Positions 1 through 64,000 of a stretch of 64,000 nucleotides of DNA are shown piece after piece (position 1 is the first letter of the stretch; each line of letters opens with the position of its first letter). Both the position numbers and the translations under genes were made by a program. The stretch is from Utricularia gibba (taxonomy: Eukaryota > Streptophyta > Magnoliopsida > Lamiales > Lentibulariaceae), in contig CM007989.1 of the NCBI GenBank assembly GCA_002189035.1, positions 3,968,001 through 4,032,000 on the forward strand, read 5' to 3'. Below the pieces are notes generated by a model, which saw only the letters and a list, made by a program, of their open reading frames with translations, was not told the DNA's origin and did no database searches.

Positions 1-500
1 AGAGAGTGACCCTCGTACGGACTGAAGACGATGCTCGCTGTGACTCAATCCTCCTTTTTGGAGTCTACTAACACAGGCTCCTGCGATCATCGTCTCCTTG
101 AGATCAGTAGGAACTTGATGAATGTCATAAACCGCCACAAGTTCTCACTGCGCTTCCTGCTGAATGCGGCGGCTGTGGGATGTTTGAAGGAAGTGCATGG
201 GGATGAAGCAACGAAGTGGGGTAGTAGAAGAAGATTTTACCACGGGAAGAGGAGAAAAGAGGAATGACAGAGCGGCAGAACTGAGACAATGAAACAGTAG
301 CCGTGGCCGTGGACAGCCCATTAACTGCAGAAAGGCTTCTGGTGGAGCGGAGCCGCGCTGCTTGCAGAGCATACACAGTAATTAATGACTCGAAATTCCA
401 TGGGAGCAAATTCAGTGGGGGTAGAGAGTAGAGACTCCATCTCTTTCACCCTCCCCCGTCTGTCTCTCTCGCGCGAGCATCAGGGGTCTTGTTGTAAATA
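1..500. other. Unassigned less AT-rich segment at window edge
   Basis: This stretch is clearly less AT-rich than the spacer that follows and has open frames on both strands: about 78 codons on plus (31-267), and 94 and 75 codons on minus (125-409, 145-372). None resembles a family I know. A pyrimidine-rich run on plus at about 436-475 could belong to a promoter or leader. It may be the first exon of a gene that continues to the left of the window, but the frames are mutually overlapping and I cannot choose between them. Confidence 0.2.
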
Positions 501-776
501 TGGAAAACTTCAAGGCACGATATGTAAATACAAAGAGTATTTTGTTTGAATATTTTTTTAAAATGAATTAAATCGAGTTATTAATTTTTTATTAAATAAG
601 TTGAAGATATCCAAATGCTATAGAATTTTTTTAAGGACTCCACATCAAGATGTTATGAAAGCTATCGAGGTACTCGGGGTGGTACAAGAAGTACCAGTAA
701 TATGTTGAGAGTATTTCAACACTATAGAGGTATCCAAACACTTGTTATTTAAGTATTATGTATCTTTGAACACATA

Positions 777-991
777 GGGTGTGTTTGATAGCTATATCGA
801 TATACATTATCTTGATATAAATTTATCCATAATATCAGGATAAATTTAAGGAAGGGTTATATGTGAGATAAATGTATGCTTATAATAAAGAAAAAAAATA
901 TACTGAGATAAATTTATACTGATTATCAAACATATATTATATATTCTAGTACCCGATGTATTTATGTTTATACCAGCTATCAAACTCACCC
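777..991. mobile_element. Small Tourist/PIF-Harbinger-like MITE
   Basis: The two ends are inverted copies: the left end begins GGGTGTGTTTGATAGC and the reverse complement of the right end begins GGGTGAGTTTGATAGC. The interior is AT-rich and non-coding, about 215 bp in all. ATA flanks both sides and could be a 3-bp target duplication. Length, end sequence and flank fit the Tourist class of MITEs. The superfamily call is inference. Confidence 0.6.
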
Positions 992-1949
992 ATAAGATAT
1001 AAAAGTCTACTTGTTCTCTAATATATGAGTTGTAGAGTTGGGTACTAATCTCACTTAGTGGGTAACGAGTCGAACATGCCGAGTCAACATCAAGAATTTT
1101 TAAATCAGTGAATACGATCGATGAGTTGATGTGCTCAACTCTTTCTGAGTCACAAATTGACACATAATTAGTTCAATAATTCCAATATTATAATAATTTA
1201 TGAAAAATCTTACCTTTAAATAGGTGGCCAATTTAAGCACCTCAAACATTGGATTGTAGTGTCTGGACGTGTTAACAGCCACCCCATTGTTACAAGGAGT
1301 CTGTTGTTAGTGTGTTGTGTCATACTTTCATGTGATTTTATTATCTTGTATTCTTTGAAACACATTGTAAAATTCTCAAAATTCTCAAATCTTAACAAAA
1401 TGAATTTGGCATCATGTGAGTACATTACAACTTTACAACTATCCTTTTAAAGGTCTTCAAACACTGCAAACAATGTGGAATCATGAATGAAGTTTCAACC
1501 GTGATCCAAAAAATATTGGTAAGTTGCAATTATTCTCCAAATGCAATGTGGGCAATGTGAACAGTACCAAACAAGTAAGTAAGAGATGGGAGAATGATAA
1601 CACCGTTTTTATTGTGTTTTTAAATATGTTTTTAAGTGTGTTTTGTAGGGTTAAATGTTGCTTAGGGTGCTAAAATGTTTTATTTTGCATATTTAGACTG
1701 TTGAAATATGTTTATTGTGAAAACAAGCTCAATTGGCAACAATTGAGCCGAAAACTCTAATATTTAGTCTAGTCTATGTTTTAAGTCTTACTAGAGTAAG
1801 AGCTAGTACTTTAGCAATGCACTTTCCGCGTTGACAAGTCAAAGTAGACAGAAAAGCTGTACAAAAGTCACTTTCCGCCGAAAGTAGCCGCCCTTCTGAA
1901 AAGATAAGATTTGGAGCAGACATCTCACTTCTAGAAAACTTAGGAAAGG
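992..1949. other. AT-rich spacer, nothing recognised
   Basis: Only short open frames with no protein resemblance are seen on either strand. I see no RNA gene or clear repeat here. Confidence 0.5.
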
Positions 1950-2790
1950 ACAATGCTACCCTTAATTTTGAGCTGCAAAAGGGAAAAGGAAGGGAGAGAA
2001 AAAAAGAGAGCACACTGTGCACACGCAGAGTGCACAGACAGCGAACAGGAGCGTGCGGGAGCAAGGAGAATTCCGTTTCTCCGGCGACCTACATATCTAC
2101 ATATTTACATCGTCTTTCCACCCAGAAACTTGATTTCCAGCAGATCTGCGACCGAGAGCAACCGCTAGACACTTCATTTTCTATTTTATGCACTTCTATT
2201 TCGTTAACAACTCGCTGTTGTTTCCTTCAACGTTTACATGCTTTTTGTTATGTTCTTGCACCTTGTCGTGAACGATAAATACTCTGTAGACCTTATTTCT
2301 GCGTTTAATCATGTTTCTGACTAAGACTTTCATGTTTGCCTTTAAGTTTAACGCGCTTTTACTGTTCCTGCGAACTATGCTCTGTTTCTGCAAACTATTA
2401 CTCTGTTTTTAAGCGTTTCAATCTGGGTTTCAGCCTAAGGGCTCTCTTGAGTGACACAAGAGCCAGATCCTGGTGTAAAACTCAGCCAAATTACTTTTAT
2501 TTTATGTTTTCTACACTTTCACGTTAATTTCAGTCCCTTTTCACCCCTGCAACTCGTTTATTTCAGTCACTATTATTTTAGATCTTACCCGTATTAGAAC
2601 TAAACCCCAGAAAACCCCCTGTTTCCAGTAAATGTGTTAAACTTCAGGAAATTACAACTATTCTCTATAGATTCGATCCTTGCTTGCCACACTATATTAA
2701 TTCCCGTGATTTTTGTAGTAGAATAGCTAGGTTTATACATTTCTTTTGATGCGTTGAATGTGCTAGACCGCGACATTTAGTATCCCATTC
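1950..2790 (+). mobile_element. Possible LTR-retrotransposon remnant
   Basis: The segment has no coherent reading frame. At about 2668-2785 it resembles sequence often found at the internal/LTR boundary of plant retroelements: a GATTCGATCC core, a short AT stretch, then a segment ending in GCGACA. No paired LTR or coding domain is visible, so this is a weak pattern-based call. It could equally be non-coding transcribed DNA. Confidence 0.25.
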
Positions 2791-3339
2791 CAACGTCTAT
2801 CAGATAATGTGATAATTCAAAATGCTTTATATAAATTATTCCTATAAAATAAGACGAATTGGGCTGAATGTATATTACTTGAGCCCAATGGTTGGGCCAC
2901 TCAGCCCATTTGATAATAAGTCACTATACATTGTTTTTTTTTTTTATAGTTGAGCTATATTTCAAATTCAATCTATGTGACTCGTGAGTCTAACCCGTAC
3001 CCATATACTATGAACCCATTTTACAACTACTTTTTATGGTTAAATGTAATCTGATCTGATACGTAATGAGTAAATTCGACAAATATTCCGACTGACTTGT
3101 ATTCATGTCCACCTCTATATGATTGGGAAAAGATAGAATTTGTGATTCAAAACTTAGATCACCATAATAAAGCATCAGACCATAGGATGATGGGGGAGGG
3201 GATTCAACTTTTTTTTGGGCTTTCACTTCTCATATTTCTATTAATAACTATTTTTTTTTAAAAAAAGATTATTTGATGTAAAACGACCAATAATGACAAT
3301 CGTGGGACCGTTTCTGACCTGCAAAGCTGATGACGGCAA
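2791..3339. other. AT-rich spacer, nothing recognised
   Basis: Low-complexity T and A runs (for example near 2934-2946 and 3250-3265). No gene or named repeat is seen. Confidence 0.4.
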
Positions 3340-4554
3340 AAATTGGAACAAAATAAGTGAAAGTTAACCCAATGAAATCACGACACGTGCGTCGTAGTAT
3401 TCAGAAGCGGATGGTCCATTGCACCAGTGAATGCTCCGTTGGCTCTCATTCGTTTCATCGTTCGACTCCGGCGCCTGAAGTCTTCAATGGCGTTAAATCA
3501 GGCGTGGCTCGAAACGCCATCTTGGATCCACGTGGCGGGAGCTTCTTCAAGCAGAAGGCTATGAAGTCTGAACGGCTGCGGAATTACGTTTACATGCAAA
3601 AGTCCGTGACTGAAACGGTGATTTGGGCGCCGAGCTTTTTCAAATGTGTGGGCTCTTTTGTGTTCTTGAAATGGGTTGTTTCGGCGTGATGCCATTGGCT
3701 TTCTTGCGCGCAGCACCTCCGTTTTATGTGACCCATTCTTTCTATTTTAAGCGTGTGTGCGGAAAAAGTAGTAACTTAAACAAAGATTTGAAGTATTTCT
3801 GTAGATTAACTTCTTCAGTTTCCTTTTCAACTTGCGTGATGTGAAATGCAAGTTCAAGAAACCTGTGGTTGCTCGAGCAGTTACGGAACTTTGGTTGCTT
3901 CTCAATATGTTGTGTGCAAGGTGGAAGCTTCGACCCTCCTCTAGTTCGCTGACATTTAAATTGCTATCTGCTGAATTCTTGATTGTAGCGTCGGTTGTCT
4001 TAGGATAAGATATTCGAGTCTCGATTGACAGCTGGTCGGTTGGATGGAACATGAAATGGAATGCATAGAAACTATGGTGTTTCCTACTTTCCTGAATATT
4101 GACATTTACGACATATCTTCAAAGCAAAGCCTGTTTTGGCAGTTGGGTGGTGTATTCAAGGGAGACTCTTCTGTTTCCTTGAGATACTGAACTGGACAAC
4201 ATGTGGTGCACTGTTTTCTACTAACTGAAGATATGTTTAAAAAAGAAATTCCCTTGACAGTTCAGAAGTAGCTTTCAGGTTTTAAAGTGTTCGGCTATTG
4301 TATGCTACCTGATTAATGTTTATCTCATTCTGCAATCAGTTGAGTCACCTTTATGTACCAGTTTTCTGAGTTACAAATGAGACCCTTTTGAGTCACTTGC
4401 CTTTGCTCTGCTTTGTCCTCTCCGTTTATTTAACTTACATGCCTTGTGTCCTGCTTTGCACAGTTAATCTCTTGATTGTCGGGTGCTATATGTGTTGCTA
4501 TGTAGTTCTTTCTAACCATTTGTTGATTTTAGGTGTGTTTCTCGTTCCAAAAAG
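3340..4554 (+). promoter_or_regulatory. Upstream region and probable 5' leader of NCRK gene
   Basis: This 1.2 kb stretch precedes the NCRK start codon. Two palindromic CACGTG G-boxes lie at 3384-3389 and 3529-3534. Composition turns less AT-rich from about 3300, suggesting promoter and leader, and the T-rich stretch 3750-4540 may hold an intron in the 5' UTR. An open frame of 110 codons at 3357-3689 has no recognisable product. G-boxes are known sites for bZIP and bHLH factors; use here is inference. Confidence 0.35.
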
Positions 4555-7025
4555 ATGTGCCCCCAAATGGGAGTTAAGATTTTTTGTATTGTTGGCACCA
4601 TCTTGACGCAGCTGGCTCTTTGTGGTTAGTAATGCCTGTTTCATCTGGAACTGGCTGTCTTGCATCTGTGCCAAAAACTACCACGCAGACTTGCTTGTGT
4701 TTGCCTTCACTTTGTAGATGGAGCTTCATCAAATTCCGAAGCAAAGATCTGGACATGCTCCTGTTCCATTGATCAAAAGGAAAGCACAACTTTCATTGTT
4801 GCAAACTGCTCTTCTTCTTCATGTGACTGCAGCCCAGGTATCAATGAAGCTGCCGAGTAAGGCTAAGCTTGTTTTTTTAGTGTCAGTGATGAGTTTCACT
4901 TAGTGTAAGAATGTAATTTCTCTGATCTTCTCATGCATATGAAGGGCGATCAAGTGACAATAGATGGCTATGCAATTGTTCCAGTGGTGGATTTCCTAGA
5001 ATAGCAAATGAACACAATTACAGAGACTGTTTTATGACGTGCAATTGCAGTTCTGGTAAAATTTCTGAATACACAATGACATTTTAGGCGCTTCTTGAAG
5101 CCAGCTGCGTTTTCTTTGTAGGGATATTATCCAACTTTGAGCCTCCTGGGAAGCAAATTTATGACAAAACTCTTGTGATACTTCTTGCAACATGTCTAGT
5201 CATCTTGTTTCTAGCATTTGGTGTTTCTGTTGTCTTCCATGTCGGAATGAATGATAAGAATCCCACCATCCCAACTTCACATTCATCTGATAGACTAACA
5301 AGTTGTAGCTCCGGTACAAACTCGGCGAGCCACAGGGTCTCATCAAGGCCGATTTCTGCAGAGCAACTTGATGTATCTGTCAAATCTTTTACAGGTAAAT
5401 TTAATCTACGAGCAAGAGCTTTTCAGTCACTCAATCTTGACATCTTTGTGGATCTTGTCTCGTTCCTGGGTCAAAGGATGCATTCCAATGACTTCATTCC
5501 TAGTCAGAAGTAGCAGGGGAGCAATACATGAAGTACTCATCCATTATTCGTATGTTGAACTGGAAAATGCTACTGATAGATTCTCTGATGCCAACCTGAT
5601 CGGCGTTGGAGGAAGCAGCCATGTTTACAGGGGGAGTCTTAGAGACGGAAGAACAGTTGCAATCAAGAAAATGAAACCTCAAGCCAGCTCAGATGCTGAA
5701 CATGTCTTCTTAACTGAGGTAAAACAAGTAGCTCAAACTATTCTAAAGTGGACATTTATGTACAACTTTTGTCTTTGCTCAGATAGAATTGTTGTCAAGA
5801 CTTCATCACTGTCACATTGTGCCTTTGCTTGGGTACTGCTCAGAGAACAAGGGAAGGCATGCCGAAAGGATGCTTGTCTTTGAATATGTTCCCAATGGTA
5901 ATTTAAGGGAGCGTTTGGATGGGGAATCAGGAAAATTTTTGGACTGGCGAACTCGACTTGTCATCGCTCTCGGTGCTGCCCGTGGCTTGGAATACCTCCA
6001 TGAAGCTGCTGCACCAAGGATATTGCACAGAGACGTCAAATCCACAAACATTCTTTTGGATGAAAAATGGAGAGCCAAGGTAGAAGTAGCTCATAACTGA
6101 AGCATAACTAACCAGTGTTTAGAAGTTTCTGAAACATGAATGGTCAAGTCTGTTCTTGCAGATAACTGATCTCGGCATGGCTAAACATGTACAAACCGGT
6201 GCCAACTCGACCAACATCACAAGCTCTCCGGCAAGAATGCAAGGGACATTCGGATATTTTGCACCTGAGTATGCAATAGATGGGAAAGCTTCTTTAAAGT
6301 CCGATGTTTTCAGCTTTGGGGTTGTGCTTCTTGAGCTGATAACAGGGCGAAAGCCGATCCAAAAGAACTCCGATGAAACATCACAAAGTCTTGTCATATG
6401 GGTAGGCAAAACAAGCTAGCCTTATGTCCTCAAAAATTGCATAATTCTTACCAAGTATGCGGCTGATTTATAGGCAACACCTCGCTTACATGACAGCAAA
6501 CGGGTGATTCTGGAGCTACCTGATCCACGCCTCGAAGGTGATTTCCAAGAAGAGGAAATGCAAGTCATGGCCTACTTAGCAAAAGAGTGCCTTCTGCTGG
6601 ATCCTGGTTCTCGGCCAAGCATGAGCGAAGTCGTCCAGATTCTCTCTACCATCGTTCCGAACAAATACAAATGGAACAACTTACCACTTCATTGCCGGCA
6701 GGTACCAAGTTGGATCATATCCATGCTGCTCCCATTTTATCTCTATAGTGCACCTGCTTCTCTGTATTGATCCCAAATTCTCCAGCTTCATTTGCCAGAC
6801 GAGAATCTTTGCTACGGTTCGAACGTGGAGGAGATCAAGAACACCACATTTGAAGTGAAGAATAAGAGCAGAGCAGCAACAGATCCATTCCCAGAGAGTG
6901 ACAAAGTTAAGCTTTTGAGCTCAGTGGATGATGTTGTAGTGGATTTGACTGAACCATGGTTTGAATCCTTTCACTTGTCTGATGCTGATTCACGATTGTG
7001 TAGGGTGGCTAGAAAAGGCCACTAA
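4555..7025 (+). CDS. NCRK: Receptor-like serine/threonine kinase, NCRK type
   Basis: Nine exons join in frame: 4555-4624, 4718-4837, 4945-5055, 5122-5394, 5477-5718, 5783-6079, 6162-6401, 6474-6701, 6786-7025, giving 606 residues. The start was chosen because the first 23 codons form a signal peptide. Next comes a small Cys-rich ectodomain with repeated CxC and CNC motifs (about residues 30-98), one membrane segment (about 118-140), then the kinase: glycine loop [15 protein letters not shown] lysine near 255, HRD near 354-356, DLG instead of DFG near 374, APE near 405. Layout and motifs match Arabidopsis NCRK, which is 565 residues as I recall. It probably sits at the plasma membrane or endosomes and phosphorylates proteins on Ser/Thr; the ligand is unknown. 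Every exon junction keeps frame and no lesion is visible. Confidence 0.93.
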
Positions 7026-7292
7026 TTGATCCCATCTACGCTTCACAATACAAAAGCAAGTCTTGCCTTTGGTAGACATCTGTCCATCTTCTTTTCTTGA
7101 AAATAACTGTACTAAAACTGTACTCCGCCCAACTTATACAAGCCACTAGCAACCATTCGCTGGTCAATTGAAACGAAAGAGCTCGTCCTGTGACCACCCA
7201 CTTCATCTACTTCATAGGCTGTAATTTGCATCAATTACAGGCTACTTTCCGAGGAGGGTGTTCCTCATTCATCCTCTCGCTGACTGAGGAAG

Positions 7293-8666
7293 ATGAAGCG
7301 AGTGCTTGTTGTGGGCGGCACCGGTTACTTGGGTCAGCATCTTTTGACGTCTTTCGCCGATGTGGATTCAGATTCAACAACCCGGCGCTTGCTTTCACGT
7401 ATCATTCCTCGCCTCCAACACCCGCGCTTCTCAACGCCATCCCCAAGGCTCTCCCTTTTCACGTTGATCTTCGCACTGGCAATGGCCTTGACGCAGTGTC
7501 AGCCTCCTTCGGTCAGGTATCATCATTTGCCTTCTTGTCAATGGGTGTTCACATCACATGGCTGTCTTATTGTAGTCCATAATCGATCTAGCGCACCAAA
7601 TGCTCGTGCTTGTGATCTTGTGTTTCAGCCTGATGTGGTGATCAATTGTGCTGCTGTCTCGGTTCCTCGTGTGTGTGAGATAGATCCAGATGCTGCTATG
7701 TTGATAAATGTCCCGATTGCTCTTGTGAAATGGTTATCAAGCTTTAGAGGAAGTAACACCCTTTTGATTCATCTGTCCAGTGATCAAGGTTTGTGTTCCC
7801 TCTTGCTTGTTTCTCCATAATCCTTCGACTTCAAAGTTTGGTGCCTGTGCTCTTCAGTTTATGAGGGGACCAAGTCCTTCTACAAGGAAGAGGATGAAAC
7901 TGTCCCCGTGAATATTTATGGCAAATCAAAAGTTGAAGCTGAGCATTACATACCTGCAAACTGGTCCAACTATGCAATTCTGAGAAGCAGCATAATCTAC
8001 GGCCCACAAACCATCTCTCCAGTTCCTAAGCAGCTTCCAATCCAGGTATCTTACGCAGTGAAACCTCTTAGGCCGAACTTCTGTTCACTTCAGCTTGAAC
8101 TGCTCTTAAGATTGGCTGTCTTGTTAAAAACCGCAGTGGATAGATAATGTCCTTGCGAAAGGGGAGCCATTGGATTTCTTTCATGACGAGTATCGCTGCC
8201 CTGTTTTTGTCAAGGATGTTGTTCTTGTCATACAGTGTTTGGCAAACAAATGGCTCTCAGGTAAGGACGCTCCGGGAATTTCTTACACTCTTGTGCTAGT
8301 AACTGCTGGTTTCTCTGCAGATGGTGAGCAACTGCAGTTGCTTCTAAACGTCGGCGGGCCAGATAGAGTGTCACGGGTTCAAATGGCCGAGGCTGTCGCA
8401 CAAGTTAGAGGTTACAAGCGATCCCTGATCAAATCGGTGTCTGCTGCTTCAGTATGTTCCAACACATCACTTTAGTTCACAGGCAGTTTCTTCTCTGATA
8501 ACTTGAGGGAAGACTTGAACATGTTCAGGTTGATCGTGGCGTGAGGTCGCCTCCCGATATTTCCATGGATACCAGGAAGCTCATTCAGACTACAGGCATT
8601 CATCCAACTTGCTTTGCAGAAGGCGTGAGAGTCACCCTCCAAGGGGAAGGTGCAGCTGACTTGTAG
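7293..8666 (+). CDS. SDR/RmlD-like NAD(P)-binding reductase, frameshifted in exon 1
   Basis: Six exons: 7293-7516, 7629-7788, 7858-8045, 8137-8260, 8321-8451, 8529-8666. The product resembles plant RmlD-like Rossmann proteins (Arabidopsis At4g00560, related to the regulatory beta subunit of methionine adenosyltransferase). Visible motifs are the nucleotide loop GGTGYLGQH at the N terminus, the YGKSK catalytic Tyr/Lys motif, FFHDEYRCP and NVGGPDRVSR. The start ATG at 7293 opens the Rossmann motif directly. In exon 1 the frame changes near 7380: the N terminus reads in one frame and the homologous ALAFTYHSS segment in another. One base is missing, most simply in the CCC run at 7381-7383. With that base the protein would be about 321 residues and all later junctions agree. 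This is either a sequence error or a disabling mutation. The exact substrate is unknown. Confidence 0.85.
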
Positions 8667-9079
8667 TTCCTGACATTTTCTATGCTTACTGTTTCAGTCA
8701 AGGCTTGTCAGTTCCCCCCGTTAATGACGTTTCCTGAAGTTGCCTAATTCATAGCAGCAATGACTACATCTTTAATGCCATCCATGAAACAAAGAATTTG
8801 CCTTGATTACAAGATTCGTACAGCCATAAATCAGTAACACGAACGCCACAGAACTTCAGACCCTTCAAATCCCAAATGTTCTTCTAAGTTCAAACAAAAT
8901 AATCAATCAACAGAAAAACTTTTCCTTCAACTTACATGGATTAAGTGGATCGCTTTGGTTTCTCTACGTGTATTGCACCAGAAAACGTAAAATAATCTCC
9001 TAGGAACAGAACAAGCTCATACAATGGCCAATATTGGCTTTCCCGCACTGCTCATGCCCTGGTTTACTAAGATTCCCTC
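8667..9079. other. Spacer between convergent SDR and Kish genes
   Basis: This 413-bp gap lies between a plus-strand and a minus-strand stop codon and should hold both 3' UTRs and polyadenylation signals. AATAAT-like A-rich stretches occur at about 8895-8915. No further gene is seen. Confidence 0.4.
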
Positions 9080-9691
9080 TCAGAAGAAGATAGTTGAAAC
9101 TCCCATGGTGAGCAATCCAGCTGCCACCCAAGGGCTTAATCTCTCCCCTGTTCCATGAAAAACCACTGGAAGAGCTCAAAGATGAGGTCACAGGCAACGA
9201 CCAACCACAGAAATCTTCGCCTTCATTGGGAATTGCTAAGTTGTTCTAATGACTTGGCAAGAACTCAGGAACGATACCTATTCTGGCAGCCTTCCATAAG
9301 ACACCTCGGAACCTGGGATGAACCAGGAGAGTAAATTACGAACATCGTGCACCAGCAAAAGATAGCCATTTTATGATATGTGGAAAGACGTCGCAACATT
9401 CGTTCCGAAAAGCATAAAGATGCTAAATTTCAGGAAGAGTTGCTCAATGGACGTAAACGTAAAGAAGGAGAGCGAGTTTTACCCCGTTCGCTGTTCAAGC
9501 AGCGCCGGAAACTGAATCTTCACATACGTACACGCAAAGATGCCCAGCATAACAACCGTTAGGAAGGAGCTGAAATTGAAGAGAGCCAACTGGAAATATA
9601 TCACAGCAACGGATTGCATCAGTACTCATCAAAACACACGAAAAAGCAAATCGCGCACAAAAGCTGTATTTCCGTGAAGAACTCATACCAT
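9080..9691 (-). CDS. Protein Kish (TMEM167 family)
   Basis: Four minus-strand exons: 9689-9691 (the ATG alone), 9483-9589, 9278-9312, 9080-9147, giving 70 residues, the usual length for Kish. The product has the conserved order LFNFSSFLTVV, then QFPALLEQRTGFRG, WKAARIGERLSPWVA and a hydrophobic C terminus ending IFF. Two membrane segments are expected, at about residues 8-25 and 50-68. Kish proteins sit in the Golgi and early secretory membranes and are needed for constitutive secretion. The start codon forms the last three bases of exon 1, immediately followed by a GTATGAG donor. The assignment rests on frame-perfect joining of four small exons. Such a small gene is easily missed by ORF scans. 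Confidence 0.9.
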
Positions 9692-10033
9692 TTCTGCTTC
9701 ACCCTTATCTTGATGCTACAAATTCTTCGATATACCCGCTGATACCGCCTCGAAGCCTGAAAATATACGTCGATTTCGTTTATAAGAACTGAATCGATTC
9801 AGAAACAGAAAGCAGAAATTTTTTTTCGAAAACCTCGATCCAGAATAACCAAAAAAGCCCACTCATCCATTGCAGACGAGAAAGACCTACGATTCAGTAG
9901 CGAAATCAGGTTGCGACAATAACTGGGTGCAGGGTCGAAGTTTCCGCAGCGCCTAGGAAGTCAAACGATTGTACAGTCACGCTTTATTCGCAGGCCAAGG
10001 TACTTGGTCCGCAATTTTCTCCACAAGTAATGA
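9692..10033 (-). promoter_or_regulatory. 5' leader and proximal promoter of Kish gene
   Basis: The sequence upstream of the Kish start codon shows no other coding signal. It probably contains the 5' UTR (exon 1 upstream of the ATG) and the core promoter shared with the telo-box/site II element just beyond. Confidence 0.4.
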
Positions 10034-10052
10034 TAGGGTTTGGGCCGGCCCA
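10034..10052. promoter_or_regulatory. Telo-box overlapping palindromic site II element
   Basis: TAGGGTTT (the telo-box AAACCCTA on the other strand) at 10034-10041 runs into the perfect 12-bp palindrome TGGGCCGGCCCA at 10041-10052, two site II (TGGGCC) motifs back to back. In plants this pair marks promoters of housekeeping and ribosomal genes bound by TCP and telo-box factors. It lies between the minus-strand Kish gene and a possible plus-strand transcript, so bidirectional use is plausible but inferred. Confidence 0.55.
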
Positions 10053-10099
10053 TGTCGGCGATCCGAGTCCGTCGTGTCCGAGGGGACTCGGAAGTTTGA

Positions 10100-10640
10100 C
10101 CTTTAAAATTTCCTTCCTAGATTGAAGCCCAGACTCGCACGTTTGATCGCTAGCTGTTTCCTAAACTCCCAACGAACTCACCAAGGTTCTGCTCCTGATA
10201 TCGCCTTCCTCGTGCGTACAGACCTCCTTGCCCGGCACCGGAGGTGGAGATGGAGACGGTGGCGCCTCCATGGCTTCCAGTCATGCGACAATCAACAGCA
10301 TCGGAAAGATCATGGTAGCTTCTGTATGCATGACCTTCACAAATCAAGCCATTACTAGAGTCCATGAAGGAAAGAGGAAGAGTGGAAGACTAAGGCTAAG
10401 CCATACTAGAGTAATTAGATATATGATCCACCTGCCCAGACATGGACGAAACAGGAAGCTGCGCAAATGGACTGAAGAAAATGATATGCAAAGCATGGTT
10501 ATGTGGGAGCTGTACCAAGATAGCTGATCAGTCAAACTTATTGCCCAGTGTATTCACTCATATCATACAATCCATAATGCCATCATACGTAAAAACATTT
10601 GGAACAATATCTCTAAATTCATCATAAAGCTGTCCCTGCA
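10100..10640 (+). other. Unassigned possible transcription unit facing UBL5 3' end
   Basis: Open frames of 78 and 99 codons occur on plus (10122-10358 and 10228-10527), and there are possible exon-like blocks bounded by AG and GT at about 10200-10315 and 10358-10500. I do not recognise any product. The upstream telo-box/site II element and the low-AT composition at 10130-10300 hint at a real transcript. It would run toward and overlap the last (untranslated) exon of UBL5 on the other strand. Confidence 0.25.
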
Positions 10641-10692
10641 CATAGAGGTGGTTTAGGAATTCCTTGCTGCAGCAATGCATCCCAGGACCAGT

Positions 10693-11214
10693 TCTGCAGG
10701 ACAAGGGACGTAACACAATGTTAGCAAAACTTGAACAACGTTGAAATGCAGAGCTGGAGTGCAACAAGCAGATATGCATCGTTGTGATAAAAGATTCATG
10801 CCAACGGGTGTTCACACAATTGAAGCCCGCTTTTTTTTTTTGAAAAAGCGACATAACCATAAAGTTCGAGTGTACTTGAATCTAAACATAATTGAGGGAA
10901 CAATACATAAAACGCTATCCAAGGTTGAATGGAGACAAAGCAATAACTTAATATTTTTCACAGAGAAAAGGAAAATAGAATTAAGCAACTAACCAATTGT
11001 AGTAGAGCTCGAGGCCCATGCCATCATGGATTTCGTAGTCCTTGAGAGTGATATGATCCTTGTAGATGGTGTACCACTTCTGGATTCTGATCTTATCGGA
11101 GCGAGTTCCCGTTTGCGCCGCCACGAGCTTCTTCAGGTCCTCTATCGTATCATCCTCGTTACACTTCACCCGAACCTTCTTCCCCAGCCGATCGTTCAGC
11201 ACCACCTCAATCAT
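10693..11214 (-). CDS. UBL5: Ubiquitin-like protein 5 (UBL5/Hub1)
   Basis: The coding exon 10994-11214 encodes the 73-residue UBL5 beginning [18 protein letters not shown] and ending ELYYN, the normal length. The stop codon is split: TG ends the exon at 10994 before a GTTAGTTG donor, and its final A is the first base of the next exon at 10693 after a CTTGTCCTGCAG acceptor. The next exon is otherwise 3' UTR. If the intron is retained, the frame runs on through Trp-Leu-Val-Ala to a TAA at 10981-10983. An in-frame upstream ATG at 11242-11244 would add ten residues, but the conserved start is at 11214. UBL5 binds spliceosomal proteins non-covalently (Hub1-type, no diglycine tail). An AAACCCTAA telo-box lies just upstream at 11247-11255. 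Confidence 0.95.
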
Positions 11215-11566
11215 CTTCCCCTCCCTGCTCTTCGTCGATCGCACACAAACCCTAACCCCTTTTCACAAATTCCCCCCTTTCAATTAATATCAGCGCATAC
11301 GAATCTCTCGGAATTTTTTTATAAAATTAATATAAAAATAACTACAAATATTAATATTTTTAAAATTTCAAAAAAATAATTGAATCGACTTTCTAAAATT
11401 ATGAATTTCAATTAAATCAAATTTAATCACGAGTTTATTCTCGAATTTTAAAATGGTATATTAAACGTGATATTATTTTTAATTAATAATTATGTGAGAA
11501 ATTTCTCAATTTGGTAAAATTGAATAAAAAATGATAAAAAAATAACAATTAATTGCTATTTCGTTT
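11215..11566 (-). promoter_or_regulatory. Short compact promoter of UBL5 behind HD-ZIP III 3' end
   Basis: Only about 350 bp separate the HD-ZIP III stop codon from the UBL5 start on the same strand. The stretch must hold the upstream gene's 3' UTR and the UBL5 promoter. A telo-box at 11247-11255 is visible; the remainder (11290-11540) is AT-rich without other signals. Confidence 0.4.
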
Positions 11567-14500
11567 TCAGACAAAGGACCAGTTAACAAAGGAGAAGGCG
11601 AGGCAGTGCACATCGCTCTCTTCCTCTGCGAAGACTTTCCAGATCTCGGCGCGTTCGTAGGACGCATTCCGGCCCATCGTCGACGTGCAGACGCCGCCGG
11701 GCAACTGTGCGAAACCCTGCAACAAGATGGTGAATTAGTATCAGAACCCAGAGTAGGTGTGTTCAAGTGCGGCGTACATTTCGCATGATCTTGGAGAACT
11801 CGGCGAACAAGGCCCTCCGCCCAGAATCGTCGAATATCTTGTCTATCATTATGCCCTGCAGCGCCAGAAGCGCTGTCTCCAGCATGTCGAGCCCGGACTG
11901 GTTCGCGAATGTGAAAACGGGCACCGCCTAGGGAAACGCCAGAGTCTCAGAGATGATGAAGTTGAAACATGAAATTGGAGATTCGGGGAAGGATGTGTTC
12001 TGCACCTTCAACGAGCAGCAGAGGATGGCGTTCCGTTGTCGCCAGAGCGCTTTCAGAACTGCATCGTCGATGGGGCTACCGGGATCGGCTCCTAGAAGCT
12101 CCCCTCCCGTGTGGTAGCTAACAACGACGCAGAGAAAAATCAGAAAGAGAACACCTTTGCTCGTTACTGGGCATGGCAGTCAGTACCTGTAGCTCCGGCA
12201 GAGCCAATGAGCGAGTGTGAGGGCTTCTGGGGAGGCTGAACCAAGCTTCGATCCCACCGCAGGGGACGCCGGAGATATTGCCATTGCCACTCTCTGCACA
12301 GGGGACATCACATTCCGAACGTACTGTCTCGCCATTGCAGCTACATTTTCCAGTAAACTACTCTCAAACGGGAACTGGAATGCGATTATCAGTATGGACC
12401 GGGAACCCTGCGGGGAAGATGACCCTCTGCAGCTGCTGCTCGTGGCTGCCCCTGCTTCAAGACTTGGCGCCAGGTCTAATGCTTTGCACGAAGGAGACGA
12501 GTCCTGGTAACCCAAAGAAAATGCAAGATCAGTCACCCAAAAACATGAACTACAGAAGGCAAGAGCTGTGATGGGAACTGAACTGGCTTCCGATCGAGTG
12601 AGATTACACGAAAGCCACATGGGAGCAGGACTGAGAAGTCAGGAAACGTTTCAAGGATCGGAGCATACACGAGCTCAGCACAGGCTCCAACTGCTTCGTC
12701 ATCGATTCCACTGCACATCTGAATATGTAGAAGAGCTCATTACAGTAGATACCCTCCACGGATTTCATGGCATAACCCACCAAGCTAGCAAACTACGCAC
12801 CTGTAGGAGATGGATGCCCTTTGATACGAATGCATCCTCATGGTCGAGAAAATGCACTTCCAGCCGAACGATTTCAAGTATCTGAAACACGACGGAGCTT
12901 CGGCGAAAAATTGGGACATGGCGAAACTTCAGATGTACACCAAACACAGAAGCCATGGAAATCTACCTCTTCATGTTCAATTGTCTGAACAAGCTGCATT
13001 GTAGTGTGGCTTCCAGTAAACTCAGTCGTCCTCAACCCCAGATCCATATATGTGTTTTTCAAGGCAGAAGAAATATATGCATCCACGCTGAAGTCAGCCC
13101 ACTCAGATCGGTGCTCCCTCAAGAACTGGACCAGCATTCCTGGATGGACATTCTGCGTAAACACGAGAAAAAAAAAATAAAGAGCAGATTCACAGAATAA
13201 CAATGGAACATGAGATGTGATACCTGAAGCAGCATAGAGGCTTTTGCACAGAGAACACTACTGGTAACTGGAGGGTTGCTTGCACCGGCTATTGGATTCC
13301 GGAGCGTACCGATGGCAACTATTATATCTTCATTGCCATCACATTTCATTATGGACCAACCATCATCGTTAAAACCATTTACAGCATCATTAAACCCTCT
13401 ACAAAAGTTAGCACGTAAATGATGAAGCCATTAGAAACATGGGCCGGCCAACTGATCAGAAGATAACATTGAAGAAGTGAGTACCTGCTTAACATCTGGC
13501 TGAAAGTTCTTAGGACACCAGGCTGCCGACCGAGGCCGTACGCCACCTCGCCGCTCGTTTCTTGGGCAAGTTGCTGTATATATTTCAAAGCCTAACAAGT
13601 GCAATGCAAGTCAGAGTTTCAATCTTCCACATTAAGGATTGAATTTACTTCAACATGTAAGACACATTCATACTAACCGCAAGTGTAGTTTTTTGAGCCA
13701 AGAAGCTTCAAGATTCATATAGAGGTCGCAGCACCTCCGGAACACTCCATGGCTTGAAAAGGTTGGATAGAAGCTCATCGAAGTGAATATTTCAAAGGGA
13801 GTCAAGAATCAAGACAAATACCTCAAGGTTATAGTGATCAACAATGTGAATGATGGATCCCCCACCTTCACATGGTCGGATCAGACACCCAGAGGGAAGC
13901 ATTTCACCTCTCACAAACTGTAAAGCTGAACCTCCATTCGGACCAGCCCCGGTACCGGAGAGAGATCGTTCACATACCTTTTAGGACAAAATAAATTGCA
14001 TTGAAACTTTACATGTCAAGTTCATATTTTGACCACCAAGTGGAAGAGGGTTGAATTTGGAAGATGAACTTACCACAAGACTTCCATTGTCTAAGGTGGT
14101 GGTGTATCTCAAGGTCCAGAAATCACGAGCCGGGACCAACGTTGTTGGGGCATATGTCTAGCAGAATAAACGGTGACCTTGAATCCAATCCACTGGCTCA
14201 CCAGTAAGCAACAAAAAAACATTCTAAGTGTATAACCTGTATATACAACAGTTCAATTGTTCCTCCGTTTCCAGATGGAAACATAGTGAAGATCTCAACA
14301 CTCCGACATTCACGATACCAGGACATACGATCCTTAAGACTCTCCAAGATCTGTTCAGGTTAGGAGACTTCACAATCATCAAAATAGTACAGGAAACAGG
14401 TTAATGGTAAAATACTAATATTTTGTTGAACCTTGGTAGGCTCTAAGCTGATAAGACTGCACACTCGAGCTGCCACTCCATTACATGATTTTGAGATGGC

Positions 14501-15641
14501 AAAGATCCCATCTGAACCCGGACCAGGCTGTGATGAAATGAAAAACACCATCACTTTCAAATAGAGTGAGTAAAATAACATTCAAACCCAGTATTGGCTA
14601 TAAAAGCACAACCTTCATCCCAGGCATCTGCACCCAATCAATAGCTGTTCCTGTGGCCTTTTCCAGGAAATCTGCCAGGGTCCCCTCGGCAATAGAAAGA
14701 AGTCTGCAAACCAAAAATCATAGCAAATCAGCTGGCCTTCAACGAGAAAAGAACTAGACTGATTTTTTGAACTAACGGATGCATAAGTCCATGAAATTTC
14801 AACAAGCAATAATCATACCCAGCAGGGTTGCGCGAGCCTGGGAGGGAATGTTTTGGGGTTGTGACTGCAGACTCGGAACTCGCATCTCCGATGGGTCCAG
14901 TGGCCTGAAAATGCTAGCAAAAATGAAGTGCATTTTGAAGGAAATCGTACTGGTAAGCTAACAAAGAAAAGCAAACCAATAAGAACACACACGTATCTTC
15001 CTCCAAAATTATCAACTTGATAATTCAACCACTAAACAAAAAGCAGCCAATATTTTCCAGGCAACAATTAACATTGGATGTGGTGAAGGAGAATAATACG
15101 GTCTGCAGTTGCTGCCGCATAAATCCATTCTCGCAAACTAGCTGCGAAACCTGCTTCTGTAAGCGGTCATTTTCCTCCATCAGTAATTTGTTCATGGCAG
15201 TTAATTTTCTATTTACACCCTGAAGTCTGATAGCTTCTTTTCTCTGCTTCTCCCGACACCTACATTTGTATAGAAACAGTGATCACCAGCTCGCAATCAA
15301 TCTAAGTTCAAATGCAAGTGTTGATGAGCAACTCAGTTAAAAATTGTAGCTGTTGTTGCCAAGATATACGACAGAAAAGGATAAAAATGGGAACTTTCCA
15401 AGCACCTGCGGTTTTGAAACCAGATTTTGATCTGCTTAGGTTCAATATTTGCAAGAATTGGGCATTCACGAATAAGCTGCTGGCGGCGGTGAGAACTGGG
15501 CTTTGGGCACTCGGCGTAAACTCTCTCCAAAGTTTCCACCTGTTCAGCCGTGTACCGGACATACTTGCCGCCGTCAAGATGTTTATCGATGGTCCCACCA
15601 TTTCCACTTCCGTCCCTGTGCTGCGGAGCCACCATGGCCAT
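11567..15641 (-). CDS. REV: HD-ZIP III transcription factor, REVOLUTA-like, with in-frame TGA at codon 356
   Basis: Eighteen minus-strand exons join in frame: 15406-15641, 15100-15259, 14819-14904, 14613-14703, 14432-14527, 14237-14350, 14074-14157, 13822-13977, 13678-13752, 13485-13591, 13224-13398, 12967-13152, 12801-12881, 12584-12718 (donor uncertain, 12554 possible), 12187-12503, 12006-12117, 11778-11927, 11567-11716. The full frame is about 836 residues, normal for the family: homeodomain (about 24-84, WFQNRR), leucine zipper (to about 130), START, SAD, and a MEKHLA C terminus ending FSFVNWSFV. The miR165/166 site is present. In exon 9 the codon after YES is TGA (13708-13710), where homologues have Ser. 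Read literally, the product stops at residue 355 inside START. Several normally constant residues also differ. HD-ZIP III factors set leaf polarity, meristem and vascular fate. It is either a decaying copy, a truncated-product gene, or a one-base sequence error. Synteny supports REVOLUTA. Confidence 0.9.
14518..14623 (-). promoter_or_regulatory. miR165/166 target site split by intron 4
   Basis: On the minus strand, exon 4 ends CTGGGATGAAG (14613-14623) and exon 5 starts CCTGGTCCGG (14518-14527). Spliced together they give the canonical 21-nt HD-ZIP III complement to miR165/166, encoding PGMKPGP in the START domain. The site exists only in spliced mRNA. Cleavage here is well established for the family. 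Its preservation despite the downstream nonsense codon means the transcript would still be microRNA-controlled. Confidence 0.9.
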
Positions 15642-16555
15642 CTTCCCACAACTTCAAGAATTTTTTTTTTTCCGAAATAGAACTAAAGAAAGCACACAAT
15701 GAAGCAGAATATTCAACGGATGTTACGGTCTACTGACAACAATTCCCTGAAGCAACAGATACTGTAGGAGCTTATTTGATTGGAGGTTGTGGTTGAATGC
15801 GTATTTCAAACAGCGAAAGTAGCTCAATGAAAGCTAGGAAGCTTTGCATGCAAACATCATATGCACAAAGACAAAATGACACTTGCTCCTTTTTCTCCTT
15901 CTATCTTCCCTTTTCTACAAAATGGACCACCTTTGAGTATCCGTCAAGGGAAATCGGCAATACTTCTGTCGCTCCAAAAGGCTCAAATGGCATCCCAAGG
16001 AGAGGCAAAAAAATCAACCACGCAAAAGGCCCCGAATTTCCAAAAAGCGACTAATTTTTACTTCCCCCTCAGACTCAAAGCTAGTATGAGCTCTGACCCA
16101 ACAGCACATTCTGGCTGTAACAGTTGCCTAAGACTTCAAATCCCTGCTTCTCTCCAAAGGATGAGAAGAAAATTCTTTGAACAAAAGGGAAAAGTTTATG
16201 AGAAAGAAAAGTGTTCAGCAACAGAAGAAGAATCCTTGAAGATCTGGGCAAACGGGAACGCAACCCTTGAGCAGAAACGACTCCAGGGAGAAAAAGCTCT
16301 GGTTCTCAAACTAAAAAGATATGCTTTTGTAATCAATCTGCATGTAGGAGCACCTAAGAAACTAGAAAGACAGCACCAACGCAACACGAGAGACGAAAAC
16401 GATGGGTGTCTAAACAGCCACATATAAAAAATTACATATAGCATGAGTAATTTTTTTCACAACATAGGTATTTTCCAAAATCAATCGTTGAAGCCTTTAT
16501 ATTTATTTTAACTTCTGGACAGGCTGCTGCCGCACCAGCCACTGTGGCTAAACAG
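15642..16555 (-). other. Upstream region and probable leader of HD-ZIP III gene
   Basis: HD-ZIP III genes usually have long leaders with introns. This stretch has moderate AT content, small open frames on both strands (for example 15861-16427 on plus, 188 codons, no recognised product) and A/T-rich ends. No separate gene is supported. The plus-strand open frame has an unusual Lys-rich composition and looks like chance coding over purine-rich leader sequence. Confidence 0.35.
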
Positions 16556-16565
16556 ACTCCGGTCA

Positions 16566-17537
16566 GTCCAGTTAATTTGATAAATGGTCATCTCTTTTCA
16601 TTTAAATTTGAGACATAACATCTCTCAAAATTTTTTTGCAATTTGGCCATATAAAAAATGATACATTAAAAGAAAATCATTATTCATTTAAATACACTGA
16701 TATGCCAGTGTATATACATGGTATATTGAATTTTTTTAATTATCTATTTTCAAAGAAAACCTAATTTCGTTGATTAATATATATAATTACATATTATTGT
16801 ATATAATAGTATAAAATATATAAAAATAACAAATGAATTGTTAAATAATTTACAAATACAAAAAAATAATAACACCCTATTATAGTTAATTATATATAAA
16901 CAGTTGTATAATTAAATTATTAGTGATATTTTACATACTATGTTGAAACTGTAAAACTCTTCTGAATTATAATGATTCTTGAAGAGTGCAGAATGGAGAT
17001 ACTGCACAACTCTTCCAGATCACTGCATTTCCGAAAGTGTGTGGGATACAATTAATTCGAAAACCAAAATTGGCGAAAAATACCTTGATTTTTTTCTTGA
17101 CCATTTATTTTATATAAAAAATGAATTTAATCTTTGATATGTAAATTATGTATATATATTTATATAATTTAATTATGTAATTATTTACACTAATAATTTA
17201 ATTATATAAATGTTTACGTATAATTAACTATAATAGGGTGTTATTATTTTTTTTGTATTTGTAAATTATTTAACAATTCATTTGTTATTGTTGCATATTT
17301 TGTAATATTATATACAATACTATGTAATTACATATATTAATCAACGAAATTAAGTTTTATTTGAAAATAGACAATTAAAAAAAATCAGTATATTATGTAA
17401 TGTCAGTGTATTTGAATGAAAAATGATTTTCTTTTAATATGTCATTTTCGAGATGACCAAATTGAAAAGAGTTTTTGAGAGAATACCATATCTCAAATTT
17501 TAATGGAGAGAGATGGGCATTTATCAAATTGACCTAA
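16566..17537. mobile_element. Long foldback element (giant MITE)
   Basis: Two arms of about 350-370 bp are inverted copies of each other: roughly 16566-16935 and 17187-17537. Matching landmarks include TTTGATAAATG at the outer ends, TTAAAAGAAAATCATT, AATTTCGTTGATTAATATAT and AACACCCTATTATAGTTAAT nearer the centre. The central 250 bp are unique and contain no ORF. Length and full-arm symmetry fit a foldback transposon or a large MITE of uncertain superfamily. Such a hairpin could produce small RNAs if transcribed. Exact ends and target duplication could not be fixed by eye. Confidence 0.7.
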
Positions 17538-17731
17538 ACTCCAGCCTACCCCCATCTCCTCCATCTCCTCCATCTCTCTCACCCCTCATTCCCTACACTC
17601 CTCCACTCATCATTAAATGCTGGCCACCTCTTCGGTAAATTTAAATCACATTCCACACTAAAGAAGAAAGATTAAAACTTTACAGGCTGATGAAGATGAA
17701 GCTTAGACCAACCGAACAAAGCATTTCCATA

Positions 17732-17740
17732 GATTGTCGT
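17732..17740. repeat. MULE target-site duplication, left copy
   Basis: GATTGTCGT directly precedes the left inverted end and recurs exactly at 23463-23471 beyond the right end. Nine bases is the standard duplication length for Mutator-like elements. Confidence 0.85.
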
Positions 17741-17824
17741 CAAAAAATTAACATAAATAATATTGATTAATAAATACAATATATTAATAATAATATACAC
17801 GAGTAGTAGTGGTGCTTTATCTAT

Positions 17825-17978
17825 CACACCATTATTGATGGCGAATCGTATGCTAAAGAACGTCATCATTGATGATGCCTCTAAGTGCATACACCATAGC
17901 ACCATCATTGATGGCGCTTTGCTGTGTGCCACCATCAATGATGGCGCCTTGCAGCAAGGCGCCATTAATGATGGTGCC
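17825..17978. repeat. Left subterminal repeat cluster of the MULE
   Basis: At least five copies of a roughly 20-bp quasi-palindrome of the type GGCACCATCAATGATGGCGC lie near 17825, 17861, 17899, 17928 and 17958, in both orientations with 10-16 bp between most of them. Each copy is nearly its own reverse complement. Subterminal repeats of this sort often bind transposase; that role is inferred. Confidence 0.75.
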
Positions 17979-18434
17979 TAGGTGCTCTCAATGGTAGGAG
18001 CCCATGCTCCCCTTCCATTCGCTAGCCACGCTCACTTGTCCTATTACTACATTCTACTTATAAATACCTTGAGCGTTCTTCATATCCTATAAGTGTAAAT
18101 TGTGATTAAAAAACATTTTGATTACAAGGGTAAGACTATGAATTTTTTATATATTCGTAAGTTTTTATATTTTAATTTTTTTATTGCAGTAAAACAATCA
18201 AGTTAGTTATTTAATTTTTTTTATTGTTTGATTAATTATTTTCTTTATTAATTTGTCATGGTTTTTTTATTACATATATGATATTTATTAATTTGTTTTA
18301 AATTTTTTTGTACATTGACATAAGATTTATTTTTATGAATAATATGTTTTTATTATTGTTTTATTAAAAAATAATATATTTAATTTATTATATTAATTCT
18401 TGTCAAATATGTAATATTTTTTTTGTAGATTGAC

Positions 18435-20475
18435 ATGTCGTCACATTTAAGAGTTCATGGTCCTGAGGATCCGAGCCTATTGGATATGCAACAATAGCAC
18501 ATTACTTATGGTCTATTACAGGGATCAGACCGTAAAACGATGCAATTCAAACACATCTACAAATTCTTGGCAGGCAGATCATGGGAGGAGAGGACTGCAA
18601 GATATCTCGATGATTGGGGTTTTTATGGAGTTCTTAAGACATTACGAATGGAACCATACCTCAATTTACTCACAGCTTTAGTTGAAAGATGGCGTCAAGA
18701 GACGCACACCTTCTTACCATGTGGAGAGGCGACGATCACTCTCCAAGATGTTTCTATGATGTGGCGTCTTCGTATTGATGGTATACCGATGGTTCGCACT
18801 CGCACAAAACGCACAACACAGCAATGGCGTGAACTATGTGTCGAACAGTTTGGATGGGAGCCTGAGGAGACCTTCATTGTTGGTGATTCACAATTCATTA
18901 TAATTGGCCTTCAGACATACATTGATGATACATACATTGGTATCACAGTGGAGACTCCTGAGGAGTAAGTTGTACGTTTTGCTCGTGCGGTGGTACTATT
19001 AGTCTGTTGCAGGGTTTTTTCCAGGATGCCACCGATAACCGTGCCAAGTTAAGTGTCCTTGATTGGATAGTAAATCAAGATCGCTGGTTGACTACTAGTT
19101 GGGGGACAGCTATCCTAGCGAATTTGTATCGCGAGCTTGATTTGTGTGCGCTTAGGCGAGTTACAATGGGTGGTGCCTATCGTCTTCTTAAGGTTCAATT
19201 TCTTGATTTCCCGACTAGTATTATATACGTTAAAATTTATCATATTATAATTTTTTTTATGCAACTGTGGGCATATACTCGGATCTCATCTCTACGTCTT
19301 ATACTGAAATGTCATTTCCCACATGATGTATATTGGGAGGGCGAGGGGTTTAAACCGTCCGTGTATGATTACAGGTTTGAAGGTTGGCTCGACCACTCAA
19401 ATGTGGTCTCCCACAAATTAGAGCCAATCTGTGACACATGTGATTTGGTTTGCGGGGATGACGAGGTACATTGTTTTCATATAAATTTATTTTTCGTTGA
19501 ACCGTGGATATTGTCATGACACACATTTCATTGTTTCTTGGATAGTTTGAGTGGACTCCTTACGAGGATATACATTTACTGTGTGTTCCGGAATGTGATC
19601 GTATGCTTTGGCAGTATGCCGGTCCGATGATATATGCATCTCGAGTGGATCCCCATTGCCCTGATCGAGTGTCTCTTCAGTTTGGATGTAGCTGTGTTAT
19701 TCCACTCCCTCCAGATCAATATCCTGTAGAACATAAGTTTACCAGAGACTTCTACGATACTGATTGGACGTTGGAGCATGTTGCACGTATAGCTTTGTGA
19801 GCATCTAGGCACACTCACATTCTCCAGATGCATGACATCCCTACAATGTCTGAAGCGGCGTACATGACTTGGTATAGGTCGCGCACATTGTTGTATCTTG
19901 GAAGAAGACGAGAGAAGGGTGATGGATATCGAGGTGGAAATGCAGAGCCGATAGCTTATGCAGTAAAATAATCATTTTTACAAATATGAGTTAGATCGTG
20001 TAAACTTATTTCTGATATCTTGTTTGTTTTTCAGGTTGCACAACTTGATAGATTTCGTGTTGGGAATCAAGAAGCAGCGTTGGCATATGAAGGTCTTAGC
20101 CAGCAGCTTGGATGGAGTCAATCACTCGTGGCACATCACTCACCGCTACCTAGTGATGATGACACTGCATAGGTCCACATGAACCAAGCATACGAGGATT
20201 TCAATGCAGAGTTGTTTTAGCAGTGTGCGGCACCAACGAGTAGACCATCAACATGCGAGGCTCCTTCTTCCTATGTGCGATCACCACTCTTGGCCATGAC
20301 TCCGTCATATCCTTGGCCGCCTTCTTACCCGAAGTTCATGATGTCCCATGCAAGATCGAGCCAATCTAGTGCTGGGAGGGGACATGGTTATTGGAGATTC
20401 TCATGTGGACCACCATATAGTGGTCCACATGATGCGACATGTCCATCATCATCACGGCAGCGTAGTCATGAATAG
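18435..20475 (+). pseudogene. Plant mobile domain (PMD/MAIN-like) gene, decayed
   Basis: Reading from ATG 18435, the frames encode PMD-type sequence: WRQETHTFLPCGEATITLQD, a segment with WRLRIDG and WEPEETF, then LDWIVNQDRWLTTSWGTAIL, a WAYTRISSLR segment and an FEWTPYED block, ending in a low-complexity tail. PMD (DUF1985-like aminotransferase-like) proteins occur in MULEs and in host MAIN/MAIL genes linked to silencing and genome stability. Lesions: TAG at 18495-18497, TAA at 18966-18968, a frameshift near 19010 and TGA at 19798-19800, with further stops in the tail. Likely introns are about 19195-19265, 19465-19545 and 19965-20035. A short intron removing 18963-19010 is possible but would delete conserved residues. 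Judged a pseudogene. Confidence 0.7.
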
Positions 20476-20569
20476 ATGTGTTTTGTTGTTATCGAATAAG
20501 CTATTTTTATGAAAGTAGTTTGAAAACAACTATAAATAAAATATCCAAAATAAATAACTCCAACTAGCA

Positions 20570-23110
20570 ATTAATCAAAGTTCAAACCAGAAAAACCCAA
20601 ATTTATCAGACAATTCTACTGGTGGTGGATTCAGTCCCCGATCCATCTCGTTGTGTATTCTTGAGCGACGCTATCTGTCAACAATAGTCCGATGGCGTGT
20701 AGGATCATGGTATAGGGTCCAGCCCGAGTAAGGGACATAGGTATCAGAGTCAAGAGGGTTGAAAACCTCTTCACTATATGTTTGTCACAATGCATGCAAT
20801 ACATCAAGACTAATCATGAGATCGTTGGCACTTACCTTCACCTTTTCAGCAGTTGCAACAACATGAGAGCATGGAACACCATACTTACTCCACTTTTCGC
20901 AACTACAAGTTTGATCACAAAGCATCACTCTATAACGATAGCGTCTCCCTTTCCCACGGTTGACGACTTCAATCTAAAATGACATATTCGCCGTCTCGAA
21001 TTGACGCACCTTATGTGTCTTAGCTCTCTCACGTGCTCTATCCCAAAAACGTTTTGCCTCATCTGAGAGCACCTGCATACACAGATAACAAGTGTTATAC
21101 ATAAAGTAAAATAATAAAACATTAAAAATACTCGAAATTAAGTAACTTCAAACATAATTCCTGGTGGTTTTCTGTCATCGAGGTGATCTCCTCTTTACGC
21201 TCGTGGAGGATGGTAGCTGACTTGTACAACGTAGTCTCAACAATTGTATTTGAGGGAAACCGACGGCAAACCTTGAGAACGTTGTTCATGATCTCTGTTG
21301 CATTAGAAGTTAGATTCCCGTAGCGTCTGCCTGAATCATATGAGAGTGCTCATCTCTCATATGGACCATTTTCTGGCTCAAAGAACCATGCATAAGCCAT
21401 CGGATTTTTCTTTTGAATCCTTTCGAGGTATATCATCATCTTTCTTGGATCACATGTTGCTCCGGCGTTGTAAGCCATTTGCTTAAGTATTTTGCTTCCA
21501 AACTTCTAGTTGAAGTTGGAAACATAATGACACAAACACCAAAAGTGGGCCAGACGGCCTTCTTGAAACCCAGCGTAATTCCTCACAGCTACAAGCATGC
21601 ATGCAGCTTTGTCCGAGATTATACTACCTTGGCCTCTACAAAAAAAATGCTCATCTAGCAAATCAATAAACCAAAGATATGCATCTGTACTCTCCTCATC
21701 GACGAATGCATAGGCTAACGGTAGGATATGACTACCTCGATCCTTGGTAGTGGCCATGAGCAACTTGTGGTCATAACGTCCATATAAAAAGGTGACATCG
21801 ACCATAACAACAGGCCTACAATACTTGAATGCTCGAATAAATGGACCATAGGCCCAAAAAACATAGTGCATGATTTTATGATCCTCTCCTGCAATAGTTG
21901 GAAAGCAATCTCACGAGACCATTGTACCCAGAGTGGCTTGCGTGATTGCCAGAAATAATGCGGGTAGCTTTTGCACTGATGATTCCCATGTTCTATAGAC
22001 CAACTCAAAAGCAAGTTGAGCACCGTACCATGCACGTTCATAAGTAATCTTCTTTTGATATTTTTCAAAAATACATTTTCGAGCATTTGCAACTTTAATC
22101 TCTACAAAAAAGAAAAGTTATTAAAAATATAAAATATGTTAAAAAAATTAAGAAATATTTAAACTATACCTCCTTCTTTATGTGCAGTATGCATAAATTC
22201 ATATCCAATGAATAATCTAGAAAGGTTGCGATGTTGTGCTCCATCCATATATGCCATACAAGTATGTGGAAAGTCACACATCGATACTTGCCAAACTCCA
22301 TCATGTGCAGATCGCATAATCCTTATGCGCCAATAACACTTAGGATCCATGTTAGCACGAGCGCATTCGCCCTCCCAAAATGTGGGTTGACTAACAGGAA
22401 CGATGAATTCATATCCTCGTTTTATATGATAATGGGCAACACAATATTGTGAATGAACTTTACTAGTAAATGCAATTCCCTTATTCAGCACATGTACCTT
22501 CTCATCGTATCATCTATATTTGCCACCATATTTAAATTCTTCGGATACGAAAGTGTTTACTGGATTGTTTTGGATAGAGGGTATTCCCCCCTCACGAAAC
22601 ACCCCAGAGAATCTTCGAGAGCGAGATCCAGGCAATTGTACTGCACGAGGTGCCTCAATTCCGGTCTCTAGTGCTTAGTCCTCACAAACATTTGCTGGTG
22701 GGGCTTCAGAATCGATGTCTCCACCGTCATCATCAAGGTCAACCATATCTTAAAAAAACAATTAATGATAATAATTTTATATATTAATACTTAATCTCAC
22801 TAAAATTACCTTCTATGGGGAATTCTTCAGCCACGTTCACACTTGGATTGTTATCATGGATTAAAGATAATGATAATTGAAGACTCGAAGATACACCTAC
22901 AATACAATTAATTATTACAAATATAAAAAAATGGATGTCTTAACATGTATAATAAAATAAGTACCTCCATAATTGACATTTGGCATATTGGTGCAAGGCT
23001 ATGAAGGAGTATGCGAACTTTCACCCTCATTGTAGGGCAAATTGAATGACATTCCCAAAAAATCAAAAAAATCGCTAGTGTATTTATCAATTCTGAAATG
23101 AGAAAATAAA
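20570..23110 (-). pseudogene. MURA-type (MULE) transposase, decayed
   Basis: Minus-strand frames in order: an acidic N terminus (about 23110-22500), a MuDR DNA-binding region (22160-22491, with PTFWEGECARA and WQVSMCDFPHTC), the MULE transposase core (from 22100 down to 21160, with CRPVVMVDVTFLYGRY, LPLAYAFVDEE and IISDKAAC), then a SWIM zinc finger after an intron (about 21080-20820, CSCEKW...GVPCSHVVA) and a C-terminal tail. These are the standard domains that bind MULE ends and carry DDE catalysis. Internal stops in the conserved frame lie at 22999, 21911, 21506, 21350, 20974, 20785 and 20671, so a full transposase cannot be made. Frame is otherwise largely kept, suggesting decay by point changes. 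The usual IDGTHLYG motif reads VDVTFLYG. Confidence 0.8.
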
Positions 23111-23290
23111 TATATGTAATCAATTATTATGAAATATAAAAATTTAAATAAATAATACTATAAAATGAAAAAACAATATTATCAAAATTTTCTTCAACTC
23201 TGATTCTACTCAACTTTGAAGATGAATGAAAAAAATTATGAAGATGTGAGATATATATAAAAGGAGAAGTATGAGTTTAGTAGATCTAAA

Positions 23291-23368
23291 GCACCATCAA
23301 GTATGGTGCCTTATCTAAGGCGCCATCATTGACGGAGTCTTCCCTAAGGCACCATCAATGATGGCGCC
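23291..23368. repeat. Right subterminal repeat cluster of the MULE
   Basis: Three copies of the same quasi-palindrome as on the left lie at about 23291-23310, 23319-23339 and 23348-23368. The last reads GGCACCATCAATGATGGC, identical in its core to left copies. Confidence 0.75.
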
Positions 23369-23462
23369 ACTCATTGTAGATATCAAAGCGTCACTACTAG
23401 TTGTGTATAACATTATTAATATAATGATTTTAGTGAATAATATTATTTATATTATTTTTTCA

Positions 23463-23471
23463 GATTGTCGT
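23463..23471. repeat. MULE target-site duplication, right copy
   Basis: GATTGTCGT, identical to 17732-17740, directly follows the right inverted end. Confidence 0.85.
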
Positions 23472-26303
23472 ACCCTTGAGCCTGTCAAATCACATTCACG
23501 CCCCTTCCCCACACCACATGATCCATCATTACAGCTTTCCTTTCGACTAATCAACCAAAACAAACTTTGTTGAAAACTTTTGCATCTTCCACACACATCT
23601 TTTGGATGCCTTTTTTCTTTCCTCGAAACAAGTCTGCATCTAAAGTATAGCAGTATTTTGAAATCAACAGAATTCACAATAACACTCATCATAACAACAA
23701 ATGCAAGAATGATGAGTCAATCAGGACAAGACCATTGATGAGGCAGGCACACCCACATACGACCCAAGGCAACAAAAACAAACAAGCGCCTCACTCTGAC
23801 TCCTTGGGGGCTCGCAACAATTACCTGACAAAAACAGCAATGCAATATATTCACTTACTCCATCTCCCATGTCTAAACATTGTAGATGTTTTTCCTATTA
23901 AATTTTTTATTCTATGAAAGAATTAAAATCGCAATTTATCCATGGTCATTAATAAATATTTTATTTTTGTTTTCATTAACTTATTTTAGAAAAATAAAAA
24001 AATTAATAATTTATATTAACCCCGATATGAATGTAAATTTTTTCTTTAGAACTTTGAATTATATGATTTTATAATTTAATTCATTTATCTAATCATCTTT
24101 TTGTTCAATGTTTAACAGGAATTAATTTTTTTAAGTTCAATTTATTTTGATTTATGACATGTGATTATATACATTATTTTATTATATTATTAATTTAATT
24201 TGTATTTAATAATTACAATACCCAAATGGGTGTCTTTCCAAATACCCCTACTCCCATATTACACTTATATCACAGTTTGAGAAAAATAACACATTTAATT
24301 CATTTATTCTTTTTTTATTTTTTTTAAAAAACAATAATATAGATAAATGTATTAGAAATGTGATCATTCTTTTTTTTTTTACCGTGTGAGAAAATTTGGT
24401 TATCCTCAATTAAAAAAATTTTGATTTAATGTAAAAGAGAGCAGGAGTATGACTGCAAATAGGGGTAGGAGGATTTGTAGTTGGTCAAAATCAATTAAAA
24501 TTTATTGTTGCATTTTAAATTATGATTTTAGTTGAGAATTAGATTTGAGTCAACGAATCTCATGAAATGAATCTATTAAATTAAAATGATTAAACTCGAT
24601 TTCACTCATTGCAAAAAAATATTAAATCTAGATTCATGATTAAATTAAAAAATGGTGGAATTATTTTTAAAACACCAGTCAATAGAAGGTTGTACCAATA
24701 ATGGGAATTGAGACTCGCTTCAAATGCTTGTACCTTCCACCCAACACTTGCCCCCTATCAGTGAGGAATCCCCATCGCATTGAAGGAGCCGTACGGTTGA
24801 GGTATCCCATTTCATTGGCTTCTCCGAGTTGTACCCTGAGAAATTCTTTCACAATTCCATGTCTGGTCGCTTTCAGGCGTTTGATTTGGGGGGCAAGAGG
24901 GTCATTAAATTTGCTCCCTTTTCATGGAAATAGGGCAGGGGCATAATTGTCTTGCCACAACTTTAATTATTACATGACTGCAAAACCCCCCTAAAACAAC
25001 CTTTTGTCCCCACAATAAACACTTCGAAGGAAAAACAGTAAATCAACCCCGACCCCACATTCGTGGTCTTCACCAAACGGGTTTCTTTCACAAAAGAAAA
25101 AAAAAGCAAGGAGATGGCGAACCGGACCGGTTTTTAATTCAATTGCATTCTAACCTAATTGTGTGTGATTAATTGACGAGTCGAATCGATTAACCGGTAG
25201 TTGAGATTTTATATTGTATCGATTCGATTCGTTAATCAAGAATGGTTCGATTTTTTTCTTTTACAATACACAATTTAGTTAAAAAATATTAATAATAACA
25301 ATACATATATTGATTTTTGAAACACCCCTTTCACATGTCTAAATTGGATTTCATACCATACTTTATACCATCAATTTGATGTCAGAACAGGGGAATGGCT
25401 ATGGACAAACAAAATGACTTTCATATGCATAACATTCAACTTATTTGTTTGAAATAACTCCTTTTTATAAAAAAGAATACTTTATGTTGTCAAATATGAA
25501 ATGATTTCTATTTTTGAAAAGAATAGAAATTTAGAAATATATTTGTATTTATTAAAATAAAAACTATAAATTTTAATTTTTTTCATTAAAATTGATTAAC
25601 TAAACTTTTTTAACTATAATTGTCATTAAAAATAACTGCACCACCATTTATATTCACTTTTTTTTCATTCTTGATTTTACATTGATTTGTTGTGTCTAGA
25701 AGTTGATCTAATGTCATCCAACTTCCCTCCATCACCAACCCTTTGACTTTGTGCCTCATTCTTGAAGAGATGGGATGAGAGTGAATGCTTTGATCCCAAA
25801 AGCTCACATGTTACAATTTGTGTACCTCTTGGTTCATTTTCCATCCCATTGTATATAGTATGGCTATCGAAATAAGACTTAGAAATGCTTCTAGAAAAAG
25901 TAACTTGCCCACTAGATGAACTGATTCTCAAGTGACAAAAGATAAGGACAAGTATAAAGATAAAGTAAGAGGGAAAGTTTTTTATCTTTTTAAGGAGAAA
26001 AGAAAACTAAAAAGGCAGAGCAACTTTAGGAGTATGGTGGTTAGCTTTACTTGATGCTCACACTTGTATACAAGGGCTCAATAGGGAGTACTTGACTTTT
26101 CGGTGTACATGGAAGGGATGGGGTTTTTACAGAGTGCTCTGTGAAATCTTAAATCTACACTCTTTCATAATATATACTTTCAAAACTTCAGGGTGCATCA
26201 TCCATATCATAGGTGGAATATTTTTTTTATAAAAATTCTAAATTTTTGTCTATTCTAACATTTTTTATGGAACACGATAAAGAAGAATATCAATAATTGA
26301 TTT
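23472..26303. other. AT-rich spacer with isolated open frames
   Basis: Mostly AT-rich DNA without recognisable genes. A less AT-rich patch at 24690-24950 has an 81-codon plus frame (24701-24946) of no known family. A minus-strand frame of 84 codons at 25677-25931 has Ser-rich, codon-like sequence but also no recognised family; it could be a small gene or a remnant. No RNA gene is seen. Confidence 0.4.
25677..25931 (-). CDS. Hypothetical 84-residue protein
   Basis: A minus-strand ATG-to-TAA frame of 84 codons begins MRISSSSGQVTFSR and is rich in Ser, Lys and Arg. It has no signal peptide, membrane segment or motif I recognise. The surrounding DNA is AT-rich while this frame is somewhat less so. 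It may be one exon of a larger gene, a relic, or chance. Confidence 0.2.
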   Translation of the reverse strand: MRISSSSGQVTFSRSISKSYFDSHTIYNGMENEPRGTQIVTCELLGSKHSLSSHLFKNEAQSQRVGDGGKLDDIRSTSRHNKSM

Positions 26304-26715
26304 TGTTATAAGTTGGAAGAGAACTCTTGAAATACCTAGAATTTGAATTTTGACAAAGAGGCTTAAAATTGTTTGATAAATTTTGAGGAGCATTACTTGA
26401 ATTTTTTTTGTAGTTCACTCAATTGTTTATAATTATAATAGGTTTTATTTACACAATATGATAGATTTTCAATCGTTGTATCTTGTATTGATTTCCTGTA
26501 AAATCTTCAATGATTATAATTTGAAAGTTGTATAGATACGCATTGCTCTGCATCTTGAAGAATATGGTTTGATTTCTAGTACAAAACTCAATATTCTTTC
26601 AGCGATTGTCTTATGTATTTTAAATTATAACACTTCCATGATGTAGATTCAACTTCTCTTGCAATTTTTACTATATTGTTTGTCTAGTCTTCAAATTTTT
26701 CATTATTATAAAGCA
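26304..26715 (-). repeat. 3' LTR of outer Copia element
   Basis: Begins TGTTATAAGTTGGAAGAGAA on plus and shares diverged but colinear sequence with 37526-37911. The right boundary is set by the purine-rich tract that follows. Many substitutions between the copies indicate an old insertion. Confidence 0.7.
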
Positions 26716-27293
26716 TTCCCTCTTAAGGGAGTAATTGATAATTAGGCATACACTCACTCACTAAGATTGATCTTTTGTCCAAGAAGTTTCATAATTTTGC
26801 AGAAGTTTATTGGAAAGATATGAGGTTAGGATGTATGCAGCTTGGTCTTCAATAAGTATGTACTTCATATCTACACATTCTTTTTTTTTTTTTTTTTACA
26901 TATTCTTGAAGAATATGGTATTTCACCATGATATGTCTTCCCAAACATCATTTAGTTTTGGGCAATACTGATGGTTAATTTATTATTGATTTTTAGCTTC
27001 ACTAATTTCTTGACAAAAATCTCTAGATCATCCCATAATTTGATTAATCATTGTACATAATTTATTGTAACAACTCCAATTCTGTATTCTGCATTCATGG
27101 AAGATTGAGTCACAACTTCATATTTTTTATGTTCTAGACATCTAATGTTTGATTTGCAATCTCCTTTTTCTCCTATAAAGTTGGAGTCAACAAGTCCTTG
27201 AAGGTTTTCATTAGTTCGTGATTTATAATATAATCCTAATTTTATATTAGTTTTGAGATATTGTAAAATAATTCTAATTATTTCTAGGTTTCA

Positions 27294-27713
27294 TCCAGAA
27301 AATTGGGAAATATCTTGGGCTAAATTTCACCTCAAATAAGAGTAGCAATTCACTATATGAAACAAAAATTACAAGAGCTCACAAGCTCTACTACAGCAAC
27401 AACAAATATACGCACCCATGCACTTAAGAATAATCACTTACCCTCAAGTGCACCGACAATCATGCTTCTCAATTCACTCCAAATGAAGCCTGCAATTTCC
27501 CTCTCGTTCCTCCCAAACAGTATCTGTATGCCCCTCTTCATGGAGCACCATAACATTGCTTTATTCTTGCCATCATTTCATGATCACAACATATATCAAT
27601 TGTGGCTTTATAACCATCCTACAACCCAGCAATTAAACATCATCTTTGTTGAGCCCAACACCACTTCTAGCATGTTGAAGTAACATATCCACATTTTGTG
27701 CATTCCTTGTACA
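27294..27713 (-). repeat. 3' LTR of nested Copia element
   Basis: Starts near CCAGAAAATTGGGAAATAT on plus and matches 31447-31821 along its length with many substitutions and small indels. An open frame of 108 codons on plus inside it (27357-27683) is accidental. Confidence 0.65.
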
Positions 27714-30700
27714 ATCACCCTCTCAGGTTGGAAGAAAGACTATTGATAAGGTTTAAACACTAATCTTGTTTCTTTTACAAGCTTCATGTACCTAGAAAAA
27801 ACAAAGACATTTTTTTATGATGTCTGCTAAATTATCCTTAGTACCCATGTTTTCAAGATCTAATTTTTCTTAAACAATCAAATCTCTTATCCAATGATCT
27901 ATTGTTTCAATATACTTAGTCTTGGAGTGGTAAATAGGATACTTGCACAGAGAAATGACACCTTAATTATTACACATCACTTTTATTGGAAACCCACCAA
28001 GCTTCAAGTCTCCTAAAAATTTCTGCAACCACGAGGCTTCTTTTTCAGCTTTAGTTAGTGCCATATATGACGCTTCGATGGAGGAAAGAGCAACACACTT
28101 CTGAAGCTATACCATCCAAACCATCTAGCTTCTTCTAGCATTGTAATAAGTTTGGTTTTAGATCTTTGTATGTCAATATCACTTGCTGAATCGGAATCCA
28201 CATAAACACATGGCATACAAGCTTGTGTCCCATAACACAAACAAAAATCTGCAGTTTATTTCAGATATCATAATAGCCATTTTGATGCTTCCTAATGCTG
28301 TTGTCCAGGATTAAACATAAATCGACTTATACAACTACATAAGCAATATTAGGCCATGTGTTGATCATGATATACATGACACACCCAACAAGCAATGCAA
28401 AAGGAATCACGACCATTTCCCATCTTTTAGAATTTAGTTTTGGACAAGCTATTGCAGATAGCTTAATTGAGGGATTCATCGGCACCATGACAAGTTTACA
28501 CTCCAGCATTCCGAATTTCTAAAATACTTGATTTATATACCTGGTTTGATTTACATATAACAGGAGAGCCCGATTTCAAACAATATCAATGTCGAGAATT
28601 TGCTAAGCATCACCTAAATCTTTCATCTCAACCTCCGAACATAACTGCTATTTAAATGTAGCAATGAATTCTATTTTGCTGCTAGTTAATAACATGTCAT
28701 CAACATACAACATGAAGATATTAAAATCATCCTCATATCTTCTAGAATAAACAATGGGGTCTGACTCTGATCTTATATACTCAATCTGCAACATAAACAC
28801 ATCAAACCTCTAGTTCCATTCTCTAGGAGCTTCTTTCAAGCTATACAAACAATTTTTTAATCTACAAACAAATGTTCTTTGCTCTTTTGAAAAAACCCAG
28901 ATATTTATTGCATGAAAAGTTCCTCCCCTGGCCCACCATGTAGGAAGAAAGCCTGAACATCCATTTGTTACAACTTCAAGTTTAGAGATGCCACAAAGGT
29001 TAAAATGATTCTGATTGTAACTATTTTCATCACCAGAGAAAAAAATCTCCTGATAATCTACATCTTATTTTTGATTAAACCCCTTCACAACAATCTAAAC
29101 CTTATATATGATCTTCCATCAGAGTTTATCTTCAACTTGAAAATCCATTTGTTGTCTAAAGACTTCCTACTCTCAGTTAATGAAGCTAGTTTATACGTGT
29201 TGTTTTGCCAGATTTAATTCATTTCTTCCTTCATTGTCATAAGCCATTCTTCCTAGTTGTACGACTTTAGCACTTCACCTAGAGTTTCAAGCTCTCCATC
29301 CTTACCTCTCGTTTTATGAAGTTTGTCATTGGGTTGCCATACACCAAACACCTACTGTTCACAGTTGTCAGTAAAAAACATGTATTACACAAACATGTTT
29401 TTATAAAACATGTATTTTTCAAACACTTTAATAACATTGGGTATTTTGCTAATAAAATTTTGTAAAATATGTATTTTGTTTATTTTCTCAATATACATCT
29501 TATCTTGTCAAAGAATGTTTAATTGAATCTTTCAGAAATAAGATTATACTGTAATGTACTAGGCTTTGTGACTACCTTGTTGATTCCCAAGTGTTGACAA
29601 TAAGATTTGAACTCATCATTGGTATATTCATCATCATTTTCCATCCACATATATTTAAGTTTCATACCTATTTATCTTTCAACCATATTCTAGAAGTGTG
29701 TGAAACAATCAAATATGCTAACTTCCTTTTTACCAAGAAAACCCATGATTTGCATGTTGCATCATCTATGAAGGTTAAATAATATCGCATCCTAGCAACC
29801 ATGGGGATGTTCACGGGACTTCCAATATTAAAGAACATCATAGTTAGCTTCTCCTTGCTTCTTTGCATATGTGACTGAAATGACAACTTATATTATTTAC
29901 CATAAACATAAAGTTCACACACATTTGATGATCCATGAGTATCTATTAAGTCAGCTCTTTATAACTTCATTATTGCAGCCTCTCACAGATGACCTAATCT
30001 CTTGTGCCATAACGTGTATGACTCATCCTGACTAGTTATTGAATGAATCTTTGATAGCTCCTATCGTAATTCAGTTTTATAAAGCCGCCCTACCATTGTT
30101 CTTTAACAACAAGCATATATCTTCTAATTAACTTCTAGACATTAGGACTCATACTATATTGATATCTATCCACATTTAGCTCTCCAACAAAAGAAGATTT
30201 ACTCGCAAAGTTGTACATGATGCACCCTCTTCAATATTCGCTGAGTTCCCATGTACGTGGTGATTAGTAAGTCATCAATTACAACAATTTCCAATATAGA
30301 TTCGTTGCCCATTCTCACATTGCTTGAGAGACATACCTGATAATTTTGCATTCTTACTTTATGTAGTGTTGCATGAAAGGAAGCAACATAATCAATGCAC
30401 CAAGAATTGCACAGACCCGTATGTCCAACCTACGCTACTACGATCATAAATAAATCATTGTCTATATCATTCAGAAAAGCATAGGTATGAATTTCTACTT
30501 GATCATTGACTCTCCATTGTTTGTTTTTCTCTTATTGCTCCTGTTGAGAACCATAACAGTCCTTGCGCAAATGATCATTTTTCCACAATAAAAACACGAT
30601 CACGATTCATGCTTCTTCTCGTGCTTTCCAGGCTTACTTTGAGATTTATCGTGCTATTAGCACTTAGCTCTCCCTTCACTATTACCTCTTTCATTTTAAT

Positions 30701-31446
30701 CCGCCTCTATGAGATCCCTCAATAAATGCCAATGTAGATTTAGACTCACCATATTTCTCAGCTCTTGTATTTCATCTCCTGAGCTCTTCCAACAATAGGG
30801 ATGTTGCTACAATATCGAATTTCAGACCATCATGAGTAGACTTGATCAAGGTAATAACTAGAGTCTCTCATGAGTTCGATTAGGTATCCATTAGTTGTAT
30901 GGCTTGAATTTATTCATCAAAACTCTTTTTTATCGATACTATTTGATCTACAATGTCCTTGAACCTACTCAAATGCTCTGACATGAAGTCACGGTCTTTG
31001 TATTACAGTCTCAAGATACTCTGATACAAAGTAAGCTTATTCAAGGCGTTATCCGGTCTGAACATGTCTTCTAACGCTTTCCAGAGATGTTGTGCTTCAT
31101 CGTATTCACTGATCATGTGCAAAAAGTTATTGTCAATATATAAATTCATAATAGGTACTGTCTTTAAGTCTGCCTCCTCAACATTCACAGGTTTTTTGGA
31201 GTCATTGATCACATGCTCCCATAAATCTTTGCACACTAAAATGGATTTAATATTGGAATGCCGCAAAAAATAATTCATGGTATTCAGCTTAGGAACGCCA
31301 TGAACTTCTTTGATAGCTCTAATATCAATTGTAGGAAAAATAAGTGTGTCACAAGCTCCAAACACTAGCGATGAATTTCAGCTGGTTTTATGACATTGAA
31401 TCAATGTAGTGTTGATATGAAAGACACTCATTTTTACATGGTAAAA

Positions 31447-31821
31447 TCCAGAAAATTGGGAAACATATTGAGCTTGGTTTTACCTCAAGCAAGAGCAGCA
31501 ATTTACTATGTGGAATCAGAATTACAGGAGCTTAAAACTCAATTACAATAATAATAATTATACGCATCCATGCACTCAAGAGTAATCACTTCAAAAGAAA
31601 CCTATCATTTCCCTCTTGGTCTTCCAAGACAGAATCCGCATGCCCCTCTTCATAGAGCACCCAATTGCTCCATCCTTACCATCATCCCATGATCGCAACT
31701 GATACCAATAGTGGCTATGTAACCGTCCCACATCCCAACAATTGACACCATATTAGCTGGGCCCAACATCACTTCCAGCCTATTGAAAAAACCTGTCCAC
31801 ATCCAGTGCATTTCTTCTACA
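31447..31821 (-). repeat. 5' LTR of nested Copia element
   Basis: Diverged direct copy of 27294-27713. It contains TGGTATCAG on minus near 31695, but this lies inside the repeat and so is not taken as the primer-binding site. Confidence 0.65.
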
Positions 31822-34019
31822 GTTTTCGCATGAACTTGGATGGATAAGAGATGACAAAGGTGATATCGGAGGTAGTAGCAATCAAATATTGAAGACATTC
31901 AATAATCATATGATATTCTTTAAATTTAATTTCTTTATTTTCTTGTTTGCTCAAATTTATTTATTTTTTTCTAATGGAAAGGGAATGGGATCTCTTTTAT
32001 AATTTTCCATATAATATTTTTTTAGAAGATTCTCAAAATATTTTTTTGATTTAAAAATATATATTGATCTTGTTGCAATACTTCCATTTTTAGAAAATAC
32101 CTCATTGATACAAGAACAACTAGTTCAATTTTTGATGAGTGGTTGTTTATGTTCTTCAATTTATTTGGAAGTATGATTGGTTATATGTATATCATCTACA
32201 TATAATGATATAATGTCTTTGCCTTCGAAAATCTTCAAGGCATAGAGGATAGTGTCATTTTTACTATGTATTTATCCTTTTTCAATAAAATATGAGTTGA
32301 TGGGGTTGTACAATTATTTTGTTGACTATTTTAGTCCACAAGGCACTTTTTCTAGCAAAAGAACTTGATTATCTACATTTGGATTTTCGAATCCAACAGG
32401 AGGAGACAAAATTTTTTTCATTAAATCACCATTGATAAAAGCACACTTGATATCTAGGTGATAAATTTTTCAAACAATTATTTATAGCCAATGCTATGAT
32501 TAATTTAATAGTATCTAGACTATTGATTAGAGCAAATGTGTATAACCTATATAGTAGTTTTTTGTATATATCTTTTTACAACCAATTTGCATTTAAGTTT
32601 GTTTAATGATTCATCTGGATTAACTTTCACTTCAAAATTGATTTCAATACTAGAAGCTTAACATTCTTTGGTTTATCTACTATTTTTCATACTTTATGCT
32701 CTTGTATTGATTGTAATTCTTATTTCATAGATTTTTTTTTTCATTCTAGTGATTTCAAGCCTTGTTTATATCTTGAAGTTTTATATATGAAGTTACATCT
32801 TTACCGAATATGTAACTCAGAATCTTATTTTCTAATTGGAGGAAAGACCTCATTATTACTTTATCTTAACTAGAGAAAATGAGATGTGTATTTTTTTTTA
32901 AGTTTGAGTTATCTAATTTATTTTCTTCCTGCAATTGATCCCCCGTTAGACTTTAGAGATTCTATTGCAATTCATATTGTTCTAATTTTTCTACCTCATG
33001 TGTTGTTTCATTGTTTAAAATCATAGGAACATCTCCATCACTTTCTTCTAAATTGAATGAGTCAACATCTTCTATTGAGTCATCATTATCAACATTGGCT
33101 TCAGATAAGAATGATTCAAAATATTTAGTTAGAACCTTGTTTGCTACATGTTGCGTTGCATTAGAATTCTCAAATGAAATGTTAAGTTCTAATAATGCAT
33201 TTGGATCCAATAAATTATCAAGTATGCTATCTCTATTTGTATAATTGGAAGTATTGAGCCAATTTTCTGGAGTTGATGGATTCGAAACATTATGTGATGG
33301 GTGAACAAGTTATATTATCTTCTTGTCTTTTGAGAAATAGTATCTATAGACAGATTCTTAGAATTGATTGATTCTAAATGATTTTCAGTTTCTAAAAAAA
33401 ATACTCCAACATAGGAGAGAGATATGTGTTATGGCTTATAGTTTCTCATGATCTTTCTGCATATCTCTTTGCTCTTATCAAATACCACATCTTGAATACT
33501 CTCTATCATTTTTATGTTAAGATTGAAAATTCAATATCCATTGCTAGTTTCATTATATATTAAGAATACTCTCGAATAAGCTTTTTTGTATTTTTTTGAT
33601 CTTTTTCTTTTGAAATATAAATTTAACATAGTGATTCAAAAATTTTGAAATGCTCTAATCATAGTATGATACCATACCAAAGTTAATATAATGATTTTAA
33701 TTCTTTGGTTCCTTTTGTGGTCAAGCGATTCAATATGTATATTGTTGTCTTTTTAGCTTATGTACAAAAAATAAGTGATAGATTCTTATCATGCAATACA
33801 TATCTAGCTATGTTCATACTTGTGCCATTTTTCCTCTCATATAAACCATTTTATTTAGTGGTATGTAAAGTAGTGTACTAACGAATAATTTTTTTTTATT
33901 CATATAATGACTTTATTTTATTGATGCATTACTCCCCTTCGTTGTCAGATATAACAGTATATATATTACTATTGTTGTATTTTTATACATAAACTTTGAA
34001 TATTTTGAATTTCTTCACG

Positions 34020-35150
34020 TGATAAATGAAAAATTTACATGACGTAAATATAAATCTTCCTATTAAATAAATTTATATCTTAGTACACATTAAAACATAA
34101 TACAATTATGAGCATAGTGATTAGGATCGAACACGAAGAGCTAGTGCTTGCTATGTGAAAGTTGATACATGAAACTAGTGCCGCATTGGTAAAATTGGTC
34201 TTAGCTAAAACTAAGGCAGAACTACGATGAAATGCAGTAAAGAAAAGTAACAAGTTTTGGGATTTGATAGTTTCTGGAGAGTAATGAGAGATGCTTTGGG
34301 ACTCCTAGGGAATGTATGTCTAACACTAAACGAGCTCACATAAATCATAAATCATAAATCATACAACTAACTCACAAGATCTAGGTCTACCCGAATTCTC
34401 GTTTTTCCCCCTAATCTTTGATATACCTCTAATTAGGGTTGTTAAGTTGGGTTTCACTACTTCCCCCTCCTAAATCTATCTTGGTTTGTTAAGGAAGTGG
34501 CATGGCGTGACTTATGGTTTATTAGGTCTAAAGATATATTAGCATATGTCTCCCCTTTTCACCCCAAAGCATCCCCTAATTGCTTAACCACTCATGCTTA
34601 AGGTAAATGAAAGTGGAAAAGAAAACATCACCCACAGTGTGCTCATTTCACAATCAAATACCAGAAAGCAAACAAGCAAGTAATGTGAAATGTCAACAGA
34701 AATTAGAAACGTCGCTAGCTAATCTTAGCTAAGAGTAATATTTTTCGAAAACAGAAAATAGTCTTGAAACATCAACTTCGTTCCTGTTTGTCTTCCTCCT
34801 CCTTCCTCCCAAAAAAAACCTTCTCCAGATAGCTGTTCGTGAGTCTCCAATGGGGAGATCTATCTTCTCTATCATCTTTCTTCCCTTTTTGTCCAAAATC
34901 TCACTTTTTCACCTCCTTGGACTTTGTGTGTACTCTTTTTCATACTTCTGCCACCTTCTCTGCCACTATACAGTTCATATTCGACTCTTTGGGATTTGTG
35001 TTGCGACCTGTGCTACATTGCTTGAAGGAAACTGTTAGAAGGCAAATTTAGTCCCAACTAAGACTAAATTGACACTACTACGGTACTTATGTGCAAAAAT
35101 ATAGAATTAGGCAATAAAGCTTAATTTTTGTAACACAAAATGAGTAAATT
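34020..35150. other. Unidentified ~1.1 kb insertion splitting the Copia integrase
   Basis: Integrase sequence of the outer Copia stops near 35150 and resumes near 34010 on minus. The DNA between has a different character: a pyrimidine-rich block at 34780-34960, plus frames of 62-70 codons, and no Copia similarity. It may be a solo LTR or a non-autonomous element. Ends and target duplication were not resolved. Confidence 0.4.
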
Positions 35151-37525
35151 CCATGCATTGAGTCACTTAAAAATATGTGTTATCATCATGACTTTGGATT
35201 TTCTTCTCAAAAAATAAACCCATGTGTAATTAGATTAATTATCAATGCATAAATGTAGCACTTGATTCTATCTTGTGATTGTGTCTTCATGGGTCCTAGA
35301 AAATTATAGGATATCATGTCTGATTTGTTTGAAATTTGAGAAGTGAACGTGATGAAGCTCTTCTTAGTCATTTTTCATTAAAAACATAAATTATAATATT
35401 TTTCTCCTTAAGGTAGTTTGGGAATTACATGAGTTTCTTTTTTTTCAATGAGTTTTTGTATCATGTGTTAGTTATGATGGCATAGTCTTCAATACCAAAG
35501 AGATTATTCATCATCTGATGAGAGAAAAATTTCTGAAGATAAGTTTAGATCAATTATAAATAGAGAAAATACTGTATATCAATTAGAATTAGAGGAAGTA
35601 CTATGTTTCACATAGGAGAAGATAAAATCATGTTCTTATTGGTGTTGAAAATATAGCATTTGTTATATTCTAAATGAATATTTAGTTCTTTTTCAACTCG
35701 GTGTATGACATTTATGAGATTATGAGAGACTTTGGGAGCAAAGTGATACGATCCTCCAAACAATAGGTATTTGACAAACCAAATCTTGGGAGTCAATTGA
35801 TGTAATCCTTCAAGAAAAAAAAATGGTCCTCAAGGAATGAGAATCATTATAATCCAAACTATAGAAATAGTACCACACTCACAAAACAAGAAAGGAAATT
35901 AGAGTGATAAACTACATTAGACACCATTAGCAAAACTTAATAAATTAAAAATTATTCAACAACTCAAAGAAAGAGTATTGCTCTCAAAACACATTACAAT
36001 CAAAGTTGTTACTAAACAAAATGAGGCAATTCTTATATAAATAGATAAATGGGTCTTGTCAAAATACTAGTACCACAAGTGAACTTGAAAATAAAGGCCT
36101 AAGTTTACTCCACTTAATTCATTTTGAGTAGATTGAACTCAATGTCATTCTATTCATTAATTTGTTGATTGATTCATAATTCTTTAAGAAGCTCTTGATT
36201 CCTTCTTGCTTTTGATCTAGTAGATGACCCAAGATAAATCATTAGAGTATTAGTGACTTTTTTTCCTTTCATCCTCATTGTATTCATCTTTGCAATCCAT
36301 GATCTCATCACAAATTAAATATCTTCACTTTTAGCAATTTCTATGCAAATATTTCTATAGCCTTGGACTTGAATGAAGTTTACATCTACAATTTATATAA
36401 CATTACTGAATAATGTTGTGTAAATGGTAAATGTGCTTCGATCATGGGTTAAGTGATGATTAAGTCTGCTATCAACTATCCAGTTTCCATGCTTATTAAG
36501 CTTGTGAATATGGTTATTAGTGTTTTATTACACATTGAGTAAGCTCATTATTCTTATTAGAGTCATCATATTAAGTTTATATCTTTCCATAGAGCAATAA
36601 GTTCTTCAACATGGTTTGCACTCACTTGTAGATATCTCTGCATTGGGCAACCCTCTCCACATGATTGGTGATTTTGCAGTAAGTGCATGAGGCCTTTGGA
36701 TCGCAAAAACAATTGATTGTATGATGATTTTTCTGCATGTAGTAGAGGCATGGAGTAAACAATCCACTTTTTTTTAGCTTTGAGGAAGTAAGGAATTTCA
36801 TTGGCTTTTATCAAGTAGTTTATAATTCATTTGATGGGTTTGAAAGAAATATCAAGTACCTCCTTAGGAATTAGAGAATTTCTTGTTTTTACAATCCTAT
36901 AAGTCCATTAAGAAATTGTCTAGAGCTTATTCAAAGTAACAATCAAATCCTAAAGTAAAATTCCAACGAGTTTGAAGCATATTATGTTTTCAACAATGTG
37001 ATCTTCTAACTATTTCATCAGATACTATTTTGATTAGTGATTCTATAAATTGAGCAACAGATTGATTTGGAAGTATAGTAATGTCATTGCATATTTGTTA
37101 GAGATGATTTTTGTCTTGTTCTCATTTTTTTATCATCCATGCGATAGTGAGTTGATAAGATTTTTCACAATTGTAAAAGAGATTTTGGATTCATTATTGA
37201 TTTGTATGCATCTCCAATGATTGATTGTATGTTGGATTTTATGAATACAACATGCTTGTGGCATTCTGTAGTTTTGCTTTCCAAGCTACTGCTTGTTCCT
37301 CAATCAGAGTGTGACGAATTTTGGTTTCATCAAAGACTTCCCAGATTCCCATGTCAAGTTGAAATATTGATCAATCTTTTGGGCCATACCTTATAGTTGA
37401 CACCAATGTAGATGGGAGGAGTTGGTGTCCAAACAGCCATATTTGAAGAAATAGAGCCTATAGACTCTAGTTAAGGATTTGTAAAGTTGCTTGTGAAGGC
37501 TTGTGGATTCACGTCAAGTTCACCA

Positions 37526-37911
37526 TATTATAAGTTGGAGGAAAACTCTTGAAATATCTAAGATTGGATTTTGAGAAAGGGATTTATAATTGTTTGATAA
37601 ATTTTGAGGGGAATTTCTTAATGTAGTTCACTCAATTTTGTAAAACTACATTTTTTTATAGAAGATGAAAGATTTTCGACCGTTGCATCTTGTGTTGATT
37701 TACTACAAAAACTTCAATGATTGTAAGTTGTGTAGATAGTTGTTGCTATGCATATTGAAGGATATTGTATGATTTCTTATGTAAAGTTTAATATTTTTTC
37801 AACACTTTTCTCATATATTTTGAATCATAATACCTCCATGGTGTAGATGCACTTACTTTGTTGCTATTTTTACTATATTTTTTTGTCTGGTCTTCAATTT
37901 CTTTATCATCA
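37526..37911 (-). repeat. 5' LTR of outer Copia element
   Basis: Matches 26304-26715 from TATAAGTTGGAGGAAAACTC onward with many differences. The gag start lies about 85 bp inside it on the minus strand. Confidence 0.65.
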
Positions 37912-40900
37912 TTTAATTTTGATTTAGGTTTCTTCTTCTCTAACGTCACACATCACAATCCAAAAATAAAGTTTGGAAACTTATTTTCTAATGTGACGCC
38001 CACATAAATGTCAAACAAGCGTTGTGATCCCCACGTATCAAATCCTGGATGTGGAAGAATGGAGATGGATCCAAAGAGTGATTCCTATTTGAACACAGAC
38101 TTCAATTCTGTGGCCTGTGTTGTCCAAGCTGTAAGGAGGAAGTAATCTCTCCAAAACTACAAAAACGCCCCATGAGGAATGCAATTTGCAAACTAACCCC
38201 TCCCCGATAATCATCTCTCTTTACAGTTTACCTCTTCCACCCAGAGAAATAGACAAAATATAAATTAAAATCACCCGAGCTATTTGAAATCCGGTTAATA
38301 AAAAAAAAAAAGCGTTTTTTCGGGTGTTAGAATACGGCCGGCACAGAAAAGGTTACGGTGGGCGCATCACATCGGACGGCCCAGAGCATCGGATTCCCCG
38401 AAAGGACAGATTTGCCCCAATCAATGTGCACACGTAAGACGGTAGAGACTGATGATCGATTTTAAAAAGAATTTTTAAAATATGAAAATTTAAACAAATT
38501 TGGGTTTTGTCTGGGAATTGGTTGCAAATTTGAATTTTTTTATTTGGTTTTCATGACAACGAAATTAAGATTTAATAAGCATGGCGTAAGCATGCGGTCC
38601 ACCACACCAGATCGGACACTAAATAAATAAATTAAAAGACCAATTATTAATCAGCGGGGTTGCGTGTGAAAAATGTTGAATGGGTCCCAGAGTTTGTCTA
38701 TTAACAAATCACCCTAAAATTGGTCCTAACATAATTAAAAATTTTAATATAATAATAATTTATGTATATTTCGGAAGTATTTTTTAAAAATGATTATTAT
38801 AGAATAAATTTTGTTCTAGATCTAATGAAAATTGGTTTTTTAGAATTAATAGTATATTTATTAATAAACATATTTTATAAATTTATAAATTATTTATTTG
38901 ATAACAATATTACATGAATCTTTAAATTATGTTTTATTTATATTAAAATAATATGAAAACTAAAATATCCAATAGTTTATTTGAATTGATTGTCACGATG
39001 AACTTATTTAAAAAATTATTTTGATTTTAATTATTTACAAAAGGAAAAAATATAATTATAAATTCAAATTTCAAAATCAATTGTCACATTGAATTTGCCT
39101 TCCTATAATAATGATACAATTAGTGTTTTTAAAACATCAATTCTTGTTGAAAAAAATTTAACATACGTTTGGAAAATAAAATAGAATTGATTTCTAAACT
39201 TTGTTTTAATATCCTTTACATTATGTGGAATGATTTTAAAACTTTGTTTTATCTCACATATAAAAATTTATGGTTAATGATCATCAAAATTTGTACATGT
39301 GTGTATGTGAAAATATAGCCAATTCTCTAAATTACCCTTCTAATCCTTTTTTAGATGCATGCAAGATTTTTAGCCTCAGAATGTTGAAGGAAAATGGCCA
39401 CAAGCGTTTTGGGATTTACATTTTGCTCCCACCTCATCCATCTTTTTGAGAATAGAGAATAAAGAAGGGAACTTTGGGACAATAAAAAGTAAAGATGGAG
39501 GGGAGGAATAAAAGCTAGGGTTAGTTGGATTGATTATTCCTTTAACAACAAGTAGCCTTTTAAAATCATTGTATCCAAATACATTATTAAATCTACAAAT
39601 GGGTTCAAATTTAATTAATATCTTTTTATTATTTTATATATTTCAATTGATTAATTCATTATAAAAAATATTCAATCAAAGTCATGACTAAATTAAAGAA
39701 TGAGTTCAAGTTAATTTCACAAATATGGAAAGAGAGTAGAGTAAGAGGAAGACATCATCTTTTTTTCACACCATGGAAGACTATATATGCAGAGAGTTAG
39801 TATGAATAAGTATTTTCACATTAATTATCATAAATTAATATAAAAAATAGAACTATATCATCATAAATTAACATATATAATCCTTTAACTATTGTCAATA
39901 CATTAGGGATAATTTCATATCTTCATACAAAAAAAATATTTTTTCAATTTATATATCAAAAGTATTATATGTTTAAATTCAAATAAGCTAAACTTATGTA
40001 CTAAACACGATTTATCGTTTAAACATTTAATATGTGTTTATATAAACTTAAATAAAATAAACCCGAGTTATTATCCAGAATACTAATCAAATGACCCAGA
40101 GATAAGCACCATTGCATTTTTTTGCAGCGGGAGTTGGTTTCGCCGAATGAGAACCTTGTTCTCTTATTTTGTGCGGATTGGAATAAAGAACGCCCCCCAC
40201 TGCCATAGTTCCTTCCTTCCCTTCACTCGTCCAAATCCATCATCTAAATTATACTATTTAATTAAATTTAATCTTTAATCACATATTACATATTTAATTA
40301 AATATGAATAATTTAAAATATGTTATTAATTATATTATCTTACTAAACATTTTGTCGCCCAAAATAATTGATGCTTTTTTTTTTCAATCTAGCCAGCGCA
40401 AATTACACATTCTGATTTATTCGTGGGATTACCCCTTTCCAAATGCTTTTTGGAAGTGAGATTGAGCTGAAAAGAAAATTCTAATTTCGGTGGGACATAA
40501 TTTGGAAGAAAGGGATGGTATTACAAAGAAGCAACTGCCATGTGTTTGGTCGGTATTCTTATTCTTCTTCTTCTCCTCCTTTCTTATGTACCAAAATTAG
40601 CACTTATTTAGTAGATTCCCTTACTGTAAAATTTAGAATAATTGCATTAAAGACATCATAAAATATATTTGATTGATAATTTCTACTTATAAATATTTTT
40701 TTACAAAATGATGTAATTAAATAAATAAGATTTAGGATAAAAATTAATAAGTTTTTAGTTTAATAAGGTAATTTTATGTTTCAAATGTCATATAACAATA
40801 TATAAATCAACTCATGCTTCTTAAAAAGATTGATTTACATTACACTTAATTTTAATATCTATCAAACTAGTTATTCCCCATTTTCTAATTACCTTTTTTA

Positions 40901-42127
40901 TTTACTATTTCCTCAAATAGAAAGCTGGATCCAATAGCCAAGCATTATTGAGTACAACACTAGGATGTTCGATCATGTTTTGTATTTTGAATATATTCTT
41001 TAGATTAAGTAAGATAGAATCGGTTATAATTTTACAAAATTGTTTTATAAGATACTATAATATTATATTATAGAACTTAATAAATTAAATTATATATTGT
41101 GAAGTTTAAATTTAATGTAATGATATATTATTTTTAATGTGTATATAAAAAAATGAATAATATATTTTTTGTAGTTAATTTTTTATGTAATCATTAAATG
41201 AAGATCTAATAACTTTAGTAATTTTTAAAGTTAATATTAAAATATGAATTTTGAGTTTACTATAAAACTGATAAATATTAAAATTTATAAAAATTAAAAA
41301 CAATATCATTTAAAAATTATAAAAACTTAACAGCCCCTAACTTAGTATTGAACCCCCTATGGAATACCATTGAATTCATCTTTTATGAGTGCAAAAATTG
41401 AAATAAGCAAGTACTCATCCTATCTAAATTACCCTCCAAAATCAATCAAATACAATTCGATCGGACTCGATTTAAATTGATCGAATTTGAGTTGAATAGA
41501 TCATTATGTACATTTAGTAGAAAACATTTAGGATCATCTTCAGTTGAATAGCAGAAATTAAAAATATACATTAAATCAGTTGATTTTAAAATATTGAACT
41601 AACTTTAAATATCATTTGGGAGGGAGGAGGATGGCCAAGAAGAGAAGAAATGGTTGTCCCATTTGGGTGGGCCCCACATGTGTATGCATTACATGACTTT
41701 GCTTTCATTGATTAATAGATATTAAATAAAATAATAGTAGTGGCACAACATTATTATTAATTTATGGGTCGGTTAGCCGGGCTGTTGTGGAGCGAACCGA
41801 GCCGGGTCCAACCGGAGGGCTTGAACCCCTATCGTCTCTGGGTGGGGCGCGTTGTGCGCCAGTAGTAAATGACCTTTATGCCGGTGTCCACATTTTCTCC
41901 CTAGTCCGCCTTTTTCCAAATAACTATGTCATGAAGATTTTTAATATTTGACAAATATGACGTCATTTATTGCCTGATTTTATTTGGATTTTTTGCGAAA
42001 TTTAAAGTAATATTTATGGATTTTTTTTCTTTCATTTCCCGTTGTGTTTCGGAATTCAAAACGGCGACGTTACACAGTTGGGGAGAGCAGGGTGTATTAG
42101 GAATTAAAAAAAAAAACCAAAATCGAA
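37912..42127. other. 4.2 kb AT-rich spacer
   Basis: No convincing gene, RNA or complete element. A less AT-rich patch at 38330-38460 and another at 41760-41900 contain no coding signal I recognise. Short AT-rich inverted stretches suggest old MITE fragments, but none could be delimited. Confidence 0.45.
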
Positions 42128-42592
42128 TCAGTCCTCGAACCCGATTTGCTGCCAAACTGCATTCCGAACCCGGCTCAGATCCCGGCCCTTGAGTGTCCGA
42201 CCGGCTCCTTCGTGGACGGAGAAGGAGGCGATCCTGGCCCTCGCCAAAAACTCGTGAGGGGGGATCCGAACGGCGTCGTCTTCCTCGGCGTAGTCCTCGT
42301 CGTAGCTCTCCCGCCGCCGGTTCTCCATATACTCCTCCTTCAGTATCTTCGACCAGTCCGGTACGTTCATCGGAAGCGACGCCGCCCGCCCGATCGGCCC
42401 CGAGGGCGTCGTCCCCTTCCTGTTCCCTCTCGCTGCCGGCCTACGCTTCTCCGGCGACTGCGACAACGCCGCGGCGGAGGCGGCGCCCCAGACCTCGGAC
42501 TCCTCGAGATCGAAGATCAGGGACTCCCCGTGGTCGATCTGGGGGAGGAATCGCCTCCCCGGTGCAGCGAAGTAGGTCCTCGGAGCAGCCAT
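42128..42592 (-). CDS. S40-like senescence regulator (DUF584)
   Basis: A single-exon minus-strand gene of 154 residues. It has the two conserved S40 blocks: SLPMNVPDWSKILKEEY near the middle, and PPHEFLARARIASFSVHEG followed by GRTLKGRDLSRVRNAVW near the C terminus, ending GFED. The N terminus has the FLEES-like acidic aromatic motif (IFDLEESEVW). Family members are small nuclear proteins induced in senescence and stress. Length and single exon are usual for the family. Four CACGTG G-boxes lie about 0.6-1.0 kb upstream. It sits at the position of At5g60680 in the Arabidopsis order. Long open frames on the plus strand here (230 and 155 codons) are GC-rich shadows. Confidence 0.93.
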   Translation of the reverse strand: MAAPRTYFAAPGRRFLPQIDHGESLIFDLEESEVWGAASAAALSQSPEKRRPAARGNRKGTTPSGPIGRAASLPMNVPDWSKILKEEYMENRRRESYDEDYAEEDDAVRIPPHEFLARARIASFSVHEGAGRTLKGRDLSRVRNAVWQQIGFED

Positions 42593-43187
42593 GGATCGGA
42601 GATGTTTTTGTGCGATTTTCTAGTGGCCCAGAAACGGCGAAGTTCGCCCGGCTTTTATAAAGCGTTGTTTTTGTTGCTTCCCTGGCCATCGGATAAGTCC
42701 TCTCCCTTCCCTCCTCTCCTTTCCCTCATTAATTACTTACTTCCGGTGCAGTTGCAGAGCGTACACGAAATGACAACTCTATCCCTACTCCCTTTTGTCG
42801 CTTCCCCGCCCAGGTACACGACGAAATTAGTTAGTTAAATCATCCAAACAAGAAAAAAACAACCATTTCACTCTCACCAAAATAAAAAAATAAATTATTA
42901 TTTCAGTTTTCCGTTTATCCCCGCCACATAAATCCCACCTTGTCGTTTCATCCGTACGCCCCCATCACCAACGACACTCCTCCTCCTACACATAATACAA
43001 AAATAACCACAAATTCGCTCATTTCAAATTTCTTCCTGTTATTTGCTAAGTAAATATTTAAATCGATATTTATTTTCTTCATGGGACAAACCAGTTTTCA
43101 TGACTACACACGACGGACTCTAAACAAGCTTTGAAATATTTGTCATGGACGGTGTGAGCATGGTATATATGAATAATAAACACGCAT
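42593..43187 (-). promoter_or_regulatory. Leader and proximal promoter of S40-like gene
   Basis: No other gene is visible between the S40-like start codon and the G-box cluster. The first 150 bp are GC-rich like the coding sequence and probably include the 5' UTR. Confidence 0.35.
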
Positions 43188-43549
43188 CACGTGATTCAAT
43201 TTCACCCACCGATTGTCGCACTCGTCCATTCCGTTGCTATGGGCGATATAGGAGGGGATATATGTGACTAGGGAGCACACCTTCATTATTTTTTTTCTGT
43301 AAAATTAAATACTAATTAATAGAACATAAATGTGAAATCCAGTTATTTTGAAAATGTCTCTTGACTAACCACGACCCCCAAAATGTGGCCCAATCACATT
43401 TCTCCACGTGCGTTTTAGCAAGAGGCGCGGTTTTGTCTTATTAGGACGCGGATTTTGTCGCCACGCGGTGTCCACCTGGAGCGTGGGCCCACTCCTATCG
43501 CTGGACGTTTAATGCGGCGCCACGTGGAGAGATTGTAGGGTGTCACGTG
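43188..43549. promoter_or_regulatory. Cluster of four CACGTG G-boxes
   Basis: Palindromic CACGTG occurs at 43188-43193, 43405-43410, 43521-43526 and 43544-43549, the last three inside a GC-rich island (about 43390-43710) surrounded by AT-rich DNA. ACGTG cores are ABA-response elements when clustered. The nearest downstream start codon is the S40-like gene on minus, whose family is stress- and senescence-induced, so the cluster may drive it. That link is inference. Confidence 0.5.
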
Positions 43550-43709
43550 ATGCGGGGCCCGCGCGCCAACTGGATTTCTTACTTTCCGGGAAACACACAA
43601 AGGGGACAGAGGTGGGCCCACATCGTCGTTTTGCGAACAGGTGGAGGAGTACAGCGGGTCAGATTTATCCGCTTCGAATAAAACCTTAACCCTCCCGTGT
43701 GGGCCCACT

Positions 43710-44590
43710 GTTATTTTATTTGTACGAATATTATTTTTTTATTTGGCTTACGAAGCTTATCCGTTTAATATTTTAGTCGTAGCTTTAAATTCTACATTAT
43801 ATTATTCGTGTCGGAATTTAAATTTATAGACTTTTGTGTCTAAATTAATTTTATATTTCTTGCATTTATAGGCCATACTTTTATATCTATGACTCGTGAG
43901 TTATGCGTTTGGAAGTTGGGCCTAGTGGATTTGGTGGCCCAATTAGGGGATTGGGTCTCTCCAAAATTTGAGAAATTGGACTAGGTTATTGAATTGCAAA
44001 TAGTTTGGAAACAAATTTCATTTTATTAAAATTAATTCTATTCTAAGAAAATTGATTTTTAAAAACTACTTCAATTTTATGAAAAGGTGTTTATCCATAC
44101 TTCTCTTATACGATATTTTTTCTAATAATTTATTTTAATAAATGAATTTAATATTAGATCAATTGGTTAATAAGTAATTACAATTCATGTTATTTTTAAA
44201 TATAAATACTAATTTACATTTTTTATCAAAATTTTATTATATTTATATGAGTTAGGATTTCACAAATTTTTAATAGATAACACAATAACCATTGATTTTT
44301 TTCAGAATTCAATTAAGAATTCATTTATATAAAATATGACTATTAATAAATATAATTAAATATATCATTTAATTATAAAGCTTACTTATTATGTTTTTTT
44401 CATTCTTAACATTAATGAATTTTATAATAATATTTTTTTAAAAAAAATCAAGCATATATTAAATTTATTTTATCAAAATTTTCAATTCTTTTAAAATTAA
44501 TTTTAGAGTAATTTTTCTAAATGTTACTTACATATATAAATTTTGCACATCTATATGTCTATTAATAATTCATAAATATAATGATTCAGA
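43710..44590. other. AT-rich spacer, nothing recognised
   Basis: Strongly AT-rich with only very short frames. The stretch from 43970 to 44520 contains repeated AATTTTATTAAAATT-like runs of a type seen in old MITEs, but no ends could be defined. Confidence 0.4.
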
Positions 44591-45021
44591 ATATCAACTA
44601 TAAAAGAACGTTGAATAGCACTGTTTTCTTTTTGAAAATTTGGCGTGATCACCCAATATAAAATTATGTATATGAAAAATAGAACAAATAGCAGCATTAG
44701 GCATTAGACAACAGTTAATCTTGGATTCTCTGCACACTGAGGTTTCTTCACCTCTTCTGCAACACAGGATGACTTGTGAGCTTTGTCTCTGGACTTTATT
44801 CATGGCATTTTGCTGCATGCCACAGTTTTGATCATTCCCCATTTGGAGGTAAAACCAGGAGCAGAGACTTACGAAAACCAAGGAGATAACTTTGAGGGAA
44901 CAACTTGGAGAAAAGGGCAGCAGCCAAACAATAAGAAATTGGAAACAGAATCAGATTCAAGCTGAATCATGGGCGTTTAGCAGGAACTCAGGCTTACCTC
45001 CTGAGGGAAGCAGATATGTCT
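44591..45021 (-). other. Probable 3' UTR of the F-box/kelch gene
   Basis: Downstream of the F-box/kelch stop codon the DNA stays less AT-rich to about 44700 and then falls to spacer composition. A 95-codon minus frame (44594-44881) has no recognised product and is read as untranslated. Confidence 0.35.
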
Positions 45022-46209
45022 TCAGCAGCCCATGACAGCACAGTTGTAGACAAAGACGCCGGCGTTCTCCTTCACACCGATTACTTTCCAGTCCATAGTA
45101 CCATTTGTAACTCCTGATTCTGGATGCCAAGATTTTAACACAATAGCTTCGCCTTCTGGGCCGCGTTGTCCACCAACGACGAGGAGAGCATTGCCGCAGG
45201 ACTTGAAAGCGAGGCCCCAACCATTAGAGGAATCAGCTCGGACAGGTAGCCGCCCCAAGTCATCCCATGAGTTCTTTGCCTTGTTGTATATCTTTACCAT
45301 GTTTGTCAAATATTCAACAGCATACAGTCGGTTATTGAGTACTGCTATAAGAGGAGGTGCTTGTGCTGCTCGGTTCACATTTGGATACATGCCTTCGATC
45401 TTCCTCCATTTTCTTGTCTTCAAATCGAACTCTTCTGCACATGTCAAAGAATCAGTTGGACTGGTCATCCCTCCGATCACGTAGAATTTTCCATCCATGA
45501 AAAAACCTGAGCATAGTCTGCGAGGTGAATGCATGTTTGGCAACATCTCCCATTTTCCTGTCAAGGAATTATAAAGCTCAGCGGATTTCAAAACATTCCC
45601 ATTCTCATCACTTCCGCCTGCTACGATAGCAATTGAACCAAGGCTCGATGATGCAAAAAGGCAACGTGGATAGTTCATTCCTTCACACTTCGACCAATCA
45701 CGACGTGTCACGCTATATTTCCAAATGGCGAATTCAAACAGCTCACGCCCAAAAACTAGCAGCTCAGTTCCCACAGATAGGGACTCTTTATCTGCATAGT
45801 TGAAGCAGTCATCACAGGGAATCTTTGGCAACCTCATCCACCTATTCCTGGAGGGGTTAAATGCCTCCCATCCCCTGGGATCACAAACAATATACACCCA
45901 ATGCTCCACGATCTCCAACTGCCTTCTCAGCTCATACAAATATCCACTCTTGATCAGCATATTGAATCTGGTGTTTAAGCATGACAAAGAAGCATAATCT
46001 GATCTGCTTGCTTGGGATAGGCATGTCAGTGCAACATCATCACTCAAACCAGGGAGAAAAGAATCACTTGATCCAAAAATGTGATCATCACCTCCTTCTC
46101 CTCTATATCTCATCATGGTTTTTTCCCTCAAATCACCAGCATCGCCAATCGGATTCCCATCAATTGAAGAAAGCCTAATCCTTTTCATTTTTTTTGATTC
46201 AGAATCCAT
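45022..46209 (-). CDS. F-box/kelch-repeat protein
   Basis: A single-exon minus-strand gene of 395 residues. After a basic N terminus (KKMKRIRLS) comes a divergent F-box (about 50-95: [20 protein letters not shown], with a conserved FNMLIKSG end), then kelch repeats in the usual pattern of GG doublets, Tyr and Trp spacing: [45 protein letters not shown]. Members such as At5g60570 and At1g26930 have this length. The protein is expected to act as substrate receptor in an SCF ubiquitin ligase, with the kelch propeller binding the target; the target is unknown. It sits in the position of At5g60570 in the conserved gene order. No lesion is visible. Confidence 0.93.
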
Positions 46210-46830
46210 ATTATTTCCTTGAAAACCAAGGGAACACCATCTCTCATTTAAGTTTGACCCATTCTCTAGCCCCCCCGCCCAATGTAAATTCTAACGCTAT
46301 GTGCTATAAAATATTCATTTCCAGAACACAGTTTCCTATTACATCAAAACAAGGTTATGGATTACACGCATCAATCCAAGAAGTCAAACATTTACCCTCA
46401 AATAAACTGCCCACTCCATTAATCAAAATATCGTCACTTACACTTCCTATCTTCCTTCTTTATTAAAACAAACTTCCTATCCCCCGATCACACAAAAATC
46501 AAAGAAAATCCTTCCCAATCAAATAAAGATTCAAGTTTCATTCCTCATGACCTCTAACTACCCAAATCCACATCCAGAATACCAATCCCTGTTGAAAAAC
46601 ATATCTCACGCATACCGGCCAACCTATTCCATCCGAAAGCACGCAGTTCTCCAAGGAAGCGATTCGGATCCGAAACTCGAGATGATCCGAATCCCAAGAT
46701 TATTCCAACAAGCCTCGCCGGAAATTTCTTCTTCCTCCTCTAATCACGTTTCCGGCGCGATCGGATACGATAAATAGAAGAAGATTCAGTAGATCAAACA
46801 GCCGTGAAGAAAAGACTTCGGCCTTTTACC
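46210..46830 (-). other. Upstream leader region of the F-box/kelch gene
   Basis: The GC-richer stretch 46600-46760, separated from the start codon by T/A-rich DNA, suggests a non-coding first exon and an intron in the 5' UTR. Plus-strand frames of 90 and 76 codons here (46194-46466, 46547-46777) show no family resemblance. Confidence 0.35.
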
Positions 46831-47735
46831 TTATATATTCCTCTGGAAAATGAGTACTCTTTATAATTACTTTTTTTGGACAATCGGATCCCCATTTTAT
46901 GCCTTTTTGCAATTCGCCCCAAAGTTTAGGCGAAATTAAAGTTTTCCACCTTATTCAAACATCCTCACACATTAGAAGTGTATATGGGTCCGACTCGACG
47001 GACACAGGTCGACCATTCAACATGTTAGATCCATCTCATCAGTTGAATCAAATCATTATATAATTTATATATATCAATATTAATTGGATTTAATTTATAA
47101 GTATTAGATCCAACTAATTATATTGTTCCACTCATTTGATTATTGTGCTATGTTTCAAACCCAACTTATCTAAACTATCAAGTTTATGTGTACTATAGAC
47201 CCGTATATGTGTACTATAGACCCGTCCCATACTCGTTTTTTACAGTTATGGGTAAGGATCCTAACTTGTGACAGGTCAACTGGTGGATATTTGAGTTTAT
47301 CTATATCCATGATCACTTTAAATCATATGTGATTTAAAATCAACCCTTAAGTGATTATTAGAATAAAATAATCTATATTTTATACTCCAAATTGTCGTGC
47401 TTTTGTACCAAGACCAATTATTGAAATTAATTATTAAAAGTATTATTAATTTATAATAATGCACAATTCATATAAAGATTTTAAAAAATAAAAAATATTG
47501 TATATCTTGATCAATTACATTCGTGTTTGAGTGATTCAAACCAAATGATTGATTCGATTTTAAAATATAAATGGTCCCAATAAATATTATTTATAATAAT
47601 CAATTGGTTTAAAATAACTTATATTTCAGAAAAAAATTTCACAAATAATTTGATTATTCGATATCAATAAATTTTAATCTTTTGTCATTTGGGACCATTT
47701 ATATAAATCCAAATTTTATTTTATGAAAAAAACTT
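46831..47735. other. AT-rich spacer
   Basis: No gene seen. It contains a short exact tandem duplication (47184-47223, listed separately). Confidence 0.4.
47184..47223. repeat. Short tandem duplication
   Basis: TATGTGTACTATAGACCCG occurs twice, at 47184-47202 and 47205-47223, period 21. Confidence 0.8.
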
Positions 47736-47736
47736 T

Positions 47737-48480
47737 TCAAAAAATATAATGAAACAAAACTTGGGATAAAGTAGAAGTAACAAAACTGCCACCTTGGTGG
47801 CCCCTGGACCATAGCAATGAGTTGTTTGGAGACAGATCTGTTGCTGGTAGATGAGAGGCAACGTCCAAACAAGAGGCATGCATTGAAAGTTGGGTGTAGA
47901 AGTTAGCTGTACGCATTATGTGAGTACCAGACAAACAGTGTGGAGTGGAGCGGAGGAGGCACTGAAGAAACTCAAGGCATATGATGCATGTGGGGAGTGC
48001 TCCCCGACCCTGACTGGCGGTAACATTAACTTGGGAATGGGTTTTGTGCCACTTCCCAGGGCTGCTTCTGAATTCTGCAAATGGAAAGCAATTCAAATCA
48101 GCTCAGGGAAGTGTAGCCGAACACTCTGTGCATTGGTTCCCTCCTCCTGGTCTGTGTGGCAACTGGGGTGCGCTATCTGCTCCTCAGGTATCGGGGAAAC
48201 CCGGTGCGGCTGCGGGTTATTGTCGGTGTGTAACTCCTTTCTGGCGGCGGCAGCAGCATATGCATGTAGGGATTGGGGCATGATCCCGATGAGCCAGGGA
48301 TGCTTTGCAGCGTCGTTGAGTGAGATGACAGATCTAACAAGTGGATGGTTAAAGGGAGAGAAAAACGATCGCCATATTAGAAGGTTAACCTTTGCAGAGG
48401 AGGCCCTGCAGCAGACCATTCAGAAGAGGGTTCATAGCATGAGTAACAATGTATTATTCACTATCTGAGGAAGGCCACGT
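47737..48480. other. GC-richer island with a 192-codon open frame, unassigned
   Basis: This island stands out from AT-rich flanks. On plus, 47890-48468 encodes 192 codons (begins MGVEVSCTHYVSTRQTVW, Cys-rich). On minus there are frames of 119 (47737-48096) and 108 codons (48093-48419). None resembles a family I know, and no frame has clear amino-acid bias over the others. It could be an orphan gene, a long non-coding RNA or a relic. It lies about 0.6 kb upstream of PDX2. Confidence 0.3.
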
Positions 48481-48829
48481 TTTGGAGTGAGAGAATCAGG
48501 AAAAACAATGGATGATTCACAATTCTATATTTATTATGTACTTAAATTTCATGTGTGTTCACTCATCTAATCAAATCTTTAATTTCAATAACATGATCAA
48601 CATATCATATACAAGTAATCAAATATTGAAAAGAGTCAAAGAAAAAAGAAAAATAAGAACATAAAGAGTGATCAAGAAAATAGAGAAGAACAAACGCCAT
48701 GCGAGAAGAAGTATTTTATTATATTAATGTCAATGATAATTATTTTTTTTAAAAAAAAATATATTTTCATTTCACATAATTTATTTTAAAAATTTAATTG
48801 GTATTTTTTTATCCAATCGATACAAAGGC

Positions 48830-49092
48830 TTTTAGGTGGGCCATTTAAAAGGCAGTTGGGCCCAAGGGGAGGGGAAATGCGATACGTAAGCTAAAAAGGC
48901 AACGGATCATCTGGGTCACAAATCTCTTCTTTACATGGGGAGCAAAAAAATAGTTAACCCTGCCATGGCGAGGGAGAAGGGGAACCGCAATTTGGCTTTT
49001 GGTATATAAATTCAGTTGGTGGAAGAGGTTCTGACACGATTCTTTCCTTCACTCGTGGGCTGCGGTGGGGGTGAAGATTCTGGGTCGTGTGG
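48830..49092 (+). promoter_or_regulatory. PDX2 promoter and leader
   Basis: A TATATAAA box lies at 49003-49010, about 83 bp before the start codon, placing transcription start near 49035-49040. Site II-like GGGCC motifs occur upstream at about 48838-48866 (GTGGGCC and TTGGGCCC). Confidence 0.55.
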
Positions 49093-50635
49093 ATGGCGAT
49101 TGGGGTTCTTGCTTTGCAGGGGTCTTTCAACGAACACATAGCGGGTAATGGTATGATGTATTTTTGTGGTATTTGCACGTGTTTTTACGTTCTGGGGTTT
49201 GGCGTTTCAGCGTTGAGAAGGGTGGGGGTTAAGGGTTTGGAGATACGGAAGCCGGAGCAGCTAAGTAGCGTGGATGGTCTTATTATTCCCGGAGGTGAAA
49301 GCACGACCATGGCCAAGCTTGCGGAGTATCATAATCTTGTATTTTTCTTTTTAGATATACTCATTCGGCATTGATTTTTATTTATTCCAGGTTGATTTCA
49401 ATAAGAAAGCAGGCGCTTTTCATACGGGGAGTTTTATGTTGTCTTGGTATTGATGGTTTTTGAGTTATGCCTGGCGCTTCTCTTCAATTTTCGATGATAA
49501 GGCCGTGGAGACGGAAATTTTATGCATGCAGACATTTTAATCTACGTGATATATGAAGTTAGGATTTTTGGCTTTTCATGGAGACGGAAGAAGTTTGAAA
49601 TTCTATAAATTTCTTTAATTATTCATGCTTGCTGGAGATGGGGAATAGGGATTGCATAGTACGTCTGCAATTGTGTCTGTGTGTGACAAATTTTCGTCAC
49701 TTCTTTCCTTGGAATGCACAAATACAATGAATATTTGTTTGTGAATGTTTTTTACTTTTGCAGTTTCCAGCCTTGCGTGAATTTGTGAAACTGGGGAAAC
49801 CCATCTGGGGAACTTGTGCTGGCCTTATTTTTTTAGCTGACAAAGCTATTGGTAAGTGCATTTCTCTGGTTCATTTGTGAGCTGCTCAGTATTCATTCTC
49901 AGTATCTATTTTGAACAATAAATAGTACATGTTGCAGGCCAGAAAACTGGTGGGCAGGAACTTGTCGGTGGTCTGAATTGCTTGGTTCATCGAAACTTCT
50001 TCGGTAGTCAGGTATTGTTAAATTTTCTTCATCTTTGTTAATCATGCCTGTGCAACATTATCAAATGCACTTGGCTGTTCCAGCTCCAAAGCTTTGAGGC
50101 GGATATTTCTATCCCTGAGATTGCTGCCACAGAAGGAGGTCCTCCAATTTTCCGTGGTGTGTTCATTCGTGCCCCAGGAATACTTGAAGTCGGTCAGGAA
50201 GTAGAAGTGTTGGCCAAAGTTTCAGTTCCACCCAGAAAAATCGCACCATCTAAACCCTCTTATGTAAATACTGCTCTGTTCTTTCCTTTCCTTATGACGA
50301 AGCTCCATCATCATCACAATCTTGTTCAGGAAAACTCTGGATCTGAGAACGAAGAAGTCATAGTTGCAGTAAAGCAGGGGAACTTGCTAGCAACGGCCTT
50401 CCACCCGGAGCTAACAGCAGATGCGCGATGGTCTGTCTCTGGTTCCTGCCACAAGCATTCTGACTTCGCATGGTTGTACACATGTACTAACAACAATGCA
50501 CTTACACACAGGCACAGCTACTTCCTGAAGATGGTCAAAGAGAGAGGCGAAAATGAATCAGCTGGCAACTCATTGCCTTCTGAAGATCTAAGCTTCACCC
50601 CAGCTAAGTATGATCTTCCCATTTTTCTACACTGA
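49093..50635 (+). CDS. PDX2: Pyridoxal 5'-phosphate synthase glutaminase subunit PDX2
   Basis: Seven exons join in frame: 49093-49144, 49211-49338, 49764-49851, 49938-50011, 50084-50263, 50330-50430, 50512-50635, giving 248 residues (Arabidopsis PDX2 is about 255). It is a class I glutamine amidotransferase (SNO/PdxT): [15 protein letters not shown] at the start, [11 protein letters not shown], the nucleophile Cys78 in [24 protein letters not shown] and the His199/Glu201 pair in AFHPEL. It releases ammonia from glutamine and passes it to PDX1, which builds pyridoxal phosphate from ribose 5-phosphate and glyceraldehyde 3-phosphate in the cytosol. The catalytic triad is intact. The conserved start MAIGVLAL fixes the ATG at 49093. 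It matches the position of At5g60540. Confidence 0.96.
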
Positions 50636-51005
50636 TCTCAGAGCTGTGAAGATATGGAATTTACTGCACAATTCCTTGGTTGAAGCACCATTCACCTCTT
50701 TGTTAGTCAGTAGCTTCATTTTTTTATTTCAAATTTTTGAAATCAAAATGCTGCAATATTTATAATTATAAATTACATGAACTTGGCCAAGGCCAGTCAC
50801 AAGCACTCGGTAAAACCATTGAAACAAAGGTGGTAAATTATGATGCGTATTTTCGCCATGTCACCTGCATGTGTTGTCAGTCTCCTGCAATCACTATAGC
50901 TGGTCTGAGCCCCACTGACAGTTCACAAGATCCATTCTTCTTTGCGTCGTCCCATTTTAACCTCGGTAACAGTAGTTCCCACTTCTCAGCTCCCTTGATT
51001 TTTTT
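50636..51005. other. Spacer between convergent PDX2 and IDD genes
   Basis: A 370-bp gap that should hold both 3' UTRs. No other gene is seen; the plus-strand frame at 50737-51195 is antisense to the IDD 3' end and has no family resemblance. Confidence 0.4.
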
Positions 51006-52461
51006 TTACTGCGGTAAATGCTGCCCCACTTCTAGAACACCCATTGCTGTGAACTTGGCTAGCTCGTTCTCCTCCATGAACTGTCTATTTTGCCTCCTGG
51101 TTCCCCCGACTCCCAAAAAGTCACGGGTTAACCCGCTTTCTGCATCCATGGTCGCCGGAGTTGGCAGCAGAACTCCGGTGGGCAAGGGTGAATGATTCAT
51201 GTGGAAAACAGAGTCACTGCTTCTCGTTGATCCCATCTGGGATGCTCTTTGCAGCAACGCGGTGGCGGACATGTGCGGCAGCGGCGCGTGTGTTTCAGAG
51301 GGGTGGTGGTTGTAGTAGAGTGAAGGAGTGATCGTGTCAGGAAAGCTTCCGCCTTTGACATTTTCCTCTTCTTTCAGCAGTCTGGGGATGGAGGAACAAG
51401 CCGCCATGTTCATATTATCGCTTCCGGCGTACTGGGTCATCTCCTGTCCGCCGGAAAACCACTCATTCTGCGACCCCAGATTGATAATTTCCGGTAAAGA
51501 GGAGGACGAGCTCTGTGAATAGAAGAAGTTGACGTTAGGAGCACCAATGTTGTGTACCCAGATTGGAATCCTGCCTTTTTGCAAATCCATATTCAGCTGA
51601 TTCCCTGTTTCCATTCCGCCGATATCCTGCCGGAATATCCCTGGAAACTGTGGATCTCCCACATTCGCCACCGGCGCCGGCGGCGGAAATCGAGGCGTTT
51701 CCTCCGCCAGCGTATCGCAGAATGCTCTGTGCGTGATGAAGCTATCCTTCCTGATTCGATATAAAAAAGAAAATCAAATAAGCCAACATTAGTATCCGCA
51801 TTTAATGCTTCAGACAGCAATCATGGAAACAATAAATACCAAACATCCCAGTTGAAGAATCTCAGTTTCACCTGGAGAAAAGAGTGCCGCAGTCACATTT
51901 ATACTCCCTGGTGCCACAAATCTTGGTATGCGCCTTCCAATCAGATTGAACGGCATATTTTTTGGAACACTTATCGCATTTCCATTTCTTCTCGCCGTGT
52001 TTCCGGCTGAAGTGCTTCTTGATTCCGGTGAGGTCGCCGAGAGCTCGCGACGGGTCGTGGTGGATGCAAGTTTTCTCCGGGCAGATGTAGACTTTCTTCT
52101 TCACTTGTTCCTTGCTGCTTCTTTGCTTGAGCTTCCATGGCAGATTGTGGCCGCGCCGGTGGAGCTGCAGATTTTGGTCGCGCTGGAAGCCCTTGTTGCA
52201 GATCTCGCAGATGAATCTGTTGGTCGCCATCAACGACCGCGGCGAGAGCGCCACCACCTCCGCCTCCGGATCTGCACAACACTAAATTACACACATTCCA
52301 AGTCTCGGAAGTTTATATTCCACTGGATTGAATATGTATAAACCTGGAGTCCCGGGGAGACTTCGCTTGCGTTTAAGGGGATTAGGGTTTGCAGGAGGAT
52401 CCTGAGCAGCAGCTCGAATGGAGGAGCCCGAGTGAAGGAGACGAACCCCATCATTTGACAT
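51006..52461 (-). CDS. INDETERMINATE-domain (IDD) C2H2 zinc-finger transcription factor
   Basis: Three minus-strand exons: 52344-52461, 51872-52271, 51006-51750, giving 420 residues. A KRKR nuclear signal (about 30-33) precedes the ID domain: a first C2H2 finger CEICNKGFQRDQNLQLHRRG, a second (CPEKTCIHHDP...KKHFSRKHG), and two C2HC-type fingers (CDKCSKKYAVQSDWKAHTK and CDCGTLFSRKDSFITHRAFC). The second intron splits the last finger after TLFSR, as is usual. The C-terminal part has the family motifs MSATALLQ (here followed by RASQMGS) and T/L-R-DFLG (GLTRDFLGVG). IDD factors bind an AGACAA-type core and partner with GRAS proteins such as SHR, SCR or DELLA. It occupies the place of At5g60470. 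No lesion is seen. Confidence 0.93.
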
Positions 52462-53030
52462 GATTTGTTTTGGAGGAAAGGGTCAAAGAGATGCAGCAAC
52501 CAAAAGGGTGAAAGAAACAAGCAGAAAATTTAGCTGAAACTAGAAAGAAACCGTAGTGGCTTTGGAGGAAAACACAAGGAGCGGAGAAGCAAAGGGGCAG
52601 ATGTTTGTTTGATTGCTCATGGGGTGCATGTTTATGTTGGTTCGTGAAGGAGAAAAAGTAAGCTTTTTTGCTGATAGATTCGACGAAGGGAAACCTAAAA
52701 GGTCTCAGCTAAGCTTTGCAGGAGGCAGCAGATAGAGTAGAATACAATACAATACAATAGAATACAATACATTACAATATTCACCTCTCTCTCTTATCCC
52801 ACGAGAGACATGGCAGCCTGTGCTGCGCTGTGCTGTTTACTCTCAACAAGTCGCCAGCGACTGAGGTCCCGGAGTGGACCACTTCATGCCTTCATTCTTC
52901 ATTTCAGCTCCTCCCACACACCTACTCACACATGGTGCCTGAAATTCAAATTCAGATGCATCATGCGGTAACAGTCTCAAGGGCGAGAAGACAGATGAAC
53001 AGGAAGACCCCATGAAATCCCCCACTGATA
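52462..53030 (-). promoter_or_regulatory. Leader and promoter region of IDD gene
   Basis: The upstream 550 bp are moderately GC-rich with small frames on both strands (60-61 codons), none recognised. A CAATAC-type microsatellite interrupts it. Confidence 0.35.
52741..52779. repeat. AATAC microsatellite
   Basis: Imperfect tandem AATAC units (about seven, with one AATAG and one ATTAC variant) in the region upstream of the IDD gene. Confidence 0.8.
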
Positions 53031-55838
53031 TGCCATACCAGACCCTACATTATTTGCGTGGGCACCATTATCGGGGTAGCCATAAGCCACGGATTTAGCG
53101 CATTAGAAGTATGTGTAAAGTAGGACTAGTTTGGCTGGATGCACAATGAGTTTTGATAAAATCTAGTGGAAGATGTGTTTATTTGATGAAGCATTAGTAT
53201 TCAAGGATGTTCCAAATGACTATAAACAAATAGATAGCCATTAGTTTGGTAGGAGAGGTTAGGTATGATATGTGGGTGCGGAAATCTGTAGCTAGAGATT
53301 GTTGAAATCAATAATTACATCAATGTAAAACTCAATTACATAATAAATATAAATCACGTTGAAAAAATTAGACTCAATTAATTATTAATAATATGTAATT
53401 TCTTAGATACTTAACTATTTTAATTTTAAATCTTGATATGATATTATTTGTTCTAATAGAGATATGATGATAATGTACCTTTTAGAAATCTACTAAACTT
53501 GTACAAAGGAATTTACACGAAGACAATGATGACACAAAGTAAAAAATTGTTCGATTATGAATACATGTTTGACTCATAATAGCAAAGGGAGAATATTATA
53601 TGTCAAATATAAAGTATTGATTGAGAGAGATGCATAGAAAAGAAGATTAACTTTAATATATGGGTGAAAAATGTGAAAAATAAGTGGAATCTGTTCTCTA
53701 TTCATTGGTGGATTGCATTGACTTGGAGATTTTTGAAATTGTTTGAAAGGATGATAGGATAGCAATATACGTTTATAATAGAATCAATATGTAGCTTTCA
53801 CATAAGAAATATCATCAAAAGTCAAAAAGTAACATAAAGATTATCTCATATGTTCCACTGTACATTATATGGAATCAAATAAATGTCAAATGGTTTTTTA
53901 ATAAACTGAATATTTATTATCAAAACAACTGGATAAAGTATAATTTATGAACTAACAATAAATATACGAAGAATTAATATATTTAGTGATTTAAACTGAT
54001 ACTAAGACCGTTTGTTTATTAAATACATTGAAGAATTGTATACAATAACTATCATTTATATTTTTATACTCAAAATTAAGTATTTTAGTATTTTATCATA
54101 AAAAGTAAAAATATTTATTAATAAAATCCATCTACAAGATAACATTTGATTTCACTATAGGTCATGCATTCAATCACAAAATTCTAAAAATATCATATAT
54201 TAAATAACATTTCAACTTCACTCATTTAGACTTTTGCTATGAGTTTTATATTAAAATAAAAAATTAATAATAAAGATGATCATTTTTATCATACATTAAT
54301 TAATTTTATGAATGATGAGTCTCTAAATCAATCCTTTTCTAAATGAGTGCATTCTCATGCAAGTACAAGTGCAGTGGGTGTATGAAAAAGAGCCAGAGAT
54401 GTGAAGATTGGAAATCAAATCTTTCAACACCAAATTTCAAATCAAGAAAAAGCAAAAAAAATGGATTGAGAGGAAGAAAGAAAAGCTTTTTACACCAAAA
54501 AGTATGCGCCACAATGATTATGGCATTATTGGCCTTTTAGACCAAGGAGCATTTTCTTTCTCGCCCCTCAACTTCCACAATAACTCCCCCGGGTACCCTA
54601 ACTTTTCAAAATTATAATTTCGGCACCCCCTCTCAAGCTTATTCAACTTATGTGCGTCAAATCCATCACTCACAAAAATAAATTACTATATATGCATATT
54701 ATTCAAATGGTAAATTTGAATTATTATTATTATTATGATACTAATGTATTTTATTGATAACTATTCAAATTTTATTTTATTATTAACTCTAATGAAACCT
54801 TTTTCTTTTCCTATTATTGTATGAAAAGGATGAATTAAAATATACCAAATCTATATAGGAATTAGGTTTTTATAAATTTATGTAATATGATTAACTAAAA
54901 ATTAAAAAATCAATTACATTTATTTTATCTTTCAAATTAAACATATATTGTTTATTAAACTCAAGATATTCAAGGCTTACCAAACAAGTCTTCAAATGAT
55001 TATTTTTCTCATATACATATGAGTTGGCCATTTATGCAAAGGGTAAATTAGAAAAGTGGCCATATATTAAAGATTGAAAAAAATGAGCACCTCATATATA
55101 CAATTTTTGTAATGTATGAGAAACACAATAGCCACTTTTTTTAATGGCCAATTACGTAGATGAACTGTTTTCTCGGAGGTTCTTCCACGCTATGGTGTTT
55201 CCCTTACAATGTGGATGTTTGTAGAAGATGCAAGTTTTTGACCAAATAAATATCATCAATCTGTGGGACTTTTGATGCCACCAAATTTGTTACCCTGGAT
55301 CCCATTCTGAGTAATGTAATAAGGACTTACACATTGCACCTGCTAAATGCATCATCACCTGGGAGGTCATTCTTTACAGCCAACACTTGATTGTTTGGAT
55401 CACCTTTTTCTTGAGAATGATGATGGTGTTCCAGAGTTGGAGCCAAAAGTTGTCAATGACTGAGAGGATGGGGTGCAATGAACACAACTATGCTGCATTC
55501 CCAGTTCTGAATCAAATTCTATTTTCAACAACGCAAGATGAAATAAGAAATTCCACTATACATCCGATATATGAAAAATAAAAGTTGCCCATCTCTCTCT
55601 GCAGGTTATAGAAAATGTTTCATCAAAAGGTGGGAAATAGATGAATAAATTGCTGTTCTCCAAAAAAAAATTACAACGGCAATAAGGCCATCAAGTAAAT
55701 TATTTGAACATTTATGGGTTCAGTATAGTACACACGAGTAACAGGGAAGAATGTGATAGTGAGTGCTATAAATCTGGATGCTTTCTGCATTTTTTTCTTT
55801 CTGTGAAGGCATGAATGAGCACAATACCAAGATAGGAA
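53031..55838. other. 2.8 kb AT-rich spacer with a coding-like fragment
   Basis: Mostly AT-rich without genes. At 54540-54640 a stretch with CCCCTCAACTT and GGTACCCTAACTT resembles a common dispersed plant repeat. At about 55258-55560 on plus the composition and three-frame translation look coding-like (for example CGTFDATKFVTLDPILSNV) but break by stop and frameshift; no family is recognised. Confidence 0.35.
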
Positions 55839-58822
55839 TCAGCATGGTTTCTCTTGCAGGCAGTTTCGGAAGAAGCGAATCCCCTGTTGTTTCAAGTACC
55901 ATGGTTATATTGCAAGTAGATGTTTAAAAGTAGGTTTCGTTTGCTTACCTGAAGTGCGAAAGCAACATCTGCTTCGTCCACCTTCAGTGAAACTCTCTTT
56001 AGCTTGTCTTTTTTTGACTGTCTTAGTTGCAGAATTCCCTGGAAGTTGGAGTCAATCACCGTAGTGAAGAAGCACAGTTGTGTTGAATGGCTGTTCTAAA
56101 TCATGGGGGTTTCTGTATGTTTACCTGGTCATCCAGCACTCTACACATACTTGAAAGTTCAATTATGGTGACTGGAGGGATGTGAGTTGATTTGCATAGA
56201 TCCACGTAACATTTGCTTAGCTGCGGAAGCAGTGGAGAATGGATCATATGGCTTGGAATTAGGGAGATGGCATTGAAAAATTATGTAAACCCATACTTCA
56301 TCTATGCATGCATCCTTCTTCTCCCCGTTGAAAAGCTTCAAAGCAGAGCAAAGTATAACCTGAAAAAACAGTCCGTCTGATTTGTTCCAACATATGGTCG
56401 ACAGCATAATGCATCAAGACTTGAAAATTATCTACCTGTTGATGGAGAGGCAGCGTTTGAATAGTATTTACAACAGGAGACTTGAATGTTGTTGCCAGAG
56501 CGGAGGCAACATGATTTACAGTCACCTGAAGAAAAACACAGGATATGCAGCAATAAGATACAAAGCGAAATACGTTACGGTACACTGAACATCTTGTGTT
56601 GGAAAAAATCCACAGAATTTACCATGTTTCGACTTTCAGTAGGGCTTTTCCTGTCTTGGCTGTCCAATGATGATGACATTAGGTCCGTAGCAGTGTCTCT
56701 TTTCTCGGTTTCTAGTATTTCAATTGCACTCCTGCAACAACGAAGGGCGTTTGTCTGTAGAAGCTTAGCGAAGCAAGTGTTGTTTTATCAAAACAAAATA
56801 AGGCGAGGTACCAAACCTGCAAACTGAAAGGGCCTTTCTCATATCTCCAGATACTGCAGCCACTTTCTGCAGCATTAAAGCACGTTAATAGGAATTATCT
56901 ACAATACTGGGAATACAGAATCACAGCGTACTTCCAAAACACTGAGAAAAATTTAGTTATCACTATCACCTTTGCACAGAGTTCCAATGCTTGAGGTTGG
57001 AAGACTTCATACGGAAGCGCCTGTTAGAATTCAAATGTTTAAATGATATGGTACATGAAAGTGCTGTTTGCAATATGAATATGTATAGAACTCAAAAGGA
57101 TCAGCTTGTAGAGCAGAAAAAAAAAAAAAAAAATTACCCTGAGCCTCTCCTTAAGAATAGTGATTATTTGATCCTTGGAGTAGGCACAGAATCTTATAAC
57201 GACAGGCTTGCCTGGAAGATCCAAACTTGCAAGGATTATGCCATTGCCTAGTGGCAAGAGGTTAATGACTAGATATAACATAAAAAAGCACTCACAAATT
57301 TGAGCTCGTAATTTTGAAATAAGGTCAATGGTATTTGCGATCCCTGCAGAATGAGCAAATGAGTTCAAGCGACATTTAACAAGGGAGCATACCTATCGAA
57401 ATACATGTTGCTTTTCATACCTATCAAAATACACTTGGAGAATGGCAATGTTGTAAGTGTGAAAAGATGATCATGGGCAGCACGATCTTTAGCAAACAAA
57501 TAATCCAACTCGTCAACTATCACCAATCTAGCAGTTCAAAGTAACATGATAATATTTCCCAAGTATTCAGATACTGTGAACAAGAAGGCTATATTGTGAG
57601 TAATTCTGAGAAATTGAAAGATGAAATGCAATTGGAACATGGAAAGGTTTAAAAACTAGAGAATGATATAAAGATACTTACGTCATATTCAACTCAGGCA
57701 CCTGCTTCTTAGAATATAATTTCTGCAGAAGCTCTATTGATCCAAGGCCTTTTTCTTTTTCAAGAGGTTCGTTTTTTCCAAGGATCTGCAAAAACATGGT
57801 GTTCAATATTCCTTGTTAAATGGAACCGAATATGAGGATATTGGGGTACCATGCTGAAAATGGCGCTGGTATTTGTGACTGAAGTACAGTTAATTGATAC
57901 GATATCAGGCGCCTGAATGTTTTCCTGACAGACAAAAGGAGAGAACCCATGAAACATGCACCTTTGAAACTAATGCAGAGGTGGATAACATGCAAAGAGC
58001 ACTGCACAAAAACTTTGTGCGACAGCAGATTATGGATCATCAGCAACAAGAATGAATATATATTCCCGGTATTCATATTAAGCTGCAGTTCAAGCCAAAA
58101 AGCAATGCAGTCTCAAAGAATACCTCATTTGCCCAATTGATAAGAGCGCTTTTTACTCTATTAACAGATAATGATTTTCCGGTTCCAGGGCACCCACAAA
58201 CATACATACTCCCAGCTTTCTTCTTATTCATAGACTTCTTGCAAAATTCCAAGATGCTGTCCTGCTCATCCTCGCGACAAACAACAGCTTTTTGAGGTGT
58301 TGAGACATGCAGGGCCTCCTTTACGGCACTCAACTGCTCCGCATCTATTCCAAGTTCCAGAGAAAATCAAGCAAGACTACGAAAAAAGGCCCAAAGGCAG
58401 AGAAGAATCTCATTTTTGCTCACCCATAGGATCCCAAATCGTCATCTCACTTGAAGTATCAGATAATCTACATTCTTCTGATGATTCCTGGAGATCACGA
58501 ACCACCTGAACCACAATTCAAAATTCAAAAATATTGGCCCCGATGCAGACCAACGTAATCCAAAATCACCAGTAAAATCCGTCCGTGACTAATCATACAG
58601 ATAACACGCCGGCAAAAATCAGATCAAGATCCATCTCATTATCCTCACTTGACAAGAGTACTTTTCATTAACCTGGTGATTATCACATATCCGGTGCGAT
58701 TTACGCAGCGGCGATCCATCCAACGCATTCTGCTCCGATCTCAACCTTCTTCTTTTGGAAGCAGAAGAAGAGATCGCAGTTATAGCAAGAGCATCTTCCA
58801 TGCCTCCGGCGACAGTCAACAT
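55839..58822 (-). CDS. CDC6: DNA replication licensing ATPase CDC6
   Basis: Sixteen minus-strand exons join in frame: 58673-58822, 58424-58505, 58124-58344, 57850-57924, 57682-57785, 57421-57527, 57296-57343, 57138-57247, 56970-57020, 56817-56866, 56623-56731, 56436-56525, 56297-56359, 56125-56220, 55949-56038, 55839-55883, giving 496 residues (Arabidopsis CDC6 is about 500). It is an AAA+ ATPase with Walker A GCPGTGKS (about 128-135), Walker B LVIVDELDYL (about 212-221), a sensor-like RFCAYSKDQI segment, SGDMRKALSVCR, and a winged-helix C terminus (VSLKVDEADVAFALQGIRFF). CDC6 loads the MCM helicase on ORC-marked origins in G1. Two Mets begin the frame; a second at codon 8 is possible. Two E2F-type sites lie just upstream. 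A duplicated donor follows exon 6. No disabling lesion is seen. Confidence 0.95.
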
Positions 58823-58896
58823 TGTCCGTAGGGGCTACCTGGAACTGTGTGTTCACCAGCGGAGATATGATGAATTCTTCCACATGGAATGTAACC

Positions 58897-58922
58897 GCGG
58901 GAAAGTGCATGGTGGCGGGAAA
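58897..58922 (-). promoter_or_regulatory. Pair of E2F-type sites in CDC6 promoter
   Basis: GCGGGAAA occurs at 58897-58904 and 58915-58922, which is TTTCCCGC on the gene's strand, about 75-100 bp upstream of the start codon. This matches the E2F/DP consensus. E2F control of CDC6 at the G1/S boundary is established in Arabidopsis and animals. Site II-like GGGCC and TGGGCTC motifs follow at about 58931-58962. Confidence 0.75.
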
Positions 58923-58974
58923 GTAACAACGGGCCGAGCCCACTTTAATTTACGGGTTGGGCTCATGTAAAATG

Positions 58975-60130
58975 CCAAATCTTTTTTATTATTTTATTTT
59001 TTTCTCGTGCATTTATTATTTCCTTGGATATTTTCCAAAATTAGAATATATTTTATATGTTTGTGTACGCCTTTAGATAGACATATTTGTTAATATACAC
59101 ATGATTTAAAAAATAATTATATAATTGGTTCAAACATGTTTTTGAAAACTATATTTATTAATTAAATGAATTTTGGTTTATTTATTTTGTAATATAAAGC
59201 ATTTTTAATTTATGAATAAATTAAAGAATATGTTTAATTCATTCAAATAATCATTTTCTTTTTTAATATTTTAAATTAATAATACATTCCATATATTTTT
59301 GTAATGATGAAGTTTGTTGACAATATTCCAAATTACAATTAATATAAATAATTTAATTTTTAAGTTTCAAAATTGTATCATAAATTATTTAAGTTTTTTT
59401 ACAAATAATCTGCCTCTAAATTTATGAAATTATATCTTTAATTTGTTCTATTATCAAAATTAAATAATTTTAATTCTAATATAGTTATAATGATATATCA
59501 TATGAGATGTAAAAATGATATAACCCTAATAGAGATATTATTTGATTTGTTGAATTTTAGATGTAACGCTAAAGACTCTAATACAAAATTTTATTGGATT
59601 TAGAACAAAAAACGGCTCACGATGCTATTAACCGATTTATTTTTTAAAAAAATTGAAAAATATTTGGATATTCATTTCAACATTTTGATGAATCAAATGT
59701 TTTTTTATAATTTTTAAAATTGAAAATTAAATTATTTATATTAATTGAAACTTTAAATATTTTATTACAATTTTCTCATTTTTGTAATATTAATTCTAAA
59801 TAAATATATTAAACATAATATTATTTTTAAATACATAATTATAAAAATTATGTATCAATCACTTTAATAATTAAATAATACGTCTTTATCTAAGCATTAA
59901 TAATTTAACTACATTATTAATTAAAATATCTTATTTTTTCCAGACATTAATGATCTTTGTCCAATTCTTTCCCCTGTGAATTGTGATGTCCGAATCGCAC
60001 AGTCATACTGCATCCAACACATCAAGAAAACACACAAACAAACCAGACAATGTATACCCCATGTGCCACCAGATCAAGCATATAACCGAAAACAACACAC
60101 AAAGAGGCGAACCCCCGCTCTGTATTGCTT
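58975..60130. other. AT-rich spacer between CDC6 and tetraspanin genes
   Basis: Very AT-rich to about 59940, with no gene or clear repeat. 59950-60130 is less AT-rich and probably holds the tetraspanin 3' UTR. Confidence 0.45.
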
Positions 60131-61599
60131 CTAAAAGTACCTGCTTGGCTGCTCCTTCTCCATCCTTGCCTCCCCGTAAGGCTCGTTGTTGTCCCTACGC
60201 CTGTTATGTCGAAATGCAGCGCAGGCGACGACCGTCACAATGACGAGGATGACAACAATGGCTATGTTGATCAAAGAGGCTCTCCTCCAGCTCTGTTTCA
60301 AGGTAGCTAACACCCCGGCTTTGCAAGAATTGCAGCTATAGCAGAGCTGCTGCTGGTCATTGCTCCACCTCCAGCAGTCGGGGTCGCTGCCGACTAGTCC
60401 GTCTCCGGCGATCCACACCGTCTCGTTGGCGTAGGCGAATCCACAGGATGTGGGAGGCTTACAGCAACCAGACTGGGATACAATTGAGATAAGAATCAGG
60501 AAAAAGATTTCCCAGAGTTTCAAGGTTATGGAATGCATATCAGTCATATGACAGGTTGGGGAAGTAAGTGATCATATTGCAGAGCTGCATCTGAATCAGA
60601 TGCCTTGAAGATCCCTCACACAATTAGCAAATATCTACAGATTCATGTTTAGCAGGTTACTTAGAGATTTGGTTCAGTGCCTGGAGCTTAGACAAACATG
60701 AACAGATCTCATAGCTAGAGAATCTTTCTGTCCTTTGATGTGCTCTGTTTTAAGGAGACTCTTGGGCTCGAGAAATTGAAAGCCACATGAATACTATTAA
60801 GAACAAGCCTGAGAATGAACAGGGGTCGTCCAGAATAAGTTTCAAGCAATAAACAACTCGAGAACCAACAAAAGATGGAATCTTTTTGTGCTGCAAGAAG
60901 AACCCAGATTCCAGAAATTTGGAATGATTCAATTAATTCGAAACTAACTTAATCTGGGGTTTCCCATAAACGGGTAAAGGGATACGAATCCATAGTTTAG
61001 GAATAGGAAAAGCTTGCAGATTTGCTAAAGAAAGACAGGGATCAATTTACGGGAAAAGGGGTCAAAGTTGGGCATCTTTCCCATACCTCAATAGGAGTAA
61101 GCCGCCGGAGATAAAAAGCATCCGGAGACTCCGGCACCCCGGCGAAGCTCCGCCCCATCCTTCCGCAAACACGAGAATCCCTAATGCAAAAAGCGATGTT
61201 CCTCCAATAGCTCTGCGTCGCGACTCGATCGGCGAGCCAGCCTGAGTAATCCTCCAGAGAGTAATCCAAATAAGCCCTGTTCATCACCGGGCGCCCAGAG
61301 CCGGTACCCGTGACGGAGTAGGCAAAAATGACGAAGCCGACGAGGGCGGTGATTATGATGACCATCGCCCATAGATACACGTACATGAGGAAAGTATTCC
61401 GGTAGCAAGCGCCCACGAGGCCGGCCAAAGAAACAACCATAAGAGAGATTCCGATTATGATGATCGGCCACTGCAGGAAGCGGAGGCACTCGGTGTTGTT
61501 GGCGCGCGTGCTCAGCCATATCCCTCCGCCGAGGACGGGGACGGAGAGCAGGAAGGTGAGGAAGTTGAGTGCGCCTATTAAGTGGTTGCTGGTTCTCAT
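60131..61599 (-). CDS. Plant tetraspanin, TET3/TET4-like
   Basis: Two minus-strand exons: 61087-61599 and 60131-60472, giving 284 residues, the usual length. It has four membrane segments (about 8-28, 42-65, 72-96, 234-258). The large outer loop carries the plant tetraspanin hallmark GCCKPPTSCGF at about 173-183 plus paired cysteines (CYSCNSCK), and the cytoplasmic tail is short and charged. The small loop has LSTRANNTECLRFLQWP, typical of plant members. Tetraspanins organise membrane microdomains and exosome-like vesicles. The single intron just before SGCC is the common plant position. It matches the place of At5g60220 (TET4). A 191-codon frame at 61181-61756 is a shadow. Confidence 0.95.
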
Positions 61600-62379
61600 G
61601 GCAGCAGTAGCGGTGCGCAGAAGCGTGATGAGCAGACAACCGAAAAGAAGCTATAGGTGACAGACAGCTCCCCGCAAAAATGTAATAATTAAAAGTATTT
61701 GATGTCACATATCCCGAACTCCTAACTGAATTGGTTGGATTTTTGGGAATGAACACTGCCGACTGTCTTCTACTCCTCTACCCTCGTTTTAAAAACGATT
61801 TAGCCGCAGTGTTTAGATGGGTTGATGATTTGGGAATCATATATGATATCTTTGCTTTCACACGATTGAGGATCCACTCCAATGAAGTTGATGATATATT
61901 TGTTGAAATTAAGTATCTGATTAGTCAGTTGAGTATGTGTTAAGTTCAATTATATAAAAAAAACGTAAATTATATTATGAAAGATTAAATACAATTAATT
62001 ATTAGTGATATATAATTTTTTATATATTTAAATACTTTATTTTCATTTTAATTGATTGTTATAATAATATTAATAAGATTTGTTGTCCATTTGATCCAAG
62101 TGCAACCGTCGTGGGTCGGCGCCACCACTCGCATCACGGCGTCGACAATATCGGGCAGCGGGGAGATGCTTGGTGGTGGTCATTAGCCGTCCATGGGGAC
62201 GGACGACCATCAACAATGATACAATCCAATTGGGAAAACAATTAGATTTTTAGGTTTAAAATTTTTTTTATCATAGATATTCAAGAATTTTTATTTTTAA
62301 TAAATTAATCTCATTTATCTTAATTGCGCACACATTGAAATATTTAGGCTAAAAAATTTTCTGAATCGGGTCGGTCCAG
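61600..62379. other. Spacer upstream of tetraspanin gene
   Basis: The first 80 bp are GC-rich leader. The remainder is AT-rich apart from a short GC-rich patch at 62095-62215. No gene is seen. Confidence 0.4.
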
Positions 62380-62800
62380 TAGCTTATTTCTAAAGGAGGC
62401 CCAGGCCCGGTACGACATTCCCTTTCTATAAATACCAATACTAGGGCTACGAAATTTCAAATGCGATACTCAGACTCTTGCAGACGCCGCCGCCTCGAGA
62501 TCTCCGGCGGTCGTCCTAGTAATCCCCTCCCTCTCGGATCGTTTGTGCCTTCGATATTCTTACTTTGCGATCGGTTTCGTTCCAGTGGCATTCGACTTGC
62601 GTCTGTATTTCTTCTGCAAGGTGTGCTGTTGATTGGGGAGCGTAGTCCATCTTGGCAAAGCTGAGGAGCCTTCGTGCTATGAGCAGCTTTGAATGCTAAT
62701 GGACTGAAAGCAAAAAAGAAAAAAGGGAAAAATCTCTCTATTCTTTCTGTATTCCGCCGATGGATTTGCAGATAAGAACCCACGAGAGAGACATTTCAAA
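62380..62800 (+). promoter_or_regulatory. Promoter-like element and short unassigned transcription unit
   Basis: A GGCCCAGGCCCGG motif (about 62398-62410, site II-like) is followed by a TATAAATA box at 62427-62434 and, about 27 bp later, by a 67-codon frame starting at 62461 (MRYSDSCRRRRLEISGG). Composition from 62460 to 62700 is GC-richer than its surroundings. The order looks like a genuine plus-strand promoter of a compact housekeeping-type gene, but the product is not recognised. It could be a small RNA host, a split first exon or a relic. Confidence 0.35.
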
Positions 62801-63209
62801 ATTCAAATCGTCGAGTCGTCTTTTTCCGATAAAAATGTGCTTTGTTGATTGGGCTCCATGGTGGCCCGTTAATACGTGTCTGTCCGCCCCCCGCCCTCCA
62901 GGCCAACTATAACCGAATTTTAAGATTATTTTTGGACAAATTTATCCGTAAAATTAATTAACGAAATTCGGTGGATTATTTTTAAAGAAAATATTAAAAT
63001 TTTGAAATGATGTAGAGGGATGAGCTGAAGCTATAGATCAGTTGGTTTTGGGCAATCAAATGAAGACAAGAAGAAAGTACGGAAGGATTTCATCCATCAC
63101 CATAGTCTTCTCTCCCAGCTTCATCTTCCCACAAGACAAAAAAGAGAACAAAAACCCTAATTTTTTGTTATCTCGTTCACAATCTTTGTCACCTCTGCAG
63201 ATTCGTTGC

Positions 63210-63863
63210 TTAGAAGAGGGTTCCCACTTCATGATTCCCAGGAATTTCACTGTAAAACCAATTTGAGTGATGATGCGACTCTAAACCATCAAACGCCGCC
63301 AAGTTGGGGTTCCCCCAGATCGCAAGATCACTCAAGCTGGGGTTCCCCCGGAACCCCTGATCAGTATTCTTCTGAAAAAACCTGGAAACCGCAAGTGCGA
63401 GATCGTTGCTTGTGTCGTATTGCATAGTAGGCAAAGACAGGATCATGTGGTTGGGGATGGCGGGTGCAGTCGTAAGTTGGTGATCTTGAGTTCTTTTTGC
63501 AGGCGTGTTGGACCCCCTTTTGTTCCTCCGGTACCCACCGCCGACCGGGACATTCCGGAGCGTCCCACCTTTAGTCCAGTACCTTCTGCAGGACTTGCAG
63601 AAGTAGCGCGGCTGCGAGAGGCTGTAGTTGTTGTAGTAGCAGAACTTGGTGTTGGTGGAATCGCACCTCGGACATTTTAGCGCCTGCTGATCCATCGGCC
63701 TCGGCTTCCTGTCCTGCTGCTGTTTCGCTGAAACCAATACGCTCTCCAGAGTTCCCTGTCATACACATACACACATAAGTGACAATCCTTTCACCTCAAA
63801 TGCCCATCAAATAGGATGAAAACCACACCGCACCTGGTGGTGAAAGGAGTCTAAAGGATCCAT
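63210..63863 (-). CDS. Dof zinc-finger transcription factor
   Basis: Two minus-strand exons: 63834-63863 ([10 protein letters not shown]) and 63210-63755, giving 191 residues. The Dof domain is complete: C-X2-C-X21-C-X2-C with Cys38, 41, 63 and 66 ([20 protein letters not shown]), then [20 protein letters not shown] and the basic KRG tail. A KPRP motif precedes it. The short C terminus ends in a Trp/Tyr-containing [10 protein letters not shown] segment. Dof factors bind AAAG. The short first exon with a phase-0 intron before the Dof domain is common in the family. By position it corresponds to At5g60200 (TMO6), a vascular/PEAR-group Dof. That identity rests mainly on synteny. It is shorter than TMO6 (about 257 residues). 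Confidence 0.92.
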
Positions 63864-63975
63864 TGGCTCCCCCTTCTTCTCAGAAGACCGGATGGTGGAA
63901 CGGGAAGACGTGAAAAGCAAGGATAAGAAGAAGGACCCAAGGGGATGGAAGATGCGTGAACCATGTGGTCATCTA

Positions 63976-63994
63976 ATATATATATATATATATA
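63976..63994. repeat. AT dinucleotide microsatellite
   Basis: Uninterrupted AT repeat near the right edge, in the region upstream of the Dof gene. Confidence 0.85.
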
Positions 63995-64000
63995 CAAAGA

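Follow-up and report, generated by a model that had tools for sequence, protein, structure and literature searches.

The REV-type gene and its upstream region

The window, a stretch of 64,000 nucleotides of the Utricularia gibba genome (contig CM007989.1), carries on its minus strand a class III HD-ZIP gene of the REVOLUTA (REV) type. The features discussed below are listed here, with C412 and C505 denoting two related gene copies elsewhere in the genome:

10989-11210, minus strand: small ubiquitin-like (UBL5-type) gene, downstream of the REV-type gene
11567-15641, minus strand: class III HD-ZIP (REV-type) gene, from a spliced model with GT-AG introns and Pfam domains
11567-13591, minus strand: exons 10-18, after the stop, with the START tail, the SAD region and MEKHLA; under purifying selection as a branch average
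13678-13752, minus strand: exon 9, 75 nt, codons 342-366, both ends between codons
13708-13710, minus strand: in-frame TGA, codon 356 of the spliced model, serine in six paralogues
13822-15641, minus strand: exons 1-8, before the stop, with the homeodomain, the leucine zipper and most of START
14432-14703, minus strand: exons 4-5, with the miR165/166 target site at their junction
16571-17533, no strand assigned: fold-back element with arms of about 370 bp that are 85% identical, absent from C412
17731-17740, plus strand: left copy of the target site duplication AGATTGTCGT; right copy at 23462-23471
17742-23460, no strand assigned: Mutator-like element with inverted terminal repeats and PMD and MULE open reading frames, between the 5' leader and the conserved block
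23462-23543, minus strand: conserved upstream block, common to C412 and partly to C505

The gene model was rebuilt exon by exon from 15641 to 11567. Its 18 exons, separated by introns that all run GT...AG, join in one unbroken frame of 2511 nt (837 codons including the terminal stop), and its only stops are codon 356 and the terminal codon, 837; chance could not plausibly give so long an open frame interrupted once. Pfam matches cover the homeodomain (PF00046, residues 26-84, E 1.4e-16), START (PF01852, residues 166-355, model positions 3-188 of 207, ended by the stop) and a full-length MEKHLA domain (PF08670) lying wholly downstream of the stop codon, while the leucine zipper that follows the homeodomain was read from the sequence and carries no score. 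At the exon 4/5 junction lies an intact miR165/166 site, CTGGGATGAAGCCTGGTCCGG, with zero mismatches to the usual target sequence. The gene is a class III HD-ZIP gene, and both the family and the 18 exons without a frame break, as proposed by an initial sequence-only reading, are borne out by the model and the domain matches. With REVOLUTA-type genes it shares the homeodomain, zipper, START, MEKHLA, exon number and intact miR165/166 site; unlike them, it is interrupted by a single nonsense codon towards the end of START, and a Mutator-like element divides its upstream region.

Alignment to the leader of C412 covers positions 15763-16534 of the window and resumes only at 23462. Because transposon sequence of about 6.9 kb (16535-23461) fills the space between, the window copy has lost its close link to the conserved upstream block. 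The open reading frames of the Mutator-like element encode a plant mobile domain (PMD) and a MULE transposase. The duplication AGATTGTCGT is a perfect one of 10 bp with just two occurrences in the whole window, and C412 presents an empty site with one slightly different copy of it.

The TGA codon in exon 9

Positions 13708-13710 are TCA on the plus strand; the sense (minus) strand runs TAT GAA TCT TGA AGC, with the TGA in frame in the spliced coding sequence. Across the site the window has TCT TGA AGC TTC TTG GCT, C412 has TCT TCA ACT TTC TTG GCT and C505 has TCA TCA AAG TTC TTG GCT. Serine occupies the TGA column in all six other HD-ZIP III genes (C412, C505, C213, C3, C413 and C414), encoded by TCA in both C412 and C505. 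Given that exon 9 aligns over its 75 nt without gaps to these two closest copies in a codon alignment, we read the TGA as a substitution rather than a frame break; the simplest account of the alignment is that it arose by one C-to-G change, TCA to TGA. Thus the in-frame stop, the serine in homologues and the single change anticipated by the sequence-only reading all reappear in the comparison. Compensating indels were rejected as the simplest origin, C412 and C505 being gapless on both flanks; a lost base with a gained base nearby is formally possible.

Codon 357 is unusual as well, AGC against ACT in C412 or AAG in C505, which makes three changes in five bases. The sequence GAAGCTTC is an 8-base palindrome, perhaps a weak hint of a small template-switch mutation. 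The stop does lie within START, as first described, close to its end (188 of 207 model positions are kept) and not in its middle, and the predicted product would indeed lack SAD and MEKHLA. Stop-codon readthrough is disfavoured, as the stop is conserved in no copy and the base that follows is A. RNA editing was set aside as a rescue, since C-to-U editing is unable to remove UGA.

Related copies, coding selection and base quality

The genome examined (100.09 Mb in 516 contigs) contains six HD-ZIP III genes beside the one in the window. A tree built from these seven proteins alone joins the window gene to C412 (83% identity) and then to C505 (73%), with the remaining four in a group of their own; the first three may constitute the REVOLUTA clade. 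The sister gene on C412 (minus strand, L017 1888-6025) is syntenic with the window gene. The ubiquitin-like gene lies beside it in the same place and encodes a 96% identical protein, and because this neighbour is common to both, the two copies must have arisen by segment duplication. C412 is without precisely intron 7, its exons 7 and 8 being fused into 240 nt in frame. C505 yields a complete gene model with no lesion and is an intact third REV-type copy. At exon 17 of the HD-ZIP III gene on C213 (L019) the donor is seemingly GC, not GT (CAGCAG followed by GCAATG). Given these two further REV-type genes, the stop does not imply that REV is lost altogether, and REV-type function is probably present elsewhere in the genome. 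The sequence-only reading had called a full loss notable unless another copy exists, and had suggested a genome search for a second REV copy with serine at this codon; C412 and C505 are two such copies.

Selection was estimated with a three-sequence codon model (window, C412 and C505; own script) that leaves out the two C412 codons spanning its frame breaks. The branch omegas, which are averages over time, are 0.28 for the window copy, 0.13 for C412 and 0.18 for C505. Those of the window copy and C412 differ (likelihood-ratio 6.5, 1 df, P about 0.01), the window copy being about twice as loosely constrained as its sister. Coding selection has not been lost as it would be in a pseudogene: omega is 0.28 and neutrality (omega = 1) is rejected on the window branch, with a likelihood-ratio of 20.6 and a cost of 10.3 log-likelihood units. 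For the post-stop codons alone, neutrality on this branch costs 4.9 log-likelihood units, and these codons are under purifying selection, averaged over the branch. As they are still constrained, the stop is recent, unreal or without consequence. When the last part of the window branch is modelled as neutral, the likelihood is highest with a neutral share of zero, and the upper bound at roughly 95% (about 2 log units) is about 0.19 of the branch if the whole gene is neutral and about 0.3 if only the post-stop part is; any loss is therefore young.

How far the individual base can be trusted depends on the assembly, which a review lists as PacBio HGAP (PMC5793159). Single-base deletions, mostly beside homopolymers, are found in exons 3 and 17 of C412, exons 6 and 15 of C414 (L020), exon 6 of C413 (L022) and exon 15 of C3 (L021); given that it is not credible that most genes of the family are dead, we read these as long-read assembly errors. 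HSP70 and GRAS genes show frame breaks that leave no room for an intron. Within the window, an RmlD/epimerase-like gene (7293-8666, plus strand) has a one-base frame break near 7380, at AACAACCCGGCG, of the same type as the other frame errors in the assembly. Four flagged stops among the GRAS and KCS matches each resolved into a frame break, an insertion or a 5' boundary instead of a clean nonsense change, and substitution-type stops therefore look rare in this assembly. The full-length matches among GRAS, KCS and HSP70 genes, about 45 kb in total and a set chosen for intactness, contain no internal stop. A 31 kb contig (C241) overlaps C304:2234323-2237722 over about 3.4 kb of near-identical sequence with one indel and zero substitutions; a base-error rate from this overlap was dropped, as it is too small and possibly not independent. 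The repeat, which is either redundant assembly or a recent duplication, includes an HSP70 gene with a frame break.

Origin and consequence of the stop

A question follows, is the stop a property of the plant or of the assembly? On balance, and with limited confidence, we favour a real and recent nonsense mutation, Ser356 to stop, that would constitute a null allele of a redundant REV-type copy. The serine at this column in all six paralogues and the gapless alignment with the two closest argue for a real stop, and the looser omega than in the sister, together with the Mutator-like insertion splitting the upstream region, argues for a decaying duplicate. Against a real stop counts that the assembly clearly carries base-level errors, and that frame, splice sites and selection look functional, as they would under an artefact too. 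A base error in the assembly, the true codon being serine and the gene intact, is accordingly a serious alternative, though to our minds a less probable one. It fits the deletions near homopolymers in C412, C414, C413 and C3, the frame breaks in the HSP70, GRAS and RmlD-like genes, and the remainder of the window gene, intact and under selection; it is also conceivable that the clustered changes at codons 356-357 reflect local consensus trouble. Yet all other identified errors are deletions or frame breaks and none is a substitution, which lowers the odds of a substitution error at the TGA, and the gapless codon and the GRAS, KCS and HSP70 matches free of internal stops, albeit chosen for intactness, weigh in the same direction. 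Because several sister genes show single-base frame errors, claims of gene loss made from this assembly need read checks.

If the mutation is real, a segmental or whole-genome duplication would have given rise to the window copy and its sister C412, and the former would have become dispensable, as C412 and the older REV-type copy C505 remain. Constraint on the window copy would then have loosened, transposons would have parted it from the conserved upstream block, and the change from TCA to TGA would have turned it into a null allele. A stop this early, with nine exon junctions after it, is a classic trigger of nonsense-mediated decay, and the transcript would be removed in this way, with little or no protein made. 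The data show the codon itself, the paralogues, branch-averaged purifying selection, constraint looser than in the sister, and the insertion; we infer that the base is real, that events took this order, that the transcript is lost to decay and that function is covered by the other copies.

That the stop is bypassed or its product used appears improbable, whether through skipping of exon 9, which would remove 25 START residues, or through a 355-residue HD-ZIP fragment that interferes in the manner of LITTLE ZIPPER (ZPR) proteins. Skipping would keep the frame because exon 9, which starts and ends between codons, consists of whole codons, and the post-stop codons are still constrained; however, the splice sites and length of exon 9 are kept in the compared copies, and the START segment that would go is conserved. 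Any protein made would, from the predicted coding sequence, keep the homeodomain, the zipper and most of START. Truncated zipper proteins (ZPR) inhibit REV, and such zipper-containing relatives could in principle sequester full-length partners (PMC3794426), as might the window fragment; ZPRs are without a homeodomain, whereas the window product would keep it, and its transcript is expected to decay. Negative regulation of REV has been reported for its MEKHLA region (PMC4496561; PMC3794426). The idea of an active or interfering fragment, though conceivable, lacks support. Many exon junctions lie well downstream of the stop, which makes decay the expected fate, and as the stop occurs in none of the paralogues, nothing points to its having been selected. 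The interfering form raised by the sequence-only reading found no support and is unlikely, because the transcript, on general knowledge of stops followed by nine exon junctions, should undergo nonsense-mediated decay. More improbable still is a real stop in a gene whose 355-residue HD-ZIP-START fragment would be expressed from a transposon-altered promoter and would tune the activity of the remaining HD-ZIP III proteins during the patterning of leaves or traps.

The favoured reading, a null allele of a redundant copy, resembles known nonsense null alleles and duplicates decaying after whole-genome duplication in its single disabling change, redundant copy, intact frame and looser constraint. 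Compared with typical cases the window gene would be very early in this course, having no second coding lesion and an uneroded signal of selection. We found no papers on U. gibba REV genes with sequence detail; in this species trap formation is reportedly directed by PHV, a relative within the HD-ZIP III family (PMC8792892). The finding is modest and fairly ordinary. If the stop is real, a patterning gene would have been caught at the onset of its loss after duplication in the carnivorous Utricularia gibba.
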